A DNA stretch of 64,000 nt, taken from the NCBI GenBank assembly GCA_015066095.1, contig SVPC01000004.1, forward strand, positions 30,677-94,676. Reading direction: 5' to 3'. The notes under the pieces were generated by a model, which saw nothing but the letters and a program-made list of their open reading frames with translations, did not search any database and was not told the DNA's origin. The translations under genes and the position numbers were made by a program. Below, in pieces: positions 1-64,000 of this stretch (position 1 is its first letter; each line of letters begins with the position of its first letter). The DNA is from Oscillospiraceae bacterium (GTDB lineage: Bacteria; Bacillota; Clostridia; Oscillospirales; Acutalibacteraceae).

Positions 1-284
1 AGCGGAGATACAGTATTATTCCAATACTGTGATACGCCCAGTCTTTCCTGCGCCCATTTAAGTTGTGCGTATGTGCTGTCGCGGTGGGTGTTCATCACCT
101 GACGCACAACCAACAAATTACTCTCCTTTTCTTTCATTAAACGAAATATAAAATTGAGTGCTGTAGTGGCTGATTTCTTGGAACCCTTGCCGCCTTTAAG
201 TACACGGTAACGCTTTTTACAGTTCCAAAATTCATCGTAACCTTGTCCGACAATTGCCGAAATCTTAATCTCGGATGTCGTCAA
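1..284 (-). CDS. Phage terminase large subunit, N-terminal fragment (PBSX-like), cut by window edge
   Basis: Manual minus-strand translation from a TTG start: TTSEIKISAIVGQGYDEFWNCKKRYRVLKGGKGSKKSATTALNFIFRLMKEKESNLLVVRQVMNTHRDSTYAQLKWAQERLGVSQYWNNTVSP; GGKGSKKS Walker-A-like motif and overall pattern of phage large terminases. Absent from the ORF track because it runs off the window. Confidence 0.85.
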   Translation of the reverse strand, partial: MTTSEIKISAIVGQGYDEFWNCKKRYRVLKGGKGSKKSATTALNFIFRLMKEKESNLLVVRQVMNTHRDSTYAQLKWAQERLGVSQYWNNTVSP

Positions 285-534
285 CAATCATCACCGCCTT
301 TAAGCCGTCAGGCTTTTCATCGGTCTTTTCACTAACGATAGAACGCAGTTCCTTTATAGCTGACAAATCACCCGAAGCCGCCTTTTTGTAAAGAGCAATC
401 ATTACAGCTGTTTTTCTTGTGGGGCTTTTTACAGTAAAGCCCTCTTCTCGTAAAGTGAGTGTCTCTTCTGCCGATAACTTTTCATTAAGTATGGCTTTTA
501 AGGTGTTATAAAGCAACTTGTCATTCTCTCGCAT
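265..534 (-). CDS. Putative phage terminase small subunit / packaging-associated protein
   Basis: ORF directly upstream of and overlapping terL; ATG at 534 preceded by GGAGGAG. Function inferred from synteny. Confidence 0.5.
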   Translation of the reverse strand: MRENDKLLYNTLKAILNEKLSAEETLTLREEGFTVKSPTRKTAVMIALYKKAASGDLSAIKELRSIVSEKTDEKPDGLKAVMIVDDIRD

Positions 535-616
535 AGTGTCTCCTCCTGTCAGCGTAACCATCATAACGCTATTTAAACCGACTTTCACCGACAAGTTTTA
601 TTAGATTTGCAAAGCA

Positions 617-668
617 CAAAAAATACAGCCGTAAACCGCATAAATAATGGGTTTTAGGCTGTATTTTT
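617..668. terminator. Bidirectional intrinsic terminator-like inverted repeat
   Basis: AAAAAATACAGCCgTAAACC...GGGTTTTAGGCTGTATTTTTTT, long stem flanked by A/T runs. Confidence 0.7.
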
Positions 669-752
669 TTAAAATTTACACACCTTTTTTAAATTGTAAA
701 AAAGAAAACACCCAAAAATTATAAAAATTTTCAGGTGTCTAAACTTAAATAA

Positions 753-1889
753 TTAATTTTTAAAATTTATAACAACCAGTTCGCTATCACTACCCACACG
801 CATAGGCATACCCCAGTAACCTATACCCGAAGTTACAATAATCTGCGGACTTTTACTGTCTTTTCTGTAATAACCGTAATCAACCTCATACAAAATATCG
901 GTAACCAAATTAACAGGGAAAATTTGACCTTTATGGGTGTGCCCCGATAAAATCAAATCCACATCAGACGAATAATCAGAATAGTTTGCAGGGTTGTGGT
1001 CCATTACCACAACGGGTAAATCATTATCACCCTCTATTTTCGATAAAGCCTTACGCTTGATATCTCTGCCACCTATAGCACTCTTATCAAGCCTACCCGC
1101 AAGTATCAAACGCTCATCAATCACGGTGTACTGGTCATTTAGAATATTGATATTTGCCTTTTCTAAAAAGTCAGACATCTGACCGAAGGTATCCCCCGCA
1201 TCATGATTGCCAAAACAAGCGTATACCCCATAAGTCGACTCTATCTTTTTTAGGTTTTCAATTGCTTTTTCAGGGTCAGACAACAAATCCATACTACTGT
1301 CAAACAGATCCCCCGCAATGCAAACTACATCAGGTTTTTGTGAATTTATTTCTTTTACAATGCTTTCAAGCCGACCTTCACATCCAACAGTTCCTAAATG
1401 TATGTCGCTTATCATCACCATTTTAATATCCGAAATATCGGTCTTGCTTTCCAGTTTAATATCATACTCAATGCGGTCAATTTGACGTGCATTGTAAAAA
1501 CCGTAACCGCTTGTTATTACGGTTAAAACAAAAACCGCTAACACCGCAACCGCTCTCGTAATTGGTTTTTTACTAAAAGAAAATTTAAAAAGTCGGCATA
1601 AAAGAATAATTATATCAGAAATAATGGTATATAAGAGCAGGTACAGAAAAATGCCCATCCAACAATACGAAAGTATTGCCAAAATGTCCTTAACCGCGGT
1701 GGGAAAAGGTAAAGAATTTCTCAAAAAGCCCAACACAAATATTACGGTAGACACAAAGAAGCAACTGCAAACTACCCAAAATTTCAGATTGACAAAGAAG
1801 TATGAAAGACCTTTATGCACTTTTTTTGCGACATAAAAATTCACACTGCCAATAGCCAAAAAAGCGATTAAAACCGCCACAATAACCAT
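753..1889 (-). CDS. Membrane-anchored metallophosphoesterase (YkuE-like)
   Basis: N-terminal TM helices; motifs MISDIHLG, AGDLFD, GNHD, LSGHTHKGQ. Confidence 0.9.
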   Translation of the reverse strand: MVIVAVLIAFLAIGSVNFYVAKKVHKGLSYFFVNLKFWVVCSCFFVSTVIFVLGFLRNSLPFPTAVKDILAILSYCWMGIFLYLLLYTIISDIIILLCRLFKFSFSKKPITRAVAVLAVFVLTVITSGYGFYNARQIDRIEYDIKLESKTDISDIKMVMISDIHLGTVGCEGRLESIVKEINSQKPDVVCIAGDLFDSSMDLLSDPEKAIENLKKIESTYGVYACFGNHDAGDTFGQMSDFLEKANINILNDQYTVIDERLILAGRLDKSAIGGRDIKRKALSKIEGDNDLPVVVMDHNPANYSDYSSDVDLILSGHTHKGQIFPVNLVTDILYEVDYGYYRKDSKSPQIIVTSGIGYWGMPMRVGSDSELVVINFKN

Positions 1890-1918
1890 ATAATTACTCC
1901 TTAGTGCCGCAAATATTT

Positions 1919-4501
1919 TTATTCATCATCGGTTGAAACTGTAAATCCACCCTCAAAACCATTTTCTACTTTTGGTATTTCAATATCAGAAACTCTGTCT
2001 ATAAGGCTTATATCCACTTCATCCTCTATCTCTTTTATCTTGTACGCTTTTTCCTCTTTAATCCAACTTTGCAATAAAATTTCGCCTTCGGGATAATTGT
2101 CGTCCTTCTTTTTAGGAATAAACGCAAAAATTATAAGATAAATTACAAATGCAGCACATGAACATATAGTTATCAGAAGTCCCGTTTTTAAACCGGGTGT
2201 TTCATAACTAAATCTGATTTCACTTGTGCCTTTTGGTACTTTAACTGCCATAAACCCAATATTCACTTTTTCTATATCAGCTGGTTTTCCATTTACGGTA
2301 GCAGACCAACCCTCATCATACGGAATAGAGAAAAACACAAGATTTTCTTTTTCACGCTCCACCTTTGCAGTAAAGCCGTGTTTGTCGGTTTCAAAATAAT
2401 AAGCCGAAGTTTGTGCCAATTTTTCACAATCATAAACATAACTGTCGTAATCGAAATATATGCTTCTGCCCTCGTCCCCTTCTGCAGGATGCCTTGTTAC
2501 ATCTTCTATATTATTAAACATATAACCGTATTTTTCTATTTGCTTTTCACTTAGCAAAACGGCTTTGAGCATAAGATTTGCGCGGTTTTCACCAGAATAA
2601 GCGTCACAAAACTCTTGTGACATATAATAGTCATATGAAAAACCATAGGGCACATAATTATCATTTTCATATACATAGTAACCGCTTTGGGTATCTATAT
2701 AAGTATACCCCTCCATAGCAGTTTCTTTAGTATCGTGGTCTATAAAACTATCACCGTCGGTGCGGTTAAGCAAATATTTAACCGAAAGTAACGGGCGGAT
2801 AGAATGGTAATCGGTTGACGGACGACTTGCCACACTGCGTTCTATACCGATATATTCGTAATATTCCATAATAGAAGACGGCACAACCGAATGAAAAGCG
2901 TTTATAGACGAATAACCAAGATACATAGCCGTATTATCAACACAGTCGAATGTATCTATTCTAAAGGTGCTGTCATCCTGAAAATCGACTTCACCCTCAA
3001 TTAGACTATCAATCATAACATCTTTGATTTTATAAGAATGTGACCGACCGCTTGCCATAAACACATTACCGTATATAACCGATACAACACAAACACAAAC
3101 CAATGCCGTAGTGTAAAATACTTTGGGTGAGCGCTTTAACATCCGCAACAAAACACCAAGAATTACAAGGCTCAAAATCGCTATAACACAAGCGATAATA
3201 AACCTTATCGCATAAACATTATCTTCACTTTGGGTATAAAGACCAAATTTCAAATCGCCGTCTTCATCATATTGTGGGAATAAACCTATAACCGCTGTTA
3301 CCGCTATAGTTATACCTAAAACCCACTTGTATCCATAACTCCAATCAACCTTGCTGTCCTCTGTAAGGGTGGCGGTAGCAAGACACATAAGCAGTATCGG
3401 CATATAGAACCAACGCGCATAATACGAAGAATTAAAAGCATAAAAGGCGCTGTTTAAAATAGGAACCAAAGCCATAAATATACTTATACCTAACAGTCTT
3501 TTAAGCCAACTGCCCTTGCAGTTTTTGAAAAGCGTAAACACGCCGACCATACTGAAAACAGGAAGCCATCCGCCCAAAGAAGACCAACGAACTTCGGCAC
3601 CGGGGAAAAATACAGGACGGGCAGGTATATCAGGCGGAAAGAAGAAACACTGCAAAATGTTAGCATAGATTTGCTCTTTGCCGTACATTATAGCGTTCCA
3701 ACCTGTTAAAAATTCCGAAACGCGCGAATTACCCGTAATGGCCATAATAGATGGTAAAAGTATGCACATCGCAAGGCCTACACCCAAAACAGACTCTAAA
3801 ATTATAATTAAAAAACGAGATAACTTAAACTTTACAGCGCCCGAAAATACGCGCACAAAGAAATAAATTACGGTAAATACTACCATTCCAAAGAAGAAGA
3901 AATAGTTTGATACCGCACAAATACAAACCATAAGCGCAAACACCGCACGGCGATTTTCGGTAATCAAAAGTTCTAACGCTAAAAGCAAAAGCGGAAAAAA
4001 GATAATGGCTTCATGAAAATGGTTAAAAAATGTGTTGTAAATAGAAAAGCCCGAAAAAGCATATAAAATACCGCCAAGACGCGCCGCTTCCGCAGTTCTT
4101 GTAAAGCGTCTTATATAAAAATAAGCCGTAAGCGCCGCAAAGGCAAATTTCAGTATCAAAAGCGGTCCCATAAGATAAGGCACAAAACTGTTTGGAAAAA
4201 GTAAAGTCACCCAAAAGAACGGACTTCCCAAAAGGTAAAAACTGTAAGAGCCTATAAAATTAGCGCCCAAATCAGTACCAAAATCCCAATAAATATTGCC
4301 ACTTTTTATAAGCTCATGGCATCTTTGATAAAATGGAATTTGCTGAACATTAAAGTCACCGTAAAGGGTAAAATACCCCTCACTCATAAATACATAAGGC
4401 AAAATTATACCTGCAGCTACAAACAACGCAATAAGGAAGGTGGACGTACCTTTCCCCTTCTTTTTACCGAGAGTATCGATTTTCATCTGTGAAAAAACCA
4501 T
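1919..4501 (-). CDS. YfhO family multi-pass membrane protein
   Basis: 860 aa polytopic protein with C-terminal extracytoplasmic domain (SIPYDEGWSATVNGKPADIEKVNIGFMAVKVPKG) typical of YfhO proteins. Confidence 0.85.
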   Translation of the reverse strand: MVFSQMKIDTLGKKKGKGTSTFLIALFVAAGIILPYVFMSEGYFTLYGDFNVQQIPFYQRCHELIKSGNIYWDFGTDLGANFIGSYSFYLLGSPFFWVTLLFPNSFVPYLMGPLLILKFAFAALTAYFYIRRFTRTAEAARLGGILYAFSGFSIYNTFFNHFHEAIIFFPLLLLALELLITENRRAVFALMVCICAVSNYFFFFGMVVFTVIYFFVRVFSGAVKFKLSRFLIIILESVLGVGLAMCILLPSIMAITGNSRVSEFLTGWNAIMYGKEQIYANILQCFFFPPDIPARPVFFPGAEVRWSSLGGWLPVFSMVGVFTLFKNCKGSWLKRLLGISIFMALVPILNSAFYAFNSSYYARWFYMPILLMCLATATLTEDSKVDWSYGYKWVLGITIAVTAVIGLFPQYDEDGDLKFGLYTQSEDNVYAIRFIIACVIAILSLVILGVLLRMLKRSPKVFYTTALVCVCVVSVIYGNVFMASGRSHSYKIKDVMIDSLIEGEVDFQDDSTFRIDTFDCVDNTAMYLGYSSINAFHSVVPSSIMEYYEYIGIERSVASRPSTDYHSIRPLLSVKYLLNRTDGDSFIDHDTKETAMEGYTYIDTQSGYYVYENDNYVPYGFSYDYYMSQEFCDAYSGENRANLMLKAVLLSEKQIEKYGYMFNNIEDVTRHPAEGDEGRSIYFDYDSYVYDCEKLAQTSAYYFETDKHGFTAKVEREKENLVFFSIPYDEGWSATVNGKPADIEKVNIGFMAVKVPKGTSEIRFSYETPGLKTGLLITICSCAAFVIYLIIFAFIPKKKDDNYPEGEILLQSWIKEEKAYKIKEIEDEVDISLIDRVSDIEIPKVENGFEGGFTVSTDDE

Positions 4502-4579
4502 TTTCTCACCTCAAAGCAAAAATATTCTATTGATATTATATCATTTAATGGTATAATATTCAATAAAGGATGTGAAAAA

Positions 4580-5152
4580 ATGAAAAATCATTTTTATGCG
4601 ATGATGTCTCGTATGAAAAATATCTACCGTTGGGGTCTTATGCGCAATACCCGTGCCGAGAATTTAAGCGAACATTCGCTTGAAGTAGCATTTGTAGCCC
4701 ACGCTTTGGCTATTATAAATAATACCCGTTTGGGCGGTAATGTAAACCCCGATAAAGTTGCAGTTGCGGCAATGTATCACGACACTACCGAAATTATCAC
4801 AGGCGATATGCCCACCCCCATAAAATACTATAACTGCAATATCAAAAAAGTTTATAAAGATATTGAAAAAATAGCAGAAAACCGCCTTATGGAAAAACTG
4901 CCAGACGATTTTAAAGGTGAGTTTTCAAAAATCTATAACCCCGAAAACGATATTGCCCGTCTTGTAAAAGCGGCAGATAAAATCTCTGCCCTTATCAAAT
5001 GCATAGAAGAAGCAAATATGGGCAACCGTGAGTTTGCAAAAGCCGAAGAAAGCACAAGAAAAGCCATAAAAGAACTCGACTGTCCCGAAGCCGATATTTT
5101 TATGGAAGAATTTTTAGAAAGTTATTCTTTATCACTTGACGAACTCAACTAA
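4580..5152 (+). CDS. yfbR: HD-domain 5'-deoxynucleotidase, YfbR family
   Basis: MKNHFYAMMSRMKNIYRWGLMRNTRAENLSEHSLEVAFVAHALA, HD motif MYHDTTEIITGDMPTPIKY. Confidence 0.88.
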   Translation: MKNHFYAMMSRMKNIYRWGLMRNTRAENLSEHSLEVAFVAHALAIINNTRLGGNVNPDKVAVAAMYHDTTEIITGDMPTPIKYYNCNIKKVYKDIEKIAENRLMEKLPDDFKGEFSKIYNPENDIARLVKAADKISALIKCIEEANMGNREFAKAEESTRKAIKELDCPEADIFMEEFLESYSLSLDELN

Positions 5153-5216
5153 TTCTTGTAAAGTCTTATAAATTATGATATAATTATATAGATAATCATT
5201 TAAAGGCGGAATAAAT

Positions 5217-6227
5217 ATGTCTGAAATATTAGAAACACCTCAAAAGAAAAAGGTTTTAAGTTGTATACAGCCAAGCGGTATGTTAACGCTGGGCAATTAT
5301 TTGGGTGCGCTTAAAAACTGGATTGCTATGCAAGACGAGTTTGACTGCACTTTCGCCGTTGCCGACCTTCACGCTATTACAGTAAGGCAAGAACCGGCAA
5401 AATTACGCCAACAAATCTATTCTACATACGCGCTTCTTTTGGCGCTTGGTATCGACCCCGAAAAACACACCTTGTTTATTCAGTCCCACGTGCCCGAACA
5501 CGCCTGTCTTTCTTGGCTTCTTTCTTGCAATACACAGTTCGGCGAAATGTCGCGTATGACCCAGTTTAAGGATAAATCTGCAAAACACGCCAACAATGTA
5601 AATGTAGGTCTTTTCTCCTACCCCGTACTTATGGCGGCTGATATTTTGCTTTATAAGCCTGATTTTGTACCCGTTGGTGCAGACCAAAAGCAACATTTGG
5701 AAATCGCGCGTGATATCGCTATTCGTTTTAATAACCTTTATGGCGATGTTTTCAACGTACCCGAACCGTATATTCCCAAAACAGGCGCTCGTGTTATGTC
5801 ACTGCAAGACCCCACTAAAAAGATGTCTAAGTCTGACGACAATCTCAACTCGTGGGTTGCAATTCTTGACAGTAAGGATGATATCATCCGCAAGTTTAAA
5901 CGCGCCGTTACCGATTCTTTGGGCACAGTTCATTTCTGTGACGAACAACCTGGTATTTCAAACCTTATTACCATCTATTCTGCAGTAACAGGTAAAAGCG
6001 TTGCCGATATTGAGAAAGAGTTTGAAGGCAAAGGCTATGGCGACTTTAAGTTGGCAGTCGGCGAAACTGTTGCCGATACCTTGGCACCTGTAAAGACCGC
6101 TTATGACGAAATTATAAAAGATAAAAAGGCTTTAGAGGTACTTTATAAGCAAGGCGCCGAAAAAGCAGAATATGTTGCCCGTAAGACCTATTTCAAGGCT
6201 ATGAAAAAGGTTGGTTTTGTATTATGA
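5217..6227 (+). CDS. trpS: Tryptophan--tRNA ligase
   Basis: SCIQPSGMLTLGNYLGALKNW, KKMSKSDDN class-I aaRS motifs. Confidence 0.97.
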   Translation: MSEILETPQKKKVLSCIQPSGMLTLGNYLGALKNWIAMQDEFDCTFAVADLHAITVRQEPAKLRQQIYSTYALLLALGIDPEKHTLFIQSHVPEHACLSWLLSCNTQFGEMSRMTQFKDKSAKHANNVNVGLFSYPVLMAADILLYKPDFVPVGADQKQHLEIARDIAIRFNNLYGDVFNVPEPYIPKTGARVMSLQDPTKKMSKSDDNLNSWVAILDSKDDIIRKFKRAVTDSLGTVHFCDEQPGISNLITIYSAVTGKSVADIEKEFEGKGYGDFKLAVGETVADTLAPVKTAYDEIIKDKKALEVLYKQGAEKAEYVARKTYFKAMKKVGFVL

Positions 6228-7156
6228 TTTCCATTGTAGGAAATAATAAACTAACACTGACTGTACAAAATTTCATAAAAGAAAAACGTATACCCCACGC
6301 TATTTTAATTGAGGGTGACTATGGCACCGGCAAACATACTTTGGCAAAGTTTATTTCCAAAGCCATTGTTTGCAGTGGTGCTGACTGCCCCTGCGATGGT
6401 TGTAATAACTGTCACTTGGCAGATATTAAATCTCACCCCGATATTACGGAGATAGCACCTCTCGACGGTAAAAAAAGTATTACGGTAGACCAAATACGTT
6501 CTTTGCGTGAAGAAACCGTAATAAAACCCCACCAGGCCGAAAAACGCGTATTTGTTATCGACGGCGCAGATACTATGAACCCACAGTCGCAAAATGCACT
6601 TTTGAAAGTTTTGGAAGAACCACCTAAAACGGTTATGTTCATCCTTATAGCCGAAAGTAAAACCGTACTTTTGGATACCATAATTTCGCGTTGTGTAACA
6701 CTTTCGCTTACAACACCTGAATTTTCGGTGGCTTTAGACTATATTAAATCTAAAACCGATTTTTCCGAAGAACTTATAAAAGAAGCGTTAGAACTCCAAA
6801 AAAATAACATCGGCAGAGCGCTTAATACACTAAACGGTGTTTCTTCTTCAAGCACCGAAGAATCGGCAGAAAAGTTTTTAGAGTCTGCAATAAATGGTGA
6901 CCGTTTTAATATGCTTAAAATAACCGCCGCCTACTCTAAAAACCGTATTTTAGCAGACAGTTTTATAAAAGACTTAAAATATCTTATCACTCGCAAGATT
7001 AGAAATTCCCCAAACTCTGCACTTGCAAAAACGCTTTACAGTGTATACGGTATATTGGCAGAATTTGAGGAATCACTCACAACTAATATAAATCTTAATC
7101 TTATGTTTTGTAACCTTACAAGTAAAACAACGGAACTTATTGGGAGGAACAAATGA
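6224..7156 (+). CDS. holB: DNA polymerase III subunit delta'
   Basis: AAA+ GDYGTGKHTLA, Cys zinc module, SQNALLKVLEEPP motif; overlaps trpS and ricT. Confidence 0.92.
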   Translation: MISIVGNNKLTLTVQNFIKEKRIPHAILIEGDYGTGKHTLAKFISKAIVCSGADCPCDGCNNCHLADIKSHPDITEIAPLDGKKSITVDQIRSLREETVIKPHQAEKRVFVIDGADTMNPQSQNALLKVLEEPPKTVMFILIAESKTVLLDTIISRCVTLSLTTPEFSVALDYIKSKTDFSEELIKEALELQKNNIGRALNTLNGVSSSSTEESAEKFLESAINGDRFNMLKITAAYSKNRILADSFIKDLKYLITRKIRNSPNSALAKTLYSVYGILAEFEESLTTNINLNLMFCNLTSKTTELIGRNK

Positions 7157-7992
7157 CAGAAGTTATTTCAGTAAAATTTAAAGATACAGGCAAAGCCTAC
7201 TTTTTCTCCCCTGCTGGCAAAACCGCCAAACAAGGTGAAAAGGTAATTGTCGAAACCCAAAACGGCAACGAAATAGGCATCGTATCGGAAGCCAACCATA
7301 TGGTAGAAGACGAAAATCTTGTGCTTCCGCTTAAAAAAATGCTTCGTATCGCAACCGATAAAGACCTTAAAAAGGTTGAAGAAAACAAGAAAAAGGCTGA
7401 AGATGCTTTTAAAATATGCGAAGAACTGGTAGAACAGCATAATCTTGATATGAAACTTGTCGAAGTTGAATATTCTTTCGATGGTAGCAAGATTATCTTC
7501 TTCTTCACATCTGACGGCAGGGTGGATTTCCGCGAACTTGTAAAAGACTTGGCATCTCGTTTCCATACAAGAATTGAACTTCGTCAGATTGGTGTTCGTG
7601 ATGAAGCAAAAATGCTTGGCGGTATCGGTATATGCGGTCAACCTTATTGTTGTAAGCGCTTTCTTAATGATTTCGAGCCTGTTTCCATCAAAATGGCAAA
7701 AGAACAAGGACTTTCGCTTAACCCCACCAAAATTTCGGGCAGTTGCGGAAGACTTATGTGTTGCCTTAAATATGAAGAAGATGCTTACAGTCATTTGGCT
7801 TCCATTACACCGCGTGTAGGTTCTACCGTTAAAACACCTGATGGAATAGGCGTTGTTACCGATTGCAACCTTGTTACAGGCAATCTGTTTGTCAAACTAA
7901 ATGACAGCGAGTCTATGCCATTTAAAATCCACCGTGATAAAGTGGAACGCATTTCGGCAAAAAGACCGCAAAAAAACGAAAACAACCAATAA
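7153..7992 (+). CDS. ricT: PSP1/RicT family protein (YaaT)
   Basis: GIGICGQPYCCKRFLNDFEPVSIKMAKEQGLSLNPTKISGSCGRLMCCLKYE is diagnostic of RicT. Confidence 0.93.
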   Translation: MTEVISVKFKDTGKAYFFSPAGKTAKQGEKVIVETQNGNEIGIVSEANHMVEDENLVLPLKKMLRIATDKDLKKVEENKKKAEDAFKICEELVEQHNLDMKLVEVEYSFDGSKIIFFFTSDGRVDFRELVKDLASRFHTRIELRQIGVRDEAKMLGGIGICGQPYCCKRFLNDFEPVSIKMAKEQGLSLNPTKISGSCGRLMCCLKYEEDAYSHLASITPRVGSTVKTPDGIGVVTDCNLVTGNLFVKLNDSESMPFKIHRDKVERISAKRPQKNENNQ

Positions 7993-8087
7993 TTTGACTT
8001 TTTTAAGACTTATATAAAATTACCCTTGATTTTTTTAAGGTTTAGAGTTAAAATGTATATTAGTAAATCTACGGAGGTGTTTCTAAG

Positions 8088-8258
8088 ATGGCTTATGTAA
8101 TTTCTGAAGCTTGCATCAGCTGTGGTGCTTGTGCTGCTGGTTGCCCTTGCGATGCTATTGTTGAAGGCGCAACTCAATACGAAATTGATGCAGATAAGTG
8201 CTGTGACTGTGGCGCATGTGCTGCAGGCTGCCCTGTTGACGCTATCTCTGAAGGCTAA
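8088..8258 (+). CDS. 4Fe-4S ferredoxin, 56 aa (2x[4Fe-4S])
   Basis: Below the ORF-track cutoff. Manual translation MAYVISEACISCGACAAGCPCDAIVEGATQYEIDADKCCDCGACAAGCPVDAISEG; two CxxCxxCxxxC motifs; SD ACGGAGG upstream. Confidence 0.95.
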   Translation: MAYVISEACISCGACAAGCPCDAIVEGATQYEIDADKCCDCGACAAGCPVDAISEG

Positions 8259-8288
8259 TCTCTACATATTGAGAAACCTTGTGAATCA

Positions 8289-8325
8289 ACGCCTTTACAG
8301 CTTTTACTGTAAAGGTGTTTTTTCG
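8289..8325 (+). terminator. Intrinsic terminator after ferredoxin
   Basis: ACGCCTTTACAGcttttaCTGTAAAGGTGTTTTTT. Confidence 0.85.
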
Positions 8326-8383
8326 ACTATTTTTACTTGACAAAATTTTTTAAAACAATATAATCATTGAAAGGAGTGATTCC

Positions 8384-8842
8384 GTGGAAAATACAAAAAC
8401 TATTACAACAAATAAAAAGGCATATCACGAGTATTTTGTGGTAGAAAGTTTTGAATGCGGAATCGCACTTTCAGGTACAGAGATTAAGTCAATCCGCGCA
8501 GGCGGTGTAAATCTTAAGGATGCATGGTGCGATGTTGTAGAGGGCGAAATGATACTAAAACAAATGCACATAAGCCCCTATGACCACGGCAATAGGTTTA
8601 ATAAACCACCTATGCGCGACAGAAAACTGCTAATGCACAAACGCGAGATTATGCGCCTTTTTGGAACCGTAAAGCAAGAAGGTATGGCGTTAGTACCATT
8701 GTCGCTTTATTTTAAAGGCTCACTTGTTAAGGTGCAGTTAGGTCTTTGCAAAGGTAAAAAATTGCACGACAAGCGCGAAACCGCCGCCAAACGCGACGCT
8801 AACCGCGCAATTGACCGCGCCTTAAAAGAACAAAACAGATAA
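8384..8842 (+). CDS. smpB: SsrA-binding protein
   Basis: KKAYHEYFVVESFECGIALSGTEIKSIRAGGVNLKDAW; directly upstream of tmRNA. Confidence 0.97.
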   Translation: MENTKTITTNKKAYHEYFVVESFECGIALSGTEIKSIRAGGVNLKDAWCDVVEGEMILKQMHISPYDHGNRFNKPPMRDRKLLMHKREIMRLFGTVKQEGMALVPLSLYFKGSLVKVQLGLCKGKKLHDKRETAAKRDANRAIDRALKEQNR

Positions 8843-8873
8843 TTCATAATTCCGAATTACGAATTAAATATAA

Positions 8874-9219
8874 GGGAGTGTAAAGGTTTCGACAGGGATT
8901 TAGAAGTATCGGAAGCGAGCAGCGGTGCGGTACCGCTTAAAAAATCGCATAAAAAATTAACTAACAACAATAAAGTTGCTTTAGCTGCCTAATTTGGCGG
9001 CTCGCTAAACCTTAGAGTACCACGGCTAAGGCAAGGCGTCGATTTAGTGGTGAACGTGAACGCGGGGCTGTTCCTCCCCTCGTCACGCAGTAGGAACTAC
9101 CAAGCAAAGCAGTCGGTCGCTTGACGGCTTTGTAAGGGAATGTAAATAGGCGACTGCGCTCGGAGATGCCGATATGGAAAAATTTTTGGACAGGAGTTCG
9201 ATTCTCCTCACTTCCACCA
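8874..9219 (+). ncRNA. ssrA: Transfer-messenger RNA (tmRNA)
   Basis: 5' GGGAGTGTAAAGGTTTCGACAGGG; 3' GGACAGGAGTTCGATTCTCCTCACTTCCACCA; acceptor stem GGGAGTG/CACTTCC; tag ORF ...TNNNKVALAA-stop. Confidence 0.95.
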
Positions 9220-9321
9220 GTCGAGGGGCTCGACACCCAATCCGTTATAAAGTCTTGTGCTAATCTTAAATTAGCGACTCGACCATATAGTTCGTGTTTG
9301 GGTATTGTTGCTCCACCAAAA

Positions 9322-9356
9322 GCAATAAAAACCGCTTAAATAAGCGGTTTTTATTT
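9322..9356 (+). terminator. Intrinsic terminator downstream of ssrA
   Basis: AATAAAAACCGCTTAAATAAGCGGTTTTTATTTTTT. Confidence 0.85.
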
Positions 9357-9381
9357 TTTGTGCACGAATTATGTATAAATT

Positions 9382-9861
9382 TTATTTTATCTTAACCTTT
9401 TTAAATTCAATTTGTGCTATATCGGGGGTGGTGGTGATTTTTATAGGCAAACCCGTTGCGCCAAGTTGTAATTTATACTCAAAATCTTTATTCACACCCT
9501 CGATATAAAAAACATCATCTTGCTCTAAAACAGTAACATCTTCTTGTGATAATACATCATAAATAAGACTTGCCACCGTATTTTCAAAAATGACTTTATC
9601 ATTTATGTACTCAAGTTCTTTAAAATGCGCCTTAACGCCATTTTTAGAAAATGAAAACTCCAACCCCTCAATATCGGCAGGCCAAGTGAAACGCACCGAC
9701 ATATCACCGTTTTGCTGAACATCACACTGGCACTCATAACTTTCGTTATAATAAACTGCCTCGCACTGGAAAGTTATGCCCTTTGTCACAGGTTTAACAG
9801 TTGTTTCCCCTGCACAACCGCAAAGTAATAGTAACAATATAACCGAAATAAGCCTTTTCAA
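9382..9861 (-). CDS. Putative lipoprotein
   Basis: Signal peptide with lipobox MKRLISVILLLLLCGCAGE. Confidence 0.7.
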   Translation of the reverse strand: MKRLISVILLLLLCGCAGETTVKPVTKGITFQCEAVYYNESYECQCDVQQNGDMSVRFTWPADIEGLEFSFSKNGVKAHFKELEYINDKVIFENTVASLIYDVLSQEDVTVLEQDDVFYIEGVNKDFEYKLQLGATGLPIKITTTPDIAQIEFKKVKIK

Positions 9862-9872
9862 AAAATCACCTT

Positions 9873-11327
9873 TTACAAGGCTTCGATTATATCACTCGGC
9901 AAAAGTGCGCGTTCTCCTTTAATATTTGCTACCTTATCGGCTGTGGCGCTGTGAATATAAACTGCCGATTTTACGGCATTTAAAATATCCATACCCTGCG
10001 CCAGATATGAAACAATAATCCCTGCTAATACATCACCGCTGCCACCTGTTGCCATACCGGCATTACCGCAGGTATTGAAAAACACCTGTCCGTCGGGAGT
10101 TGCAACAATCGTATTTGCACCTTTAAGTACTGTAAAACAACCGTATTCTTTTGAAAAATCAGTTGCAATTTTTACGCGGTTTTGCTCAATTTCGCCCACA
10201 GTCTTACCTGTAAGACGCGCCATTTCGGCAGGATGCGGAGTTATAATAATCGAAGCGTTAGTTTTCTTTAATACATTTATATTCGAAACCAACGCATTTA
10301 TGCCATCCGCATCAATAACCAACGGAACTTTGATGTCTGTCACCAATCTCTTAACCAATTTTTTGGTGTGACGATTGTTACCTATTCCACACCCCACAAG
10401 CACGGCATCAGCCTTTTTAAGCGGTGTTTTTATGTCAATATTACCCTTAAAACTACCATTTTGGGTTTGTTTTGCGATATTGCATACCGCCTCAGGCACG
10501 GCACAGGTCAAAATATCATATATACTTTTTGGTATTACACATTTAGCAATACCCACACCGCTTCTAAGACAAGCACGTGCTGACAAAATCGCTGCACCTG
10601 CCATACCGTAACTACCGCAGAACATAACCGCCGTACCGTAACTACCCTTATGGGAGTTATGTCTTCTATCTTCAAATATCGGCGCTTCAATAGTCTTATA
10701 TTCAAAATCACAAGGAGTAACACCTATATCACACACAACCACCTGTCCTACAAAATCACTCGCGGGTGGCAATAAAAAACAGGGTTTTAGTGCTATAAAT
10801 GTCACCGTCAAATCGGCTTTAAAGCAATTACCCAAAACCTTTCCTGTATCACAGTCAATACCGCTTGGGATATCCACCGCAACCTTAAAGGCAGATACAT
10901 TATTCATATCATTTATAAGATTTTGCAACTTTTCATCTGGTGCACGATTAAGACCAATGCCGAAAATGGCATCGACTATAATATCAAATTCACCCGTCAA
11001 TTTATCGGTAACATTAACACCTGAAAGTGATGAAAAATAATGCTTAGCAGAATCGGTCGAAGGCTCACCCATCGCTAAAACAACCGTAACATCCGCTCCC
11101 TTGTCTTTCAGATTTTGGGCAATAACAAAACCGTCACCGCCATTGTTACCGTTACCACACACAACACAGACGCGCTTATTCGCAATAGGAGTATTTTGCA
11201 GTATAATTTCACTCGCCTTATCCCCTGCAATTTTCATTAACTCCATAAAAGAAAATGCGCCGTTATGGACGGCATTTTCTTCGGATTTTCTTATTTGTTC
11301 CCGAGTCAAAACATCCATACGGCACAC
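9873..11327 (-). CDS. nnrD: Bifunctional NAD(P)H-hydrate epimerase / dehydratase
   Basis: YjeF N-domain (CGNGNNGGDGFVIAQNL) and C-terminal ADP-dependent dehydratase domain (ITPHPAEMARL, GGSGDVLAGII). Confidence 0.95.
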   Translation of the reverse strand: MCRMDVLTREQIRKSEENAVHNGAFSFMELMKIAGDKASEIILQNTPIANKRVCVVCGNGNNGGDGFVIAQNLKDKGADVTVVLAMGEPSTDSAKHYFSSLSGVNVTDKLTGEFDIIVDAIFGIGLNRAPDEKLQNLINDMNNVSAFKVAVDIPSGIDCDTGKVLGNCFKADLTVTFIALKPCFLLPPASDFVGQVVVCDIGVTPCDFEYKTIEAPIFEDRRHNSHKGSYGTAVMFCGSYGMAGAAILSARACLRSGVGIAKCVIPKSIYDILTCAVPEAVCNIAKQTQNGSFKGNIDIKTPLKKADAVLVGCGIGNNRHTKKLVKRLVTDIKVPLVIDADGINALVSNINVLKKTNASIIITPHPAEMARLTGKTVGEIEQNRVKIATDFSKEYGCFTVLKGANTIVATPDGQVFFNTCGNAGMATGGSGDVLAGIIVSYLAQGMDILNAVKSAVYIHSATADKVANIKGERALLPSDIIEAL

Positions 11328-11330
11328 ACC

Positions 11331-11834
11331 TTACTTAAACGCACTATTTGATATAAATTTAGGTAAAAATTTAACCATTGCCTTTTTCATTTTTTCATTA
11401 GGAGTAAAAACTAAATACTCCGCTTTCTTACCTTCTTTTTCGCATACCATAAAATAAGCATCCTGGGACTTCCCGGGACAAGCAAACACCAATTGCTTTT
11501 TATCAATACTCTCTAAAAACGCAGGGTTGTATTTTTCCAAACGGGTAACGTGCGATACTTCAAAACTCATAAGTCTTTTTCTCGTAGATTTATTGGTAAT
11601 TCTATCAATATCCATAACACCGTTTGTAAGAATATACTCATACTCAATATTTAAAAGGCCAGTAAATTTAACAGTACCAAAAATTATACCCGCAACTGCA
11701 ACAATAAATAATGTTCCTAAAAACAAAAAAGCCAAACCGCAAAGTAACAACGCAATAACCCATGCCAAAATAAAAATTGTTATTGCTTTGCCATCTCTCT
11801 TAATCGGAACTAACTGTTCAAAAAACACATCCAT
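11331..11834 (-). CDS. Conserved two-TM membrane protein of unknown function (possibly DUF6106-like)
   Basis: Two TM helices followed by a PH-like segment (EYEYILTNGVMDIDRITNKSTRKR). Family name from memory, not checked. Confidence 0.55.
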   Translation of the reverse strand: MDVFFEQLVPIKRDGKAITIFILAWVIALLLCGLAFLFLGTLFIVAVAGIIFGTVKFTGLLNIEYEYILTNGVMDIDRITNKSTRKRLMSFEVSHVTRLEKYNPAFLESIDKKQLVFACPGKSQDAYFMVCEKEGKKAEYLVFTPNEKMKKAMVKFLPKFISNSAFK

Positions 11835-11957
11835 AATTATACTCCTGTGCTCGAATTTATATACTTATTATACACAAAATTTCTATGTCTTGCAATAGTT
11901 AAATTTATAGTATATAATATATTTAATAAAAATAAATGAAAACGAGATTTTTTAACA

Positions 11958-13568
11958 ATGAAAAGAAAAGATAAGTTTTCTCCCTTAGGTTGGGTACTAA
12001 AAATTTTCAAAAAATTCACCCTTAAAACTACGCTGATGTGCTTATCATCGATTGCGGTTTCTTTGGGGTATATTGCCCTTGCCTTTGTTTCCAAAAGCAT
12101 TTTAGAAACCAAGGACAAAAACAGCATTATAAACGGTGCGATTATTTTGGCCGTTATAATAATATTACAGGTCATCCTTTCGGGTGTTTCAGCAATGCTA
12201 AAAACATCAGTACAAGGTAAATTCACAATTGCACTGCGACAGTATTTATTTAAAGTTTTAAACTCTAAAAAATATAGCGAAACACAAAAATACCATTCAG
12301 GTGATATTTTAAACCGCTTCACATCTGATACCGAAGTTATAGTTTCAAATACGGTTTCCATCCTACCGGATATTTGCTCTATGCTCTCTAAGATTATTGG
12401 CGGTGCCGCGGCGCTTATTATACTTGAGCCGACAATTGCAGTTATTGTTATCATATTTGGCGCTTTAATCCCCGCAATCGGCCGTTTAATAAACAAAAGG
12501 TATAAATATCTACATAAAGAATGTCAACGCACCGAAGGCGAAACACGCTCGTTTTTACAAGAATGTTTTGAAAACTCTGTTGTTATAAAAACCTTTAAAA
12601 GCGAAGCACCGTTCACTCAAAAACTTTCACAATATATGCAAACTAACTACCGCTTTAAAATCAAACGCACATTGGTTTCGGTTTTTTCGCATTTGAGTTT
12701 ATATTCATTTTTCACCATAGGCTACTATGCAGTACTGGTCTGGGGTGCAGGTGCTATTGCAGATAAGGCAATATCTTACGGCACACTTATCGCTTTCTTG
12801 CAACTTGTATCTCAACTACGCGCACCGCTTCAAAATATTTCAAGCATTTTCCCGCGCTATTATGCTATTTGTGCTTCTGCAGAACGTTTGGCAGAACTTG
12901 AAAACCTTGCTAACGAACCTGTTTGCGAAAATAATCCCCTACCCGATTTTTCTTATCTGTCTGGTGAAGATATCACCTTCTCATACGGCAATAAAAATAT
13001 TTTGGAAAATTTCAATTTTAAAATTCAAAAATGCTCACTCACCGCTATAACTGGCACTTCGGGTAAAGGTAAGAGCACCTTGTTTAAACTTATTTTAGGT
13101 CTTTATGAGCCTCAAAACGGCAAATTAACTGTTAACGGTCAAACAATTGTAAACGCCGCCACACGGTCACTTTTTGCCTTTGTTCCGCAAGGTAATATGA
13201 TTTTATCGGGCACTATAAAAGAAAATCTTACTATTTGCAACCCAAATACTACCGAAGAACAACTGATAAACGCCTGTAAAACCGCAGAAATTCACGATTA
13301 TATCGTTTCTCTGCCTAATGGATATGACACACCCTTAAACGAGCGCGGCGGCGGTCTTTCAGAAGGACAAATTCAACGTTTATCCTTAGCTCGCGCACTT
13401 TTGGCAGACTCCCCTGTTTTGCTTTTGGATGAGTCTACAAGCGCACTTGACAGCGACACCGAACTTAAAGTATTGCAAAATATAAAATTGCTTAAAGATA
13501 AAACCGTAATACTTGTCACCCACCGCAAAACCGCAATAGATTTTTGCGATAATATAATAAGTATATAA
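11958..13568 (+). CDS. ABC transporter, fused permease and ATP-binding protein
   Basis: TM domain plus Walker A GTSGKGKSTL, signature LSEGQIQRLSLARALL, Walker B PVLLLDEST. Confidence 0.93.
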   Translation: MKRKDKFSPLGWVLKIFKKFTLKTTLMCLSSIAVSLGYIALAFVSKSILETKDKNSIINGAIILAVIIILQVILSGVSAMLKTSVQGKFTIALRQYLFKVLNSKKYSETQKYHSGDILNRFTSDTEVIVSNTVSILPDICSMLSKIIGGAAALIILEPTIAVIVIIFGALIPAIGRLINKRYKYLHKECQRTEGETRSFLQECFENSVVIKTFKSEAPFTQKLSQYMQTNYRFKIKRTLVSVFSHLSLYSFFTIGYYAVLVWGAGAIADKAISYGTLIAFLQLVSQLRAPLQNISSIFPRYYAICASAERLAELENLANEPVCENNPLPDFSYLSGEDITFSYGNKNILENFNFKIQKCSLTAITGTSGKGKSTLFKLILGLYEPQNGKLTVNGQTIVNAATRSLFAFVPQGNMILSGTIKENLTICNPNTTEEQLINACKTAEIHDYIVSLPNGYDTPLNERGGGLSEGQIQRLSLARALLADSPVLLLDESTSALDSDTELKVLQNIKLLKDKTVILVTHRKTAIDFCDNIISI

Positions 13569-13570
13569 AC

Positions 13571-13597
13571 AAAACCGCAACATAAGTTGCGGTTTTT
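13571..13597. terminator. Bidirectional intrinsic terminator between convergent genes
   Basis: AAAACCGCAAcataagTTGCGGTTTTT. Confidence 0.8.
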
Positions 13598-13600
13598 AAT

Positions 13601-15169
13601 TTAGTTAACTATAACCTGTTTACCTTGGAGCAGACTTTCAAGGTTTTTAGAAATCTTTTTAAAGTTTGATGAACCTATCTTTCCCATATCAATACCATCA
13701 ACAAAGCATTGATACTTAGTAGCGTTCACCTTATAAAATTTAATCACAGTCGGTTCGCGTTTAGAATCATTGTAGTTATAAGTTATAGTAAGTTCGGGTT
13801 CACCCTTTACTTTTTCGGTATCAAAATCCATAACCTCTAACATACATAAATATTGATAGAACGATTGGAAATAGGATGAATTATACACCTTACCGTCACA
13901 TTCTACAATGTATTTATTAAGTTCTTCACTTCCGCTTGGATTTTTTTCAATGTCAAAACTGTAGGTTTTAGTCTCGGTTTTTAAAGTAAGATTACTTATA
14001 TCATCAATCGATACCATAAACACCGTCTTGCTGTAAAAATCTTCTGTTCTATAATAAAGGAATGTTGCCTCATCGGCCGAAATCTTTTTAACAACCTTGC
14101 TGTCACTGCCTACAACCGCAAAATATCCGTCTTCTTGCTTTTTAAACTTATAGGTGTAGGTATAATCTTTAAACTTGACACTCAACTGATAATCGGGATT
14201 ATCCAATCCGAATTTAGCCAAAGTTTTATTCTTTACATCATAAGCATACGCGCCCGATACAGGGAAACCGTCAGCAAACACCGAGAAAACACCGTCAACA
14301 TTTTCTGCCGAGCGCTTTGTAGGACTTGTCACAAGATAAGGTATATAATCGCCTAAAAGCGAGTCGTCATTTAACTCAAACACAAGTTTTTCATCGAAAT
14401 ACTTACCCGAAAGGGTAATAGAATCAAAATCGATAAGCTTTCCATCTGAAAAATACTTATCATATTTATCGCTAAGGGTTATTCCCCCTTGAGCTTCGGT
14501 ACTTGCCAAATCGATATCGGTAAAGTTTAATGCCTCGGCCAAGCTGTCGCTGACAATATATATTTTTTCTTTACCCGAAACCTTAACATAAACACCCATA
14601 TTGTCGGGTGATTGGTCACCCACTAAAACGGTGAATTTTTCACCTTTCAAGGTTTCCACCTTGGCGGTTAGAACAGGGTTTTCTAAACCGCAATCTTTAT
14701 CGGTTTTGGTAGTAATATCGCGCACGGCATCAAAATCTACAATTTGTTCGACCTTTTGCTCAATAATACCACTACTTGTAAAGGTCTTATCATACCCTTT
14801 TACATACCAATCAATTTGTGTAATCTCTTCACCCGATTCCTCATCAACCACCTGTGTTGATTCGGAATAAAAAGTGAAAGTGCCGTTTTTATTAGTAACC
14901 GTGACGGTCTTCATATCACCTGCATCATAGTCGACAAGTTCGATAGTGTTATCACCAGTGCTTTTATCCCCGTCATCGACAGCATAGTTTTTAACTATCC
15001 AATAACCGCTGCCGATTATAATAGCCACCACCAAGCAGAGAGCCACCGTAACAAGTGCCTTATTGCTTTTTTTAGCCTTTACCTGCTTATGTGCGGCAGG
15101 GTCAGAAAACACGGTCGAAAACTCATCATCTATTTGGGTGGTTTTTTCATTTTCAAAATCGTTATTCAT
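13601..15169 (-). CDS. DUF4340-domain protein, ABC-transporter associated
   Basis: Single TM then repeated DUF4340-like segments; last gene of Gld-like ABC operon. Likely start MNNDFENEK at 15169. Confidence 0.8.
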   Translation of the reverse strand: MNNDFENEKTTQIDDEFSTVFSDPAAHKQVKAKKSNKALVTVALCLVVAIIIGSGYWIVKNYAVDDGDKSTGDNTIELVDYDAGDMKTVTVTNKNGTFTFYSESTQVVDEESGEEITQIDWYVKGYDKTFTSSGIIEQKVEQIVDFDAVRDITTKTDKDCGLENPVLTAKVETLKGEKFTVLVGDQSPDNMGVYVKVSGKEKIYIVSDSLAEALNFTDIDLASTEAQGGITLSDKYDKYFSDGKLIDFDSITLSGKYFDEKLVFELNDDSLLGDYIPYLVTSPTKRSAENVDGVFSVFADGFPVSGAYAYDVKNKTLAKFGLDNPDYQLSVKFKDYTYTYKFKKQEDGYFAVVGSDSKVVKKISADEATFLYYRTEDFYSKTVFMVSIDDISNLTLKTETKTYSFDIEKNPSGSEELNKYIVECDGKVYNSSYFQSFYQYLCMLEVMDFDTEKVKGEPELTITYNYNDSKREPTVIKFYKVNATKYQCFVDGIDMGKIGSSNFKKISKNLESLLQGKQVIVN

Positions 15170-16752
15170 TATGAACGTCTTCTCCAAACACAAACAAATA
15201 TGCAAACACCAATTATCAAGAGCGGTAATGCGATTACAAATATAATCAAAACATTATTTGCCGATGATTCAGTAACAGAAGTAGCAAAGCTTTGATCGGT
15301 AATAACCTTTGTTACAAACGAAATACCGGTATCTTCTGCACCGACAGCGCGTTCCGCCACCGCAAATGCAATATTTTTATTACTGGTATCTTCATATTCC
15401 GTATAATCGGAATAAACAAAATCGGTACTACTGAAAACAATAACATTATTTTTTATCAAATCGTTATTGCTATCATAGGTAGAGCGTTGTGAATGAATTA
15501 CAGTAGCATAAGCCTTGGCATCATCTGTATCAAAGCCTTGCCACGAATCTTTTGTTCCTACGGGTGCGTTTACAACAGTGTTTGCAGTAGCAAACAAACA
15601 AGATGTGGTTTTGTCACCGTTAACTTCAAAAGCCTGATTCATAGGAATATTACCGCTTGTTATACAAACGCTCATACCATTAAGAATATCGTCTTCGGTC
15701 GTGGTATTTGGGAAAGAACCCATAGCAGTAGGCATATCAGACAAGTGATAGTCACCTGTATCAAATAAAAGACCTTCTTCTATTTCTATACCCCACTCTT
15801 CAAGGAAACCGTAAATATTCGGTAAATAAGGTGCATTTGCAGATGCTACAAACACAAGACCCTTGTCATATTTTTCGCCGTTGTCAAGGAAAGTTGCGAT
15901 AACATTAAGTTCATCTTCAAGAAAATCTTTTGTAGGACCGATAATAAAAATAGCATCATATTTGCTTGAAATCTTGGTGATAATCTTGTCAGAAATCACA
16001 TCTACCTTGTAGTTGTTAGTTTCAAGCAATTCGCGGTAATTTGCTGAAATATCTTCAGCCGAATGACCTGTTATAAATGCAACCTTAGTGTCATTTTCAT
16101 TGGTAACATAGGCAATCGCACTTGTAAGCGCGGTTTCAATGTTGTTACCCTCGATAGTGGCAGTAGTATAACCGTACATAGCCATACTGTCATCGGTTGC
16201 TATATCGTAAATATCCTTGTAACCTACAATTTTATAGCGTTCATTTTCATTTATAGTACAACTTACGATAATGTCACCAAAAGCAATATTTTCATTTGCA
16301 TATTTAGACTGAATTTCACTAAAAGATGCGTCTTGTGTATCTAAAAATTCAACCTCAATATTATCGTTATAGTCGTTGTATTTTTCTACAAGACTAAACA
16401 TTTGTGCGTAATAACTGCTATAATCCGCTGTGGTATCAAAATAGACACCTTGTTGCTCATACTCGGTAGCGATAAGCGAACTCATATACTGTAAATATTG
16501 ATTTTCTGTAGCGCAAATTTTAACCGAAACTTCATTTTCTACCGACTCGATATACCCAATATTTTCGTCGCTTATTGTGTTAATCTTATCGGCAGTCATA
16601 TCATATTCCAGCTTAAAACGGTCAGAAACTATTGAAATCAAAACATTAAACGCAATAATACCCACTAAAACGAGTGCTATTATAATAGCCGAATAAGTAC
16701 CGCGTTTAAGTTTTATTTTATTAGTAAAAGAAGGAATATTAAATTTTTTCAT
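15169..16752 (-). CDS. GldG-family ABC transporter auxiliary protein
   Basis: N-terminal TM, FITGHSAEDISANYRELLETNNYKVD, C-terminal TM; likely start MKKFNIPSF at 16752. Confidence 0.85.
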   Translation of the reverse strand: MKKFNIPSFTNKIKLKRGTYSAIIIALVLVGIIAFNVLISIVSDRFKLEYDMTADKINTISDENIGYIESVENEVSVKICATENQYLQYMSSLIATEYEQQGVYFDTTADYSSYYAQMFSLVEKYNDYNDNIEVEFLDTQDASFSEIQSKYANENIAFGDIIVSCTINENERYKIVGYKDIYDIATDDSMAMYGYTTATIEGNNIETALTSAIAYVTNENDTKVAFITGHSAEDISANYRELLETNNYKVDVISDKIITKISSKYDAIFIIGPTKDFLEDELNVIATFLDNGEKYDKGLVFVASANAPYLPNIYGFLEEWGIEIEEGLLFDTGDYHLSDMPTAMGSFPNTTTEDDILNGMSVCITSGNIPMNQAFEVNGDKTTSCLFATANTVVNAPVGTKDSWQGFDTDDAKAYATVIHSQRSTYDSNNDLIKNNVIVFSSTDFVYSDYTEYEDTSNKNIAFAVAERAVGAEDTGISFVTKVITDQSFATSVTESSANNVLIIFVIALPLLIIGVCIFVCVWRRRS

Positions 16753-16771
16753 TATAACCAACCTCCTTTTA

Positions 16772-17473
16772 TTAAGACCATCTTCTCTTTTCAAGTGCGC
16801 GTACACACAAGAAAAGGAAAGCAACGATAATACTCAAGAAATAAATTACATCGGGTAGTGAGAAATACTCATTACCAAAATTAGTAAACATATCAATAAA
16901 TGCCAACTTTGAAACAGCAGTCGAAACCCATTCAACATTTATCATTTGCGCAATAGCCGACATATAAGATATTGTAATATTGATAACCAAGGTCAAAATA
17001 GCCGAAATAACAGGACTTTCGGTAAGGCTTGAAACCAACATACCAATAGAGATAAGCGCGCCGCCTAAAAGCAAAATACCCAAAAGAGCATAAAGGAAAG
17101 TGAAAATATTTACGCTCACATAACTCATAACAATTATTTCAAAAATAATTGTAGGAATAAAGCACATCGCAAAAACTGCAAAAGCAGCAAAATATTTACC
17201 TAAAATTATTGAGGTCAACTTAACAGGAGATGTAAGTAAAACCTGGTCAACCTTTTGGCGTCTGTCTTCACTCATAAGACGCATTGTAAGTATCGGAATT
17301 AAAAATACCGAAACGCTGAGTAATTGCGAAATTACATACTCAACCTGCGGTATACCGCTTCCGTAAATCGCCCAGAAATATAAACCCGAGAAGAAATAAA
17401 ATGCGGCAAGAATGATATATCCTATAGGAGTGGTAAAATAAGACTTAAATTCTCTTTTAAAAATAGCAAGCAT
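16772..17473 (-). CDS. ABC-2 type transporter permease subunit
   Basis: MLAIFKREFKSYFTTPIGYIILAAFYFFSGLYF; six TM; adjacent to ATPase. Confidence 0.9.
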   Translation of the reverse strand: MLAIFKREFKSYFTTPIGYIILAAFYFFSGLYFWAIYGSGIPQVEYVISQLLSVSVFLIPILTMRLMSEDRRQKVDQVLLTSPVKLTSIILGKYFAAFAVFAMCFIPTIIFEIIVMSYVSVNIFTFLYALLGILLLGGALISIGMLVSSLTESPVISAILTLVINITISYMSAIAQMINVEWVSTAVSKLAFIDMFTNFGNEYFSLPDVIYFLSIIVAFLFLCVRALEKRRWS

Positions 17474-18459
17474 TATTCTTCACCCTCCTCTTCATCATTA
17501 TAACCCATAAGTTTTCTGGCATCTTCGTAACTGCCGGCCTCCACCAAGCGTAAGAAAACCTGTTCAAGTGTCAACTTGTTACTTGTAAGCGCCAAAATGT
17601 TTTTACCGCGTGAAACAACGCGTTCAAACACAGCGCGACGCACGTCACAGCCTTCTTCGGGCTCAATTAGGAAATCTACTGTTCCCTTTTCGTTGCAACC
17701 CATACTCATAACAGATTTAACATCCTTAACAGTTGTAAGCGCTTCAAGCATTTCGGCTTCGCTGCACTCAATTCTTGCAACCAAAGAACGGTCTGTAGAA
17801 ATACGGTCAGAAAGATTTTCTGCAGTATCGTCAGCAATAATCTGACCTTTGTTAATAATTATTACGCGTTTGCAAACTGCCTGTATTTCAGACAAAATGT
17901 GTGACGAAAGAATGATTGTGTGGTTTTTACCAAGACGCGAAATCAAATTACGGATTTCGATAATCTGTTGCGGGTCAAGACCAACAGTAGGCTCGTCCAG
18001 AATAAGAACATCGGGGTTGCCCACAAGTGCCTGTGCCAAACCTACCCTTTGACGGTAACCTTTAGAAAGTTGCTTAATAAGACGATTTTGCACGTGGTCA
18101 ATCTTGATAAGTTTCATAATCTCATTAATATGCGCCTTTTTGGGGAACTTAACCTTTTTCAAATCATAAATAAAATCAAGATATTCCCTAACCTTCATAT
18201 CGGTATAAAGGGGCGGAATTTCGGGCAAATAGCCTATACGTTTCTTTGCCTCTTCGGGATTTTCCATAATGTTAAAACCGTCGACACTAACCTCACCCTC
18301 TGAAAGAGAAAGATAACCTGTCAATATGTTCATTATGGTGGATTTACCTGCGCCGTTAGGACCCAAGAAACCTATTACTTCGCCTTTTTTAATACTGAAA
18401 TTTACATCTTTAACAGCCAAGAAATTCCCGTACTTTTTAGAAAGGCCTTTAACCTCTAT
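17473..18459 (-). CDS. ABC transporter ATP-binding protein (GldA/CcmA-like)
   Basis: GPNGAGKSTIMNILTGYL, LSKGYRQRVGLAQAL, LILDEPTVGLDP. Confidence 0.95.
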   Translation of the reverse strand: MEVKGLSKKYGNFLAVKDVNFSIKKGEVIGFLGPNGAGKSTIMNILTGYLSLSEGEVSVDGFNIMENPEEAKKRIGYLPEIPPLYTDMKVREYLDFIYDLKKVKFPKKAHINEIMKLIKIDHVQNRLIKQLSKGYRQRVGLAQALVGNPDVLILDEPTVGLDPQQIIEIRNLISRLGKNHTIILSSHILSEIQAVCKRVIIINKGQIIADDTAENLSDRISTDRSLVARIECSEAEMLEALTTVKDVKSVMSMGCNEKGTVDFLIEPEEGCDVRRAVFERVVSRGKNILALTSNKLTLEQVFLRLVEAGSYEDARKLMGYNDEEEGEE

Positions 18460-18637
18460 CATAGCTAAACCTCCATAGTTTACTGCAAAATAGTATAACA
18501 TATATATAATACCATTTTTTTAATATTTTGTAAACAAAAACTTGACAGACATTACACTTTATAAAACATTGAATAAAAAAACAATTTATGATATAATACT
18601 ATCGGTTAATAAATTCCGTTTTAAAGGAGAGATATTT

Positions 18638-18967
18638 ATGTTAAGTTCTATTGTTACTTTAATTGTGGGTGTTGTGTGTATCGCACTTGGCATTTCAAAT
18701 ATGCGAGGAAATATATCGTCGCTGCATTCTTATCACCGACATCGTGTTTCAGAAGAAGATAAAATTCCTTTTGGCAAGAAAGTAGGTCTTGGTACTATTA
18801 TTATCGGCATTGGTATAATCGTGTTCAGTGGTTTATCTGCCGTAACATTTTATACCGAAAATGATGTCTTTGTTTTAGTCGGTACAGCAATTATGATTGT
18901 TAGTATTGTTGTTGGACTTGTTATCAGTTTTCGCGCAATGATTAAATATAACAAAGGCATTTTCTAA
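18638..18967 (+). CDS. Small membrane protein of unknown function
   Basis: AAAGGAGAG SD before ATG 18638; three predicted hydrophobic segments. Confidence 0.6.
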   Translation: MLSSIVTLIVGVVCIALGISNMRGNISSLHSYHRHRVSEEDKIPFGKKVGLGTIIIGIGIIVFSGLSAVTFYTENDVFVLVGTAIMIVSIVVGLVISFRAMIKYNKGIF

Positions 18968-19033
18968 TTAGTAAATTACAATTCGCCTGTCTGTTTTCAT
19001 ATTTCTTATACATAATATATTTTAATGCAAAAA

Positions 19034-19070
19034 GAAAACCCCGAAACCAAAGATGGTTTTGGGGTTTTTG
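19034..19070. terminator. Intrinsic terminator
   Basis: AAAACCCCGAAACCAaagaTGGTTTTGGGGTTTTT. Confidence 0.8.
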
Positions 19071-19091
19071 TAATCTCTTGTAAAAATAAGA

Positions 19092-19490
19092 TTAACGCTT
19101 TGAAAATTGGGGTGCACGACGTGCGCCTTTGAGACCGTATTTCTTTCTTTCCTTCATTCTGGGGTCACGAGTCAAAAGACCTGCCTTTTTGAGTTCGCTG
19201 CGGAGTTCGCCGTCGAACTGAAGAAGCGCACGAGAAATACCGTGACGGATAGCACCGGCCTGACCGGTAACACCGCCGCCTGCAACACGGCAAACGATAT
19301 CAAACTTATCAGCAGTACCTGTAAGATTAAGGGGCTGACGAACGATAAGTTTCAAGGTTTCAAGACCGAAGTAATCATCAATGTCTCTGTCATTGATAGT
19401 GATTTTACCGGTACCGTTGTAAACGCGAACACGAGCCACTGAAGATTTTCTTCTACCAGTGCCGTAAAAATATTCTTTACCTTCAAACAT
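19092..19490 (-). CDS. rpsI: 30S ribosomal protein S9
   Basis: [14 protein letters not shown] ... C-terminal [14 protein letters not shown]. Confidence 0.98.
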
Positions 19491-19507
19491 TGTGTATTAC
19501 TCCTTTC

Positions 19508-19936
19508 TTAAAATTCATAAACTTCGGGCTTCTGAGCTACTTGCTTGTAGTCAGCGCCTGCGTAAACGTGAAGACGAGTGAGAGCCTTGCGGCCGATAGT
19601 AGTATCGGGAACCATGCCCTTAATAGCGAGTTCCATAGCCAATTCAGGACGGGTGTTCATAAGGGTAGCATACTTAACTTCCTTAAGACCGCCGATGTAA
19701 CCTGTATGACGACGATAATACTTGTTCTGTAATTTGTTACCTGTTAAAACTGCTTTATCAGCATTGATAACTATAACGTGGTCACCACAATCTACATGAG
19801 GGGTGAACTCAGGCTTAACCTTACCGCGAAGTAAATCTGCAACCTTAGTTGCGGTGCGGCCAAGAGGTCTGCCGGCTGCGTCAATAATATACCACTTACG
19901 CTGAATATCAGCAGGTTTTGCCATAAATGTTGACAT
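19508..19936 (-). CDS. rplM: 50S ribosomal protein L13
   Basis: [42 protein letters not shown] upstream of ATG 19936. Confidence 0.98.
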
Positions 19937-19995
19937 TGTAAAAACCTCCAAAAATATTTAGTACTGCAATAGTCCCCTATTGCGTCAGCTTGACT

Positions 19996-20024
19996 ATGAT
20001 ACCACACCGAAAAACTAAAGTCAA
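19996..20024 (-). promoter_or_regulatory. Sigma-A promoter for rplM-rpsI
   Basis: -35 TTGACT (20019-20024), 17-nt spacer, -10 TATCAT (19996-20001). Confidence 0.7.
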
Positions 20025-20057
20025 CACATTTTTGAAAAATTTTTAATTTACATTTCA

Positions 20058-20104
20058 CTTTCTCTCGTTTTCTCTTATTTTCTCTCATTTTCTCTTGTTT
20101 GCTA
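20058..20104 (-). repeat. Four 10-bp tandem units with phased A-tracts upstream of the rplM promoter
   Basis: tctctcgttt|tctcttattt|tctctcattt|tctcttgttt on + strand; A-tract every 10 bp on - strand. Confidence 0.85.
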
Positions 20105-20193
20105 ACTTGCGATTTTATATTTTTGCTGTAAAAAAATCGTAAAAACATAAAATAAAGCGGTCGGTTATCCGACCGCCAAAGGCTTTCTACATA

Positions 20194-20562
20194 TTATGTA
20201 GTAAACCCATTTGTATTTATATCAAGCCCAAAACTAACCGTTAGTGCCTTGTCCACCTGCCCCATAGCGTTTATATCCAAAGCGCCCATTTTTTCTTTAA
20301 GCCGTTTTTTATCAATAGTCCTTACCTGCTCGAGCAGTACTATAGAATCCTTTGCAAGACCGCACTCCACCGCATCTACCGAAATATGTGTAGGCAATTT
20401 TGTTTTATCGCGCTGGCTTGTAATTGCCGCCGCAATAACCGTAGGGCTGTATTTATTACCCACATCATTTTGAATGATAAGTACAGGTCTTACTCCACCT
20501 TGTTCTGAACCTATAACAGGACTTAAATCTGCGTAATATATTTCTCCGCGTTTAATATTCAT
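20194..20562 (-). CDS. ndoA: Type II toxin MazF/PemK family mRNA interferase
   Basis: [50 protein letters not shown]. Confidence 0.93.
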
Positions 20563-20734
20563 ACATTTTCACACTCCGATTATATTCTTGCCTTAAAATA
20601 TAAAAAATAATCATCATCTTTCATACAATATATAATATGTAAAAAAAATCTTTCGGTGAGTGAGCTATGGTTAGATTTGCTTGTTGACTTTAAGCCCTTT
20701 AAAATGTATAATTTTAGTTAGAGGTGACTAACTT

Positions 20735-23203
20735 ATGCGCAAGTTTAATATAAAAGGTATGAGTTGTGCCGCTTGCAGTGCAAGGGTTGAAACGGCAGTA
20801 AATTCACTCGTTAATGTGCAAACCTGTACAGTGAATTTGCTTACAAATTCTATGGTTGTTACAGGAAAAGCCACAAATGAAGATATTATTGCTGCTGTGC
20901 AAAACGCAGGTTATTCTGCTTCACTTTTGGATGACGCGCATATTGAAGACACCAATACTTTAAAAGACACCCAAACACCCATTCTTAAACGCCGACTTAT
21001 CTATTCACTCGGCTTTTTGGCAGTTTTAATGTATATTTCGATGGGACACACAATGTGGGGCTTCCCCCTACCCCGTTTTATGCAAAACAATGTGCTTATA
21101 GCGGTTTTAGAAATGCTTTTGGCACTTACCGTAATGATAATAAATAGACAGTTTTTTATAAACGGTTTTAAGAGTATAATACACCGCGCACCCAATATGG
21201 ATACGCTTGTAAGTTTAGGCTCTGCGGCAGGGTTTGTTTATAGCACAGCAGTTGTTGTTATGATGATAAGCGGTAAAATCGACCTTTCCCACGCTTTACA
21301 CGATTTGTATTTCGAATCGTCGGCTATGATTTTAGCGCTCATAACCTTAGGCAAAATGTTGGAATCTCGTGCAAAAGGTAAAACCACAAACGCGCTCAAA
21401 AGCCTTATGGACTTATCACCTAAAACCGCTACTGTTATAAAAAATGGTAAAGAAATCATCATCACCATTGAACAAGTATCCATTGGTGATATTTTTATAG
21501 TAAAACCGGGTGAGAGTATAGCAGTTGACGGCATTGTTATAGATGGTTTCAGCGCGGTTGATGAATCAATGCTCAGCGGTGAAAGTATACCGATAGAAAA
21601 AAGTGTAAATTCAAAAGTTTCGGCAGGTACAATAAACCGCTCGGGCTTTTTAAAATGTAAAGCCGTAAAGGTTGGCAAAGACACCGCCATTTCACAAATA
21701 ATAAAAATGGTAAGTGATGCCGCTGCAACCAAAGCCCCTATTGCCAAGGTTGCAGATAAAATTTCAGGTATTTTTGTGCCGATAGTTCTTGGTATTGCAA
21801 TAATAACTATTGTCGTCTGGCTCATTTTAGGTCAAACAATAGGTTTTGCATTAGCGCGCGGAATTTCGGTATTGGTTATAAGTTGCCCTTGCGCTTTAGG
21901 TCTTGCTACCCCTGTTGCTATAATGGTAGGAAGCGGCAAAGGCGCTAAAAACGGTATTTTATTTAAAAACGCCATAGCGCTCGAACAAGCAGGCAAACTT
22001 ACCGCCGTAGCGCTTGATAAAACAGGCACCATAACCGAGGGAAAACCGTCTGTAACCGATATTGCGCCACTTGGCATTACCGAAACCGAACTTTTAAAAC
22101 TCGCCTTTTCGCTCGAAAAACATAGTGAACATCCCATTGCTAAAGCAATCGTCAACAAGGCAAAAGAAAACGGAATTGACTCATTCCCCATTTCGGAATT
22201 TAACACGGTTGCCGGTAACGGTCTTTACGGCAAAAATAATGACAGTATTTTAAAGGGCGGAAACCTATCTTTCATAGGCGATTGTGTGCCCACTGAATTC
22301 ATAAGTTTGTCTGAAAACTATGCAAACGAAGGCAAAACCCCTGTATTTTTCTCGAAAAATAGTACATTTTGCGGTGTTATTGCCGTAGCAGATACCATAA
22401 AGCCCGATAGCGCAAAAGCCGTAAAAGAGTTGCAAAATATGGGACTTTCAGTTATAATGATTACAGGAGATAACTCGCACACCGCAAATGCGCTTGGCAA
22501 AGCCGTGGGTGTAGACGAAATATATTCCGAAATCTTGCCTGACGGAAAGCAAAAAATCATTTGGGCACTTAAACAAAAAAACACCGTAGCAATGGTTGGC
22601 GACGGCGTTAATGATGCCCCTGCGCTCGCCTGTGCCGATATTGGCATAGCCATTGGCTCGGGTACAGATGTTGCTATTGACTCAGCAGATATAGTTCTTA
22701 TGAAGAACTCTCTATTAGATGTTAGCGCCGCAATCCGTTTATCACGCGCAACATTAAAAATTATTCATCAAAATCTATTTTGGGCTTTTTTATACAACTG
22801 TCTAGGAATTCCTTTAGCAGCAGGTGTGTTTATTTCACTTCTCGGTTGGCAGTTAAACCCAATGTTTGGCGCCGCCGCTATGAGTCTTTCATCTTTTTGC
22901 GTGGTATCAAATGCTTTAAGACTTAATTTATTCGATATATTAAGCAATAAAAAAGACAAGAAAATTAAATTTAAGGAGAAACAACAAATGTCGGTTAAGA
23001 CTACCTTAAAAATTGACGGTATGATGTGTCCTCACTGTGAAGCACGCGTTAAAGATGTATTACAGAACCTGGACGGCGTACTTTCAGCGGAAGTCAGCCA
23101 CAAGGACGGCACTGCCATTGTCGAAAGTAATAAAGAAATCGACCAACTTTTAAAACAGACTGTCGAAAATCAAGGATATAAAGTAACAGACTTAATAAAA
23201 TAA
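20735..23203 (+). CDS. copA: Copper-translocating P1B-type ATPase with N- and C-terminal HMA domains
   Basis: GMSCAACSARVE HMA, SCPCALGLATP, DKTGTITEGKP, C-terminal GMMCPHCEARV HMA. Confidence 0.95.
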   Translation: MRKFNIKGMSCAACSARVETAVNSLVNVQTCTVNLLTNSMVVTGKATNEDIIAAVQNAGYSASLLDDAHIEDTNTLKDTQTPILKRRLIYSLGFLAVLMYISMGHTMWGFPLPRFMQNNVLIAVLEMLLALTVMIINRQFFINGFKSIIHRAPNMDTLVSLGSAAGFVYSTAVVVMMISGKIDLSHALHDLYFESSAMILALITLGKMLESRAKGKTTNALKSLMDLSPKTATVIKNGKEIIITIEQVSIGDIFIVKPGESIAVDGIVIDGFSAVDESMLSGESIPIEKSVNSKVSAGTINRSGFLKCKAVKVGKDTAISQIIKMVSDAAATKAPIAKVADKISGIFVPIVLGIAIITIVVWLILGQTIGFALARGISVLVISCPCALGLATPVAIMVGSGKGAKNGILFKNAIALEQAGKLTAVALDKTGTITEGKPSVTDIAPLGITETELLKLAFSLEKHSEHPIAKAIVNKAKENGIDSFPISEFNTVAGNGLYGKNNDSILKGGNLSFIGDCVPTEFISLSENYANEGKTPVFFSKNSTFCGVIAVADTIKPDSAKAVKELQNMGLSVIMITGDNSHTANALGKAVGVDEIYSEILPDGKQKIIWALKQKNTVAMVGDGVNDAPALACADIGIAIGSGTDVAIDSADIVLMKNSLLDVSAAIRLSRATLKIIHQNLFWAFLYNCLGIPLAAGVFISLLGWQLNPMFGAAAMSLSSFCVVSNALRLNLFDILSNKKDKKIKFKEKQQMSVKTTLKIDGMMCPHCEARVKDVLQNLDGVLSAEVSHKDGTAIVESNKEIDQLLKQTVENQGYKVTDLIK
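22988..23203 (+). CDS. copZ: Possible internally initiated CopZ-like copper chaperone, in frame with copA
   Basis: AAGGAGAAACAACAAATG inside copA, in frame (22988-20735 = 751 codons); encodes the 71-aa HMA MSVKTTLKIDGMMCPHCEARV...TDLIK. Confidence 0.5.
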   Translation: MSVKTTLKIDGMMCPHCEARVKDVLQNLDGVLSAEVSHKDGTAIVESNKEIDQLLKQTVENQGYKVTDLIK

Positions 23204-23216
23204 ACGGAGTGAAAAT

Positions 23217-26120
23217 ATGCTAAATTTCAAAAAAACTTTAACAATTTTTCTTACGCTTATCTTACTTTTAAGTACCATACCATTGGTTTCGCTTACCGCT
23301 TCTGCCGAAACGGTTAAGATGGGTTATATTTTTGAAACTGATGTAAATATCAGAAAGGATGCTACCACATCTTCCGGCGTAGTTGCCAATGTATCAAAAT
23401 GGAATGTTGCTATCATAGGCACAAAAAACGATACACAATCCACCAAAAACACGTCAACAGGCAAAACCTATGTATGGTATAAAATATCTTACACATCACA
23501 ATCAAAAACTATCACGGGTTATGTGCGTGAAGACCTTATAAAGGTTACTGAGTACACACTCGACCCCGAGTTTAAAGAAACACTTTCAGCCTTTCCTGAA
23601 AGTTACCATAACGATTTAATATTACTCCACGCAATGTATCCAAAATGGCAGTTTATAGCCGATGAAGTAAGTAATTCTTTATCACAAGCAGTTGCATTAC
23701 AGGATAGTGAATATACAAAACTTGTTGAAACAAGTTATAATTCTTGGCGTTCTATGAGAAATAAATGTTTTAACTGGTCTACGGGCAAGTTTATCACCAC
23801 CGACGGCGGTCGCTATGGTGCTTCGCGCGAAGTTATATCATATTATATGGACCCACGCAATTTCCTTAACGCTAACGATGTATATATCTATATGATGCAG
23901 TCGTTTGATGCTACTACCCAAACAGTCGCAGGTGTACAACAAATAATTGACGGCTCATTTATTGAAGGAAAAGTAGCCGATAAAAATGACACATACTATG
24001 GCAAAACCTATGCAGAAGTTATTTATTATGCCGGAAGAAAATCAGGCGTAAATGCTTATGTTTTGGCTTCCACCATTATACAAGAACACGGCAAAAGCGG
24101 TACAACTTTAAGTAAAGGCACAACTTATAATAATAAAACCGTTTACAATTTCTTCAATTACGGTGCAAGCGGTAAAACATTGTCACAAATAATCGCAAAC
24201 GGTGCAAAATATGCTTATGACGAAGAATGGTTCACCCCAAGCGCTTCCATAATAGGTGGTGCTACAAAGTACGGAAAAAATTATATTAACAGTGAACAAG
24301 ACCATTACCAAAATACATATTTTTATAAAAATTATAATGTATTAACCCCCGATAGAACTTGGCACCAATACGCACAAAATGTTGCCGATTCGTTAAGTTC
24401 TTCACGCGGTCTTCAAAAAACCTATTCCGACCTTAAAAATATTGCTTTGAAGTTCCGTATACCGGTTTACACATCACTCCCCAGTAAGGTTTCGGCATTA
24501 CCTGCACAAAACAGCAATTATAATAACTATTATTTTGATGAAATAAAGGCCACAGGACTCTCCCCTGCTTTTAACCGCTACACTTACAATTACACATTAA
24601 ATGTTAGCGATAATATGTTGGTGACTTTAAAACTACCACAAGGCGCCACCTATGCAGGTGATTATACTTTCCCCTTAACAGTCGGCAAAAATACTGTCAC
24701 CCTAAAAATAAAATCACAAACAGGCTATACTAATAGTTATAAAATTACAGTAAACGCCACCAAAGCGGCCACCCTTACTGTTACCGAAAACTCTACCGAC
24801 TTAGTACAAGAATCTGACGGAAAATACTACTATTATGTAAACGGTGTCAAATCTACTGCTACAGGTGTTGTGGACTATCAAGGCAAAAAGATTTATATAC
24901 GCAACGGTATATTCACGGGCAAAAGCGGCATTATCACCTTCCAAGGCAAAAAGATGTATATCAATAAAGGCTACTTTACAGGCGTTTCAGAGGTTGTCAC
25001 TATTGGCGACAAGACAATGTATTTCAACAAAGGTTACTTCACAGGAGCCAGCGGTATCATTACTTACGAAGGTCAAAAGATGTACATCAATAAGGGTTAC
25101 TGGACTGGTGCCAGCGGTATCATCACATACCAAGATAAAAAATGGTATATTGATGAGGGTTACTGGACAGGCGCTACCGAGGTTGTAACCTATCAAGATA
25201 AAATCACTTACATTGACGGTGGATATTTTACAGGCGTTTCAGAGGTTGTCACCATTGGCGACAAGACAATGTATTTCAACAAAGGTTACTTCACCGGTGC
25301 CAGCGGTGTTATAACATTCCAAGGCAAGAAGATGTATATAAATAAAGGTTATTTCACCGGTGCTAGCGGATTTGCCACCTATCAAAATAAAAAAGCGTAT
25401 TTCGATAAAGGTATCTTTACAGGCGCTACCGAGCTTATAACCCACCAAGAAAAGACCATGTACATTGAAAATGGGTTCTTTACAGGTGTGACAGGTGTTT
25501 TCAATTATCAAGATAAAGTGATATACATCAATCACGGCTACTTCACGGGTGCCAGCGGTGTTATTACTTACCAAGACAAAAAGATGTACATTGACAAAGG
25601 ATACTTTACAGGCGCTACCGAAGTTATAACCTATAAAGACAAGACAATGTACATTGACGGTGGATACTTTACAGGTGTTTCAGAAGTTGCCACTATCGGT
25701 GACAAGACAATGTATTTTAACAAGGGCTACTTTACGGGTGCCAGTGGTATAGTCACCTATAACGGCAAAAAAATGTACATTAACAAAGGCTACTTCACAG
25801 GTGCCAGCGGTATCGTTACTTACCAAAATAAAAAATGCTATATTGACAATGGTTACTGGACAGGTGTTAGCGGCATCTACACTTACAAAGATAAAACCGT
25901 GTATATAAACAAAGGTTATTTCACAGGAGCCAGTGGTATTATCACTTATAGGGGCAAGAAAATGTATATAAACAAAGGTTACTTTACGGGTGCCAGCGGT
26001 ATAGTTACCCATAACGGTAAAAAAGTGTATATCAATGAAGGTATTTGGGATACTTCATACACAGGCAAAATAACAATAGGCACTAAAACCTATAACATTA
26101 AAAATGGAATTGTAGTATAA
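23217..26120 (+). CDS. Secreted SH3b/glucosaminidase autolysin-like protein with 21-aa C-terminal repeats
   Basis: Signal peptide; SH3b-like region; glucosaminidase-like central domain (ASTIIQEHGKSGTTL); cadherin-like segment; repeated GYFTGASGIITYQGKKMYINK units. Confidence 0.85.
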   Translation: MLNFKKTLTIFLTLILLLSTIPLVSLTASAETVKMGYIFETDVNIRKDATTSSGVVANVSKWNVAIIGTKNDTQSTKNTSTGKTYVWYKISYTSQSKTITGYVREDLIKVTEYTLDPEFKETLSAFPESYHNDLILLHAMYPKWQFIADEVSNSLSQAVALQDSEYTKLVETSYNSWRSMRNKCFNWSTGKFITTDGGRYGASREVISYYMDPRNFLNANDVYIYMMQSFDATTQTVAGVQQIIDGSFIEGKVADKNDTYYGKTYAEVIYYAGRKSGVNAYVLASTIIQEHGKSGTTLSKGTTYNNKTVYNFFNYGASGKTLSQIIANGAKYAYDEEWFTPSASIIGGATKYGKNYINSEQDHYQNTYFYKNYNVLTPDRTWHQYAQNVADSLSSSRGLQKTYSDLKNIALKFRIPVYTSLPSKVSALPAQNSNYNNYYFDEIKATGLSPAFNRYTYNYTLNVSDNMLVTLKLPQGATYAGDYTFPLTVGKNTVTLKIKSQTGYTNSYKITVNATKAATLTVTENSTDLVQESDGKYYYYVNGVKSTATGVVDYQGKKIYIRNGIFTGKSGIITFQGKKMYINKGYFTGVSEVVTIGDKTMYFNKGYFTGASGIITYEGQKMYINKGYWTGASGIITYQDKKWYIDEGYWTGATEVVTYQDKITYIDGGYFTGVSEVVTIGDKTMYFNKGYFTGASGVITFQGKKMYINKGYFTGASGFATYQNKKAYFDKGIFTGATELITHQEKTMYIENGFFTGVTGVFNYQDKVIYINHGYFTGASGVITYQDKKMYIDKGYFTGATEVITYKDKTMYIDGGYFTGVSEVATIGDKTMYFNKGYFTGASGIVTYNGKKMYINKGYFTGASGIVTYQNKKCYIDNGYWTGVSGIYTYKDKTVYINKGYFTGASGIITYRGKKMYINKGYFTGASGIVTHNGKKVYINEGIWDTSYTGKITIGTKTYNIKNGIVV
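24909..26042 (+). repeat. 18 consecutive 63-bp (21-aa) coding repeats
   Basis: Unit consensus YFTGASGIITYQDKKMYINKG, counted by reading the translation. Confidence 0.92.
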
Positions 26121-26123
26121 AAC

Positions 26124-26155
26124 AAAAAACTCTCGTAAAAACGAGAGTTTTTTGT
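26124..26155. terminator. Intrinsic terminator
   Basis: AAAAAACTCTCGtaaaaaCGAGAGTTTTTT. Confidence 0.85.
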
Positions 26156-26177
26156 TTTATAAAGTAAATCTCTTTAT

Positions 26178-27356
26178 TTATTCAAATAATACTCCTGCAG
26201 CTTTAAGTGTATTTTGCAGTTCTTTAACATTAAGTGTAGTAGCATCTGTTCCGTTTTTAACACAAAGTGCCGCCGCGGTTCCTGTAACCTCACCGGTAAA
26301 AGCAGCAACAGGAATAACACGAGTTATCTCCCAACCTGTCCCCGTTGCACTGATTATTCTACCTGCAGCATAAAGATTTGGCACCATTTTATTGTAAAGA
26401 GTGGTATAAGGCAATTGAAAACGTCTGCCAAGGCCAGATTTACGAAAATCATTAAACGAGCCAACCGAATTTTCCGGCTTTACGCCATCTTCATTTCCCA
26501 AAAACTCCGACTCACCTATAATTCGGCGAATCTTACGGTACTGTGGCATACCTGGCAAGGTCATAATTTCACGACTTTCCTTATCTTCTGTCTTAAGTCG
26601 GTCAATCAAAACATTGGCGCCCCATGTCATATACTGTGTAACATCTTCGGCAGTAACGCCGTGCAAGTCCTTGTATTTTTCATAAGAGCCGTCCTTACTA
26701 CGAACATAACGACATTCACGCGCGGCGCAGAAATTACCGGTTTGCGACAATTCGTCAACATCTTCCTTGTTAAGTTCAAGAACCAAATATGAAAAAACAT
26801 TGTCACCCACCTCGGTAGGCACCCCTGCGCGATGGCATATTGTGGCGTTACCTGTAGCATCAATAACCATTTTTGCAGGATAAAGTTCACTACCTGCAAC
26901 AGTTTCAACCACGATTCCTGTGATTCTATCGTTTTCCATTACCGGATATGTCGCTAATGTATCAAAAAGCAAACTTACATTATTTTGCTCTAAATAATTA
27001 ACTAAAGCAGATGCAAAAATATTTGGTGAAAAACGTGTTGCATAGCGCTCGTGACGAATAGGGTATATACCCTTACCTCCCCAATGTTTAGGTAAACTTT
27101 CAAAACCGTATTTTATAGAAAGATGAAGAAGTTCCTCGGCAATACCGGCTATCATCTGCTTTCCCTCACCGTCACAAAGAGGTTCGTACCAATTTATAAT
27201 ACCAAGTGTAGCAAGACCGCCTAACATACATGTTTTTTCCAAAAGCAGGGTCTTTGCACCATTACGAGACGCCGCAACCGCTGCCGCAACGCCAGCAATA
27301 CCTCCGCCTACAACTATGACGTCATATGCTGTCTTTTGTGTCAACTTAATATCCAT
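26178..27356 (-). CDS. FAD-dependent oxidoreductase
   Basis: DVIVVGGGIAGVAAAVAASRNGAKTLLLEK Rossmann motif; C-terminal LYAAGRIISATG. ATG at 27356 follows GGAGG-like SD. Confidence 0.9.
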   Translation of the reverse strand: MDIKLTQKTAYDVIVVGGGIAGVAAAVAASRNGAKTLLLEKTCMLGGLATLGIINWYEPLCDGEGKQMIAGIAEELLHLSIKYGFESLPKHWGGKGIYPIRHERYATRFSPNIFASALVNYLEQNNVSLLFDTLATYPVMENDRITGIVVETVAGSELYPAKMVIDATGNATICHRAGVPTEVGDNVFSYLVLELNKEDVDELSQTGNFCAARECRYVRSKDGSYEKYKDLHGVTAEDVTQYMTWGANVLIDRLKTEDKESREIMTLPGMPQYRKIRRIIGESEFLGNEDGVKPENSVGSFNDFRKSGLGRRFQLPYTTLYNKMVPNLYAAGRIISATGTGWEITRVIPVAAFTGEVTGTAAALCVKNGTDATTLNVKELQNTLKAAGVLFE

Positions 27357-27431
27357 ACAACTTCCTCCAAAAAATCGTATATTATTCACAAACATTATAC
27401 ATAAAGTGAAATGCAAAGTCAACTTGAAAAT

Positions 27432-27723
27432 GTTCGAATCCCTATTGTCATAAAAATCAAAAGAGAGCAACATCTTCGATGTCACTCTCTTTTAATTGGC
27501 ACGCTGAAAGGGATAAATCCGCTTCGCGTATTCCCTGCTCGACGACCCAAAGGCTTTGCCTTTCGGTACCCGTCTTCGCACCACTACGCTACAAAACAGT
27601 TATTTAAACTGTTTTGCTTAACGCTTCGTGCCCTCTCAGGGTTCGAATCCCTATTATCATGAAAATCAAAAAAGAGCAACATCTTCGATGTCACTCTCTT
27701 TTAATTGGCACGCTGAAAGGGAT
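27432..27723 (-). repeat. Two 83-bp direct repeat copies (27432-27514 and 27641-27723), 209 bp apart, each with a tRNA-Arg 3' tail and terminator
   Basis: gttcgaatccctattRtcatRaaaatcaaaaRagagcaacatcttcgatgtcactctcttttaattggcacgctgaaagggat occurs twice. Confidence 0.9.
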
Positions 27724-27782
27724 TCGAACCCCCGACCCTCTGCTTAGAAGGCAGATGCTCTATCCAACTGAGCTATCAGCGC
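27706..27782 (-). tRNA. tRNA-Arg (anticodon TCT)
   Basis: GCGCTGATAGCTCAGTTGGATAGAGCATCTGCCTTCTAAGCAGAGGGTCGGGGGTTCGAATCCCTTTCAGCGTGCCA; cloverleaf, encoded CCA. Confidence 0.97.
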
Positions 27783-27848
27783 ATAACTGCATTTTCCACA
27801 GCAAATGGTATTATACCATAGCATATAAAAATAATCAAGTATTTTTTA

Positions 27849-27876
27849 AAAAATCCCCGAAAAAATTCGGGGATTT
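27849..27876 (-). terminator. Intrinsic terminator after the SPQTF surface protein gene
   Basis: AAATCCCCGAAaaaaTTCGGGGATTTT. Confidence 0.75.
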
Positions 27877-27886
27877 TACGTTTCAA

Positions 27887-28468
27887 TTAAGCCTTAACTT
27901 TTTTAGTAACAAATATAACAGCCATAGCCATAACTGCTATCATCATTACATAAATTGTAGCATCGAATGTTTGGGGAGAAAGAACATCATTTTCTTTTTC
28001 TACTTTAGTTGCTGTTTTGCCATCAGTAACAAGAGCCATTTTGTCATATTTTTCATCCAATTCAAAAACAACCTTGCCATCCTTAACGGTAGGCTCTACT
28101 GCAACAGTTTCTTTGCCTTTTTGAAGCATTACAAAAACTTTAGAAGACTTAGAAATACCTAAAACATCCAAAGTGACAGTAAGCGGATATTCAGGTTTAC
28201 CATCAACCTCAACTTCAAAATGACCTACAACTTTTAATGTAGAATCTTTTTCTTCATCCTTAAGGCCCTGTAAAGTATTATAAAAGTTCTTATTTACTTT
28301 ACCGTCAATCTTTTCAAACTTAATTAAAGCCTCTTTGTCATTTGCATCAGTAGCAGTTACGCCCGAAATTACACCCTGTGCTTCGGGTGAAGAAGCAGCA
28401 AAAGCAACACATACACTAGCCGAAACAACCAATACCACAGTCAATAAAAACGCCAATACCTTTTTCAT
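27887..28468 (-). CDS. Secreted protein with C-terminal sorting-signal-like tail (SPQTF-TM-KKVKA)
   Basis: Signal peptide MKKVLAFLLTVVLVVSASVCVAFAAS; C-terminus NDVLSPQTFDATIYVMMIAVMAMAVIFVTKKVKA. Confidence 0.75.
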   Translation of the reverse strand: MKKVLAFLLTVVLVVSASVCVAFAASSPEAQGVISGVTATDANDKEALIKFEKIDGKVNKNFYNTLQGLKDEEKDSTLKVVGHFEVEVDGKPEYPLTVTLDVLGISKSSKVFVMLQKGKETVAVEPTVKDGKVVFELDEKYDKMALVTDGKTATKVEKENDVLSPQTFDATIYVMMIAVMAMAVIFVTKKVKA

Positions 28469-28483
28469 ATTATATTTCTCCTT

Positions 28484-29488
28484 TTAGTTTGTTTTTATAT
28501 AAAATAAATTTAAAACCGTTTCAAATAGGGCTTGTTCATCCACCTCAAAGGTTTCATACAAGCCGTCAAAACCGCTTTGACCTTTTATAGAGTTCATTTT
28601 AAATTCAGCCGCTGCCATTTCGGTGGCAAGAAAAGCCACTTGAGAAGCATCAATATCGGTAACAGAGTTTTTAGAAAGTTTTTTATACATATCAATAGGC
28701 AAAGATAAATCTTTTTTAAATGCTTTCTTTGCCGAATCAACAAAACTTGAGATAAACACCTTTTGCCGTTCCAACCGCGGGGCATGGGTTTCTCCCCTGT
28801 ACTGAATAAACTTAAGCGCCTTATCACCGTTAAGTTTAACCTTTTTGCCTTTAGTCCAATTTTTTTGTGCTTCAGTCATATCATCGGGTATTACAATCTC
28901 TACACCGCCTACCGAATCTACAATTTCATCAATAGAATCCATAAACAAAGTGTAGTATGCATTTATAGGAACATTGTAAAGCAAACGCGAAACCGCTTTA
29001 CAAGTTAGTTTTGAAGAATCTTTATCATTCTTGCCATACACATAAGACAAACAAATCTGCGCGTTATCGCTACCCATGAATTCATTATTCATATCGTAAA
29101 TATCGATATCTGCCAAAGTATTACGTGAAATTGCTAAAACATTAAACTTATTAGTCTTAGTATCAATGGACAAAAGATACAAAGCGTCGGCCTGACGGTC
29201 TTTCTTATCTTTTATATTAGCCTTATCAACACCTATAAACAGGATATTTATAACATTTTCATTATAAACGTAGCCTTGTCCGTTATGAAAAACCTCAGCG
29301 CTATCACCATAAGCATCGTCTTCTGACAGACCGCTATCGGTAAAACTTAATTCTTCTCGCAGCCTTGCCTCTCCTATTTTTACAAAGGCAAAAACACCGC
29401 CGCCGATACTCAACAGTACGCAAAGGATGATACTTATTATAATTATTAGTTTTTTATGTTTTAGCGGTTTATTGGTTTTGGCTGTCAT
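28484..29488 (-). CDS. LytR-CpsA-Psr (LCP) family protein
   Basis: INILFIGVDK, RQADALYLLSIDTKTNKFNVLAISRNTL, Arg-rich RGETHAPRLERQKVF typical of LCP proteins. Confidence 0.9.
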   Translation of the reverse strand: MTAKTNKPLKHKKLIIIISIILCVLLSIGGGVFAFVKIGEARLREELSFTDSGLSEDDAYGDSAEVFHNGQGYVYNENVINILFIGVDKANIKDKKDRQADALYLLSIDTKTNKFNVLAISRNTLADIDIYDMNNEFMGSDNAQICLSYVYGKNDKDSSKLTCKAVSRLLYNVPINAYYTLFMDSIDEIVDSVGGVEIVIPDDMTEAQKNWTKGKKVKLNGDKALKFIQYRGETHAPRLERQKVFISSFVDSAKKAFKKDLSLPIDMYKKLSKNSVTDIDASQVAFLATEMAAAEFKMNSIKGQSGFDGLYETFEVDEQALFETVLNLFYIKTN

Positions 29489-30179
29489 AAACCAACACCC
29501 CCGAAACTATAAACCTTTTTTGCTTGTTGTTCATACATGTAGAAAGGGTTATTACCCTATCCTCTTTTGTGACAGTAATATCTTTTGCTATTTGAGAATT
29601 CATATCCCTAACTGCAAAAATCTCTTCAAGATATGATGTGCGATTTTGCTCTAGTGAAAAATTTCTATTAGCAAGAATGTGCTTATTATCCCAACTGCAA
29701 GCGGCAAAAATCTCATACTTCAAAATACGGTTTTCCATATAAACGGTTATATATCGGTTTTCTTTAAAAAACTCGACATCGCGGAACTTTTTAAGGTCCC
29801 CAAACATAGTGCCGTTTTTCATATTATGACCGTATACCAAAGTGTTGAAATCGTTAAAATCTTTATTATTATAATCTTCGGTAAAGATACTGCCGTAAGC
29901 CGACCACTCTTTATTTATAGTACGATTAAGGTAATATGCATTATTGCTTTTATGTTGCAATACAGGATAATCAACCTTTGTGCCGGGCACTACTATCCAA
30001 GCATAAATATCCTTATTCGCTTTTTTTAATTTATCAAAATCTACCGGTATATCAAGTTCTACTTCTTGAGAAGAAGCAACCGTAGAATTTGCTTTATAAT
30101 CGTCCAGTTCGCTGCTTTGACAACTAGGCTGTATAATCTGCTGATAGGTTAAAAAACCGATACAAAAAACAAGCACCAA
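29469..30179 (-). CDS. srtB: Class B sortase
   Basis: KKANKDIYAWIVVPGTKVDYPVLQ, YGSIFTEDYNN, TLVYGHNMKNGTMFGDLKKF, catalytic TLSTCMN; N-terminus probably extends past the TTG at 30179. Confidence 0.92.
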   Translation of the reverse strand: MVLVFCIGFLTYQQIIQPSCQSSELDDYKANSTVASSQEVELDIPVDFDKLKKANKDIYAWIVVPGTKVDYPVLQHKSNNAYYLNRTINKEWSAYGSIFTEDYNNKDFNDFNTLVYGHNMKNGTMFGDLKKFRDVEFFKENRYITVYMENRILKYEIFAACSWDNKHILANRNFSLEQNRTSYLEEIFAVRDMNSQIAKDITVTKEDRVITLSTCMNNKQKRFIVSGVLVYDSQNQ

Positions 30180-30272
30180 AGCCGAAACCCATGTTATAAT
30201 TCTTAATACAATTTTTTTAGTATTAGCGATATATATGCACCTCTAGAAACACTTTCGCACATTAATAATAAA

Positions 30273-30301
30273 ATTATACTACATATTTTTTGCTTTGTCA
30301 A
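30273..30301 (-). promoter_or_regulatory. Sigma-A promoter for srtB-LCP-substrate cluster
   Basis: -35 TTGACA (30296-30301), 17-nt spacer, -10 TATAAT (30273-30278). Confidence 0.8.
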
Positions 30302-30360
30302 CTTGTATTATAGTACAAAAAAGTGTATAATTATTTTACTAAATGAATAAAGGAACGATT

Positions 30361-31389
30361 ATGGAAAGAGAACTTTGGAGTTATTTAAAGCAAACCGACA
30401 AGCCGATTGTTCTTTACGGTATGGGCAACGGTGCGGACAAAATAATCGCCGTACTTGAATGTTACGGTATCCCCTTTCACGGTGTTTTTGCAAGTGACGG
30501 TTTTGTGCGTGACAAAATGTTCCACTCGCATAAAATTTCCACCTATAACGAACTTCGCGAAAAATACGGTCAAATGATAGTGCTGTTGTGTTTTGGCAGC
30601 AGTCTGCCCGATGTTCTAAAGAACATTAAAAGAATAGCCGCCGAGCAAGAACTATACTCACCCGAAGTGCCTGTTATAGGGGGCGGATTATTTACAAAAG
30701 AATATTATGAAACCAATAAATCTGCGTTTGATTTTGTGCGTTCCCGCCTTGCAGACCAAACATCTATAAAAACCTTCGATAATATTTTAAAATACAAGTT
30801 AAGCGGTAAAATTGACTATCTTTTTGAATGCGAAGTTTCGGCTGACGAGCCATATTCTTCATTTCTAAATCTATCGGGTGAAAACTTTATAGACCTTGGC
30901 GCTTATAACGGTGATACAGTTATTGACTTTATAAACCACGACCCACAATACCGAATAATCACGGCGGTAGAACCCGATGTTAAAACCTTTAAGAAACTAC
31001 AAAACAATGTTAGCGGGTTGCGCGATATTTCGCTTATCAACGCCTGTGTTTCCGATAAGTGCGATACTGTCACTTTTAGTATGAAAGGCGGACGAAATTC
31101 TTCCCTTTCTCAACAAGGCACTCCTTTACAAAGTATAACAGTAGACTCGCTTAATACTGATGTTTCATACATCAAAATGGATGTAGAAGGTGCAGAAACC
31201 GACGCTATTATAGGTGCTAAAAACACCATAAAACAGCACAAACCCAAAATGTTAATTTCAGCATACCACCGCACTGACGACCTAATAAAAATACCCCAAA
31301 CGGTGCTTAAGTTTCGTAATGACTATAAAATATATCTTCGTCATTTTAACTATCTGCCCGCTTGGGATACAAATTTTTACTTTATTTAA
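30361..31389 (+). CDS. FkbM family methyltransferase
   Basis: ENFIDLGAYNGDTVIDF, AVEPDVKTFKKLQNNV, SYIKMDVEGAETDAIIGA. Confidence 0.9.
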   Translation: MERELWSYLKQTDKPIVLYGMGNGADKIIAVLECYGIPFHGVFASDGFVRDKMFHSHKISTYNELREKYGQMIVLLCFGSSLPDVLKNIKRIAAEQELYSPEVPVIGGGLFTKEYYETNKSAFDFVRSRLADQTSIKTFDNILKYKLSGKIDYLFECEVSADEPYSSFLNLSGENFIDLGAYNGDTVIDFINHDPQYRIITAVEPDVKTFKKLQNNVSGLRDISLINACVSDKCDTVTFSMKGGRNSSLSQQGTPLQSITVDSLNTDVSYIKMDVEGAETDAIIGAKNTIKQHKPKMLISAYHRTDDLIKIPQTVLKFRNDYKIYLRHFNYLPAWDTNFYFI

Positions 31390-32219
31390 TTTTCAATATC
31401 TTTTTTTATTTGCTTCATTAGTTCTTCTTTTGAAGCAAATTTTTTTTCGCTTCGCAGAAAGGAATTTAAAAAGACTCGTACATTTTTGCCATAAAGGTCA
31501 CCCGTAAAGTTTTTAATATAAGTTTCGCTTAAACAACAATCACTTTTAAAGGTGGGGCGTAAGCCGATATTTGTTACAGCATCATAACACTCACCGTCAA
31601 TTTGTACCGTTGTTTTATAAACGCCAAACTTAACATTAACAAGTTCTTGCGGGTATTTTTGATTAACGGTTGGAAAGCCCATAGTCCTTCCCCTGCCGTC
31701 ACCTTTTATAATTTCGCCCGTAAATGAAAAAGGTCTTGCGAGTAAGGTGTTCGCTTTTTCAATTTCACCGTTTTTGAGTAAACTTCTTATGAGCGAAGAA
31801 GATACCGAAACGCCATCGCTCTTCACTTCATCGCAAATCTTACACTCTATACCCTTTTCCCCACAAAAATTCTTAAGCAAATGTACATCTCCCATACCGT
31901 TTTTACCAAAGCGGTAATTAAAACCACAAGAAATAACAGCAGGGTTATATTTTTCAAATAAGTAATTCAAAAAATCTTGTGGCTCGGTGTTTTTCACTCT
32001 CTCAAAATCTAAAGATACAATCTCGTCAAAACCCAAACCTTTTAGAATTTCCACCTTATCCGAATAGGTGGTAATAAGTTCGCTTTTACCTTCAAAAAAC
32101 ATTTTCGGCGGTTCCAAAAAAGTGACCGCCGTTTTTTTGTGGTCACAGGGCAAATCCAACACCTTGCGGTGCGCAATATGTACACCGTCAAAAGAACCTA
32201 AAGCCAATGCTGTTTTCAC
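31386..32219 (-). CDS. ribF: Bifunctional riboflavin kinase / FAD synthetase
   Basis: LGSFDGVHIAHRKVL, FNYRFGKNGMGDV, RTMGFPTVNQ. Confidence 0.95.
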   Translation of the reverse strand: MKTALALGSFDGVHIAHRKVLDLPCDHKKTAVTFLEPPKMFFEGKSELITTYSDKVEILKGLGFDEIVSLDFERVKNTEPQDFLNYLFEKYNPAVISCGFNYRFGKNGMGDVHLLKNFCGEKGIECKICDEVKSDGVSVSSSLIRSLLKNGEIEKANTLLARPFSFTGEIIKGDGRGRTMGFPTVNQKYPQELVNVKFGVYKTTVQIDGECYDAVTNIGLRPTFKSDCCLSETYIKNFTGDLYGKNVRVFLNSFLRSEKKFASKEELMKQIKKDIEN

Positions 32220-33121
32220 TCTGTCACCGCCTTATTATAATAATTTAAAATGCACTTGATATTAAGTTGACTGTTCTCGGTATCGGCAATACCTATACCT
32301 AAAAGCACTCCGTTACACTTAACACGCACAAGTTCGCCGGCAAAAAAATCGCCTATTCGCAATCTTTCAAAACCTAACTGACCGCCGTTGCAAAAACGAA
32401 TTGCCTGTTTTTCGGTAATATTACACTCACGAAGATGGCTTACCGCCTTTTCTTCACTCACAATATAATTGCCTATATTGTCTATATCAAGCATTTCCAA
32501 ATCGACGCAATCGGCAATATCAAAACCGCAAGTAGCAGTTCTTTCAAGTGCTGTAAGTGTTGCACCGCAGCCAAGTTTTTCACCAATATCACGCGCCAAA
32601 GCCCTGATATATGTACCCTTTGAAACCGCAACATCAATAACAAATGTGTTTTGTTCATCAATGTCTTGCAACAAATCTATACTGTAAATTTTAACTTCAC
32701 GCGCAGGGATATCTATTTTTTCACCCTTACGCGCCAATTCGTATAAACGTTTGCCATCTTTTTTAAGCGCACTGTACATAGGCGGCACTTGCATAATTTT
32801 ACCTAAAAAACTTTGCAAAACAGCATTTAATTCAGAATCGGTAACACCGACCGACTGTTCTTTTATTATTTCGCCTGTAATGTCATCTGTATCAGTTATA
32901 ACACCCAATTTAACAGTTGCTTTATATCTTTTATTACCGTCAAGCAAAAGAGAGCACAGTGCAGTAGCGCGTCCTAAAAATACAGGCAAAACACCAGTAG
33001 CCATCGGGTCAAGTGTTCCTGTATGGCCAACGCGTTTTTCATTGCATAAACGCTTTACACGTGCAACCGCCGCAAATGATGTTATCCCTTGTGGTTTTTT
33101 TAGCAATAAAAAGCCTTGCAT
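32216..33121 (-). CDS. truB: tRNA pseudouridine(55) synthase
   Basis: LLLKKPQGITSF, VGHTGTLDPMATGVLPV. Confidence 0.96.
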   Translation of the reverse strand: MQGFLLLKKPQGITSFAAVARVKRLCNEKRVGHTGTLDPMATGVLPVFLGRATALCSLLLDGNKRYKATVKLGVITDTDDITGEIIKEQSVGVTDSELNAVLQSFLGKIMQVPPMYSALKKDGKRLYELARKGEKIDIPAREVKIYSIDLLQDIDEQNTFVIDVAVSKGTYIRALARDIGEKLGCGATLTALERTATCGFDIADCVDLEMLDIDNIGNYIVSEEKAVSHLRECNITEKQAIRFCNGGQLGFERLRIGDFFAGELVRVKCNGVLLGIGIADTENSQLNIKCILNYYNKAVTE

Positions 33122-33122
33122 T

Positions 33123-34100
33123 TTACGCCTCCAAACACTCTTTTACAGCCTGTAAAACCTTTTCTTTTGCTTGTGTCAAACTACCGCTTACAGTAGCACC
33201 TGCGGCACCTTTATGACCGCCGCCTCCCAATTTTTTGCAAATTTCACTTGCATCAAACGGGGCATAAGTACGCACCGAAACCTTAAATTCTTGGTCACCT
33301 GTCTGCTTCATTGTGACACCTGCTTTAACACCCTCAACACTGCGCGAAATAACCGCAATACCCTCAAGTTCAGTACCGCCGCAGCCCGTTTTTTCTTGCA
33401 TTTCGGCAGTAACACACAATAACATACACTTGTCATCAAAGTGGAATTCCGCAGTTTTTAAAACCTGTCTTTCAAGTTCTAAAAGTCGCTTTGACTTAGT
33501 ATCAAACATAAGACGGTTTATTTCACTCGCATTTATGTTATATTCATAAAGCATTGCCGCGATAATGTGCGTTTTAGCGGTAACGGTAGCATATTTAAAA
33601 CTACCTGTATCGGTCGCAATACCTGTATAAAGTGCTTTAGCGGTAATATCATTGATATTAATACGCATAAGGGTCAAAAGTTCAAAAATTATCTCCGCCG
33701 TAGCCGAAGCATCAGCGTCAAGATACAAATTTTTAGCAAACATTGTATTAGATACATGGTGGTCGATATTAAGGTCAACAATGTCACCAAACTCGTCTTT
33801 AAGAGTACCTAAAAGACGCTTATCAGCAACATCAACTGCCACTACCGTAGCACCCTCACGCACTACATGGTCGGTAATACGCGCAAAATAATCATATTTT
33901 TGGGGTATAACATCCGGACAGATAACACACGCTTTTTTGCCTAATTCATTAAGGCCATAATAAAGCGCATAAGCAGAGCCCAAAGTATCACCATCGGGTG
34001 ACGCATGGGTCAGTATTATATAGTTATCGTGTTTTTTTAGATAGCGTGCGCATTGTCTTAAAGAAAGGCGTCTGCACTCAGTACTACCTTTATTCTTCAT
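33123..34100 (-). CDS. nrnA: DHH-family oligoribonuclease / pAp phosphatase (NrnA-like)
   Basis: LTHASPDGDTLGSA, NIDHHVSNTMFA, GGGGHKGAAGATV. Confidence 0.92.
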   Translation of the reverse strand: MKNKGSTECRRLSLRQCARYLKKHDNYIILTHASPDGDTLGSAYALYYGLNELGKKACVICPDVIPQKYDYFARITDHVVREGATVVAVDVADKRLLGTLKDEFGDIVDLNIDHHVSNTMFAKNLYLDADASATAEIIFELLTLMRININDITAKALYTGIATDTGSFKYATVTAKTHIIAAMLYEYNINASEINRLMFDTKSKRLLELERQVLKTAEFHFDDKCMLLCVTAEMQEKTGCGGTELEGIAVISRSVEGVKAGVTMKQTGDQEFKVSVRTYAPFDASEICKKLGGGGHKGAAGATVSGSLTQAKEKVLQAVKECLEA

Positions 34101-34449
34101 TATCGTTTTCCTCTTTAAAAGAATCTATAATTTTAGATATGTTAGCGCTATGCTCAATAGAATCATCAGCCACAAAACGTAATTCAGGCACTTTGCGTAA
34201 AGAAAGTTTAGCATCCATCTCTCGGCGCAAAAAACCTGCCGCATTTTTAAGTGCTTTTACCGAATTAACAGTTGCTTCATACCCTTCAATAGCGCTGACA
34301 TATACCGTAGCATAGGAAAGGTCGCCTGAAACGTCAACCTTTACTATGCTTAAAAGTTTACTAACTCTTGGGTCTTTAATTTCACGCAAAAGTTCTGATA
34401 AAGTAATTTTCACATCCGAAGTTATACGATTAATTCTAAATCCGGCCAT
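34090..34449 (-). CDS. rbfA: Ribosome-binding factor A
   Basis: RINRITSDVKITLSELLREIKDPRVSKLLSIVKVDVSGDLSYATVYVS. Confidence 0.95.
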   Translation of the reverse strand: MAGFRINRITSDVKITLSELLREIKDPRVSKLLSIVKVDVSGDLSYATVYVSAIEGYEATVNSVKALKNAAGFLRREMDAKLSLRKVPELRFVADDSIEHSANISKIIDSFKEENDNEE

Positions 34450-37001
34450 TAGTCTCTATATTCCTCCATAACAAAGGCTTCAAAAATATCGCCTTCCTTA
34501 ATATCGGCAAACTTTTCAAGTGTGATACCGCACTCGTAACCTTGAGCTACTTCCTTAACATCATCCTTGAAACGGCGGAGTGAATCAATCTTATCTTCAC
34601 AAATTACAATACCATCGCGTACTACGCGGATTTCGCAAGCACGTGTAACCTTGCCGTTTGTAACATAACAACCTGCAACGGTACCAACCGATGAAATCTT
34701 ATAAACGCTACGAACTTCAACGCTACCAAGTATATTTTCGCGGTATTTAGGTGCTAACATACCCTTCATAGCCGCTTCAATTTCTTCAATACAGTCATAG
34801 ATAATACGATACATACGCATATCTACACCCTCGCGCTCTGCCATATCCTTTGCAACAGCATCGGGACGTACATTAAAGCCTACGATAATAGCACCCGAAG
34901 CCTGAGCCAAAGTAACGTCAGATTCGTTAACAGCGCCAACACCGCCGTGTATAACACTAACTCTAACCTCATCATTTGAAAGTTTTTGCAAACTTTCTCT
35001 AACCGCTTCAACCGAACCTTGTACGTCGGCTTTAACAATAATGTTGAGTTCTTTAAGGTCACCCTCTGAAAGATTTTCAAAAAGATTATCAAGTGTAATC
35101 TTCTGTTTAGCATTATTAAGTTCGTCTTTAGCTTTTTGCTTTCTCTGTTCAACAAGTTGACGAGCAAGTCTTTCATCAGATACCGCGTCGAATATATCAC
35201 CCGCATTGGGTGTTTCAGCAAGACCTGTAATCTCAACCGGAACGGACGGACCTGCTTCTTTGAGAACTTTGCCGTTTTCGTTAGTCATAACACGAACACG
35301 GCCAACGGCTGTACCGGCAACTATAATGTCACCTGTTTTAAGTGTACCATTTTGGACAAGCAAAGAAGCCACAGGACCGCGGCCCTTATCAAGACGCGCT
35401 TCAATAACAATACCCTTTGCACGTCTGTCGGGGTTAGCGGTAAGTTCTTGCATTTCGGCTACAAGAAGTATATTTTCAAGCAAGTTATCAATACCCATAT
35501 GTGTTTTAGCCGAAACGGGTACGCAAATAATATCACCGCCCCATTCTTCGGGTACGAGTTCATGCTCGGTAAGTTGTTGCAAAATACGGTCGGGGTTAGC
35601 CTCAGGTTTATCCATCTTATTGATGGCAACAATAACCTGAACTTTAGCCGCTTTAGCGTGGTTAATAGCCTCGATAGTCTGTGGCATAATACCGTCATCA
35701 GCCGCTACAACCAATACCGCAATATCAGTAGCCATAGCACCGCGTTGGCGCATAGATGTAAACGCCGCGTGACCTGGAGTATCAAGGAATGTAATATCGT
35801 TGCCGTTACAGTTTACTCTGTACGCACCAATATGCTGTGTAATACCACCCGCTTCAGTATCGGTAACAGCAGTGTTACGAATAGCATCAAGAAGTGAAGT
35901 CTTACCGTGGTCAACGTGGCCCATTACAACAACAACAGGACTTCTGGGTTTAAGGTTTTCCTTGGTGTCTTCGGTATCGTCCATAATCTGTTCTTCAATG
36001 GTAACCACAACAGCACGTTGAATTTTAGCGCCCATTTCGGTTACAACAATTTCGGCAGTATCATAGTCAATTACCTGATTTACAGCCGCCATCATACCGA
36101 GTTTCATAAGTTCCTTAATAACCTCGGCAGCGGTTTTCTTCATAGCGGCAGCCAATTCGCCTACCGTGATTTCGTCACCAACAGTAACAGTAATAGGTGT
36201 CTTTTTAATGCGTTCAAGTTGAAGTCTGCGCATTTTGTCAGCCTCGGTTTCACGCTTTGCACCCTGCGGACGGCGATAGTCCTGAGATTTTTGCTTAATC
36301 TTCTGCTTACGTGAGAAGTTATCCTTCATAGAGTTAGCAGGTGCAATATTCTCATACTTTTCGTTATACTTATCAATATTTATATTTGAAGTACGGGTAT
36401 CAACATGGCGTATTTCAGCAGGACCACGTTTTGGAGCCTCACCTGCCACCTTATCCTTTTTCTTTGATACAAAGGGCTGTGGGTCAGAAGGTTTGTGTTC
36501 CTTCTTAACAGGTTCTTGCACTTTAGGCTCTGCTTTTTTACTTTCAGCCTTTTTAGGTTCTTCTTTTTTAACTTCAACCTTAGGTCCGTCGATTTTGCCT
36601 ATTTTCTTAGGCTCTGGTTTCTTTTCTTCTGCCTTAGGTTTGGTTTCTTTCTTAGGCTCTTCCTTTTTAGGTGCCACTTCACCGTTTTGCGCGGCAGCAG
36701 CGGCCTTCAACTGTTCAAGAATAGCCATTTGTTCTAAAAGTTTTTTGTTCTTTTCTTCTTCTCTTGCCTTCTTTGCCTTTTCACGCGCTTCTGCACCTGT
36801 GGCAAAATATGCCTTAAAATCTTTAACCTCATTTTCCTTGGTTATGCGGTTAAAAAAGCGGCCGATTTCTTCTTCATTAAGGGTGTTGCTACTCTTTTTC
36901 TCAACACCTGCAATCTCAGTAGCAAGGGCTGCCACCTCTTTTGATGTTAAGCCGAAATCTTTAGCAAGGTCGCTGATTTTATATTTGTTAGTCATTGGCA
37001 T
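34449..37001 (-). CDS. infB: Translation initiation factor IF-2
   Basis: [27 protein letters not shown]; Lys/Glu/Pro-rich N-terminal linker. Confidence 0.98.
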
Positions 37002-37305
37002 CTATCATAGCCTCCTGATTAAATATTGCTTGGGCGAATCCGTCATCATTAACCGATATAACGCCGCATTTTCTGCCCACTGCGGCAGATAAATCGTCTA
37101 CCGTCACATTCAAAGTGACTGTTTTAACATTTTTATTACAAGCAAAAAAAGTGATTTCTTTTAGTGTTTTTTGGGATATATCCTCTGCGCAGACTATAAG
37201 TTTGGTTTTATTGGTTTTTAAAGCCTCACAAGATTTTTGCATACCGTAAGACAATTTACCCGCCTTGGATGCAAACCCCAAAAGAGTCAAGGTTTTATTA
37301 TTCAA
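36988..37305 (-). CDS. ylxQ: L7Ae/YlxQ-family RNA-binding protein
   Basis: [43 protein letters not shown]; likely TTG start at 37305, overlapping ylxR. Confidence 0.88.
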
Positions 37306-37567
37306 CCGTTTGTAACTCCTTTTTGAGTCTCTCATAAATTTCTTTAGAAACCTCGCACGAAAATGCGCGTTGAAGTGCATTTGATTTTTCGGCTTTTTCA
37401 AGACATTCTGCCGATTTACAAATATATGCACCCCTACCGTTAAGTTTGCCCGTTAAATCAAGCAAAATTTCATTTTCGGGGGTTTTAACCACACGGACAA
37501 GTTCGCGTTTTGGTTTCATTTCACGACAAGCCGTACACATACGCATAGGTATTTTTTTAACACTCAT
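37298..37567 (-). CDS. rnpM: YlxR/RnpM family protein
   Basis: RMCTACREMKPKRELVRVVKTPENEILLDLTGKLNGRGAYIC. Confidence 0.94.
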   Translation of the reverse strand: MSVKKIPMRMCTACREMKPKRELVRVVKTPENEILLDLTGKLNGRGAYICKSAECLEKAEKSNALQRAFSCEVSKEIYERLKKELQTVE

Positions 37568-37590
37568 AATAAAAACTCACTTAATATAGA

Positions 37591-38673
37591 TTATTCGCCA
37601 AAGAAACCGCTTTCGGGATGGATATCAATCTTCCAACCTGTAAGTTTTGCGGCAAGGCGCACATTTTGACCCTTGTTACCGATAGCAAGGGAAAGTTGTT
37701 CTTCAGGAACACTTGCCTTGCAAACCTTGGGGTCTTCGGATTCGATTTCAACCCTAGCCACTCTTGCAGGAGATAAAGCCTCTGCAACAAAGAGTGTGGG
37801 GTCATCGCTGTATTTTACGATATCGATTTTTTCACCGGCGAGTTCATTCACAATATTGTTTACGCGTTCGCCCTTAGGACCGATACAAGCGCCAACAGCA
37901 TCAACTTCGGGGTCGGGCGAATATACTGCGATTTTTGTTCTGGAACCTGCTTGGCGGGATACCGACTTAATTTCAATAGTACCGTCAAAAATTTCGGGAA
38001 CTTCTTTTTCAAACAAACGCTTTACCAGACCCGGATGTGTACGCGAAAGCATAATACGGGCACCGCGCTCGGTTTCCTTAACATCCACAACATAAACCTT
38101 AATGTGGTCGCCCTCTTTAAGCATTTCGTCGGGTACTTGTTCGAGTTTGGGTAAAGTAGCCTCACTATGACCTATTGTAAGAATAGCATTGCCTGTTTTA
38201 GGGTCAATTTTCTGAACAACTGCAGTAACAAGTTCGCGTGTTTTGCTTTGGAACTCTGCCAAAGTCTGTCCTCTTTCGGCATCACGAACACCCTGACGGA
38301 AATTGTTTTTAGAATTTTGTGCTACTACACGGCCGAATTTTCTGGTGTCAAGTTTAATGTCAACAAATCCGTTTTCGATAGAATTGGGGTCGATAGCAGC
38401 AGCATCTTCCTTTGAAATCTCTGTATAAGGGTCTAGAACCTCATCAACAACAGTTTTACGGGCTGTTACCGAGAAAATTTTATTCTCACAGTCAATAACG
38501 CAAGAAACAATTTCGTTTCCGCCGTAATCTTTACGTGCGGCAACCACTATAGCATCTGCAATCTTTTCTGCAATAAATTCTTTCGGAATGCCTCTTTCTT
38601 CTTCCATCATCTCAAGTGCGGCAAAAAATTCTGCCGTATTATCTGTCTTTTTTGTCTTTTTAGCCTTAGCCAT
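37591..38673 (-). CDS. nusA: Transcription termination/antitermination factor NusA
   Basis: S1/KH architecture; VDAVGACIGPKGERVNNIVNELAGEKIDIV, AIGNKGQNVRLAAKLTGWKIDI; start 38673 after GGAGG. Confidence 0.97.
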   Translation of the reverse strand: MAKAKKTKKTDNTAEFFAALEMMEEERGIPKEFIAEKIADAIVVAARKDYGGNEIVSCVIDCENKIFSVTARKTVVDEVLDPYTEISKEDAAAIDPNSIENGFVDIKLDTRKFGRVVAQNSKNNFRQGVRDAERGQTLAEFQSKTRELVTAVVQKIDPKTGNAILTIGHSEATLPKLEQVPDEMLKEGDHIKVYVVDVKETERGARIMLSRTHPGLVKRLFEKEVPEIFDGTIEIKSVSRQAGSRTKIAVYSPDPEVDAVGACIGPKGERVNNIVNELAGEKIDIVKYSDDPTLFVAEALSPARVARVEIESEDPKVCKASVPEEQLSLAIGNKGQNVRLAAKLTGWKIDIHPESGFFGE

Positions 38674-38709
38674 TTTTGTTAATTCCTCCAAACAAAATAA
38701 ATTATAATT

Positions 38710-39162
38710 TTATTCAAAATCGCATAAGTTTGCTTTTGATATATCTTTTAAAGCAAAAGTAACTTTACTGCCGTGTATATCAAGCGTAATATCTTCTTCT
38801 AAAGCCACAAGCGTACCAGTAAACTCCTTAACGCCGTCAACCGCTTTATAAAGTTTTACCTTGATTTTCTGACCCAACACTTTAGAGTAATGCTCTTTCT
38901 TTACAAGTTCGCGTTCCAAACCGCAAGAACAAACCTCCAAATAATAAGATTTATCAATAGGGTCAGCCTCGTCAATAACGGGGTCAATAGCGTGGGAAAC
39001 ATTTGTGCAATCGTCAATGGTAATACCGTCTGCTTTATCAATAAAAACACGCAAATACCACGAAGCGCCCTCTTTAACAAAGCGTACATCCCAAAGCTCT
39101 ACGCCCTCGTTTTCGACCGTTTCTTTTATAAGGGAATAAACCCTTTCGGCCGCATTTGCCAT
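38710..39162 (-). CDS. rimP: Ribosome maturation factor RimP
   Basis: LWDVRFVKEGASWYLRVFIDKADGITIDDCTNVSHAIDPVIDEADPI; ATG 39162 after GAGGAGG. Confidence 0.95.
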   Translation of the reverse strand: MANAAERVYSLIKETVENEGVELWDVRFVKEGASWYLRVFIDKADGITIDDCTNVSHAIDPVIDEADPIDKSYYLEVCSCGLERELVKKEHYSKVLGQKIKVKLYKAVDGVKEFTGTLVALEEDITLDIHGSKVTFALKDISKANLCDFE

Positions 39163-39178
39163 ACCTTCGCCTCCTCGC

Positions 39179-39210
39179 AAAACAAAAGTGAGCGGCTTTG
39201 CGCCACTCAC
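39179..39210 (-). terminator. Terminator hairpin in the rimP-nusA 5' leader
   Basis: Minus strand GTGAGTGGCgcaaaGCCGCTCACTTTTGTTTTG, between a sigma-A promoter and the rimP SD. Confidence 0.8.
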
Positions 39211-39230
39211 CTTTCTTAAGAACTGTACAC

Positions 39231-39259
39231 ATTATAACATATATTATTTAAAAAATCAA
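39231..39259 (-). promoter_or_regulatory. Sigma-A promoter of rimP-nusA-infB operon
   Basis: -35 TTGATT (39254-39259), 17-nt spacer, -10 TATAAT (39231-39236). Confidence 0.8.
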
Positions 39260-39262
39260 GTA

Positions 39263-40966
39263 CTAATTTTGCGAAGCGGTTTCTCTATCATATTCTGCCA
39301 AAATCTCATCATCATCGCCGCCCTCAGGTTCGCCTTGATATGAGTTCTTATAAATCTTAACAACCATATCGGCATTTACCTTTTTACCATATACGGGCTC
39401 TTGCTCTAATATAACACCGGGTTCTTCATTTTCATCATACTTTTCAAGCACAACAATATTATCGTACAAGAAACCTGCTTTAAGAAGCTCTACCTTTGCA
39501 TTTGCTTCGTCAAGACCGATAACATTAGGCATTTTAAACTCTTGCGGACCAAGGCTTATAACTACTTCAATTTTGGTTTCATTTTCTACCTCGGTACCCT
39601 TTGCCACAGATTGTTCGCAAACCTGACCCTTAGCATAAGTTTTAGAGTAAACCTTGTTCTTTATAACAATCTCGAAACGCTTAACTTCGTCCATTTCCAT
39701 AATTTCAGCATAGGTTTTACCTGTAAAATCGGGAACTGTATAAAGCATTACATTAGGTTTAACGATAGATTCTTCACCTGCAGACTGTTCCTCAGAAGAA
39801 ATTACAGGTATGCTTGAATTTTCAGATTTGGTATCAGTATCGTCACCTTTAAGCACAGTAAAATACAAAATCAAAAATATCAAAAGTACAGCGCCTATTG
39901 TAATACCTGCTGATATCGCCAAAGTCTTTATGCTGCTCTTTTCTTTGCTTTGCTGACCTGTAACTACTGCATTAACATCATCATCTTCGTCATCTTCATC
40001 TGCATAAGCAATCTCGCCGTAAACCAACTCATTTTTAAGCGATTCAATATCCTGTGTTCTATCATTAGGCTTCACCTTTAAGCCGTTAGCCAATGCGGTA
40101 AGAACGTGGCGCGGAAGCTCACTAGCAAAGCTTGACGGAATAGAAAGGCGTTCATCTTCGAGTCTTAAAGTAGCCTTAGGAATGTCCTTACCAATTAAAA
40201 CCCTGAATAAAGTAGCGCAAAAACCATAAACATCGGTGTAATCACCTTCAGGAATATTTAATACGCCATACTGTTCTATTGCCGAATAGCCATCAGTTAA
40301 TTCCATTTCAATATCGCCGTTTGCCATACGCAACTTGCCTATACTGTAATCGGTAATACGCAATTTGCCATCGCGGCCCACCACTATACTTTGGGGAGAA
40401 ATACCCTTATGAATAACTCCGATATCATTCATAGCCTTTATTGTATCAATAAGCGGTAATAACAAAGCACGAGCCTGTTCCCATTTAAGTGTGCCGCCGT
40501 TGCGCTGCAAAAAGTCTTCCAAAGTTATGCACTGCAAATTCTGATACACAACATACGCTGTGCCGTTGGTTTCAAATACATCAACAACTTCTTGCAAAGA
40601 TGCTAACGACTGATTTTTTAAAGTGTTGTTTATCTCTAAAAATTCAAGCAAATTCTGATTATATACATAACGCTTATCTATAGGAATAAAAACAGATGTA
40701 TCAGGATTACGTTCTACTATACCGCGCGGATAATATTCTTTAATTTTAACAACCGTTTCAGTGCCCTTATCCCAAGCGATATATGTAATGCCCTCACCTG
40801 TCACTGACAACACTTTACCAATAACATATCGGTTATTTACAACCATTTTTACAGGTAATGCCTGTGGATTATTACGCGAAGTCATATCATAGCCACAGAT
40901 AGGACAAACTTTTTCGTCGCCCATCGGATTCATACAACCCATACATAGGATATCAGGATTTATCAT
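39263..40966 (-). CDS. Zinc-ribbon / kinase-like (predicted pseudokinase) / TM / PASTA protein
   Basis: CMGCMNPMGDEKVCPICGYD; kinase fold with VIHKGISPQSIVV in place of HRD; TM AISAGITIGAVLLIFLILYFTVL; two PASTA-like repeats (VPDFTGKTYAEI, MPNVIGLDEANAKVELLKAGF). Confidence 0.85.
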   Translation of the reverse strand: MINPDILCMGCMNPMGDEKVCPICGYDMTSRNNPQALPVKMVVNNRYVIGKVLSVTGEGITYIAWDKGTETVVKIKEYYPRGIVERNPDTSVFIPIDKRYVYNQNLLEFLEINNTLKNQSLASLQEVVDVFETNGTAYVVYQNLQCITLEDFLQRNGGTLKWEQARALLLPLIDTIKAMNDIGVIHKGISPQSIVVGRDGKLRITDYSIGKLRMANGDIEMELTDGYSAIEQYGVLNIPEGDYTDVYGFCATLFRVLIGKDIPKATLRLEDERLSIPSSFASELPRHVLTALANGLKVKPNDRTQDIESLKNELVYGEIAYADEDDEDDDVNAVVTGQQSKEKSSIKTLAISAGITIGAVLLIFLILYFTVLKGDDTDTKSENSSIPVISSEEQSAGEESIVKPNVMLYTVPDFTGKTYAEIMEMDEVKRFEIVIKNKVYSKTYAKGQVCEQSVAKGTEVENETKIEVVISLGPQEFKMPNVIGLDEANAKVELLKAGFLYDNIVVLEKYDENEEPGVILEQEPVYGKKVNADMVVKIYKNSYQGEPEGGDDDEILAEYDRETASQN

Positions 40967-41023
40967 ATTAAAACCTCCAGAGTATGTTTACTAAAAATTA
41001 TTATATCACATTTGTCAAGCCAT

Positions 41024-41707
41024 TTACGGTTTAGGCGGTATAGCCACAGCCTTTTTAAACACGCAAGTGTGGTGCGGTGTTATAAGTCGGTCTTCATGCA
41101 AAGAGCCAAAATACCAATGCTTAAATTCCACCGAGCGCCCCAATTCCTCAAAATAACCGTTAAGCTTATTCACTCGGTTATTATCGCCACGGCGCATAAG
41201 CATAGCACTTTTAACAAGTAAAGGTGGCTCATGGGTTATCATATAATCCACCTTACAATCAACCGCATCCAATGTTTTGGCGCCTTCTGCCATTTCGTAT
41301 GCGGTAGGTTCCTCATCCACCCACCAGTTACCCTGTTCGCGGCGCATATCCTTATCGGTACTCTCGCCGCCACCAAAAGTAAAAAATGTGTTGCCCTCTA
41401 TTGTAAAAATCTGACCGCGCATAAGATGGATAAGATTACCCTTTATTCTATGTACCATTCCACCATGCCAATATGTAACACGCGAACGGTTTATTGTATC
41501 AAGATTATCATGCGTACCGTCAACAAAAGCGGTCACAAAACGACGGGTAGACAAATATTTTATGACCTCTTTTTCAGTTTTCCCACCATCGAAAATATAA
41601 CCAAAATCACCGCAAACTATAAGCACATCTCCGCTTTTTAGTTTCCTGAAATTTTTATCATAAAGCCTTTCCAGTTCGCCGTGCATATCACCTGTTACAT
41701 AAACCAA
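41024..41707 (-). CDS. Metallophosphoesterase family protein
   Basis: VTGDMHGELERL, LIVCGDFGYIFDGG, DGTHDN, THEPPLL. Confidence 0.85.
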   Translation of the reverse strand: MVYVTGDMHGELERLYDKNFRKLKSGDVLIVCGDFGYIFDGGKTEKEVIKYLSTRRFVTAFVDGTHDNLDTINRSRVTYWHGGMVHRIKGNLIHLMRGQIFTIEGNTFFTFGGGESTDKDMRREQGNWWVDEEPTAYEMAEGAKTLDAVDCKVDYMITHEPPLLVKSAMLMRRGDNNRVNKLNGYFEELGRSVEFKHWYFGSLHEDRLITPHHTCVFKKAVAIPPKP

Positions 41708-41801
41708 TGGTTTTCACCTCTTTTTTTATAAAAAAATACTTTAAAAATTTTCAAATTATGTTATAATATAATTACTATACCACATCTTTGGAGAGATTTC
41801 T

Positions 41802-43130
41802 ATGGTAAAAAAGACTTTTTCCATTATTTTTATATGTTTTTTAACATTTTTATATATTTTCACACCCATAACCGCCTCTGCCTATGAGGTTACGGGTATC
41901 GATTTCACCCATAATGCCGGTATGTTAATCTCGCTCGATACTGATGAAATACTTTACGAAAAAAATATTGATATGAAAGTTTATCCTGCTTCAATCACCA
42001 AGATTATGACCGCCGTACTTATGATAGAAAGCGATAAATGGGACCCACAGGCAAAGGTAAAAATAAACAAAGCTTGTCTTGATGTTGTTTTAGGTACAGG
42101 TCTTTCGGTTTCCCTTTTGGAAGAAGGCGAAGAATTAACACAACTCGACCTATTATACACCGTTTTGGTTTCATCTTACGGTGACTGTACTTATCTTGCG
42201 GCAGAACTTTTTGGCGGCAGTTATGAAAACTTTGTAAAAATGATGAACGACAAAGCGCAGGAGTTAGGTCTTTCGGGCACACATTACTCCAACCCCGTAG
42301 GGCTTCACGAAGAAGAAACCTACACCACCGTGCGCGACACCTACACCCTTACAAAATACGCCTTACAATATGACCTTTTTAAAACCGTTACATCGGCTTC
42401 GCGTTACCGCTTCACCACAACAAAAGGCACTGTGCGTAACCTCTCCACCACCAACTTTTTGATTGATAAAAACACAAATTACTGGTATCAATATGCCAGT
42501 GGCGTAAAAACGGGTTACACCGATGTCGCCGGCAGATGTCTTGTCAGCACCGCTTCCTATAACGGTTACAATTATGCTTGTATCGTTTTCGGTTGTACAA
42601 ACAGTCCCTCAAAAAGGTATGATTTTGCAGAATCGCGCGAACTTTACCGTTGGGCTTTCAACAATTTTTCTTATAAAGAGGTTGCCAACTCGGACGAGCC
42701 TGTTTGCGAAATTCCCGTAGAACTTTCTGCTGATACCGACTTTGTCCCCCTTTATTTCAAAAAGCCCTTTGTAACAATTTTACCAAACGGTGCCGACCAA
42801 TCTACATTGGTAATCAAAAACACCTTTGAAAACGAAACCGCAACAGCACCCATTAAAAAGGGTGATGTTTTAGGCTATTCTGAAATTTATTATGCCGAAA
42901 AGTTAATCGGAAAAGTAGACCTTGTCGCTGGTGAAGACATAGAAAAAAGCACATGGCTTGCTATAATGAGCGGTATTGAAGATTTCTTTACAAGCAGTTA
43001 TATGACCGTTATTTACTATATTTTAGGCGGTATAGTAGTTCTGTTCATTCTGGCTTGTATCTACCTTAACCGACCTAAAAAGAAGCGCAAGGTAAAATAT
43101 ATCCCCTACGACAAAGATAACGAAGAATAG
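41802..43130 (+). CDS. dacF: D-alanyl-D-alanine carboxypeptidase
   Basis: Signal peptide; PASITKIMTAV (SxxK), SSYGD, KTGYTDVAGRCL (KTG); C-terminal TM. Confidence 0.93.
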   Translation: MVKKTFSIIFICFLTFLYIFTPITASAYEVTGIDFTHNAGMLISLDTDEILYEKNIDMKVYPASITKIMTAVLMIESDKWDPQAKVKINKACLDVVLGTGLSVSLLEEGEELTQLDLLYTVLVSSYGDCTYLAAELFGGSYENFVKMMNDKAQELGLSGTHYSNPVGLHEEETYTTVRDTYTLTKYALQYDLFKTVTSASRYRFTTTKGTVRNLSTTNFLIDKNTNYWYQYASGVKTGYTDVAGRCLVSTASYNGYNYACIVFGCTNSPSKRYDFAESRELYRWAFNNFSYKEVANSDEPVCEIPVELSADTDFVPLYFKKPFVTILPNGADQSTLVIKNTFENETATAPIKKGDVLGYSEIYYAEKLIGKVDLVAGEDIEKSTWLAIMSGIEDFFTSSYMTVIYYILGGIVVLFILACIYLNRPKKKRKVKYIPYDKDNEE

Positions 43131-43131
43131 T

Positions 43132-43163
43132 AAAAATCCCCTTAACCGCAGTTAAGGGGATTT
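43132..43163. terminator. Intrinsic terminator
   Basis: AAAATCCCCTTAACcgcaGTTAAGGGGATTTT. Confidence 0.8.
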
Positions 43164-43194
43164 TGATTTAGATTACTCTTTTATTACCGCTATA

Positions 43195-43935
43195 TCAATC
43201 AAAAAATTTAGACGGTGCGAAAATTACAGGAACACGGGTTTGTGCATTTATTTCAAATGTATTCTTTTTTATTTCTGTAATATGTCTTGTGACAAGCGCC
43301 GCATTAGTTTGAGAATTTAAAATGTTTATTGCTTCATTTATAGTATTTGCTCGACAGGTCTTAATCAGGTGCGAAATTGAGTAAAGTATACGCGGATTGG
43401 TATACTCGGCCACGATAGGACAATCCTCAAATTCCAAATAATTGTTATATAATTCTTGAGAGAGATTAGCATAACCCTCGAGATAATAATGCAACTTATT
43501 ACGCGCATTCACCTTCAACAAAATACCACCGATGAGCATTAAAATAGCGGGAATACCTAAAATTAAACACATAACAATTTCTCGCGGTGAAATCACACCC
43601 ATCAATACCAAAAATGCAGTAAATATACTACCCCAAATTATCAAAGCGTTACTTGTACCACGCGCATATTTATTAACCTGCTCACAAGCGTCATCATAAG
43701 CATCATAATGTAACTGTTTTTTAGAAAAGAACTCAAACACCTTTTCAAGAATAGAAAGTTCGCTCTTGCGAAGCGATTCTATTTCAGCGTGTTGTTGCAT
43801 AACCGACGGTGCAACCATAACAGGAGTGGGTTGATATGAATATGTAGCAATAGGCATATCTGCAACCTTTTTACCGCAATTAGTGCAAAAAACCGCATTT
43901 TCTAAAAGCCTAGTGCCACAATTAGAACAAAACAT
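43195..43935 (-). CDS. Zinc-ribbon membrane protein of unknown function
   Basis: MFCSNCGTRLLENAVFCTNCGKK plus two TM segments. Confidence 0.75.
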   Translation of the reverse strand: MFCSNCGTRLLENAVFCTNCGKKVADMPIATYSYQPTPVMVAPSVMQQHAEIESLRKSELSILEKVFEFFSKKQLHYDAYDDACEQVNKYARGTSNALIIWGSIFTAFLVLMGVISPREIVMCLILGIPAILMLIGGILLKVNARNKLHYYLEGYANLSQELYNNYLEFEDCPIVAEYTNPRILYSISHLIKTCRANTINEAINILNSQTNAALVTRHITEIKKNTFEINAQTRVPVIFAPSKFFD

Positions 43936-44032
43936 TTATAAAACCTCCTTTTTTTATATTATACCATCACACAAAAAATAATGCAACAAAACCTTTTACA
44001 ACTGACGTAAATATGATATACTTTAAAAAGAG

Positions 44033-45322
44033 GTGTTTTTTATGAAAACAAAACTTGGTGTACGTTTTTGGTTGGCGCTTACAATTTTTAGTCTTATGGG
44101 GCAAATTGCCTGGGTTGTAGAAAATATGTATTTTAATGTATTTATCTACAAAATGTTCAATGCCAGTGCCGGTGATATTTCAAATATGGTTATGGCATCT
44201 GCCATTACTGCAACACTCACAACTGTTTTTATGGGCGCTTTGTCAGATAAAATAGGCAAACGAAAATTATTTATTTGCACAGGTTATATTCTTTGGGGTA
44301 TCTCTATTTTCAGTTTTGTGTTGCTACGCGAAGATATTATAAGCAAAACCTTTGGCACTACCCTAACGGCAGCCACAATAGGTGTTAGCCTTACCATTAT
44401 ACTTGATTGTGTTATGACCTTTTTCGGCTCTACCGCAAACGATGCAGCTTTTAATGCGTGGCTTACCGACTCTACCGACCAAACAAACCGTGGTGCGGCA
44501 GAGGGCATAAATGCTATGATGCCGCTTGTTAGCATACTCGTAGTATTCGGCGGTTTTATGTTTTTCGATTTAGAAAAAGCATCCAGTTGGTCACTTATTT
44601 TTACAATTATTGGTGTACTTGTGACAGCTATTGGTATAATAGGCTTCTTTATAATCAAAGAGCCAAGTGTAACCCCCGTCAAAGAATCTTACATAAAGGG
44701 TATTATTTATGGCTTCAGACCCCAAACAATAAAACAAAATACAAAACTTTATATTTCGCTTTTAGCCTTTATTATCTTTAATATTTCTATCCAGATTTTT
44801 ATGCCCTATCTCATTATATATTACGAAGTAACCCTCAAAATGACCGACTATGTACTTATAATGGCACCTGCCATAATAATCGCTTCGGTTGTAACGGCTT
44901 TTTGGGGTAAAGTGTACGATAAAAAAGGCTTTGCTTTTTCGGGAATTATTGCAGTTTTCACCTTAATTTTAGGTTATATCATATTATTCTTCACCACATC
45001 TACTGCACCTGTATTTTTAGGTTCGCTTTTAATGATGAGTGGTTATCTTGCAGGTATGGCAGTGTTCGGTGCGGTTATTAGAGATAACACTCCCGAAGGT
45101 TTTTCGGGCAGATTACAAGGCGTACGCATTTTCTCACAGGTGCTCATTCCCGGTGTTGTAGGTCCTAAAATAGGTGAAATGGTGCTAAAAAATGCCGACC
45201 GCATAACAAACAACGACGGTACACAATCTTTTGTGCCTAACCAGTACATATTTTTAGCCGCCTTAATTGCGGTAGTTTTGGTTATTCCCTTTTTCATAAA
45301 CCGTAAAAGGAGTAAAATATGA
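44033..45322 (+). CDS. MFS transporter
   Basis: 12-TM pattern; GALSDKIGKRKLFICTGY. Confidence 0.9.
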   Translation: MFFMKTKLGVRFWLALTIFSLMGQIAWVVENMYFNVFIYKMFNASAGDISNMVMASAITATLTTVFMGALSDKIGKRKLFICTGYILWGISIFSFVLLREDIISKTFGTTLTAATIGVSLTIILDCVMTFFGSTANDAAFNAWLTDSTDQTNRGAAEGINAMMPLVSILVVFGGFMFFDLEKASSWSLIFTIIGVLVTAIGIIGFFIIKEPSVTPVKESYIKGIIYGFRPQTIKQNTKLYISLLAFIIFNISIQIFMPYLIIYYEVTLKMTDYVLIMAPAIIIASVVTAFWGKVYDKKGFAFSGIIAVFTLILGYIILFFTTSTAPVFLGSLLMMSGYLAGMAVFGAVIRDNTPEGFSGRLQGVRIFSQVLIPGVVGPKIGEMVLKNADRITNNDGTQSFVPNQYIFLAALIAVVLVIPFFINRKRSKI

Positions 45323-46215
45323 TATATACCGTAACACTTAATCCGTCACTTGATTATGTGGCTTTTTGTGATACATTTAACTTTGGCAAAACCAACCGCA
45401 CTAATAACGAATATGTCGTCCCCGGCGGAAAAGGTCTTAACATTTCTATTTTACTCTCGCGACTCGGCGACGATACCTGTGCTTTAGGTTTTACGGGCGG
45501 TTTTACAGGCAAAGAACTCACCCGACTGCTTAATAAAGAAGGTATAAATTGCGATTTTCAAGATGTGGCGCAAAGCACCCGAATAAATATAAAATTAAGT
45601 TGTAATAAAATAACTGAATTTAATGCAAGCGGAATAACACTTGATAATAACAAAATAAACGCACTTAAAGAAAAACTAAAAACCTTAAAATCGGGCGACT
45701 GGCTTTGTCTTTCAGGCAGCATACCAAAAGGCGCCGACATATCTATATACCACGATTTGGCTCTTTGTGTACCGCAAGGTGTAAAGGTGGTAATCGACGC
45801 CGTAGGTAAACCGCTTATAGAAGCGCTAAAAGTAAAACCTTTCCTTATAAAGCCTAATATTGACGAATTGTGTGATATATTTGAGTGCGAAATCAAAACA
45901 CAAGAAGAAATCATATTTTATGCTAAAAAATTAAAAGATATGGGCGCACAAAATGTTTTGGTGTCTTTAGGTGAAGACGGCGCACTGCTTTTAGATGATA
46001 CGGGTAAAATACACACAACAAAACCGCCTAAAGGCAAGGCTGTAAACACCGTTGCGGCAGGCGATTCTATGATAGCAGGTTTTATTCATCAGTTCATTAA
46101 AACAAACGACTATGCCGATTCGCTTAAATTTGCTACCGCCAGTGGCAGCGCCACCGCCTTTTCCCCGTGGATAGCGAAACCCGAACTTATTGAACAATTA
46201 TATAAAACACTATAA
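45319..46215 (+). CDS. 1-phosphofructokinase family hexose kinase (PfkB fold)
   Basis: YTVTLNPSLDYV, VPGGKGLNISILLSRLG, NTVAAGDSMIAGFIH. Confidence 0.92.
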   Translation: MIYTVTLNPSLDYVAFCDTFNFGKTNRTNNEYVVPGGKGLNISILLSRLGDDTCALGFTGGFTGKELTRLLNKEGINCDFQDVAQSTRINIKLSCNKITEFNASGITLDNNKINALKEKLKTLKSGDWLCLSGSIPKGADISIYHDLALCVPQGVKVVIDAVGKPLIEALKVKPFLIKPNIDELCDIFECEIKTQEEIIFYAKKLKDMGAQNVLVSLGEDGALLLDDTGKIHTTKPPKGKAVNTVAAGDSMIAGFIHQFIKTNDYADSLKFATASGSATAFSPWIAKPELIEQLYKTL

Positions 46216-46219
46216 AACA

Positions 46220-46260
46220 AATAGGTATGCTACACAAAAAGTATAGCATACCTATTTTTT
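46220..46260. terminator. Intrinsic terminator between convergent pfkB and clpC
   Basis: AAATAGGTATGCTA...TAGCATACCTATTTTTT. Confidence 0.85.
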
Positions 46261-48694
46261 ACAGTCCACATTTTTCAAAGGTAAATTCACCGTTTTGGAC
46301 AGCGCACAAAACCGTATCTCCCGAAGCAAAATCGCCCGATAAAATTCTCTCGCTGAAAGCATCTTCTATTTTACTTTGAATTTCGCGGCGAAGCGGTCTT
46401 GCACCATAGATTGCATCAAAACCTTTTTCGGCAAGTACAGACTTAACCGTATCGGCAAATTTGAGTTCGATTCCGATATTTTCAACCCTTCCCGCAAGGT
46501 TTTTAAGCATCTTTTCGGCAATTTCTTGGGTCTCATCTTTTGAAAGTTTGCTAAATACTATAACATCATCCACGCGGTTTAAAAATTCGGGGCGGAATGT
46601 ACTTTTAAGTTCACCCAAAACCTTTTCCTTAACATCGGTATTATCATCATTTTGCGCAAAACCGAAACTTATTTTTTTATCAGTTATAAGCCTTGCGCCC
46701 ACATTTGATGTCATTATTATTACAGTATTTTTAAAGTCGACCTTTCTGCCCTGACTGTCGGTCAAAATGCCGTCTTCCAAAATCTGAAGAAGCATATTAA
46801 ACACATCGGGGTGAGCCTTTTCAATCTCGTCAAAAAGCACTACGGAATATGGGTTGCGACGCACCTTTTCGGTAAGTTGACCGCCTTCTTCAAAGCCAAC
46901 ATAACCGGGAGGCGAACCCACAAGACGCGATACTGTATGCTTTTCCATATATTCGGACATATCAAGTCTTATCATCATATTTTCATCGCCAAACATACTC
47001 TCGGCAAGTGCTTTACAAAGTTCGGTTTTACCCACACCAGTAGGACCTAAAAATATAAACGAACCAATCGGTCTTTTGGGGTCTTTTAGTCCCACCCTAC
47101 CCCGACGGATAGCCTTTGCAACCGCGATAACCGCTTCATTTTGACCTACAATTCGGTTATGCAGTTCACTTTCAAGATTTAAAAGCCTTTCGCTTTCTTC
47201 ACGGGTAAGTTCTTGGACAGGCACACCTGTCCAACCCGAAACTATAAGAGCTATATCCTTTGTTGTTACAGTGCCGTTAGAATGGTTATTTTCATTCTGC
47301 CACTTTTCTTTTTCGGCTTCATAACTTTTTTTAAGATTATTTTCTTTATCTCTAAGCGCTGCCGCTTTTTCGAACTCTTGAGCCCCTATAGCCTCTTCTT
47401 TTTCGCTTTGTGCATTTTCAATTTTGCCCTCAAGTTCTTTCAAAATTTCAGGCATTTCGCACCCTGCAAGACGCACACGCGAACCCGCTTCATCTATAAG
47501 GTCAATCGCCTTGTCCGGTAAAAATCTATCGGTTATATAACGCGATGACAGTTCTACCGCACTTTTAAGTGCTTCATCGGTAATTTCCACCTTGTGATGC
47601 GCCTCATATTTAACGCGGAGACCTTTTAAAATAAGATATGCATCTTCCTTACTGGGCTCTGCTACCGTAACGGGTTGGAAACGGCGTTCCAATGCCGAAT
47701 CTTTTTCAATATTCTTTCGGTACTCTGAAATAGTAGTAGCGCCAATTAACTGAAATTCTCCGCGAGCCAACGATGGTTTTAAAATATTAGCCGCATCGGT
47801 AGAGCCTTCGGCAGAACCTGCACCAATTATGGTGTGAACTTCGTCTATAAAAAGAATAACATCCTTTGCTTTTACAACCTCGTCAACCACGGCTTTTATG
47901 CGTTCCTCGAAATCTCCCCGATACTTTGTACCTGCAACCATACTTGTTAAATCAAGAGTGAAAAGCCGTTTGTTTTGTAAAATTTCAGGTACATTTTTAT
48001 CTACTATTTTTTGTGCCAAACCCTCTATAATAGCAGTTTTACCCACACCCGGCTCACCTATAAGACAAGGGTTATTTTTGGTGCGGCGGCAAAGAATTTG
48101 TATAATTCTTTCCACTTCACTATCTCTGCCTATAACAGGGTCTATCTTGCCTTTTTTTGCATTTTCCGTTAAATCAACACCATATTTGGATAATGTGGGC
48201 GTCTTGTTATCTTTGGTTTTTTCGGGTTCCTTGTTCATATTACCGTTACACTCTATTCCTGAATCTTTTAAAACAGAACTTGTAAGCATAGCAACATCTA
48301 CACCCAAATCTCCCAAAAAACGTATGGCATAGTTATCGCCGTCAGACAAAATGCCAATAAGCAAATGTTCAGTTCCAACACTCTTTTTACCAAGACTATG
48401 TGCACCATTCATAGCAGATTCTATAACCCTTTTTGCTCGTGGTGTAAAATAATCGGGTGAAAGTTTGCTGGGTGTTCCACAACCTATCTGTATACGAATA
48501 AGTTGCTCTATTTTTTCGGCAGTCACTCCGTTTTTTTCCATAACCGCCGAAGCTACACCACCGCCTATTTTTAATAGCCCCAAAAGTAAATGTTCACTGC
48601 CAACATAAGTATGTCCAAACTCACCTGCCAAATTTATTGCTTGATTAAGCGCTTCATTAGCTTTTGATGTAAATCCGTTAAAATTGTATTTCAT
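46259..48694 (-). CDS. clpC: ATP-dependent Clp protease ATP-binding subunit ClpC
   Basis: Clp-N repeats; GEPGVGKTAIIEGLA and GPTGVGKTELCKALA. Confidence 0.96.
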   Translation of the reverse strand: MKYNFNGFTSKANEALNQAINLAGEFGHTYVGSEHLLLGLLKIGGGVASAVMEKNGVTAEKIEQLIRIQIGCGTPSKLSPDYFTPRAKRVIESAMNGAHSLGKKSVGTEHLLIGILSDGDNYAIRFLGDLGVDVAMLTSSVLKDSGIECNGNMNKEPEKTKDNKTPTLSKYGVDLTENAKKGKIDPVIGRDSEVERIIQILCRRTKNNPCLIGEPGVGKTAIIEGLAQKIVDKNVPEILQNKRLFTLDLTSMVAGTKYRGDFEERIKAVVDEVVKAKDVILFIDEVHTIIGAGSAEGSTDAANILKPSLARGEFQLIGATTISEYRKNIEKDSALERRFQPVTVAEPSKEDAYLILKGLRVKYEAHHKVEITDEALKSAVELSSRYITDRFLPDKAIDLIDEAGSRVRLAGCEMPEILKELEGKIENAQSEKEEAIGAQEFEKAAALRDKENNLKKSYEAEKEKWQNENNHSNGTVTTKDIALIVSGWTGVPVQELTREESERLLNLESELHNRIVGQNEAVIAVAKAIRRGRVGLKDPKRPIGSFIFLGPTGVGKTELCKALAESMFGDENMMIRLDMSEYMEKHTVSRLVGSPPGYVGFEEGGQLTEKVRRNPYSVVLFDEIEKAHPDVFNMLLQILEDGILTDSQGRKVDFKNTVIIMTSNVGARLITDKKISFGFAQNDDNTDVKEKVLGELKSTFRPEFLNRVDDVIVFSKLSKDETQEIAEKMLKNLAGRVENIGIELKFADTVKSVLAEKGFDAIYGARPLRREIQSKIEDAFSERILSGDFASGDTVLCAVQNGEFTFEKCGL

Positions 48695-48708
48695 ATCTTC
48701 TCCTTATT

Positions 48709-49716
48709 CTAACTAAAGGCTTCGCGCACCATATTTGCTCTGTTAATATCTCGGTCTTGGGGCTCCATAATACCGTATTTTTGCATAAGCATATAAGGTT
48801 GCGCCTCAATAAGCACCCTTATAGGCGACGCTTCGATATTAAGTATGCCCATACTTTTACCAAGTTTAACACTTGATAACAAATTCATCATTTCACCGCT
48901 TGTAAGTATACGCGCATTTTGAAGCGTGCCCAAAGACCTGAAACATATATCTTCAAGTTCGGTCTTTTTAAGTTTTTTACGTGCTTCAAGTTCTTTTTCT
49001 ATAAGTTGCGTTGTTATAATTTTTAAATTGTCAAGTGCATTATTTTCACTAAGTCCCAATGTTATTTGATTAGACACTTGATAAAGTGCAGCGGCAGATT
49101 TAGAACCTTCGCCATAAAGACCGCGCACAGTAAATCCAATTTTGCCAATAGAATTGCTAAGTTCTTCTATCTCTCCACCCCATTCGAGAGCCGGTAAATG
49201 AAGCATAACCGAAGCGCGAAGACCCGTACCCAAATTAGTGGGACATTCGGTCAAAAAGCCCAAACGACTATCAAATGCAAAGGGCAAATTAGCACAAAGC
49301 AAAGAATCTATTTGCTCGGCTATATCATACGCTCCAGTAAGGTTATGACCCGAAAGAATAACCTGTATCCTTATATGGTCTTCTTCCCCTATCATAATAC
49401 TTATGCTTTCATCTGCCGACAGTATGATAGCGCTCGGCTCGGTAATACCTGCAAATTCGGGGCTTATAATATGACGTTCAACCATTGCATATTTTTGTGT
49501 ATCGGGAACATCGCACATATCGATATATTTAAGGCTTTTTGCAAAAGGTGTATTGCTTTCGATTATGGCTTTCTTTACCTTTTGGTTAAGTTCTATGCGT
49601 TGTTCGGTAGTCATTTTTGAAGGAAACGGCAAACCCTTTAAATTACGCGCTAAACGAATTCGACTACTCACCGCAATATCGTTGGTATCTGTAGCATTTT
49701 TATACCAATTACTCAT
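48709..49716 (-). CDS. mcsB: Protein arginine kinase McsB
   Basis: Phosphagen-kinase-like SSRIRLARNLKGLPFP, LTECPTNLGTGLRASVMLHLPAL. Confidence 0.95.
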   Translation of the reverse strand: MSNWYKNATDTNDIAVSSRIRLARNLKGLPFPSKMTTEQRIELNQKVKKAIIESNTPFAKSLKYIDMCDVPDTQKYAMVERHIISPEFAGITEPSAIILSADESISIMIGEEDHIRIQVILSGHNLTGAYDIAEQIDSLLCANLPFAFDSRLGFLTECPTNLGTGLRASVMLHLPALEWGGEIEELSNSIGKIGFTVRGLYGEGSKSAAALYQVSNQITLGLSENNALDNLKIITTQLIEKELEARKKLKKTELEDICFRSLGTLQNARILTSGEMMNLLSSVKLGKSMGILNIEASPIRVLIEAQPYMLMQKYGIMEPQDRDINRANMVREAFS

Positions 49717-50197
49717 TTGTCTGCGCCTCCATTTCCTTGATTTTATCCCTTATAACTGCCGCTTGTTCATACTTTTCCTGTGCTACAAGACGGCTGAGTT
49801 CATTTCTCAAATCTTCTACTGTTTGTTCTTTGGGTTTTACCACCAAAGGTGCATTATTCGGAATTTTACCGATGTGCTTGGTACTGCCGTGCACCCTTTT
49901 AAGATAAGGTATAAGTTGGTCGTAAAACACATCGTAACACTCACCACAGCCTACTTTCCCGCACTTTGCAATATCGGAAAATGTACTGCCGCAAACAGGA
50001 CATTTTTTCATATCCATCATATCCTGCTTTTGGGTTATATCACCAAACATAGAAGCCAACATTCCCGTAAGACTGTTAGTGCCGTAACCGTAAAGTGCCG
50101 CACACTCTGCGCATAAATTATATTCTCTGGCCACGCCGTTAACCACCGATTTAATATGTGTGGTTGCATGGTTTTTTCCACATTTTTCACAAAACAT
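49709..50197 (-). CDS. mcsA: McsA, UvrB/UvrC-motif activator of McsB
   Basis: CEKCGKNHATTHI, CPVCGSTFSDIAKCGKVGCGECYDVF, UVR motif. Confidence 0.94.
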   Translation of the reverse strand: MFCEKCGKNHATTHIKSVVNGVAREYNLCAECAALYGYGTNSLTGMLASMFGDITQKQDMMDMKKCPVCGSTFSDIAKCGKVGCGECYDVFYDQLIPYLKRVHGSTKHIGKIPNNAPLVVKPKEQTVEDLRNELSRLVAQEKYEQAAVIRDKIKEMEAQTNE

Positions 50198-50209
50198 AAA
50201 AGTTACCTC

Positions 50210-50662
50210 CTAAATCTGACTCAAAAGCATTTGCTTAAGCAGTGCCGCGCGTAAAGTATCACGAAGCACTGGCGGAACCGATTGCATAACCGTATTAGAA
50301 ACCGCCGCGTACATAAGGTCGGCCTGTTTTTTATCTATAATATCGGCCTGCAAGCAATTCTCGATTACAATTCTTGTAGTAAGTGCGTCTATCTGCGCAC
50401 CTATAGAATTTATTATATGCATAAGGGCGGTTGTATTTTTCATCATTACGCGCTTTATTCTTATATATCCCCCACCACCTCGGCGGCTTTCTATAATATA
50501 ACCGTGTTCGGGGGTAAAGCGTGAAGATAAAACATAATTTATCTGACTTGGGGCACAACCGAATAGGTTTGCAAATTCATTACGCTGAATTTCGGCGGTG
50601 TTTACCTCCGATTCGTTAAGCATTCTAATAATTTCCTTTGTTATCAAATCACTAAGTCGCAT
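50210..50662 (-). CDS. ctsR: CtsR heat-shock transcriptional repressor
   Basis: FANLFGCAPSQINYVLSSRFTPEHGYIIESRRGGGGYIRI. Confidence 0.96.
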   Translation of the reverse strand: MRLSDLITKEIIRMLNESEVNTAEIQRNEFANLFGCAPSQINYVLSSRFTPEHGYIIESRRGGGGYIRIKRVMMKNTTALMHIINSIGAQIDALTTRIVIENCLQADIIDKKQADLMYAAVSNTVMQSVPPVLRDTLRAALLKQMLLSQI

Positions 50663-50674
50663 TTGTTTTCTCCT

Positions 50675-50723
50675 TTTTGACCTTCTCTGACTTTTATTAT
50701 ACCTAAAAGTCAGGAAAAGTCAA
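50675..50723 (-). promoter_or_regulatory. ctsR promoter with two CtsR-box-like operators
   Basis: -35 TTGACT (50718-50723), -10 TATAAT (50696-50701); box 1 AAAAGTCAGAGAAGGTCAAA (50676-50695), box 2 reversed TTGACTTTTCCTGACTTTT (50705-50723). Confidence 0.8.
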
Positions 50724-50794
50724 TACCTAATTTTTGTAACACCGAAATTTTTTCCGCATAGTATGTGATGAAGACAAAAAAGGAGGTCTTTTTA

Positions 50795-50917
50795 ATGTGT
50801 AATAATAATGGTTGTACTTGGATTATCATCTTAATCCTCATCCTCTTCTGCTGCGGCGGTTGGGGCGGCAACAACAACGGTTGCGGCTGTGACAACGGTT
50901 GCAATTCTTGTTGCTAA
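50795..50917 (+). CDS. Cys-rich 40-aa membrane microprotein
   Basis: AGGAGG SD then MCNNNGCTWIIILILILFCCGGWGGNNNGCGCDNGCNSCC (9 Cys); own terminator at 50929-50961. Below ORF-track cutoff. Confidence 0.75.
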   Translation: MCNNNGCTWIIILILILFCCGGWGGNNNGCGCDNGCNSCC

Positions 50918-50928
50918 TTCATAAAAAA

Positions 50929-50961
50929 CAAACCCCCGTGTGAACGGGGGTTTGTTTTTTA
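50929..50961. terminator. Intrinsic terminator
   Basis: AAACAAACCCCCGTgtgaACGGGGGTTTGTTTTTT. Confidence 0.88.
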
Positions 50962-50967
50962 TACATT

Positions 50968-52005
50968 TTATAACTTATCAGCTATTTCCAAAATAAGTTT
51001 TTGTGTTTTTTCCCAACCAAGACAAGGGTCTGTTATTGATTTACCGAAAATATGCTCTTCTGCCTTACAAGCACCGTCTTCAATATAACTTTCAATCATA
51101 AGACCTTTTACAAGGTGCTTAATATCGTTATTGTGATTGCGCGAATGTACCACTTCTTTTGCAATACGTATTTGCTCTAAATACTTTTTACCCGAATTTG
51201 CATGGTTGGTGTCCACAACAACGGCAGGATTTACAAGTCCTGATTTTTCATAAAGAGCATTAAGATTCATCAAATCTTCGTAATGATAATTAGAAACATT
51301 TTTACCCGCAAAATCTACATAACCGCGCAAAATTGCATGCGTAAGCGGGTTACCGCTACTCTCTACTTCCCAACCGCGGTATAAATAGGTATGGCTTGAC
51401 TGACCTGCTTTAATAGAATTCATCATAACAGTAAGGTCACCGCTTGTGGGGTTTTTCATACCAACAGGCTCATCAATACCACTAGCAACAAGACGATGTT
51501 GTTGATTTTCGGTAGAACGCGCACCAACTGCCACATAAGCCAATAAATCAGACAAGTAACGATGGTTTTCGGGGTATAACATCTCGTCAGCACAAGTAAA
51601 ACCATAATCTTTAAGAGCAGTAAGATGCAAATCACGAATAGCAATAATACCCTTTAACATATCTGGTGCGGTTTCGGGGTCGGGCTGATGAAGCATACCC
51701 TTATACCCTTCACCCGTTGTACGCGGCTTATTGGTATAAATACGCGGAATAATTATTATTTTATCTTTAACCTTATCTTCTACAAGGCGAAGACGCGAAA
51801 TATATTCAAGTACAGGGTCTTTATGGTCGGCAGAACAAGGACCGATTACCAAAATAAATTTATCAGATTCACCATTAAATACCGCCTTTATTTCCTTGGC
51901 TCTCTCATCGCGTACCTTTTCCATTTGAGCGCTCAAAGCATACTGCTTTTTAATTTCTTGCGGAATGGGTAACTTTTTGTGGAAATTCATACTCATTTTA
52001 ATCAC
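50968..52005 (-). CDS. aroF: 3-deoxy-7-phosphoheptulonate synthase (AroG-type)
   Basis: LVIGPCSADHKDPVLEYISRL, NPTSGDLTVMMNSIKAGQSSHTYL, VDTNHANSGKKY. Confidence 0.93.
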   Translation of the reverse strand: MIKMSMNFHKKLPIPQEIKKQYALSAQMEKVRDERAKEIKAVFNGESDKFILVIGPCSADHKDPVLEYISRLRLVEDKVKDKIIIIPRIYTNKPRTTGEGYKGMLHQPDPETAPDMLKGIIAIRDLHLTALKDYGFTCADEMLYPENHRYLSDLLAYVAVGARSTENQQHRLVASGIDEPVGMKNPTSGDLTVMMNSIKAGQSSHTYLYRGWEVESSGNPLTHAILRGYVDFAGKNVSNYHYEDLMNLNALYEKSGLVNPAVVVDTNHANSGKKYLEQIRIAKEVVHSRNHNNDIKHLVKGLMIESYIEDGACKAEEHIFGKSITDPCLGWEKTQKLILEIADKL

Positions 52006-52871
52006 ACTTTCTTATTGAATTCACGGCGGCGCTTGGTAGAAAGTCGCATCATATCACGCATTCCGTCACGATCGTCATTGTTAATAAAATTATATAATTT
52101 ATCAAATGTTTCGCGGTAGATGTCCATTTGCTCTAGAAGGGCTTGTTTGTTGGATAAAAACAACTCACTCCACATTTCGTCGTTTATATTTGCTATTCGG
52201 GTCAAATCTCTGAAAGAGTCACCTGTGTACTCCACCAAATCGGGGTCATCGCTCGAACACATAAGCGAAACGGCTATGCAGTGGGTAAGCTGTGACAAAA
52301 ACGCTATCATTTTGTCGTGCTTTTCTACCGACAAAACCGCCACTTTAGCAAAGCCCAAAAGTTCACCCAAATTACTACATAGTTCGATAGCTTCTTGGGT
52401 GTTCTTTTCGGTAGGAACTACAATATAGTTAGCACCTTTAAAAATAGCATCGTCACTGTTTTCTACACCCGAAACTTCTTTACCTGCCATAGGGTGTGCG
52501 GCGATATATTCTACATCACTTCGTAAAATACTCTGAATTTCGTCAACCACACAACCCTTAACACCCGTAACATCAGTAAGCACTGCACCGCTTTTAAAAT
52601 GCTGTTGGTTTTCCTTTACCCACTTTATAAAAATGTGCGGATAAAGTGCAAAAACCACAATATCGGCTTTACCTATAAGTTTAGGGTCAATTTCAGTTGT
52701 GCCGTTATCAATAATGCCGTGTTCCAAAGCATAATCAATCGATGACTGTTCTTTGGTAATAGCATTAACCTCGAAACCTAATTTTTTAAGACCTTTAGCA
52801 TAACTACCGCCGAGGAGCCCCAAACCCACTATCAAAATATTTAATTTTTTAATCAGTTTCATATAAATCAA
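52002..52871 (-). CDS. tyrA: Prephenate dehydrogenase
   Basis: ILIVGLGLLGGSYAKGLKKLG, AAHPMAGKEVSGVENS, FLSQLTHCIAVSL. Confidence 0.93.
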   Translation of the reverse strand: MIYMKLIKKLNILIVGLGLLGGSYAKGLKKLGFEVNAITKEQSSIDYALEHGIIDNGTTEIDPKLIGKADIVVFALYPHIFIKWVKENQQHFKSGAVLTDVTGVKGCVVDEIQSILRSDVEYIAAHPMAGKEVSGVENSDDAIFKGANYIVVPTEKNTQEAIELCSNLGELLGFAKVAVLSVEKHDKMIAFLSQLTHCIAVSLMCSSDDPDLVEYTGDSFRDLTRIANINDEMWSELFLSNKQALLEQMDIYRETFDKLYNFINNDDRDGMRDMMRLSTKRRREFNKKV

Positions 52872-54054
52872 TTCCTAATTTGCTGATTTGTTTGTAAAAA
52901 TCGGGGTAACTTTTTGCTACTGCTTCGGCACTTTCAATACTACCACCCGTAAGTGTTAAAAGTAAGGTAAGCGCCATTGCGATACGATGGTCGTTGTGCG
53001 AATATAATGTGGCTTTAGGTTGCCTTAATTCACCATTTTTAATTTCTACTAAATTTTCAGAAATCTCTACTTCTATACCAAATTTCAAAAGTTCGCGTTT
53101 CATCGTTTCGGCGCGGTCACTTTCCTTTAATTTAAGGCGCTTTGTACCTGTGAAAACCGCACCGCCAAAAAACGAAGATAATGCAAAACACACAGGCGCT
53201 AAATCGGGGCAGTCTGACAAATCAAACTGTTTTTCGCCTTTTTTAAGACCTTCGAATATATCCTTATATACACGGTCACCCTGTAAAGTATCAGTATTTA
53301 AACCGTCTACTAAAACATTACCGCCTATGTAATTAAAAGCATCCAAAAACGCGGCATTTGAACAGTCACCCTCTACCGTATATTCACAAGACTCAAAACT
53401 GCTTTGTCCATCAATTATAAGTGTATTACCGCTTCTTTCCACTTTTACACCAAAGTCTTCAAGACAGCAAACAGTCAAATCTACATAAGAAGCACTTTCA
53501 AATTTGCCAGTTATTTCAATAATACTTTTTTCTTTAAGGGTGGACAAAGCAAACACCATACCACTTATAAACTGACTGGAAATATCCCCTGCCAAGCGGT
53601 AGTTACTTGGCTTTAATTTTCCACACACTGTAACACTGTTTTCGGTTTTTTGGAACAAAATATTCTGCTCTTTTGCAATTTCTTCATAAATACCCAAAGG
53701 TCGCTCGAACAAACGCTTTTCACCCGTTAAAGTAATGCGTTTGCCAAAGGACATACAAAGCGGCAAAAGAAACCTTAATGTGCTTCCGCTCTCGTTACAA
53801 TATAGTACCGCCCCGTCAGGTACTTTGTCGGCTTTAAGACCGCCGATTTCAACAACATCGTCTTTAACTAAAACTTTAGCACCCAAACTTTTAAGGCAAT
53901 TAAGTGTCGCTTCAATATCTTTAGAAAAAGCAAGATTTTTAATAACACTTTTTTCGCTCAATGCCCCGCATATAAGCGCCCTGTGTGCCATACTTTTAGA
54001 GGGCGGTGCAATAATTTTGCCCACCGCCTTTGATGGGTTTATTTTAACCTTCAT
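52849..54054 (-). CDS. aroA: 3-phosphoshikimate 1-carboxyvinyltransferase
   Basis: PPSKSMAHRALICGALS, NESGSTLRFLLPL, DHRIAMALTLL. Confidence 0.96.
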   Translation of the reverse strand: MKVKINPSKAVGKIIAPPSKSMAHRALICGALSEKSVIKNLAFSKDIEATLNCLKSLGAKVLVKDDVVEIGGLKADKVPDGAVLYCNESGSTLRFLLPLCMSFGKRITLTGEKRLFERPLGIYEEIAKEQNILFQKTENSVTVCGKLKPSNYRLAGDISSQFISGMVFALSTLKEKSIIEITGKFESASYVDLTVCCLEDFGVKVERSGNTLIIDGQSSFESCEYTVEGDCSNAAFLDAFNYIGGNVLVDGLNTDTLQGDRVYKDIFEGLKKGEKQFDLSDCPDLAPVCFALSSFFGGAVFTGTKRLKLKESDRAETMKRELLKFGIEVEISENLVEIKNGELRQPKATLYSHNDHRIAMALTLLLTLTGGSIESAEAVAKSYPDFYKQISKLGIDLYETD

Positions 54055-54481
54055 TTTCTCTCTCCAAAATAAGGTCGATAGCCTTTAAATATCCATGGAA
54101 TCCAAGACCCGTGACAGTTGCAAAACAATACTCGCGTACATAACTTATCTGTCTGTAATCTTCCCTTTTTGCAACATCAGAAATATGCACTTCTACTGCG
54201 GGTATGCCGACCGATTTCAAAGCATCCAACAAAGCAATACTTGTATGCGTATAAGCGGCTGGGTTTATAATAATAGCATCAAATTCACTATAAGCGTCCT
54301 GTATTTCATCAACCAGTTCACCTTCGTGATTAGACTGAAAAATCTCAACCGCTATTCGCTTTTCTTTAGCATAAGCATTTATAAGGTCACACAAATCTTC
54401 ATAGGTATTACTGCCGTAAATTTCAGGCTCGCGTATCCCTAACATATTAAGATTAGGACCATTTAAAACTAAAATTTTCAA
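54044..54481 (-). CDS. aroQ: 3-dehydroquinate dehydratase, type II
   Basis: ILVLNGPNLNMLGIREPEIYG, NPAAYTHTSIALLDAL, EVHISDVAKRE. Confidence 0.96.
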   Translation of the reverse strand: MKILVLNGPNLNMLGIREPEIYGSNTYEDLCDLINAYAKEKRIAVEIFQSNHEGELVDEIQDAYSEFDAIIINPAAYTHTSIALLDALKSVGIPAVEVHISDVAKREDYRQISYVREYCFATVTGLGFHGYLKAIDLILERENEG

Positions 54482-55710
54482 CTTTTAAAATCCTCCAAAA
54501 TAATATCTGCAGTACCCTCTGCAGTTTCGCTTGAATTTATCTTTTTATCACAAGTGTCACAATAAATAGAATATCGTTCGTTATAACGCTTTTCAAGTGA
54601 TTGCCTGTCACTTGAAAGCGGTCGGTCAGGGGTGGCAACTAATTTCTCTAATGGGCGGTCAAGAAAATAGACTCTGCCGTTAAGTTTTAGAAAATCTATA
54701 TTTTCTTGTTTTAAAACCGCGCCGCCGCCTGTGGCAATAACCTTGCCTTGTAAAGCAGACACACGCTTTATAACATCGGTTTCAATCTTTCTAAAACCGC
54801 TCTCGCCCGACTTTTCAAATATATCCCGTATATCGCCGTTTTCACTTTCTATAATATCATCAGTATCTATAAATTCTCTACCAAGTTTTTCTGCCAATAT
54901 TTTACCAACAGTTGTCTTACCGCTACCGGGCATACCGATTAAAACAATATTCTCTTTTGATTTGTAAATGTCTTTAAAAATACCTTGTGCTTTTTCTTGT
55001 GGACATTCTTTATCCATAAACTTTTCTACCGCAAAAATTGCTTGGCTTACAAGCATATAAAGACCGCCACACGCGGTAATGCCGCGTTTTTTAGCCTCTG
55101 TTACAAGTTTTGTACATAACGGATTGTAAACCGCATCAAAAATACCTTCCAAAGCAGGAAAATCATCCAAATCAATAAGATTACCATCTATTTTAGGATA
55201 CATACCCACAGGCGTGGTATTGATAATTACCTGTGTTTCGGGCATTTTCTTTGCTTCTTCGTATGTTATGGTATCACTTTTTTTTTCGCGTGACACTTTT
55301 TGTATGCTTTTAGCACCCAAAGTTTCGGCTACAGCATAGGCATTTTTTGTAGTACCGCCGTCACCCAAAATCAACACATTTTTACCTTGTAAATTTATAC
55401 CTGCGTGTTCTATATTAGATTTTAACCCTAAAAAGTCAGTATTATAACCTTTAAGTTTTCCGTTATCATTTACTATAACATTTACAGCCCCTATTTTTTT
55501 TGCAACATCACTTATCTCATCAAGATAACGTATTACGGCTTGCTTATATGGAATTGTAACATTAATACCCTTGAAATTCTTTTGGGTCATAAAGGTGTCT
55601 ACCTCTTCGGGTTTTAACTCCTTTACACCGTAATCCATACAGAAATATTTGGTATAAATCTCTTTTGAAAAACTATGCCCTAATTTTTCACCGATAATTG
55701 CATATTCCAT
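54478..55710 (-). CDS. Shikimate dehydrogenase / shikimate kinase fusion
   Basis: AroE: GEKLGHSFSKEIY, GYNTDFLG. AroK: LIGMPGSGKTTVGKILAEKLG, GGGAVLKQENI. One continuous ORF. Confidence 0.93.
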   Translation of the reverse strand: MEYAIIGEKLGHSFSKEIYTKYFCMDYGVKELKPEEVDTFMTQKNFKGINVTIPYKQAVIRYLDEISDVAKKIGAVNVIVNDNGKLKGYNTDFLGLKSNIEHAGINLQGKNVLILGDGGTTKNAYAVAETLGAKSIQKVSREKKSDTITYEEAKKMPETQVIINTTPVGMYPKIDGNLIDLDDFPALEGIFDAVYNPLCTKLVTEAKKRGITACGGLYMLVSQAIFAVEKFMDKECPQEKAQGIFKDIYKSKENIVLIGMPGSGKTTVGKILAEKLGREFIDTDDIIESENGDIRDIFEKSGESGFRKIETDVIKRVSALQGKVIATGGGAVLKQENIDFLKLNGRVYFLDRPLEKLVATPDRPLSSDRQSLEKRYNERYSIYCDTCDKKINSSETAEGTADIILEDFKS

Positions 55711-56801
55711 TATTCACTCAACCAATCTGTACCATAACGGGTAATAAGTAAATCAGCCAAAGCAAGAGCTGTAACGCTATCCACAACCACCTTCGCACGG
55801 TGCACGATACAAGGGTCGTGTCTGCCTTTGGCTTGGAGTATAGCATTTTCACCCGTTTTAATATTAACGGTATTTTGCGCCTTTGCTATAGTGGGAGTAG
55901 GACGGAAAGCGGTGCGGAAAATCACAGGCATACCGTTTGTAATACCGCCGTTTATACCGCCCGAATTGTTGGTTTTAGTCACTATATTATCATCTATATT
56001 TTCAAAACAATCGTTAGCGTCAGAGCCTGTCATTTGTGCAATATTAAACCCTTTGCCAAATTCTATACCCTTAACACCGGGAACTGAAAAAACTGCGTGG
56101 GATAAAATACCATCAACACTGTCAAACCACGGCTCTCCTACACCCCAGGGCAAACCTGTTACCGCAGTTTCAACTATACCGCCAACGCTGTCACCTTGAG
56201 ATTTTGCACACTTTATTGCTTCTATCATTTCGGAACCCTTTTGGTCATCCAAAACAGCAAATTCCTTGCCGTTAAGTGCCTTTATGTCTGCACTTATATC
56301 TTCAAAATCTCGGTCAGAAATACCTGCACACTCGGATATGTGACTGCCAATTATAATCCCTTTCTTTTGCAATGCGGGGATTATAATACCTGCCGCCGCC
56401 ACTATCGGCGCAGTAATTCTACCGCTAAAATGACCGCCGCCGCGGTAATCTTCAAAACCGCGGTATTTACACTCGGCAGTGAAATCTGCGTGAGATGGTC
56501 GAGCCAAATCTTTTGTCAAAGAATAATCTTTTGAACGGGTATCATTATTTTTTATAACAATACAAATAGGTGTGCCTGTGGTCTTACCCTCAAAAACACC
56601 GCTTAAAATCTCAATTTCATCCTGTTCACGACGAGATGTAGAAACCTCGTCTATTCCTTTACGAAGAGAAAGCATTTTATTTATAAAAGCCATATCCACT
56701 GTTATACCGGGTGTTACACCGTCAAGCACAGCACCAATAGCCACCCCATGACTTTCGCCAAAAAGGGTTATACTCAAATTATTACCAAAAGTGTTTTTCA
56801 T
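55710..56801 (-). CDS. aroC: Chorismate synthase
   Basis: NLSITLFGESHGVAIGAVLDGVTPG, RPSHADFTAECKYRGFEDYRGGGHFSGR. Confidence 0.97.
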   Translation of the reverse strand: MKNTFGNNLSITLFGESHGVAIGAVLDGVTPGITVDMAFINKMLSLRKGIDEVSTSRREQDEIEILSGVFEGKTTGTPICIVIKNNDTRSKDYSLTKDLARPSHADFTAECKYRGFEDYRGGGHFSGRITAPIVAAAGIIIPALQKKGIIIGSHISECAGISDRDFEDISADIKALNGKEFAVLDDQKGSEMIEAIKCAKSQGDSVGGIVETAVTGLPWGVGEPWFDSVDGILSHAVFSVPGVKGIEFGKGFNIAQMTGSDANDCFENIDDNIVTKTNNSGGINGGITNGMPVIFRTAFRPTPTIAKAQNTVNIKTGENAILQAKGRHDPCIVHRAKVVVDSVTALALADLLITRYGTDWLSE

Positions 56802-57823
56802 TTTAATGCAACACTCCTTATCATATCTGAAAATTCGCTGAATGTTATATCTTTCATTTGGAATTTGCCAATTTCGGGCACGGTAACTACCGTTATCTTA
56901 TCGCCCGACATTTTTTTATCGTGTCTACAAGCATCTATAAGTTTTTCGGCATCTTCTTGTAAAGATACTTGAAGCCCTAATTTGAGTAGCACCGTTTCCA
57001 ACTCTTCCCTTACCTTTTGTGAACACATAGGAAGCATACCGATTGCCACACACTCACCGTGATAATACTTATCCATTCCGTTTACACTTTCAATCGCGTG
57101 TGCCAAGGTATGACCGAAATTAAGTACTTTACGAAGACCGCTTTCACGCTCATCTTGTTCGACCACCGCTTTTTTAATGAGTAATGAACAATGAATAATC
57201 TGCTCTATAACATCAAGGTCAAATTCGCTTGTGTTTTTAAATATTTCGAATAGTTCTTTATCACAAGTCGCCGCCATTTTAAGTGCTTCACAAAGCCCGT
57301 TTACAATCTGACGCTGTGGTAATGTCCTTATAACATAGGGGTCTATTACCACCGCTTTTGGCGGATAAAAAGCACCAACAAGATTTTTATAACCCATAAA
57401 ATCAACAGCAGTTTTACCGCCTATAGATGAGTCAACCTGTGAAAGCACGGTGGTGGGAATATTATAAAAATCAATACCGCGCATATATGTAGCCGCCGCA
57501 AAGCCCGAAAGGTCTCCCACAACACCGCCGCCTACTGCAACAACACAGTCACTGCGGGTAAAGTTATTTTCTACCATTGTTTTATGTAACGTTAGCCAAC
57601 TTTCGGTGTTTTTAGTGGCTTCACCTTGCGGTAAAGTTATTATTACGGGTGTTTTGCATTGTTTTGCAACTGCCAGTGCATATTCTTTCGGTACTCCGTC
57701 ATCGGTTACTATCAGCACTCTTCGGTCAAGATTTAATAATTCCCCTACCTTTAAAAGCGCACCGCGTTCCAATGTTATACCATAGCTGCCATTTAAGGTC
57801 TTTACATTGATTTCCAAAACCAT
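56798..57823 (-). CDS. aroB: 3-dehydroquinate synthase
   Basis: VAVGGGVVGDLSGFAAATYMRGIDFYNIPTTVLSQVDSSIGGKTAVDF. Confidence 0.97.
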   Translation of the reverse strand: MVLEINVKTLNGSYGITLERGALLKVGELLNLDRRVLIVTDDGVPKEYALAVAKQCKTPVIITLPQGEATKNTESWLTLHKTMVENNFTRSDCVVAVGGGVVGDLSGFAAATYMRGIDFYNIPTTVLSQVDSSIGGKTAVDFMGYKNLVGAFYPPKAVVIDPYVIRTLPQRQIVNGLCEALKMAATCDKELFEIFKNTSEFDLDVIEQIIHCSLLIKKAVVEQDERESGLRKVLNFGHTLAHAIESVNGMDKYYHGECVAIGMLPMCSQKVREELETVLLKLGLQVSLQEDAEKLIDACRHDKKMSGDKITVVTVPEIGKFQMKDITFSEFSDMIRSVALK

Positions 57824-57827
57824 TCTC

Positions 57828-58919
57828 CTATTTTATAAGAATTTCTTTTTCAAAATGACCTAAAATTTTAAGGTTGTTGCAACACTCTTTAAGGTCTTCT
57901 AGCATCGCTTTACCTTCATCACTCATAATATCGCCTTCGCCCTCGGCGTAGAAATAATAGTCCCATATAAGTTCCTTTGTAGGACGACTTTTGAGCGCTT
58001 TGAGGTTAAATCCGTGTTTACCTATTATGGTTATCGCTTCACCCAACGACCCTGCCGAATTTTTAACGGTAAACAGCATTACAAAATGCTTATCGTTAGG
58101 GGTGGGTTTCTTTTCGGCACGGGTAAACACTGCAAAACGCGTAGTGTTGGTACCGCTTTCGTTGATGTGGCCTTCTATTTTTTCAAGTCCGAATTTCTTC
58201 CCTGCTTCCACACTGCCGATAGCCGCAATATCGGTTCTTCCGCTCTCAGCCACGGTTTTTACCGCAACCGCAGTATTAACGGATTCTGTTGTCTTATATC
58301 CTTTTTCGCGTATAAACTCGGCACATTGACCGAGCGCTTGCGGATGGCTTATAACCTCTTTTATTGTAGAAAGTGTAGCGCCCTTGTTACCCAAAAGATT
58401 CTGAATAACCTCAATTTCATAAACACCACTTATATAAAGACTGCCAAAAAATGCTAAATCAAGCACTTGACCCACATCACCGTTGTGACTGTTTTCAATA
58501 GGTAAAACCGCGCAATCACACTCGCCGTCTGCAACCGCTTTGTAAGCCGCCTTAAAATCTTTAAAGCCTATTGCCTTTGCATCAGGGAAAATTTTCTCTG
58601 CGGCTATGTTTGCAAAAGCGCCCTCAACACCGCTGTATGCCACACGCATACCGTCAAGCAGTTTATGTTGCAATTTCTTTGAAAGGTCGATATTACCCTG
58701 TAGAAAACTCACATAATACGAGCGGTAATCTTCGTTCTCTATATATTCGGTATTACGTGCAATAATCTCGGCTTCTCTTACAAAATCGTCAATAGGCAGA
58801 CCATTTGCCTTTTTATACTCAGCAACAATTCGCGCCGCATCCATTCTCTGTTCGAAAAGACGCGCCATTTCCTTGTCGGTTTGGTTGATTATCGCTCTTG
58901 CTTTTTCAAGTTCAGTCAT
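57828..58919 (-). CDS. pheA: Bifunctional chorismate mutase / prephenate dehydratase
   Basis: N-terminal AroQ-type chorismate mutase; YSGVEGAFANIAAEKIFP, LPIENSHNGDVGQVLDL; C-terminal ACT domain. Confidence 0.96.
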   Translation of the reverse strand: MTELEKARAIINQTDKEMARLFEQRMDAARIVAEYKKANGLPIDDFVREAEIIARNTEYIENEDYRSYYVSFLQGNIDLSKKLQHKLLDGMRVAYSGVEGAFANIAAEKIFPDAKAIGFKDFKAAYKAVADGECDCAVLPIENSHNGDVGQVLDLAFFGSLYISGVYEIEVIQNLLGNKGATLSTIKEVISHPQALGQCAEFIREKGYKTTESVNTAVAVKTVAESGRTDIAAIGSVEAGKKFGLEKIEGHINESGTNTTRFAVFTRAEKKPTPNDKHFVMLFTVKNSAGSLGEAITIIGKHGFNLKALKSRPTKELIWDYYFYAEGEGDIMSDEGKAMLEDLKECCNNLKILGHFEKEILIK

Positions 58920-58938
58920 AATGCACTCCCCAAATCTT

Positions 58939-58991
58939 AAAAATAAAAAAACCGCACCCTACTTTTGCCTTTTCGGCACAAGCAGTTGCGG
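58939..58991 (-). terminator. Intrinsic terminator (attenuator) between leader peptide and pheA
   Basis: Minus strand CCGCAACTGCTTGTGCCgaaaAGGCAAAAGTAGGGTGCGGTTTTTTTATTTTT. Confidence 0.85.
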
Positions 58992-59020
58992 ACTGTCCGT
59001 TAAACCAGTAGCCGAAAAAA

Positions 59021-59089
59021 TTATCGGCACTTCGCGGTGAACGGGCAGCCCTCGTTAAAGTAATAAAAGTAAAAATTGTTAAAGAACAT
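59021..59089 (-). CDS. Phe/Tyr-rich leader peptide of the aro operon
   Basis: GAGGTG SD then ATG TTC TTT AAC AAT TTT TAC TTT TAT TAC TTT AAC GAG GGC TGC CCG TTC ACC GCG AAG TGC CGA TAA = MFFNNFYFYYFNEGCPFTAKCR. Confidence 0.8.
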   Translation of the reverse strand: MFFNNFYFYYFNEGCPFTAKCR

Positions 59090-59124
59090 ACCATTTCACC
59101 TCGCAAAATCTTAGTATATTATGT

Positions 59125-59153
59125 ATTTTACTGCAACAATTGGTGTTTGTCAA
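59125..59153 (-). promoter_or_regulatory. Sigma-A promoter of pheA/aro operon
   Basis: -35 TTGACA (59148-59153), 17-nt spacer, -10 TAAAAT (59125-59130). Confidence 0.8.
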
Positions 59154-59205
59154 GTGTTTTTTCGCTTTAAAGCGTTAAATTTTTTATTTTTTCATTTTTT
59201 ATAGA

Positions 59206-59235
59206 AAAATCGGCTCTGCAAAAGCAGAACCGATT
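59206..59235 (-). terminator. Intrinsic terminator after glutamine synthetase
   Basis: AATCGGCTCTGCaaaaGCAGAACCGATT followed by A/T-rich DNA. Confidence 0.75.
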
Positions 59236-59239
59236 AAAA

Positions 59240-61324
59240 TTAAATCTTAAAAAGTAAATCACCGTAAGAAGGATAAGGCCAATAATTCTTTGGCATTACA
59301 CTCTCAGCGCTGTCGGCATATTTTCTTATATCCGCCATAATCTTTAAAATATTGTTGCGGTACTCACATGCCTTTTCAAAAGTATCAGTAGAACGCTCTG
59401 CCGAAGCCACCGCACCTTTAAGTATAGATGTTAAAGAAAAAATTTCCTTATTAGCGGCAGTAAGACGAGCCACAAGTTCCATCTCAACGCTATTGTCAAC
59501 ACCAATTATCTTCTTATTGTTTGCCGCCTCACACATACTGCTTGTGTATGAGGTTATTGCAGGGATAACATCACGGCCCATCATATCAATAAGCGTAAGT
59601 GCTTCTATATGTATTATCTTGGCATAATTTTCAAGTATGATATCCACACGAGAATCTATCTCTGCACGGTTAAATACACCGTGACGCTCAAAAAGTGCTA
59701 CATTTTCCTCTGTTTTAAGAAGAGGTAAAGCATCAACTGTACTTGGTAAATTAAGAAGACCGCGCTTTTCAGCCTCGATTTCCCATTCCTTTGAATAGCC
59801 GTCACCGTTAAATATAATGCGTTTATGATTTTCTATACATTCCTTAACAATTGCATTAACTTCACTTGCCACGTCTGTTGCATTTTCAAGTCTTAAAGCA
59901 TAGTTACTAAACACATCAGCAACCATAGTATTAAGCATAACATTAGTATCGGATATAGACGAAGCTGAGCCGAGCATACGGAACTCGAACTTATTACCTG
60001 TAAATGCAAAGGGAGATGTACGGTTGCGGTCAGCATTATCTTTTTTAAATTCGGGGATAACATCTGCGCCTATTTTCATCTTCTGACGCTTCATATCATC
60101 GTAGTGTATACCCTTTGAAATTGCTTCGAGCATATCGGTCAAATCTTCACCCAAGAAGATGGAAATAATTGCAGGTGGTGCTTCGTTACCGCCCAAACGG
60201 TGGTCGTTACCTGCGGTTGCAACCGCTATGCGAAGTAAATCTTGATGTTTATCCACCGCTTCAATAACGGCGGAAAGTGTTATAAGGAACAACTTATTTT
60301 CAGACGGGTTTTTACCTGCTTTTAAGAAATTTACACCCGTATCAGTCGAAATAGACCAGTTATTGTGCTTACCGCTGCCGTTTACGCCGTCGTAAGGTTT
60401 TTCGTGCAAAAGACAAACAAGACCCTTTGAAAGTGCTACCTTTTTCATAAATTCCATTGTGAGTTGGTTATGGTCGGCGGCAATATTTGTGGTGGTAAAT
60501 ACAGGTGCCAATTCGTGCTGTGCAGGAGCGGCTTCATTGTGTTCAGTTTTTGCGAGAACGCCCAACTTCCAAAGTTCGTTATCAAGTTCGCGCATAAATT
60601 CAGCCACCCGCGGCTTTAACACGCCAAAATAGTGGTCGTCCATTTCCTGCCCTTTAGGTGGCATACAACCAATAAGTGTTCTGCCGCAATACATAAGGTC
60701 GGGACGTTTATCATAAAGTTCTTTATCTATAAGAAAATATTCCTGTTCGGGACCTACGGTTGTATTGGTACGCTTAACATCAGTATAACCCAAAGCCCGA
60801 ACTACGCGAAGCGCCTGTTTGTTTATTGCCTCCATACTGCGAAGCAAAGGTGTCTTTTGGTCAAGCGCCTCACCCGAAAAAGAGCAAAAAGCAGTAGGTA
60901 TGCAAAGGGTTTTATCCTTTATAAATGCGTAAGAACTAGGGTCCCAAGCGGTATAACCGCGTGCTTCAAAAGTGGCGCGAAGACCGCCCGACGGGAAAGA
61001 TGAAGCATCAGGCTCACCCTTTATAAGTTCTTTGCCCGAAAACTCCATCACAATATGGCCGTCGTCAGTAGGATTTATAAAACTATCGTGTTTTTCTGCA
61101 GTAATACCTGTAAGTGGTTGGAACCAATGGGTATAATGAGTAGCGCCCTTTTCGATAGCCCACTCTTTCATAGCATCGGCAACAATATCTGCAATACTGC
61201 TGTCAAGACTTTTACCCTCTTTAATTGTACTTTTTAAAATTTCATAGGTTTCCTTTGGCAAACGCTCCTTCATAACCGCGTCATTAAAAACATTTATGCC
61301 AAAAAATTCACTTACCTTAGCCAC
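59240..61324 (-). CDS. glnN: Glutamine synthetase type III
   Basis: 694 aa [53 protein letters not shown]. Confidence 0.95.
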
Positions 61325-61408
61325 AAGCCAATACTCCTAACTGAAAAAAGTTTTAACAATTTTTATAAAACGCCGTAACATATATTAAAAGATTACGGAG
61401 TGATTATT

Positions 61409-61723
61409 TTGTATAACGAATTCCCAACACCTATAACTAGCGAAACTGACCTTACTTATTATGAAAAATATTTAGAACAGGAATTCCCATCCGATACGCC
61501 ACCGCAGACACTTTGCAATCGGCTAAAATGTTACATAGGCAAAGCGGTAAGAGTAGATTTATCTTCACCTTACCGCGCTGAAAACCGAAACGGCGTTTTA
61601 AAAGATATAGGGCAAGACTTTTTAATAATAAAATCCCCTCAGCAAAGAGAGTGCTTTATTCCATTTTGTGCTTTAAAAAGTATCACAGTTTTGCAAAATA
61701 ATACAAAACCGCCCCATTTTTAA
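61409..61723 (+). CDS. Small conserved protein of unknown function (possible Sm-like/DUF2642-like barrel)
   Basis: CGGAG SD 8 nt before TTG 61409; IGKAVRVDLSSPYRAENRNGVLKDIGQDFLIIKSPQQRECFIPFCALKSITVL. Confidence 0.55.
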   Translation: MYNEFPTPITSETDLTYYEKYLEQEFPSDTPPQTLCNRLKCYIGKAVRVDLSSPYRAENRNGVLKDIGQDFLIIKSPQQRECFIPFCALKSITVLQNNTKPPHF

Positions 61724-61755
61724 CAATTTTACCACTAATAAAAATCAATGTCAAC

Positions 61756-61786
61756 AAAAAACCGCCTTTTAAAGGCGGTTTTTTAT
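61756..61786. terminator. Intrinsic terminator
   Basis: AAAAAACCGCCTTTTAAAGGCGGTTTTTT. Confidence 0.85.
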
Positions 61787-62568
61787 TATACTGTTTTCAT
61801 TATTTCACCGGCATCTTCTAATACCAAATCAGGTTTTACATCAGATGCTTCCAAAATTTCTTTGGTGGTTTCACCACTCATAACAAGCACTGCCAAAGTT
61901 CCCGCATTCACACCGCTTTTAACATCGGTATAAATTCGGTCGCCTATTACTGCGGTTTCCTGCGGTTTATAACCGTACTGTTCCATAGCAAGTTGCGGCA
62001 TTAACGGTTCAGGTTTACCTATAAACAATGGTCTTTTGCCTGTTGCATTAAAAATCATATCGCAAATACTACCACAGTCAGGCACACTTCCCCATTCTGT
62101 CGGACAAACATAATCAGGGTTAGTTGCGATATAAGGCAACTCGCGGGTTGTGAGCATAAAAGAGACATCCCAAAGTTTTTTATAATCGAGTTCGGTGTCA
62201 TAACCCATAACAATTAAGTCTACTTGGTCTAGGTTTTCTGTAACAACAAAACCGTTTTCAACTAGTTCTTGCTTTAAAGACTTTGTACCGCAAACGTAAA
62301 GTTTTGCGTTGGGATACTGCTTTTTAAGATAGTAAGCCGTAGCCTGTGAAGATGTTATAAAATCTTCTTTTGTAGCGGTTATCCCCAGTTTGCCAAGTTT
62401 TTCTATGTAAGCCGAAACACTCTTGGACGAGTTGTTTGTCATGAACATATAACGTTTGCCTTTTGCCTTTATTTGAGCCAAAAGTTCTTTTGTAAAATCG
62501 AAAAGTCGGTCCCCCAAATAAAGCGTTCCGTCCATATCAAACAAGAACAAATTTATATCTTTAAACAT
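61786..62568 (-). CDS. HAD-IIA family phosphatase (NagD-like)
   Basis: FLFDMDGTLYLGDRLFDFTKELL, MTNNSSKS, AVIGDRIYTDVKSG. Confidence 0.93.
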   Translation of the reverse strand: MFKDINLFLFDMDGTLYLGDRLFDFTKELLAQIKAKGKRYMFMTNNSSKSVSAYIEKLGKLGITATKEDFITSSQATAYYLKKQYPNAKLYVCGTKSLKQELVENGFVVTENLDQVDLIVMGYDTELDYKKLWDVSFMLTTRELPYIATNPDYVCPTEWGSVPDCGSICDMIFNATGKRPLFIGKPEPLMPQLAMEQYGYKPQETAVIGDRIYTDVKSGVNAGTLAVLVMSGETTKEILEASDVKPDLVLEDAGEIMKTV

Positions 62569-63740
62569 TAAATTCTTGCTACTCCTGTTTCTTGTGCAGT
62601 CTTAATAACCGCCTTTGCCACAACTTCGGCAACACGCTTATCAAGTGCAGTTGCGATAATATTTTCTTCGCTAATTTCATCATCAGGAATAAGGGAAGCC
62701 AACGCATAAGAAGTAGCAACCTTCATTTCTTCATTTATGCAGGTAGCACGGCAATCAAGCGCACCGCGGAAAATACCGGGGAAAGCCAACACATTGTTGA
62801 TTTGGTTCGGGAAATCTGAACGGCCTGTACCAACAACACGAGCGCCTGCTTTCTTTGCGATATCAGGCATAATTTCAGGTGTTGGGTTAGCCATCGGGAA
62901 CATAATAGCATCGTCTGCCATAGATTTAACCATTTCTTCATTTACAAGGTTAGGTGCAGAAACACCGATAAATACGTCGGTACCCACTAATGCATCAGCA
63001 AGAGTACCCTTTTTATGTTCAAGATTAGTTACCTTTGCAATCTCTTCTTGAGCAGGGTTGTTATTTTCGTCACCCTCGCAAATAATACCAAAACGGTCAC
63101 AGAAAGTAAGATTCTTAACACCCATATTCATAAGGTGCTTACCAATAGCAATACCTGCCGAGCCTGCGCCGTTGATTATAACCTTCACTTCACCAATTTG
63201 CTTTTTAACAAGTTTCAAAGCATTGATTAACGCTGCCGCAACAACTATTGCAGTACCATGCTGGTCGTCATGAAAAATCGGAATATCGCAAATTTCTTTT
63301 AATCTTCTTTCAATTTCAAAGCAACGCGGAGCCGAAATATCTTCAAGGTTTACACCACCGAAACTGCCCGAAAGCAGATATATAGTGCGAACAATCTCAT
63401 CAACATCCTTGCTCTTAATACAAAGCGGAAAAGCATCAACATCGGCAAACTCTTTAAACAAAGCGCACTTACCTTCCATAACAGGCATACCTGCCTCCGG
63501 TCCAATATCACCAAGACCTAAAACCGCAGTACCATCAGTCACAACTGCCACCAAGTTTGAACGGCGGGTAAGTTCGTAAGACTTGTTAACATCCTTGTTT
63601 ATTTCAAGGCAAGGCTCGGCAACACCGGGGGTGTATGCCAATGATAAATCTTCACGCGTATCAATTTTAGCGCGGGATATAACCTCAATTTTACCTTTCC
63701 ATTCATAATGCTTTTTTAGTGATTCTTGTCTGATATCCAT
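62568..63740 (-). CDS. NAD(P)-dependent malic enzyme
   Basis: LSLAYTPGVAEPCLEI, VTDGTAVLGLGDIGPEAGMPVMEGKCALFK, FHDDQHGTAIV. Confidence 0.95.
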   Translation of the reverse strand: MDIRQESLKKHYEWKGKIEVISRAKIDTREDLSLAYTPGVAEPCLEINKDVNKSYELTRRSNLVAVVTDGTAVLGLGDIGPEAGMPVMEGKCALFKEFADVDAFPLCIKSKDVDEIVRTIYLLSGSFGGVNLEDISAPRCFEIERRLKEICDIPIFHDDQHGTAIVVAAALINALKLVKKQIGEVKVIINGAGSAGIAIGKHLMNMGVKNLTFCDRFGIICEGDENNNPAQEEIAKVTNLEHKKGTLADALVGTDVFIGVSAPNLVNEEMVKSMADDAIMFPMANPTPEIMPDIAKKAGARVVGTGRSDFPNQINNVLAFPGIFRGALDCRATCINEEMKVATSYALASLIPDDEISEENIIATALDKRVAEVVAKAVIKTAQETGVARI

Positions 63741-63742
63741 TT

Positions 63743-64000
63743 TTAATCCTCCCAAGGAAATTTATACTGTGTAAGACCTAATTCATCACGAATTTGGATA
63801 ATCTCTTTTTGTACTGATTCGTTTATCGGCACACCGCCTTCTCTTGCAATACCGATTTCGTACTCTTTTTCACCCGCGGTGTAAATACGCTCGGCACCGG
63901 GTGCTTTTTTAGAAGCGCGCATACTACGGCAGATATCGCCAGCCTTTTTACGAGCAACGTCTTCGCCCATAAAGTGGTCGGTATCAATAGCAATAAACCA
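63743..64000 (-). CDS. Ldh-family (malate/L-lactate/ureidoglycolate) dehydrogenase, C-terminal fragment cut by window edge
   Basis: Frame stays open to the edge: WFIAIDTDHFMGEDVARKKAGDICRSMRASKKAPGAERIYTAGEKEYEIGIAREGGVPINESVQKEI. Confidence 0.75.
   Translation of the reverse strand, partial: WFIAIDTDHFMGEDVARKKAGDICRSMRASKKAPGAERIYTAGEKEYEIGIAREGGVPINESVQKEIIQIRDELGLTQYKFPWED

Follow-up and report, generated by a model that had tools for sequence, protein, structure and literature searches.

The leader of the aromatic amino acid operon studied here is very probably a ribosome-mediated transcription attenuator that responds to scarcity of charged tRNA-Phe and/or tRNA-Tyr and governs the whole operon from shikimate to Phe and Tyr. 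The leader lies within a stretch of 64,000 nucleotides from an Oscillospiraceae bacterium, referred to below as the window. The features of a leader-peptide attenuator that can be tested in sequence are all present: an ORF with a Shine-Dalgarno (SD) sequence behind its own promoter, a conserved run of product codons, a terminator, and a covarying, mutually exclusive antiterminator. The analysis shows the parts, their conservation, the covariation and overlap of the two helices, and, in the window and most relatives, their modelled exclusivity; translation of the leader, stalling of the ribosome, and a change in readthrough are inferred. Judging from the comparison of sequences, the element is conserved and in all likelihood functional.

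From 59153 to 58919, the minus strand holds, in order, a promoter, an SD sequence, a short ORF, a hairpin, a terminator, and then pheA (Table 1). The earlier note had described these parts, with 5 Phe and 3 Tyr codons in the ORF, and the description was confirmed: Phe is found at codons 2, 3, 6, 8, and 11, and Tyr at codons 7, 9, and 10. In the fold of the window, GGGCUG.CCGUU pairs with AACGG.CAGUCC, and GCCGA/UCGGC is nested within this pairing. The terminator begins with the final two bases of segment 2. The leader RNA folds 2.7 standard deviations below its dinucleotide shuffles, and 1 of 200 shuffles was as low. On both strands of the 64 kb, the leader is the sole ORF of 15-34 codons with an SD sequence and at least 7 Phe/Tyr in 10 codons, and none of that kind was found in six Markov-1 random windows. 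Its conservation in relatives places the element far beyond chance. A frame of 64 amino acids (58912-59106, minus strand) overlaps the leader; it starts with TTG 5' of the leader, extends past the pheA start, and is probably a by-product.

Table 1 Features of the leader and the downstream operon, with positions in the window.
Feature	Position	Strand	Detail
Sigma-A type promoter TTGACA-17-TAAAAT	59125..59153	-	11/12 match
Shine-Dalgarno GAGGTG of leader ORF	59097..59102	-	sequence; 7 nt 5' of ATG 59089
Leader ORF MFFNNFYFYYFNEGCPFTAKCR, 22 codons	59021..59089	-	ATG 59089, TAA ends at 59021
Aromatic control codons 6-11 (Phe Tyr Phe Tyr Tyr Phe)	59057..59074	-	
Antiterminator 5' arm = segment 1 GGGCUGCCCGUU, within leader ORF	59040..59051	-	
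Antiterminator apical hairpin GCCGA/UCGGC, across ORF stop codon	59011..59028	-	
Antiterminator 3' arm = segment 2 AACGGACAGUCC	58990..59001	-	
Intrinsic terminator + T7 tract	58945..58991	-	hairpin CCGCA...UGCGG 58991-58952, -21.4 kcal/mol
pheA (chorismate mutase-prephenate dehydratase), first structural gene	57828..58919	-	ATG 58919
aroB, aroC, aroE-aroK fusion, aroQ, aroA, tyrA, aroF	50968..57823	-	order kept in relatives

The eight operon genes, pheA to aroF, overlap or sit within 4 bp of each other, with a gap of 4 bp between pheA and aroB. This agrees with the eight-gene, whole-pathway operon read earlier from the sequence. The operon products carry out the synthesis of Phe and Tyr from shikimate. 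A terminator-like hairpin is located directly 3' of aroF (50921-50962). The glnA-type gene upstream of the leader has its own terminator-like hairpin (59235-59208), and the leader therefore begins its own transcription unit.

A PheA search was positive in 52 of 60 related genomes. The operon order kept in relatives is [aminotransferase]-pheA-aroB-aroC-aroEK-aroQ-aroA-tyrA-aroF; the aminotransferase gene comes first in most genomes and is absent from the operon head in the window. Whichever gene comes first, the relatives carry upstream of it a short ORF whose core resembles YFYYF, together with a hairpin and a terminator. When 85,488 species genomes were scanned, 80 named loci were obtained. 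These belong to uncultured Clostridia, mostly from the ruminant gut, many of them labelled Oscillospiraceae or Ruminococcaceae; the term Clostridium-like in the earlier note is thus loose. Of the 80 loci, 62 passed an ORF-based filter for the leader. The covariance model R1, built from 58 sequences, matched 69 of the 80, or 69 of 74 when six contig-end loci are excluded, so homologous Phe/Tyr leaders with covariation do exist in relatives. Twelve of the 69 matched loci were outside the R1 training set. In L085, L094, L097, L099, L115, and L140, none of them used for training, the operon begins with aroF and the leader precedes aroF. The leader is truly absent in five loci (L105, L117, L123, L134, and L152). 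The promoter is also kept, with a match of at least 10/12 in 62 of 63 leaders and a 17-nt spacing in all.

In the order, R1 matched 40 of 396 genomes; in the class, 8 of 392 (one doubtful, and four of the remainder outside the order); and in the phylum, 2 of 399, both within the order of the window. The element was always present as a single copy in a genome with a match. The next gene was an aminotransferase-pheA pair, pheA, or aroF-pheA/tyrA in 41 of the 42 genome matches inspected, and the sole exception was a weak, doubtful match. The element precedes different first genes of the same pathway and is therefore tied to Phe/Tyr synthesis, not to a single gene. A weak match in G544 (L193), with neither a Phe/Tyr ORF nor an aro gene, was taken as false; weak matches were also obtained in G069 and G368. 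The distribution is patchy, and many other genera of the window's family have a diverged PheA (about 34% identity), a different operon, and no element.

Several loci without the leader were also recorded. One close relative (L059, G028) retains a terminator-like remnant with no Phe/Tyr ORF. In two others (L050/L134 in G020 and L055/L152 in G007), all that precedes the aminotransferase gene is a promoter-like stretch. A genome of the same genus (L065, G008) has diverged proteins in the order tyrA-aroB-aroA-aroC-pheA-aroEK-aroQ with neither a leader nor a T-box, as is the case in other genera of the family. This gene order suggests operon replacement.

All 63 loci that were examined in detail carry the Phe/Tyr-rich ORF, as do further R1 matches. 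These 63 leaders contain 265 Phe, 236 Tyr, and 0 Trp in 1435 residues, which bears out the dual Phe and Tyr reading proposed earlier: both end products of the operon are among the leader codons, and the third aromatic amino acid is absent. With the 58 sequences aligned on the end of the aromatic run, its final four codons were Phe or Tyr in 93, 97, 100, and 98%, and exchange between Phe and Tyr occurred at each of them. Such exchange at the aromatic codons can be read as coding constraint. Outside the aromatic cluster, the C-terminal part of the leader peptide varies and can even be read in another frame, yet the RNA pairing of this part is preserved. In L131, L140, L169, and L184, the segment-1 RNA is kept and the frame is shifted, giving TAR or AAR instead of GCP; here segment 1 is evidently conserved as RNA, not as peptide. 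These patterns bear on the idea that the ORF encodes a functional small peptide and that the terminator only insulates or tunes the operon. Conservation of the ORF with its SD sequence and promoter would be in keeping with such a peptide, but amino acids are kept in the aromatic cluster only, with Phe-Tyr swaps, and the C-terminal part shifts as described. A functional peptide is therefore regarded as extremely unlikely.

Two helices were evaluated in the alignment of the 58 sequences. Helix AT, the antiterminator, joins columns 65-78, within the ORF, with columns 139-151. Helix T, the terminator, joins columns 146-153 with columns 192-199, together with the upper stem. In helix AT, 77.8% of cells were paired, compared with 29-40% when the helix was slid, and 65 cells showed compensatory double changes, compared with 27.4 in shuffles (0 of 500 shuffles as high). 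In helix T, 91.6% of cells were paired, compared with 31-45% when slid, and 49 double changes were counted, compared with 15.6 in shuffles. The AT changes at columns 139-145 provide independent support because these columns lie outside T. Columns 146-151 are common to both helices, which makes AT and T mutually exclusive. Unconstrained RNAalifold returned the terminator only, because the two helices share columns, and the helices were therefore counted separately. The contested pairs at the terminator foot number only two (CC/GG) in the window and more in many relatives. Together, the conserved codon run and the two covarying, exclusive helices support the ribosome-mediated attenuator logic of the earlier note.

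The same note had placed the switch elsewhere, in a pairing of TTCGGC after the stop codon with GTGCCGA in the terminator arm. This would be the arrangement of a classical enterobacterial three-way attenuator, in which 1:2 serves as a pause hairpin and antitermination falls to a separate 2:3 pairing. The post-stop UUUUCGGC can indeed pair with GCCGA(AAA) of the terminator arm in the window and in its closest relatives (L079 and L080), at -12.9 kcal/mol in the window, yet the pairing is not conserved, with a mean z of -0.23 against shuffles and 6 of 54 sequences in its favor. By the same measure, the antiterminator duplex embedded in the ORF has a mean z of -3.80, with 51 of 58 sequences below -1.5, and the hairpin around the stop codon has a z of -2.13 (33 of 51). 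The ORF-embedded antiterminator is conserved and TTCGGC:GTGCCGA is not; the layout is therefore not the enterobacterial 1:2/2:3/3:4. Two further points count against the three-way scheme. With the control codons located before segment 1, the 1:2 hairpin would survive most stalls, and masking of segment 1 favors the terminator in the folding model. The scheme is considered unlikely.

With the antiterminator embedded in the ORF, regulation is predicted to proceed as follows. When charged tRNA-Phe or tRNA-Tyr is scarce, the ribosome would stall within the run of Phe/Tyr codons and leave segment 1, farther down the ORF, free to pair with segment 2. The resulting hairpin would carry the stop codon of the ORF near its tip and take bases of the terminator foot. 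This antiterminator would let RNA polymerase read through into pheA...aroF. With an ample supply of Phe and Tyr, the ribosome would reach the stop codon, cover segment 1, and free segment 2, and the terminator would form. Little role would be expected for GCCGAAAA in the terminator loop. Segment 1 directly follows the control codons, and the apical part of the AT hairpin contains the stop codon.

The effect of ribosome position was modelled by equilibrium folding, with the ribosome taken to cover RNA up to 12 nt from the first base of the A-site codon. In the window, a ribosome at the third- or fourth-last aromatic codon gave a terminator probability of 0.45, which rose to 0.88 at the second-last codon and to 0.99 at both the last Phe codon and the stop. 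Because segment 1 is already partly covered when the ribosome occupies the last Phe codon, only earlier stalls would antiterminate. Across the 58 sequences, the median terminator probability was 0.52 with the ribosome at the third-last codon and 1.00 at the stop, and the difference between stall and stop was above 0.3 in 37 of the 58. When segment 1 was shuffled, the effect of stalling was gone (median 1.00, p about 1e-8). In about 20 of the 58 sequences, the terminator still wins at equilibrium even with a stalled ribosome, and the antiterminator would therefore have to form first in these. Earlier synthesis of the antiterminator has been argued to matter for attenuators in general (PMC9226507).

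A more specific form of the mechanism is a minimal two-hairpin attenuator. In this form, the ribosome would be the sole anti-antiterminator, the antiterminator would be coded around the stop codon, and two amino acids would be read for a whole pathway. We hold this form tentatively, as a possibility somewhat short of an even chance. Since synthesis of the antiterminator precedes that of the terminator, a leader that is not translated would give readthrough, unlike the termination expected of classical attenuators. In the window without a ribosome, the equilibrium model favors the terminator (0.92), so the readthrough predicted without translation would depend entirely on the order of folding. 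Control by the ribosome requires that polymerase and ribosome stay close together. In B. subtilis, the polymerase outruns the ribosome (PMC9226507, PMC7858274), and this uncoupling counts against the mechanism. The few close relatives without the leader were also counted against the attenuator reading, as were the small number of contested pairs in the window, the sequences in which the terminator wins despite a stall, and the coverage of segment 1 by a ribosome on the last Phe codon.

A non-ribosome factor, such as an RNA-binding protein or a metabolite, might instead select the hairpin, leaving the ORF incidental. Pairs of antiterminator and terminator serve many such systems, but the antiterminator here sits within the ORF around its stop codon, and codons are enriched for Phe and Tyr only, with zero Trp, ahead of Phe/Tyr operons. 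Moreover, the Rfam scan of the leader gave no riboswitch or T-box match above gathering and no credible match at E up to 10, consistent with the lack of a T-box noted earlier. Selection by such a factor is thus very improbable.

Firmicutes are the textbook users of T-boxes for amino acid operons, and the leader appears to occupy the place where a T-box would be expected. The T-box (RF00230) also senses tRNA charging through a choice between terminator and antiterminator. It has no match in this leader, though the same covariance model finds seven matches elsewhere in the genome, among them C14:47357-47582 (L194), C14:90659-90897 (L195), C5:5555-5803 (L198), and C28:63669-63880 (L200). T-boxes precede pheS, asnS, and thrS, and one lies in a trpB-containing locus, so this genome uses T-boxes for other tRNA-sensing tasks. 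The T-box of pheS (L194) has GAAGUUC at the specifier position. Two further T-boxes, 2.6 kb apart (C7:24285-24517 and 26893-27135; L197 and L199), each precede a gene in which HTH, cupin, and AMP-ligase-like parts are apparently fused.

A diverged aro operon is led by a T-box in two sister families within the order (L063:12270-12520, minus strand, and L064:4304-4568). The specifier position reads GAAGUUCCC, which by inference suggests a Phe specifier (UUC). The broader idea that sister operons are generally led by T-boxes was rejected: it holds in these two families, but no T-box was found at 11 diverged-type loci of the window's own family, in 4-8 kb each.

The enterobacterial pheA leader (Phe_leader, RF01859) and the trp, his, and leu leaders resemble the Clostridia element in having a short ORF of product codons, a terminator, an alternative hairpin, and an operon for the same amino acid. 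The enterobacterial Phe leader governs pheA alone and uses a separate 2:3 antiterminator helix. In contrast, the Clostridia element carries both Phe and Tyr codons, precedes a whole-pathway operon, and uses the distal half of its ORF for the antiterminator. No conserved 2:3 antiterminator apart from the 1:2 hairpin was found with the post-stop segment and terminator arm as the candidate, and the RF01859 model had no match in the leader in the Rfam scan. On these comparisons, the element falls outside the Rfam model of the enterobacterial Phe-leader family.

Leader-peptide attenuators were formerly known only in Proteobacteria and Actinobacteria, until a His leader was described before hisS/hisZ in bacilli (PMC2965389). 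His attenuators were then predicted in his operons of the B. cereus group, Peptostreptococcaceae, and Erysipelotrichales (PMC9413887). These His leaders also replace a T-box or a repressor and were also predicted from sequence, whereas their codons, genes, and lineages differ, and attenuator, terminator, and antiterminator hairpins are described for them (PMC2965389, PMC9413887). The uORFC-13-1 motif of Acholeplasma is a uORF with a Phe codon before aroF and an adjoining terminator (PMC8632094). It is alike in having a promoter and RBS, a short uORF that contains one or more Phe codons, and an intrinsic terminator alongside. It is set apart from the Clostridia element by its description, which covers Acholeplasma and environmental sequences only, in 24 representatives exclusively before aroF (PMC8632094), and mentions neither Tyr codons nor an antiterminator within the ORF. 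The earlier note's implication that Firmicutes lack such leaders therefore does not hold strictly. The vmlR leader of B. subtilis shares with the proposed mechanism uORF stalling and a choice between antiterminator and intrinsic terminator in a Gram-positive host, and differs in its antibiotic-induced stalling and an additional anti-antiterminator hairpin (PMC9226507); the translating ribosome seems to fill that role here. A literature search, with subscription papers outside its reach, found no description of a Phe/Tyr leader in Clostridia.

Leader-peptide attenuators had thus already been predicted in Firmicutes, for His and, as a candidate in Acholeplasma, for Phe; the Phe/Tyr variant is new. 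Its breadth in Clostridia, the dual amino acid reading, the whole-pathway target, and the antiterminator within the ORF are surprising. The element adds a family absent from Rfam and predicts regulation of the entire aromatic amino acid pathway in many gut bacteria. It also provides a clear case in which related bacteria apply different sensing devices to the same pathway. A widespread, covarying Phe/Tyr leader attenuator in Clostridia that also carry T-boxes offers a direct handle on whether transcription-translation coupling holds there. If the two-hairpin form is true, close coupling of transcription and translation would be relied on across a wide range of Clostridia.
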